A stretch of DNA of 13,623 bases from Phascolarctobacterium sp. (GTDB lineage Bacteria > Bacillota > Negativicutes > Acidaminococcales > Acidaminococcaceae): the NCBI GenBank assembly GCA_024405645.1, contig JAKSOJ010000013.1:1-13623 (forward strand), written 5' to 3'. Under the pieces are notes generated by a model, which saw only the letters and a list, made by a program, of their open reading frames with translations, searched no databases and was not told the origin of the DNA. Positions 1 to 13,623 of this stretch are shown here, one piece after another. Numbering within the stretch: position 1 is the stretch's first letter; the number at the start of each line of letters is the position of its first letter. The position numbers and the translations under genes were made by a program.

Positions 1-12
1 GAGGTGATTACA

Positions 13-342
13 ATGACAACTTGTCCTGAAGAAGTTATTTACATTGGCAATTATAAAAATAAATTTGTTACGTATATGGATCTCTTTGCACTCAAATCTC
101 GTGAACCTGCAAGGGGAGAGATTCGCAACCTAGAAAGCGACCTTTATGATTCTCGTATGGATCTTAAAAATAAGCTTAATTTTGATGATGCCAAGGTTGC
201 AACTGTCCAAGAAAAAGCTTTGAAGGAATTCCTCTTGAACCATGAAGTAACATATGTTGAAAAACTCAGAATAATACTTTTTTTCGGCATGATGAAATAT
301 GCTGGAGAAATAGAGAATTTGAAGACAATTTTAGACCTTTAA
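13..342 (+). CDS. Small hypothetical protein (109 aa)
   Basis: This is a complete small open reading frame that I do not recognise. I chose the ATG at 13 because a GAGGTG ribosome binding site lies at 1-6 with a 6-nt spacer; the in-frame GTG at 4 is part of that site and so is an unlikely start. The product is rich in charged residues and looks mostly helical. It has one short hydrophobic patch near residues 85-94 (KLRIILFFGM), no signal peptide and no convincing membrane span. It has a single cysteine (C4) and no catalytic motif I can name. The gene is followed by an intrinsic terminator seven bases after its stop, so it is the last gene of an upstream unit that is not visible here and is transcriptionally separate from rnj. 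That it is a real gene is well supported by its ribosome binding site, coding length and terminator; its function is unknown. Confidence 0.75.
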   Translation: MTTCPEEVIYIGNYKNKFVTYMDLFALKSREPARGEIRNLESDLYDSRMDLKNKLNFDDAKVATVQEKALKEFLLNHEVTYVEKLRIILFFGMMKYAGEIENLKTILDL

Positions 343-348
343 TTACGT

Positions 349-376
349 AAAAAGCCTTGATTTTCAAGGCTTTTTT
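349..376 (+). terminator. Intrinsic (Rho-independent) terminator
   Basis: A perfect 12-bp inverted repeat (349-360 pairs with 364-375, core GCCTTGA/TCAAGGC) closes a TTT loop and runs into a T tract. It ends the transcript of the small upstream gene. The A-rich left arm means it could also work on the opposite strand, but no gene faces it from the right. Confidence 0.9.
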
Positions 377-398
377 CATTTTTATTTATGGGGGAAAT

Positions 399-427
399 TT
401 GTAAAAATTACTAAAATGAGGTATAAT
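399..427 (+). promoter_or_regulatory. Predicted sigma-A promoter for the rnj operon
   Basis: A TTGTAA -35 box (399-404) and a perfect TATAAT -10 box (422-427) are separated by exactly 17 nt. The promoter lies in the gap between the terminator of the preceding gene and rnj. Transcription would start near 433-435, giving an untranslated leader of about 145 nt before the TTG start of rnj. It is the only strong promoter I can see in the window, so it probably drives the long downstream gene series. Confidence 0.8.
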
Positions 428-452
428 AAAGTGTCATACTATTTGAAAGTAT

Positions 453-470
453 AGGTAAGTAATTTTACCT
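453..470 (+). other. Small hairpin in the rnj leader
   Basis: AGGTAA (453-458) pairs perfectly with TTACCT (465-470) around a 6-nt loop. A weaker 5-bp hairpin (436-440 with 448-452) lies just upstream, near the predicted transcript start. Neither is followed by a T tract, so they are not terminators. They may be stabilising or regulatory 5' structures, or chance in AT-rich sequence. Confidence 0.35.
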
Positions 471-508
471 TCACTTAAAACGTTATTTTTAGGTTCAATT
501 TCTACGCT

Positions 509-535
509 AAATTCCTTTCTGGCTGCTCGGAATTT
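509..535 (+). other. Hairpin in the rnj leader upstream of the ribosome binding site
   Basis: AAATTCC (509-515) pairs perfectly with GGAATTT (529-535) around a 13-nt loop. It lies about 30 nt upstream of the AGGAGGTG ribosome binding site. It has no T tract and leaves the ribosome binding site free, so a role in RNA stability or protein binding is more likely than attenuation. No riboswitch or T-box motif was recognised. Confidence 0.4.
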
Positions 536-566
536 TGGTCAGAGAGTTATGTAAAAAGATTAAAAT

Positions 567-574
567 AGGAGGTG
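567..574 (+). promoter_or_regulatory. Ribosome binding site that fixes the rnj TTG start
   Basis: AGGAGGTG is a near-perfect anti-16S match, 5 nt before a TTG at 580. The upstream in-frame TTG at 535 has no such site, and the later ATG at 592 is too far away (17 nt). This site therefore decides the start. Confidence 0.85.
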
Positions 575-579
575 GAACT

Positions 580-2244
580 TTGGCTAAGCAAATGAACAAA
601 GTCCAGATCATCCCTTTGGGTGGTTTGGGTGAAATTGGTAAAAACATGACGGCTTTTCGTTATGCAGATGACATTATTTTGATAGACGCAGGTTTGATGT
701 TCCCTGAGGACGAAATGTTGGGCATTGACCTTGTAATCCCAGATTTTCAGTATTTAATCGACAATAAAGAAAAAGTTCGTGGCATTTTCATAACCCATGG
801 TCATGAGGACCATATTGGTGCTCTGCCCTTTGTCATGAAGCAAATCGATTGCCTGGTTTATGGTACTCCTTTGACTCTTGGAATTGTAAAGAGCCACTTG
901 GAAGAACATGGTATTAGTGACCAAAACCTGGTTACCATTAAACCTGGAGATATTATCAACGCAGGCTATTTCCGCATGGATTTCATGCGTGTAAATCATA
1001 GTATTCCCGATGCTATTGCTATTGCAGTAAATACTCCTATTGGTACCATAATCCATACAGGTGACTTTAAAATTGACCATACTCCTGTAGATGGTCAGGT
1101 TACAGATTTCTCCAAATTTGCAGATTATGGTGACAAAGGTGTGCTTTGTCTCATGGCAGACAGTACTAACGCAGACAGACCTGGCTTCACTCCTAGTGAA
1201 AAGGAAGTAGGCAAGACCTTCGAAGATGAGTTCCGATATGCTAAGCATCGTATTATCGTAGCAACCTTCTCCTCTAATGTGCATCGTATTCAACAGGTTA
1301 TTAATACAGCCGTAAAATATGGTCGTAAAATTGCAGTGCTTGGACGCAGCATGGTTAATGTTGTAAATATCGCTTTGGAACTTGGTTATCTACAATGTCC
1401 AGAGGGACAAATGATTGATATCGATGAGACTAGAAACTACACTCCTGATAAGCTTGTAATTATCACCACTGGTTCTCAAGGCGAACCCATGAGTGCTCTT
1501 ACTCGTATGAGTACCTCTGACCATCGCAAGGTGGATATTTGTCCTGGTGATACTGTAATAATCAGTGCAACTCCCATTCCTGGTAACGAAAAACTCGTTT
1601 CCAAGACTATCGATAATCTCATTAAGCTTGGAGCAGATGTTATTTACGAAAAGTCTAACGGCGTACACGTATCTGGACATGCTAGTCAGGAAGAAATGAA
1701 GCTCATGCAAAATTTGGTCCGTCCAAAATACTTCATCCCTGTGCATGGTGAATTCAGACATTTGGTTAAGCATGCTAAATTAGCAGAAAGCATGGGTGTT
1801 CCCAAAGAGAATATCGTTATTGGTGAGAACGGTTCTATTATCGAAATGACCAAGGATGATATTCGCATTGTTGGCAAAGTTCAATCTGGTCGAATTTTAA
1901 TAGATGGTTTAGGGGTTGGCGACGTTGGCAATATCGTTTTAAGAGATCGTCGTCAATTATCCCAAGATGGTATTATGATTGTTGTTGTAACTGTGGACAG
2001 TGAGGACTGCCACGTTATTGCTGGTCCTGATATTGTATCCCGTGGCTTTGTTTATGTTCGAGAGGCAGAAGGCCTCATGGACGAAGCAAAAGAAAAAGTA
2101 CAAATCGCTTTAGATAAATGTGAAGATCAAGGTATTACTGATTGGGCAACCATGAAGGGCATGGTTCGAGATTCTCTTGGCAAATTCTTGTATGAGAAAA
2201 CTCGTCGTCGTCCCATGATTCTTCCAATCATTATGGAAGTTTAA
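580..2244 (+). CDS. rnj: Ribonuclease J
   Basis: RNase J is a metallo-beta-lactamase/beta-CASP ribonuclease with 5'-3' exonuclease and endonuclease activity, a central enzyme of mRNA decay and RNA maturation in Gram-positive bacteria. Starting at TTG 580 the protein is 554 aa, almost the same as Bacillus RNase J1 (555 aa). It has the N-terminal GGLGEIGKN (14-22), the zinc-binding HGHEDH (73-78), H140 in NHSIPDA, D162 in GDFK, the beta-CASP signature TGSQGEP (297-303), SGHAS (365-369) and PVHGE with H389, then a C-terminal domain. The full HxHxDH motif points to a catalytically active J1-type enzyme rather than the J2 type, whose motif is degenerate. It is the first gene after the promoter, and ftsK follows 15 nt after its stop. 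It probably acts in the cytoplasm with partners such as the DEAD-box helicase encoded downstream; that partnership is inferred. Confidence 0.97.
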   Translation: MAKQMNKVQIIPLGGLGEIGKNMTAFRYADDIILIDAGLMFPEDEMLGIDLVIPDFQYLIDNKEKVRGIFITHGHEDHIGALPFVMKQIDCLVYGTPLTLGIVKSHLEEHGISDQNLVTIKPGDIINAGYFRMDFMRVNHSIPDAIAIAVNTPIGTIIHTGDFKIDHTPVDGQVTDFSKFADYGDKGVLCLMADSTNADRPGFTPSEKEVGKTFEDEFRYAKHRIIVATFSSNVHRIQQVINTAVKYGRKIAVLGRSMVNVVNIALELGYLQCPEGQMIDIDETRNYTPDKLVIITTGSQGEPMSALTRMSTSDHRKVDICPGDTVIISATPIPGNEKLVSKTIDNLIKLGADVIYEKSNGVHVSGHASQEEMKLMQNLVRPKYFIPVHGEFRHLVKHAKLAESMGVPKENIVIGENGSIIEMTKDDIRIVGKVQSGRILIDGLGVGDVGNIVLRDRRQLSQDGIMIVVVTVDSEDCHVIAGPDIVSRGFVYVREAEGLMDEAKEKVQIALDKCEDQGITDWATMKGMVRDSLGKFLYEKTRRRPMILPIIMEV

Positions 2245-2247
2245 TCC

Positions 2248-2253
2248 GAGGTG
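2248..2253 (+). promoter_or_regulatory. Ribosome binding site for the ftsK TTG start
   Basis: GAGGTG lies 6 nt before the TTG at 2260, within the 15-nt rnj-ftsK gap. It supports TTG as the genuine start codon of ftsK; no ATG is suitably placed. Confidence 0.8.
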
Positions 2254-2259
2254 TAAATT

Positions 2260-4968
2260 TTGGCTAGAAAGAAAAGAGAAGTCGAAATTGAAGAGAATAT
2301 TGAAGAAGTTAAGCCTAGTAATACATGGAAGTTTGTGGGTGTTGGGTTATTTGCTTTAGGATGTCTCTTTGGGGCAAGTCTCTTAAGCTCTGCTCCAGAA
2401 GACACATTGAACCTTTTCTACAAGCTAGAAGCCTTGCTTTTCGGCAAAATGGCTTTTGTACTTCCTCTTGTGTTCATTGCTTGCGGCTTGAAGCTCATGC
2501 TTTCCAAGAAGCTTGGTTATTTCAATAGATTCGTTTGGGGTTCTGTACTAATGCTCCTTTGCCTGTTAGGTATGAGTCATTTGTTCTTTGCTCCTAATGA
2601 AGCTAGTGCTATCGAAACCTGGCAAAGAGGGGGAGGCTTCTTTGGTGCGATGATCATCAAAGCTTTGGGAGGTATTGCTGGAGAAACTGCTACTGGTATT
2701 GCTTTAGCAATTATTTTCGTTGTAGCGCTTCTCGTTGTTTTGCCTCTGAGCGTTTTTGCTATGGTGCTTGGCTCTTTGTGGAACAAAATCACCAGCCTTT
2801 TTAAGAGTGATGACGATGAAGATGATGACGATGATCCTAAGGGTACTTATATTAATCGTGAAAAGCCTAGAACTAGAGAAGATAAACCAGTTTATAGCGA
2901 ACCTAAACGCATTACAGTTAATGACAACGAAGGCTTGAATCCTCGAGATATCTATCATAGCAGTGAGTTTGATTCCTTTAACGAGGGCATAAAAAAAGAA
3001 TCTGCTTATAAAAAGGTTTTAAACTTTGGTAAAACAGGTACTTATGATGATATCAAGGAAGAAATTCATGAGGATCCTGTACAAATTCCTGAATGGGAAG
3101 AGGGAACTGGTAATAAAGCTCCCCGCAGTCAATGGGATGAAAAGAAGAATATCTCCCAGGGTCGCATTATCCATTGGGAGGATTTGGCAAAAGAGCAAGA
3201 GGCTAAAAAGGCTGCTCAAGCTCAAGAGCCTGTTAATGCTTCCCAAGAATATGCTATTGGAACATCCTCTGGCGATGGTGTAATTACTAATTTCTATAAA
3301 GAAGAGGAAACTAATACCCCCGTGGAAAATGTGGTTCCAATTACTCCTGAAGTGCAGGTAACTGAACCTGAACTGGAGCCAGAACCTGAAAAACCTGTTA
3401 GCATTACTATTGAAGATAGTGCCGATAAAATCGAAGGTCCTGTTCTGACTGAGGCAGAAGCCAAGGCTCAAGAGGAACAAAAGGCTGTGCAAGCAAAACC
3501 GCAAAGTAAATACATCAAACCTCCTGTTAGTCTTTTGAATCCTCCTGTGAGAGCGGATAGAGCTAGTTGGGAACAAGGTGTAAAGGAACAATGTGGTGTC
3601 TTGGAAAAGACTTTGGCAGATTTCAAGGTTAAGGCGAAGGTTATCAACGTAACTCGTGGTCCTTCTGTAACTCGTTTCGAGCTAGAACCTGCTGCTGGTG
3701 TAAAAGTTGCAAGCATTGTTAATTTGGCAGATGATATTGCTCTTAGACTTGCTGCAAGTGGTGTACGTATCGAAGCTCCTATTCCTGGTAAATCTGCAGT
3801 AGGTATCGAGGCACCTAACCTGAAAAACGACATGGTAGCTTTCCGTGAAGTTGTAGATACCGATGTGGTTAAGAAAGATCCTTCTAGACTGGCAATTGGT
3901 CTTGGCAAGAATATTTCCGGAGATATTATCAGCGCGGATTTGGGTAAAATGCCACATACTTTGATTGCAGGTTCAACTGGTAGTGGTAAATCCGTATGCG
4001 TTAACACTATTATTGCAGGCTTGCTCTATAAGGCAAGTCCTGAAGAAGTAAAACTAATCCTCGTCGATCCTAAGGTTGTAGAGCTTTCCAACTATAATGG
4101 TATTCCGCATCTGTTAACTCCTGTTGTAACAGATCCCAAGAAAGCAGCATCTGCTCTTCGTTGGGGTGTTAATGAAATGGAAAGACGTTATCAGCTCTTT
4201 GCTGATAATCATGTTAGAGAAATTACCTCCTATAACAAGAAGGACGATGTGGAAAAGCTGCCCTACATTGTAATTATCATCGACGAATTAGCAGATTTGA
4301 TGATGGTTGCTAAGGTGGACGTAGAAGAAGCAATTTTGCGACTAGCGCAAAAGGCTCGTGCCTGTGGTATCCATTTAATTTTGGCTACACAAAGACCTTC
4401 TGTTGACGTTATTACTGGTATCGTTAAAGCTAATATTCCTTCTCGTGTAGCATTTGCTGTATCCAGCCAAACAGACTCTCGTACTATTTTGGATGGTTCT
4501 GGTGCAGAAAAACTCCTTGGTAAAGGCGATATGCTTTTCAAGCCTGTAGGAGTTAATACTCCTATGCGTGTCCAAGGTGCATTCGTTACCGATGAAGAGC
4601 TAGCGAAGATTGTAGACTTTGTAAAACAACAAGGTATTGCAACAGAATACAATGAAGAGGTTACCAAGGTTGAGCTTTCTTCTGATAAAGAAAAGGATAA
4701 GGCAGCTCCTCAAGAAGCTAGTGGAGAGGCAGCTAATGATGGCCCTGTAGAGGATGCTCTGTTCGAAGATGCATTAAGACTTGTTCTCGATACTGGACAA
4801 GTTTCCAGTTCCATGTTGCAAAGAAGGTTTAGAATTGGCTATACAAGAGCTGCTCGTTTGGTGGATACCTTTGAAGAGCTTGGTATTGTAGGTCAATCCG
4901 TAGGGGCAAAGCCTCGTGAAGTTATTATGTCTCGACAAGAGGTTGAAGAAAGATTCTTGAACCACTAA
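2260..4968 (+). CDS. ftsK: DNA translocase FtsK/SpoIIIE
   Basis: This is a membrane-anchored, ATP-driven DNA pump that moves chromosomal DNA through the closing septum. The 902-aa product has hydrophobic segments near residues 23-43, 63-81, 90-110 and 145-172, with a further weak one at about 126-140. Next come an acidic run (DDDEDDDDD, 184-192) and a low-complexity, Pro/Glu/Lys-rich linker to about 420. The alpha domain (about 434-530) precedes the RecA-like motor, with Walker A GSTGSGKS (571-578), Walker B IIIDE (D675, E676) and the family-typical [12 protein letters not shown] region. The C-terminal winged-helix gamma domain (about 832-897) normally reads polar KOPS sequences and contacts XerD. 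It starts at TTG behind GAGGTG. The position after rnj matches the rnjB-spoIIIE arrangement in Bacillus. Whether it serves vegetative division, sporulation or both cannot be told from this window. Confidence 0.96.
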
Positions 4969-4980
4969 AGGAAAGATAAA

Positions 4981-5775
4981 ATGGATAATGAATTAGATAT
5001 TCAAGTTAATGAAGAAGTTTCTGTAGGTACAATCCTGCGTAGAGCAAGAAATGCCAAGAACATTTCTTTAGAGCAAGCTGAAAATGATACCAGAATTCGC
5101 ATGGATTATTTGAAGGCTTTGGAAACGGATGACTATGACAAGCTTCCTGGAGAAACCTTTTTAAAGGGTATGATTCGTACCTATGGTAACTATCTTGGTT
5201 TAGATGGCTTGGAACTAGTACAACAATACAAGGCTTCTCATACTGGTCAAACTCGTGCTCAAATGGCAACTCAAGGCATTCGTGAGGCTGAATCCGTACG
5301 CATGAACGTACAACTCAAAACTCAACGTGATGTTGGTAGTGGTACTGGTCGCTTTGAAATGCCTAAAATTAACCTAGGTGTAGTATTTGCTGGTGTTGCT
5401 CTGTTGGCAATCATTGGCATTGGCTATTTTGCTGTTCCAAAGGTTATTGCCTGGATGAACACTCCAAAAGATGCAGTAACCGAAACTGTAGCAGGAAAAG
5501 ATACTGGTGCTGTAAAGGTTGAAGAAACAAAGGTTGATGGTTTTGTTGTAGAAGTCGAAGCCATTGATAAATGCTGGTTTGAGGCCTATGGGGATGGCAG
5601 AGAAATGGCATCCGTTATGCTTTATGCTGGCGACAAAAAGAAACTTGAAGCCAAGGACAAGATTCGTCTTAAATTTGGCAATATGAGTGCTTGCAAAGTT
5701 ACTGTTAACGGCAAGCCTGAAGCCCTTGAGGGTATTAAAGGTGTTCACACCTTAGAGTATTCTAAAGATAAATAA
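4981..5775 (+). CDS. rodZ: RodZ-like cell-shape protein (HTH, one TM, RodZ C-terminal domain)
   Basis: This is a 264-aa bitopic membrane protein with RodZ architecture. It has a cytoplasmic Xre-like helix-turn-helix domain (about 14-84, beginning VGTILRRARNAKNISLEQA and including the RMDYLKALE and FLKGMIRTYGNYLGLD family signatures). A basic, polar linker leads to one transmembrane helix at about 132-152, then an extracytoplasmic beta-rich domain of the DUF4115 type (about 186-262, with DKCWFEAYGDG). RodZ links the MreB cytoskeleton to the wall-elongation machinery; the HTH binds MreB in characterised members, although it looks like a DNA-binding fold. The ATG at 4981 follows an AAAGGA site with 8-nt spacing, 12 nt after ftsK. 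It is equivalent to ymfM near spoIIIE in Bacillus. Two cysteines (C198, C238) lie in the outer domain; whether they pair is unknown. Confidence 0.87.
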   Translation: MDNELDIQVNEEVSVGTILRRARNAKNISLEQAENDTRIRMDYLKALETDDYDKLPGETFLKGMIRTYGNYLGLDGLELVQQYKASHTGQTRAQMATQGIREAESVRMNVQLKTQRDVGSGTGRFEMPKINLGVVFAGVALLAIIGIGYFAVPKVIAWMNTPKDAVTETVAGKDTGAVKVEETKVDGFVVEVEAIDKCWFEAYGDGREMASVMLYAGDKKKLEAKDKIRLKFGNMSACKVTVNGKPEALEGIKGVHTLEYSKDK

Positions 5776-5790
5776 TTTCGGAGATTATAT

Positions 5791-7644
5791 ATGAAGCAAT
5801 TTTTGCCCATTACTCGTGAGGAAATGCTTGCACGAGGTTGGGACGAATTAGATTTTTTATTCATAAGTGGTGATGCCTATGTTGACCATCCAAGCTTTGG
5901 TCCTGCAGTGATTTGCCGTGTGCTAGAATCTCAGGGCTACAAGGTGGGATTGCTTTGTCAACCAGCGTGGAGAAAACCTGAAGACTTAGCTGCTTTAGGT
6001 AAACCTCGTTTGGCTGTACTTGTCAGTGGTGGTAATCTTGACAGCATGCTCTGTCATTATACTGTTGGCAAGATTGAGCGCAAGGTTGATAAATACACTC
6101 CTGGTGGAGTAGTGGGTAAAAGACCTGACCATGCAACGGCTGTTTATGCTAGCCTAGCGAAAAAGCTTTGGCCTGATTTACCAGTTATCATAGGTGGTAT
6201 AGAAGCATCCTTGAGACGCTTTGTTCACTTTGATTATTGGGAAAATAAAATTCGTCCATCAATCCTAGAGGATTCCAATGCAGATTTATTAATCTATGGT
6301 ATGGGTGAAACTCAAATCAAAGAGGTTGCAGATTATTTGGCTGGGGGAGCAAGTGTTGAGGATATGCATTATATCCGTGGCACTGCCTATCTCAGTTCAG
6401 AGTTACCTCCCGAAGAATACGTAGATATTCCTGGCTATGCAGCTATTAAAGAAGACAAGAAAAACTTCGCTATTGCCTATAAGCTGCAAAGCAAGGAGGG
6501 CGATCCTTTTTACGGAAAGCCCGTGGTACAAAAGGGTACTAGTAAATATGTTATTCAAAATCCTTCCACTTATCCCTTGGACCAAGAGGAAATGGATGCA
6601 ATTTATGATTTAGATTATATGCGCGCTTGGCATCCAAGCTATGATAAACTAGGCGGAGTTGCTGCTCTCGAAGAAGTACAGTTTAGCCTTGTATCTAGTA
6701 GAGGTTGCTTTGGTTCCTGTGCGTTTTGCGCAATTCATGCTCATCAAGGGCGTATTATCCAAGCTCGTAGTGATGAGAGCATTATCCGTGAAGCTAAAAA
6801 GTTAATTAAACTGCCTGGCTTCAAAGGTTATATTCATGACGTTGGTGGACCTACTGCAAACTTTCGTCATCCTTCCTGTCAAAAGCAGTTAAAATACGGG
6901 GTGTGCAAGGATAGGCAATGCTTGTTTCCGAGCCCCTGTCCCAATATCGATGCAGACCATAGTGCTTATGTAAAGCTGTTGCAGAAGCTTCGTGCTCTGC
7001 CTGGGGTTAAGAAGGTATTTATTAGGTCCGGTATTCGTTACGACTATTTGATGGCAGATAAAAATGATAAGTTCCTAGATGAGCTTTGTCGTAATCATAT
7101 TAGCGGTCTTTTAAAGATTGCTCCCGAACATATCGCGCCTCAGGTTTTGAGTAAGATGGGCAAGCCTGGTAAGGACGTGTATATGAAATTCATGAAGCTT
7201 TTTGCTGAAAAGAACAGAGAAATTGGCCTTTCCCAATATCTTGTTCCATATTTCATTTCTTCCCATCCTGGTTGTACTTTAAATAATGCTATTGAATTAG
7301 CAGAATTTTTAAGAGATATTCATCATCAACCAGAACAGGTGCAGGACTTTATTCCTACTCCTGGTAGCTTGGCAACTGCCATGTATTATTCTGGTTATGA
7401 CCCAAATACGGGAAATACTGTCTTTGTGCCTCGCAATCCTCATGACAAGGCAATGCAAAGGGCGTTAATGCAGTACAAATCTCCCCGTAACTATAAACTT
7501 GTATTGGAAGCACTTACTAAGGCCGGTAGAAATGATCTTATCGGTGATGGTAAGAAATGCTTGATTTCTGCTCCAGGGAAACCATCTAATCCCATTGTGA
7601 AGGGAAAATGTAAACCTGTTGACAAGAATAAAAGAAAGAAGTAA
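5791..7644 (+). CDS. ygiQ: YgiQ family (UPF0313) radical SAM protein
   Basis: This 617-aa protein belongs to the YgiQ family of radical SAM proteins, whose reaction is not established. The N-terminal Radical_SAM_N-type region (about 1-290) carries family signatures including RPDHATAVY, GGIEASLRR and DYWENKIRPSIL. The radical SAM core follows, with the [4Fe-4S] motif C306-x3-C310-x2-C313 (CFGSCAFC). A further cysteine group (C363, C372, C377, C383) could hold another metal centre. The later HISGLLKIAPEH and FIPTPGSLATAMYYSG motifs are typical of the family, and the C-terminus ends in a Lys-rich tail. It is shorter than the roughly 740-aa E. coli protein, as I recall for Firmicutes members. The ATG at 5791 follows a CGGAGA site (5779-5784), 15 nt after rodZ. 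No neighbour points to its substrate, although it lies in the same operon as a second radical SAM enzyme, RimO. Confidence 0.94.
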   Translation: MKQFLPITREEMLARGWDELDFLFISGDAYVDHPSFGPAVICRVLESQGYKVGLLCQPAWRKPEDLAALGKPRLAVLVSGGNLDSMLCHYTVGKIERKVDKYTPGGVVGKRPDHATAVYASLAKKLWPDLPVIIGGIEASLRRFVHFDYWENKIRPSILEDSNADLLIYGMGETQIKEVADYLAGGASVEDMHYIRGTAYLSSELPPEEYVDIPGYAAIKEDKKNFAIAYKLQSKEGDPFYGKPVVQKGTSKYVIQNPSTYPLDQEEMDAIYDLDYMRAWHPSYDKLGGVAALEEVQFSLVSSRGCFGSCAFCAIHAHQGRIIQARSDESIIREAKKLIKLPGFKGYIHDVGGPTANFRHPSCQKQLKYGVCKDRQCLFPSPCPNIDADHSAYVKLLQKLRALPGVKKVFIRSGIRYDYLMADKNDKFLDELCRNHISGLLKIAPEHIAPQVLSKMGKPGKDVYMKFMKLFAEKNREIGLSQYLVPYFISSHPGCTLNNAIELAEFLRDIHHQPEQVQDFIPTPGSLATAMYYSGYDPNTGNTVFVPRNPHDKAMQRALMQYKSPRNYKLVLEALTKAGRNDLIGDGKKCLISAPGKPSNPIVKGKCKPVDKNKRKK

Positions 7645-7672
7645 GAGTAAATATTAACTCATTACTACAATC

Positions 7673-8647
7673 ATGCGAAATTTAATTTTAACGCTTTTCC
7701 TCATCCTTTCCGTAGTTTTAACTGGTTGCGACGGGGAAAAGAGCCAAAAATCTTTAATTTTATATAGTGAATTGGACCCTAAATTTACCTTTGAGATGGT
7801 TCGTACTTTTATGAAATCATCACGAGATGATAAGTTTCTCATCAAGGTAATTTATGAACTTAGGGATGATGGTCCAAAGCCAGATATTGTTCTTGCTGAA
7901 CGCAGAACATTGAATGGTCTAGTTATCGATGGTAAGCTCAAACCTACTAAATTTAAAAAGGGTAACGAGCTTCCCGTAGGTTTTCGTGAAAGCGATGGAC
8001 ATTGGTATGGCATTTTCTATGATCCAGCCGTGTTTCTCGTAAACCAAAACTATGCTAGAACTGTTGGACAAAATGCAATTAGCAAGTGGGCTGATTTGCA
8101 AAATCTTCCTCAACCACGCATTTGCATAGAAAACCTGTCCAATAGTATTAGTAGCCAGAACTTTTTGGGTTCTATGGCAGATAATATGGGAGAGCAAACT
8201 TCCATAACTTACCTTTGGAATTTAAACAGATTTGTTAGTGATTATACTAATTTCCCCTTTTCGACTGTGCGTAAAACTGCAGTAGGGGATACAGATATTT
8301 CCATCACTCGACAAAGTTTTGTGTTTAAATATTTGGAAAGTAAATTTCCGGCATATATAGTAGTTCCTGAAGAAGGCACACCAATTAATTTATATGGTAT
8401 GGGTCTGTTCAAGGATTGCGCAAATGAAGAGAAAGCTCATATCTTTATGAACTGGATGATGACCTCTGGAGATATGCAAAGCTTTAGCCAACAAATGCTC
8501 TCAGGCTATGAATTTCTTTTCAGTTATGAGGGCAACTTGAAAGATACCAATAAGCTTTGGTTAAACAATTCTTACATGCTCTGGAAAGACCAGGAAGAAT
8601 TAACCAATCGTTGGTTGGATATGGTGCGTTTCTCAAATAAAAGCTAA
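7673..8647 (+). CDS. Orphan extracellular solute-binding lipoprotein (ABC-type, Fe3+-binding-like)
   Basis: This is a 324-aa predicted lipoprotein. A hydrophobic signal peptide (residues 1-18) ends in the lipobox LTGC with C19 as the lipidated residue. The mature part resembles periplasmic-binding proteins of the family 1/6 type that includes iron-binding FbpA-like proteins: a first strand LILYSELDP (28-36), PDIVLAER (70-77), DGHWYGIFYDPAVFLVNQ (108-125), GDTDISITR (205-213) and EEGTPINLYGMGLFKDCANEEKAHIFMNWM (233-262, split by family-typical turns). The ligand is unknown. No ABC permease or ATPase gene is nearby, so it either serves a distant transporter or has another role. The start is set by the signal peptide and lipobox; an in-frame stop at 7655 prevents upstream extension, and no ribosome binding site is evident before the ATG. 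It lies 28 nt after ygiQ and 36 nt before rimO. The family assignment is moderately sure. Confidence 0.75.
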   Translation: MRNLILTLFLILSVVLTGCDGEKSQKSLILYSELDPKFTFEMVRTFMKSSRDDKFLIKVIYELRDDGPKPDIVLAERRTLNGLVIDGKLKPTKFKKGNELPVGFRESDGHWYGIFYDPAVFLVNQNYARTVGQNAISKWADLQNLPQPRICIENLSNSISSQNFLGSMADNMGEQTSITYLWNLNRFVSDYTNFPFSTVRKTAVGDTDISITRQSFVFKYLESKFPAYIVVPEEGTPINLYGMGLFKDCANEEKAHIFMNWMMTSGDMQSFSQQMLSGYEFLFSYEGNLKDTNKLWLNNSYMLWKDQEELTNRWLDMVRFSNKS

Positions 8648-8672
8648 AACTGATTTTTGTTCTATATGAATT

Positions 8673-8677
8673 GGAGG
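8673..8677 (+). promoter_or_regulatory. Ribosome binding site that fixes the rimO start
   Basis: GGAGG lies 6 nt before the ATG at 8684. A longer reading frame opens at TTG 8657, but this site falls inside that extension. The ATG also gives the canonical MKIGMVSLGCPKN beginning. Confidence 0.88.
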
Positions 8678-8683
8678 ATAAAA

Positions 8684-10009
8684 ATGAAAATTGGTATGGT
8701 CAGCCTTGGCTGTCCTAAAAATTTAGTTGATTCTGAAGTTATGCTTGGCATTATTCGTGACAAAAACCTCGAGGTTACTAATAATCCTGAAGAAGCAGAC
8801 ATTATTATCGTTAATACATGTGGTTTTATAGAATCCGCAAAAGAAGAGAGTGTTAATACCATTCTCAATATGGGTGAATACAAAATCGAAGGTAACTGCA
8901 AATACTTAATCGTAACTGGTTGCTTAGCACAACGTTACGCAGATGATATTTTGGAAGGTATGCCTGAGGTTGATGCTGTAGTTGGTACCGAAGCTTATCC
9001 TGATATTGCTTATGTTTTGGACAGAGTTATGGCAGGGGAAAGAGGTAAGTATTTAAAGCGTACCGAAAGTTTGAACGTAAAAATGCCTCCTCGTATGCTT
9101 ACAACTCCTAGCTACATGGCTTATCTGAAAATTGCAGAAGGCTGTGACAACTTCTGTTCCTATTGTGTAATTCCTTTCTTGCGTGGTCGTTATAAATCTG
9201 AACCTTATGAAAAGGTTATGGCAGAGGCTAAGGCTCTTGCTGAAGCAGGCATTAAAGAGCTTATCGTTGTTGCTCAAGATACTACTCTTTATGGGAAGGA
9301 TTTATACGGCGAATTAAAGTTGCCTCAACTCTTAAGAGATTTGAATGAGCTGGAAGGCATCCAATGGATTCGCGTTATGTACCTGTATCCTAATAATTTC
9401 ACTGATGAACTTATTGCCGCGATTCGTGATTGCGACAAGGTTTGCAAATATATTGACATTCCTTTGCAACATGCTTCTGATAGCTTGTTGAAGAGTATGA
9501 ATCGTCATGATACTAAGGCTCAAGTTGAGGAACTTCTTGCGAAGCTTCGCAGAGAAATTCCTGATATTACTATTCGTACTACCTTTATTGTAGGCTTCCC
9601 TGGTGAAACCGAGGAAGATTTCGAAACCTTGAAGACCTTTGTTGCTGAGCAACGCTTTGAAAACGCAGGGGTATTCCAATATTCTCAAGAAGAAAATACC
9701 TTTGCTGGTAAAATGAAAAACCAAATCGACCCTGAAACAAAAGAAGACCGTTTCCATGAATTAATGGCCTTACAAGCAGAAATTTCTGAAGAAATTCATA
9801 GAGATAGAGAAGATGCAGAAATGGATGTAATTATCGAAGGCTTTATGGAAGACGAACCTGATAAGGCTATTGCTCGTAGTCAGCATGAAGCACCTGATAT
9901 CGACGGTAGCATCTTTATCGAGAACGCCGAGGGGCTCGAAATTGGACAAATAGTACGAGTACGTATCGTACAAGGCTTTACCTATGAAATGGTAGCCGAA
10001 TTAATTTAA
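8684..10009 (+). CDS. rimO: Ribosomal protein S12 methylthiotransferase RimO
   Basis: RimO is a radical SAM enzyme that adds a methylthio group to a conserved aspartate of ribosomal protein S12 near the decoding centre. From the ATG at 8684 the protein is 441 aa, the same length as E. coli RimO. The N-terminal UPF0004 domain holds the auxiliary [4Fe-4S] cysteines C10 (SLGCPKN), C46 (NTCGFIE) and C80 (TGCLAQR). The radical SAM motif is C154-x3-C158-x2-C161 (CDNFCSYC), followed by the RimO-type IPFLRGRYKSEP. A C-terminal TRAM domain covers about 373-441. The SLGCPKN start and the sequence after the radical SAM motif favour RimO over its tRNA-modifying relatives MiaB and MtaB. In many Firmicutes rimO is followed by pgsA, cinA and recA (from memory); here a DEAD-box helicase gene follows after 23 nt. 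Confidence 0.96.
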   Translation: MKIGMVSLGCPKNLVDSEVMLGIIRDKNLEVTNNPEEADIIIVNTCGFIESAKEESVNTILNMGEYKIEGNCKYLIVTGCLAQRYADDILEGMPEVDAVVGTEAYPDIAYVLDRVMAGERGKYLKRTESLNVKMPPRMLTTPSYMAYLKIAEGCDNFCSYCVIPFLRGRYKSEPYEKVMAEAKALAEAGIKELIVVAQDTTLYGKDLYGELKLPQLLRDLNELEGIQWIRVMYLYPNNFTDELIAAIRDCDKVCKYIDIPLQHASDSLLKSMNRHDTKAQVEELLAKLRREIPDITIRTTFIVGFPGETEEDFETLKTFVAEQRFENAGVFQYSQEENTFAGKMKNQIDPETKEDRFHELMALQAEISEEIHRDREDAEMDVIIEGFMEDEPDKAIARSQHEAPDIDGSIFIENAEGLEIGQIVRVRIVQGFTYEMVAELI

Positions 10010-10032
10010 GTTAGTTTTTTGGAGGATAATTA

Positions 10033-11622
10033 ATGCAAACTGAACTTTTTGGTAATCTTGAACTGGATAAACGCATCGTTATGGCAATTCGTGAGATGGG
10101 CTTTGAAGAACCTTCTCCTATTCAAGCGGAAACCATTCCTTTGGTACTCGAAGGCAATGATGTAATTGGCCAAGCTCAAACCGGTACTGGTAAAACTGCA
10201 GCTTTTGGTATTCCGGTTATTCAAAATATCGAAGTTTCTAAGCATGTACAAGCTCTGATTCTTACCCCGACTCGTGAACTTGCTATCCAAGTTGCCGAAG
10301 AAATTGGCAACATTGGTCGTGTTAAGAGAGTACGTTCCCTTCCTGTTTATGGTGGGCAACCTATAGATCGTCAAATTCGTGCGCTGAAGTCCGGTATTCA
10401 AATCGTTATTGGTACTCCTGGTCGTTTAATTGACCATATTAACCGTGGTACTATTAAGCTTGATCATATTAAGCATTTGATTCTTGACGAAGCTGACGAA
10501 ATGCTGGATATGGGCTTTGTTGATGATATTGAAGAGATTATGAAATCTATTCCTGCAGAAAGACAAACTCTGCTGTTCTCTGCAACTATGCCCAGACCTA
10601 TTTTGAGCCTTACTAAAAAATATATGAAGGCTCCTAAGACTGTTAGCGTAACTAAGGAAGATTTAACTGTTCCTTTGATTGAACAAGTTTATTATGAAAC
10701 TAAGGACAAGGTTGAAGGGCTTTGTCGTTTGATGGATACAGAAATCGATGGAAAGCTTATCATTTTCTGTCGTACAAAGAAGGGCGTAGATGATTTGTCC
10801 ATTGCTCTTTCTAGTCGTGGATATATGGCTGAAGGTTTACATGGTGACCTGTCCCAAAACCAACGTGACCGTGTAATGAAGAAATTCCGTGAGGGTGCTG
10901 TGGATGTGCTTATCGCAACGGACGTAGCCGCTCGTGGTTTGGATATTGAAAATATTACTCACGTAGTAAACTTTGATATTCCCCAAGATCCTGAAAGCTA
11001 TGTACATAGAATTGGTCGTACTGGTCGTGCAGGTAACACCGGTATTGCTATGACATTTATCACCCCGCGTGAATTCCGTCAATTAAAGTTGATTGAACGT
11101 GTTGTGAAAACCAAGATTCAAAGACGTCAATTGCCAACTGCTGCTAACGTTATTGAACGCCAACGCGACACTATCATCAACAAATTGCAAACTGTTCTTG
11201 AACTGAATGCATACCAAGATTATATGCCTATCGCAGAAACCTTGTTGGATGACTATTCTGCTGAAGACGTAGCTGCTGCTGCAATTAAACTCATGCAAGA
11301 AGGTCAAAAGGCTTTGGAAGCTCCTAAGGTTGAGGATGATATCGTGCATATGGACCTTACCAATACTGGTGCAAAGCCTGGCATGGTAAGACTTTTCGTG
11401 AATGTAGGTCGTGCTCAAAAGATTATGGTTAAGGATATTATTTCTACTATCGCAATCGAAGCAGATATTCCAGCACGTAGCATTGGTCAAATTAGCATTT
11501 ACGATAAGTTTACTTTCGTTGAAGTTCCTGCAGAATTTGCTGAACAAGTTATCAATGCGTTACATCGCAACTATATTAAGGGCTACAAGATTAATGTAGA
11601 ACCGGCGAAAATTAAGAGATAA
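10033..11622 (+). CDS. deaD: DEAD-box ATP-dependent RNA helicase with DbpA/CsdA-type C-terminal domain
   Basis: This 529-aa ATP-dependent RNA helicase unwinds short RNA duplexes during mRNA decay or ribosome assembly. Helicase motifs appear in order: Q motif around F24 and Q31, Walker A AQTGTGKT (48-55), PTREL (79-83), TPGR (128-131), DEAD (152-155), SAT (183-185), ATDVAARGLD (295-304) and HRIGRTGR (325-332). After a helical dimerisation-like stretch (about 340-435), residues about 451-526 resemble the DbpA/CsdA RNA-binding domain (VRLFVNVGRAQ at its start). That domain suggests binding to structured RNA such as 23S rRNA, as known for B. subtilis YxiN/DeaD. The name cshA is an alternative, because the length and operon link with RNase J also fit a degradosome helicase. 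The ATG at 10033 has GGAGG 7 nt upstream. hflX starts only 3 nt after its stop. Confidence 0.95.
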   Translation: MQTELFGNLELDKRIVMAIREMGFEEPSPIQAETIPLVLEGNDVIGQAQTGTGKTAAFGIPVIQNIEVSKHVQALILTPTRELAIQVAEEIGNIGRVKRVRSLPVYGGQPIDRQIRALKSGIQIVIGTPGRLIDHINRGTIKLDHIKHLILDEADEMLDMGFVDDIEEIMKSIPAERQTLLFSATMPRPILSLTKKYMKAPKTVSVTKEDLTVPLIEQVYYETKDKVEGLCRLMDTEIDGKLIIFCRTKKGVDDLSIALSSRGYMAEGLHGDLSQNQRDRVMKKFREGAVDVLIATDVAARGLDIENITHVVNFDIPQDPESYVHRIGRTGRAGNTGIAMTFITPREFRQLKLIERVVKTKIQRRQLPTAANVIERQRDTIINKLQTVLELNAYQDYMPIAETLLDDYSAEDVAAAAIKLMQEGQKALEAPKVEDDIVHMDLTNTGAKPGMVRLFVNVGRAQKIMVKDIISTIAIEADIPARSIGQISIYDKFTFVEVPAEFAEQVINALHRNYIKGYKINVEPAKIKR

Positions 11623-11625
11623 ATT

Positions 11626-13443
11626 ATGGCAAATGAAATTTACGGCAATGTGAAGGGAATTCGTAATTCCGTCATTGACGAATTAAAAACTATATATGAT
11701 ATGAAGCTTGAGGGTGGGCAAATGGTCTCCCAAGAGCTTTGCCTGAAAATGGCAGATATAACAGACTTCATCAATCGTGAGGTTAGTGTGTATGTGAATC
11801 GTGCTGGCAATGTTTTGGCTGTTGCAGTAGGGGATAACGAAAAGGTTGACCTTCCTCCTGTTGAGGGAAGACGTGGTGCAACTCGTTTGTCCGGTGTACG
11901 TTGCATTCATACCCATCCTGGTGGAAATCCTTACCTTTCCGGTGTTGATGTGTCTGCTCTTAAAAATAATCGTTTTGATGCAATGGTTGCCATTGGCGTT
12001 GAACCTCAGATAGAGCAATGCCAATTAACCTTTGGCATGATTACTGGTTTAGATAATAATGAGCAATTGGTTGTAGAGCTTTATGGACCGTGTTCTTTGG
12101 AGCAGGGTGAGGGTATTTTCTTCCCAAATCTTGTTTCCATGGTTGAACGCATACTGGACAAGCAAACGGGTTCCACTTCCTTAGCACAAACCGAAGAACG
12201 TGCCATTCTCGTTGGTATGGAATATGGTGGCATGCTCAACACACTCGGTTGGACTATTGAAGATTCGGTAGAAGAGTTAAAGCAATTGGCAGATACTGCT
12301 GGAGCAGTAGTTGTAAAGAAATTTTTGCAAAAGCGTCCTAAACCTGATCCTGCTTTCTTTGTTGGTAAGGGTAAGGTTCAAGAGCTTGCGCTTTTCGCTC
12401 AACAGGAAAATATCGATTTGTGTATTTTTGACGATGAACTTTCTCCTGCTCAACAAAGAAATATCGAGCAAGCCATGGGTGTACGTGTACTCGATCGTAC
12501 TGCGCTTATCCTCGATATCTTTGCTCAAAGGGCTAGAACAAACGAAGGTAAGCTTCAAGTCGAACTTGCACAATTGCAGTACACTCTGCCGAGAATCATG
12601 GGTAAGGGCTTAAGTCTTTCTCGTCTTGGTGGTGGCATTGGTACCCGTGGCCCTGGCGAAACTAAGCTAGAAGTTGACCGTAGACGTATTCGTGACCGTA
12701 TTGCTTATATTAAAGAATGCATTGGCAAGGTTAAGAATGTACGTGATTTGCATAGAGCAGGTCGTAATAAAGCTGAAGTTCCTACTGTCAGTCTTGTAGG
12801 TTATACCAACGCAGGCAAGTCTACTCTGTTGAATACTCTAACTAATTCCGATATTTATGCTAAGGACCAACTTTTTGCGACCTTGGATCCTACTACTCGT
12901 CAGTTAGAGCTTCCTGATAAACAAGAGGCAATTTTGACAGATACTGTTGGTTTTATTCAACGTTTGCCACATCAACTCGTAGCAGCGTTCCAATCCACTT
13001 TGGAAGAGGTTGTGGAAGCGGATGTGCTTCTGCACGTTATAGATGTTAGCCATGAGCTTTACAAGGAGCAAAGTAACGCAGTTTATCACGTGCTTGATGA
13101 AATCGGTGCAAAGGATAAAACGATTATTACGGTATATAACAAGATTGATAAGCTTCCTGAAGGTTCTGCGTTGCCAGAACGCTTGGCTAATGAAGAGAAT
13201 GCTATTTGCGTTAGTGCTAAGGAAAATCTTAATTTAGATAAGCTTCTTGTATTAATCGCTGAAAATTTGAAAATGAAATCGGTCGAAGAGACTTTCTTGA
13301 TTCCTTACGATAAGAGTGCTCTAGTAAATCGTTTCCATGAAATAGGTACAGTTCTTGAAAGTGAATATCTTGCCGGTGGTACAAAACTCAAGGTAAGACT
13401 AGACGCGAGTGCTGTTGCAGAATTTGAAGATTATATTTTTTAG
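11626..13443 (+). CDS. hflX: Ribosome-associated GTPase HflX with an N-terminal JAMM/RadC-like domain
   Basis: HflX is an Obg-HflX GTPase that binds the 50S subunit and splits stalled or heat-damaged 70S ribosomes. The 605-aa product has the usual HflX core from about residue 190, including GRNI-equivalent FVGKGK (245-250), GPGETKLEVDRRR (342-354), G1 GYTNAGKST (392-400), G3 DTVGF (439-443), G4 NKID (505-508) and G5 SAKEN (530-534). The first 180 residues or so are extra compared with the usual length of about 420 aa. They carry a RadC/JAMM-like signature: REVSVYV with E52, IHTHPGG with H95 and H97, then S105 and D108. All five metalloprotease positions are present, so the extension may be an active zinc hydrolase; its substrate is unknown. 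The ATG is 3 nt after the helicase stop with only a weak AAGAGA site, implying translational coupling. YnbB follows, as in Bacillus. Confidence 0.95.
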   Translation: MANEIYGNVKGIRNSVIDELKTIYDMKLEGGQMVSQELCLKMADITDFINREVSVYVNRAGNVLAVAVGDNEKVDLPPVEGRRGATRLSGVRCIHTHPGGNPYLSGVDVSALKNNRFDAMVAIGVEPQIEQCQLTFGMITGLDNNEQLVVELYGPCSLEQGEGIFFPNLVSMVERILDKQTGSTSLAQTEERAILVGMEYGGMLNTLGWTIEDSVEELKQLADTAGAVVVKKFLQKRPKPDPAFFVGKGKVQELALFAQQENIDLCIFDDELSPAQQRNIEQAMGVRVLDRTALILDIFAQRARTNEGKLQVELAQLQYTLPRIMGKGLSLSRLGGGIGTRGPGETKLEVDRRRIRDRIAYIKECIGKVKNVRDLHRAGRNKAEVPTVSLVGYTNAGKSTLLNTLTNSDIYAKDQLFATLDPTTRQLELPDKQEAILTDTVGFIQRLPHQLVAAFQSTLEEVVEADVLLHVIDVSHELYKEQSNAVYHVLDEIGAKDKTIITVYNKIDKLPEGSALPERLANEENAICVSAKENLNLDKLLVLIAENLKMKSVEETFLIPYDKSALVNRFHEIGTVLESEYLAGGTKLKVRLDASAVAEFEDYIF

Positions 13444-13448
13444 AAATT

Positions 13449-13454
13449 AGAGGT
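13449..13454 (+). promoter_or_regulatory. Ribosome binding site for the ynbB-like TTG start
   Basis: AGAGGT lies 8 nt before a TTG at 13463, in the 19-nt gap after hflX. It supports a TTG start for the truncated last gene. Confidence 0.7.
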
Positions 13455-13462
13455 AAAATATT

Positions 13463-13623
13463 TTGGTAGATTTTAAAGAAATAGAAAAAAAGGCTTTAGC
13501 AGTTGTTGCTAAACATACTCCTTGGCTTGAAGAGGTTGCTCTTTGCAACACTGAAAAAGTAATTTCTGCTTTCCGTAAGCATATGGTAAGTGATTATTAT
13601 CTGAAACCGACCACTGGTTATGG
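13463..13623 (+). CDS. ynbB: YnbB-like PLP enzyme (methionine gamma-lyase / 'aluminium resistance' family), N-terminal part
   Basis: Only the first 53 codons are present before the window ends. Translation from the TTG at 13463 gives VDFKEIEKKALAVVAKHTPW early on, then KVISAFRKHMVSD and KPTTGYG. The pattern 'KV..AFR...VSD......TTGYG' is the N-terminal hallmark of the YnbB family, fold-type I PLP proteins annotated as aluminium resistance or methionine gamma-lyase-like. The catalytic lysine and the rest of the PLP domain lie beyond the window. Adjacency to hflX repeats the Bacillus ynbA(hflX)-ynbB pair, which strengthens the call. The biochemical role of the family is poorly defined, and the literal annotation 'aluminium resistance' should not be over-read. 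Confidence 0.82.
   Translation, partial: MVDFKEIEKKALAVVAKHTPWLEEVALCNTEKVISAFRKHMVSDYYLKPTTGY

Follow-up and report, generated by a model that had tools for sequence, protein, structure and literature searches.

A predicted JAMM/MPN+ zinc hydrolase domain at the N terminus of the ribosome-splitting GTPase HflX in Bacillota

Introduction

The window (the whole 13,623-nucleotide stretch of Phascolarctobacterium sp. DNA analyzed here) holds a run of genes, the last of which encodes an HflX protein with approximately 190 residues upstream of the HflX core. This locus raises the question of what such an extension might do on a ribosome-splitting GTPase. The earlier note on this DNA had proposed that the extension is a JAMM/MPN+ type domain, related to RadC, with all catalytic positions in place. 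The reading favored here, with a probability of about 0.78, is that the first ~165 residues form a JAMM/MPN+ zinc hydrolase tethered to the ribosome through HflX.

Architecture of the window HflX

The protein is a member of the HflX equivalog family TIGR03156 of NCBIfam (491.5 bits against a cut-off of 216.75), and the first Pfam domain of the core starts at residue 212 (Table 1). The GTPase and helical-loop motifs GYTNAGKS, DTVGF, NKID and GGGIGTRGPGE are intact, and their columns are conserved among relatives. In the full-length model, confidence falls below a pLDDT of 50 at linker residues 184 to 186.

Table 1. Features of the hflX gene and its product in the window
Feature	Position	Strand	Basis
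hflX, 605 aa, with N-terminal JAMM-type domain	11626..13443	+	ORF; TIGR03156 equivalog
JAMM/MPN+ type domain, residues 1-165	11626..12120	+	AlphaFold2 model, VIA-align, sub-threshold Prok-JAB
E52, predicted catalytic glutamate of the JAMM site	11779..11781	+	54/57; aligned to RadC REHF glutamate; model strand 52-58
H95, predicted zinc ligand	11908..11910	+	54/57
H97, predicted zinc ligand	11914..11916	+	55/57
S105, predicted JAMM serine	11938..11940	+	54/57
D108, predicted zinc ligand	11947..11949	+	54/57
Helix 166-181 and low-confidence linker to HflX core	12121..12195	+	Models
Pfam GTP-bdg_N (HflX ND1), residues 212-300	12259..12525	+	E 8.4e-36
Pfam GTP-bdg_M (HflX helical domain), residues 302-380, with conserved SRLGGGIGTRGPGE loop	12529..12765	+	
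GTPase domain, Pfam MMR_HSR1, residues 388-506	12787..13143	+	E 2.4e-23
HflX C-terminal domain, residues 516-601	13171..13428	+	Sub-cut-off Pfam, 24.5 vs 26.4 bits

The JAMM motif and its conservation

The motif E-Xn-H(S/T)H-X7-S-X2-D, as worded for the JAMM/MPN+ superfamily in the available text of PMC300881, is present in the window protein, and E52, H95-T-H97-P98, S105 and D108 all lie where the earlier note had placed them. The spacing HxHP-x6-S-x2-D, which that note had called RadC-like, is the JAMM spacing and occurs in 25/25 RadC loci fetched. Within 23 hflX neighborhoods, H-x-H-x7-S-x2-D was found in 21/23 HflX proteins (L119_5, of cluster C0, being counted as HflX) versus 0/231 other open reading frames, which places the motif beyond chance.

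Conservation was assessed in 57 aligned long HflX proteins, comprising the window protein, those of 49 other genomes, and seven Phascolarctobacterium/Acidaminococcaceae loci taken from the eight close relatives returned by a contig scan, which found only eight because its two patterns were narrow. The motif positions are kept in 53 to 55 of the 57 rows (P98 in 53; Table 1 for the others) rather than varying freely, as counts that are not independent, since the rows are mutually related and were selected for resembling the window. The departures from the motif are L055, L058 and L059, at all positions except column 97 of L059, which holds a histidine. Among the 54 intact rows, the only invariant columns within residues 1 to 190 are E52, G61, G69, H95, T96, H97, S105 and D108. 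One Acidaminococcaceae relative (L007:246-830) has HTHL in place of HTHP, with the rest of the motif intact.

Ratios of dN/dS (NG86), which are rough because several dS values exceed 1, ranged from 0.04 to 0.23 for the domain (10/13 pairs with a value) and from 0.035 to 0.16 for the HflX core (9/13 pairs). The domain ratio was the higher in 8/9 pairs having both, and for the window versus L002 the ratios were 0.041 and 0.035, respectively. Judged from these sequence comparisons, the domain is under purifying selection that is as a rule somewhat weaker than that on the core.

Fold and relationship to JAMM families

Structure prediction, as suggested in the earlier note, returned an MPN fold: the AlphaFold2 model of the N-terminal domain has a pLDDT of 88.5 and a pTM of 0.85, VIA-align structural matches cover model residues of about 30 to 168, and E52, which had been predicted to sit on a strand, is the first residue of one. 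In the ~190 N-terminal residues of the window protein, Prok-JAB (PF14464) stayed below the threshold for membership (E 0.012; 15.9 versus 25 bits), and NCBIfam gave a single weak, unrelated match (E 0.083). RadC (PF04002) gave no window match in a scan to E 10, in which the HMMER filters drop most weak matches. Scanned at E ≤ 0.1, 24 of the 57 members matched Prok-JAB (best 5.5e-5) and 16 matched RadC (best 5.4e-4), and any other Pfam family was matched by at most 2/57.

A single-sequence search of the PDB gave 15 matches, of which the top two (E 0.12 and 0.13) were non-JAMM proteins and 10 were CSN5 (E 0.18 to 1.2). The A2 domain profile gave 14 matches to PDB sequences at E ≤ 10, all to AMSH-family proteases (best E 0.012). 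Aligned by hhalign with 25 RadC sequences, the A2 profile reached a probability of 76, an E value of 2.6e-6 (for a single comparison) and a score of 33.6, whereas the best score among 20 column-shuffled RadC alignments was 23.0. The alignment pairs HTHP...S..D with HNHP...S..D and E52 with the glutamate of RadC REHF, which we take to be the JAMM glutamate of RadC. The N-terminal domain is thus almost certainly a JAMM domain by fold and homology, and sequence, predicted fold and conservation all uphold its proposed fusion to the N terminus of HflX.

Distribution, degenerate relatives and origin

When 299 genomes from the window's phylum (Bacillota) were first searched with the N-terminal domain, 51 matched; of these, G110 was dropped as a carrier, its weak match lying outside HflX and being absent from the profile search. 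The A2 profile places the domain in 55/299 genomes and 41/215 genera, adding G150, G152, G179, G204 and G277. HflX was found in 228/299 genomes (E ≤ 1e-40), with a single HflX match in every domain genome (55/55). Nine other genomes represent the window's class, and five of them (G071, G174, G199, G248 and G296) showed no HflX at that threshold. At every site inspected the domain is part of HflX. The A2 profile also listed 73 possible standalone relatives (proteins of 0.55 to 1.75 times the query length), and the 12 inspected appear to be HflX fragments, frameshifted copies or chimeric contigs.

The active site was inspected in 53 of the 55 domain genomes (all except G179 and G277, which share a genus with G152 and G204): 47 are intact and six degenerate (G117, G039, G177, G152, G204 and G150). 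An intact-site domain is carried on the sole HflX of at least 47/299 genomes. In L090 (G152) and L091 (G204), H95 is replaced by F and H97 by R, with E, S and D retained; gaps in these rows were placed by the aligner, and an ungapped stretch and a second check agree. In L092 the motif is lost and the domain retained. Some lineages have thus kept the domain after losing its active site; this favors both a genuine catalytic role of the site in the others and a further, noncatalytic use.

Outside the phylum, NREI...IHTHPGGNPHLSSVD occurs in the HflX proteins of two Fusobacterium species, F. animalis (whose protein is annotated “GTPase HflX”) and F. vincentii. Among 72,556 plasmid records, two matched, both from Fusobacterium and both encoding long HflX (NZ_CP084075.1, 2.1 Mb, and NZ_CP077186.1, 219 kb); the former has the size of a chromosome and may have been misfiled as a plasmid. 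A putative relative lies on one short contig whose source-given name mentions Candidatus Atribacteria. Viral contigs, scanned with two peptide patterns only, and phage records contained no relative, and PHROGs and PADLOC gave no match. A tree of the HflX core (91 rows: 46 intact, six degenerate and 39 without the domain, near-duplicates omitted) requires eight changes of domain presence, and one early origin with losses is indistinguishable from several gains, since its deep branches are weak.

Genomic context

The gene after hflX belongs to one cluster (representative Met_gamma_lyase) in 14/23 loci, and miaA-like, mutL-like and lexA-like genes lie near hflX in six, five and six loci, respectively, with Pfam assigned on cluster representatives only. 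Neighboring genes include mutL, miaA, an AAA protein, Met gamma-lyase, glutamine synthetase and lexA, a set of genes that also surrounds hflX in B. subtilis. No candidate substrate appeared among the neighbors (23 loci; Pfam on nine neighbor proteins from two loci). Directly upstream of hflX in the window (10033-11622) is a DEAD-box helicase with a DbpA RNA-binding domain, and the same cluster occupies this place in L002 and L008.

Comparison with known systems

Ordinary HflX (TIGR03156) shares the whole GTPase core, with its SRLGGGIGTRGPGE loop, but not the extension: in 39 loci without the domain, the JAMM profile match was never better than E 1.8, and the frames measure 378 to 493 aa except for four of 740 to 830 aa, which have other sequence at the C terminus. 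These four belong to family f51 genomes (L075 in G049, L080 in G123, L082 in G205 and L088 in G088), and in L075, L080 and L088 a tRNA-dihydrouridine synthase domain (PF01207, E 3.3e-94 or better) follows the core as an HflX-Dus fusion; HflX is of ordinary length in other f51 genomes, e.g., 427 aa in G254.

JAMM1 of Pyrococcus furiosus (5ld9) has 12% identity to the window domain and is a 129-residue chain with no GTPase; the title of its companion entry, 5lda, describes a complex with ubiquitin-like SAMP2. RadC, with its JAB domain (PF04002, 2qlc), is encoded by a separate gene in 41/41 genomes searched. The eukaryotic JAMM deubiquitinases AMSH, CSN5 and Rpn11 have the HxHX7SX2D site and MPN fold in common with the window domain, but their sequence match is weak and the partner in the window is a ribosome-splitting GTPase. 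Rpn11, like JAMM-HflX, works beside an NTP-driven machine. We know of no ubiquitin-like substrate for a JAMM-HflX of the window type.

The mycobacterial HflX extension is likewise an N-terminal addition but comprises 39 to 58 residues and is tied to rRNA disordering, with no JAMM motif mentioned in the available portion of PMC12493154. The same portion reports N-terminal HflX extensions in several Clostridium and Paenibacilli species, names no domain in them, and mentions no such domain for E. coli, Listeria or mycobacterial HflX. In open-licence literature, HflX was not co-mentioned with JAMM, JAB or MPN (as whole words), and its co-mention with RadC concerns S-layer proteins in the text available. 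Broader literature searches brought up, among the matches listed, no paper linking HflX with a domain of the JAMM type by its term counts, and none of those listed for HflX with deubiquitinase deals with JAMM-HflX, by title and start of abstract. The pairing may have been noticed before outside the open-licence literature and the domain databases searched.

Proposed function and alternatives

A JAMM/MPN+ domain has very probably become part of the sole HflX in many Bacillota genomes and of Fusobacterium HflX. By the chemistry of the JAMM superfamily, H95, H97 and D108 would hold zinc, E52 would activate water and S105 would assist, and the window domain is most likely a competent hydrolase. 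HflX would carry the domain to 70S ribosomes, stalled or vacant. As a helix and a short linker join it to ND1, the domain would probably lie close to the side of the subunit interface that ND1 occupies. According to the portion of PMC12493154 available, ND1 enters the interface at H69; in mycobacteria, the shorter N-terminal extension touches uL16 and 23S helix 38. The window domain may be expected in the same area, given where ND1 and that extension are placed. Upon splitting, the domain could cut a bond, peptide or isopeptide, in a factor bound to the ribosome, a ribosomal protein or the nascent chain, much as Rpn11 cleaves beside the proteasome motor; the odds that its substrate is ribosome associated are about even. 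JAMM-HflX as a ribosome-rescue enzyme with a built-in peptidase, cutting a bond of a ribosome-attached protein or nascent chain during 70S splitting, is a tentative proposal.

Two candidate partners were searched for in 42 of the 55 domain genomes, degenerate ones included. RqcH (PF05833) is present in 40/42 (36/36 at ≥90% completeness) and is uninformative, because 42/42 short-HflX genomes have it too. Prp, the L27-processing protease, occurs in 33/42 domain genomes (30/36 complete), which rules out JAMM-HflX as its general substitute.

An accidental HTHP...S..D in an unrelated extension could account for the weak single-sequence scores (Prok-JAB and the two top PDB matches), but this is hardly credible given conservation across genera, the list of structural matches, a RadC profile score above 20/20 shuffles, and PDB profile matches that are all AMSH family. 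An improbable though more substantial alternative is that the MPN fold serves as a noncatalytic docking or splitting wedge that binds rRNA, uL16 or a factor, helps the subunits come apart and keeps its metal site for folding, much as the MPN subunits of eIF3 are noncatalytic. It would explain why the domain persists with a lost or damaged site in L055, L058, L059, L090, L091 and L092. However, E52, which a purely structural zinc would not need, and S105 show the same invariance as the predicted ligands, and E52 is lost together with H95 in L055, L058 and L059, yet kept without the histidines in L090 and L091. The mycobacterial extension takes part in disordering 23S helices, as a wedge might, but it is 39 to 58 residues long and is not termed a JAMM domain in the text available (PMC12493154).

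It is quite unlikely that the domain is instead a zinc sensor or regulatory switch, in which zinc bound at the JAMM site alters the GTPase or the binding of ribosomes, or in which the domain severs the flexible linker of HflX itself to yield a short HflX. Consistent with such a switch, the linker around residues 184 to 190 is of low confidence in the full-length model; in addition, the domain genomes have no second HflX match, which makes self-release one route to short HflX there.

Implications

The apparently competent site on the sole HflX of so many genomes suggests that ribosome rescue or recycling includes proteolysis. A peptidase HflX, if real, would add a new step to ribosome quality control in Bacillota and Fusobacteriota, some branches having lost the active site, and would be a bacterial counterpart of the pairing of a motor with Rpn11. 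JAMM enzymes would thereby gain a ribosome-linked role in bacteria.
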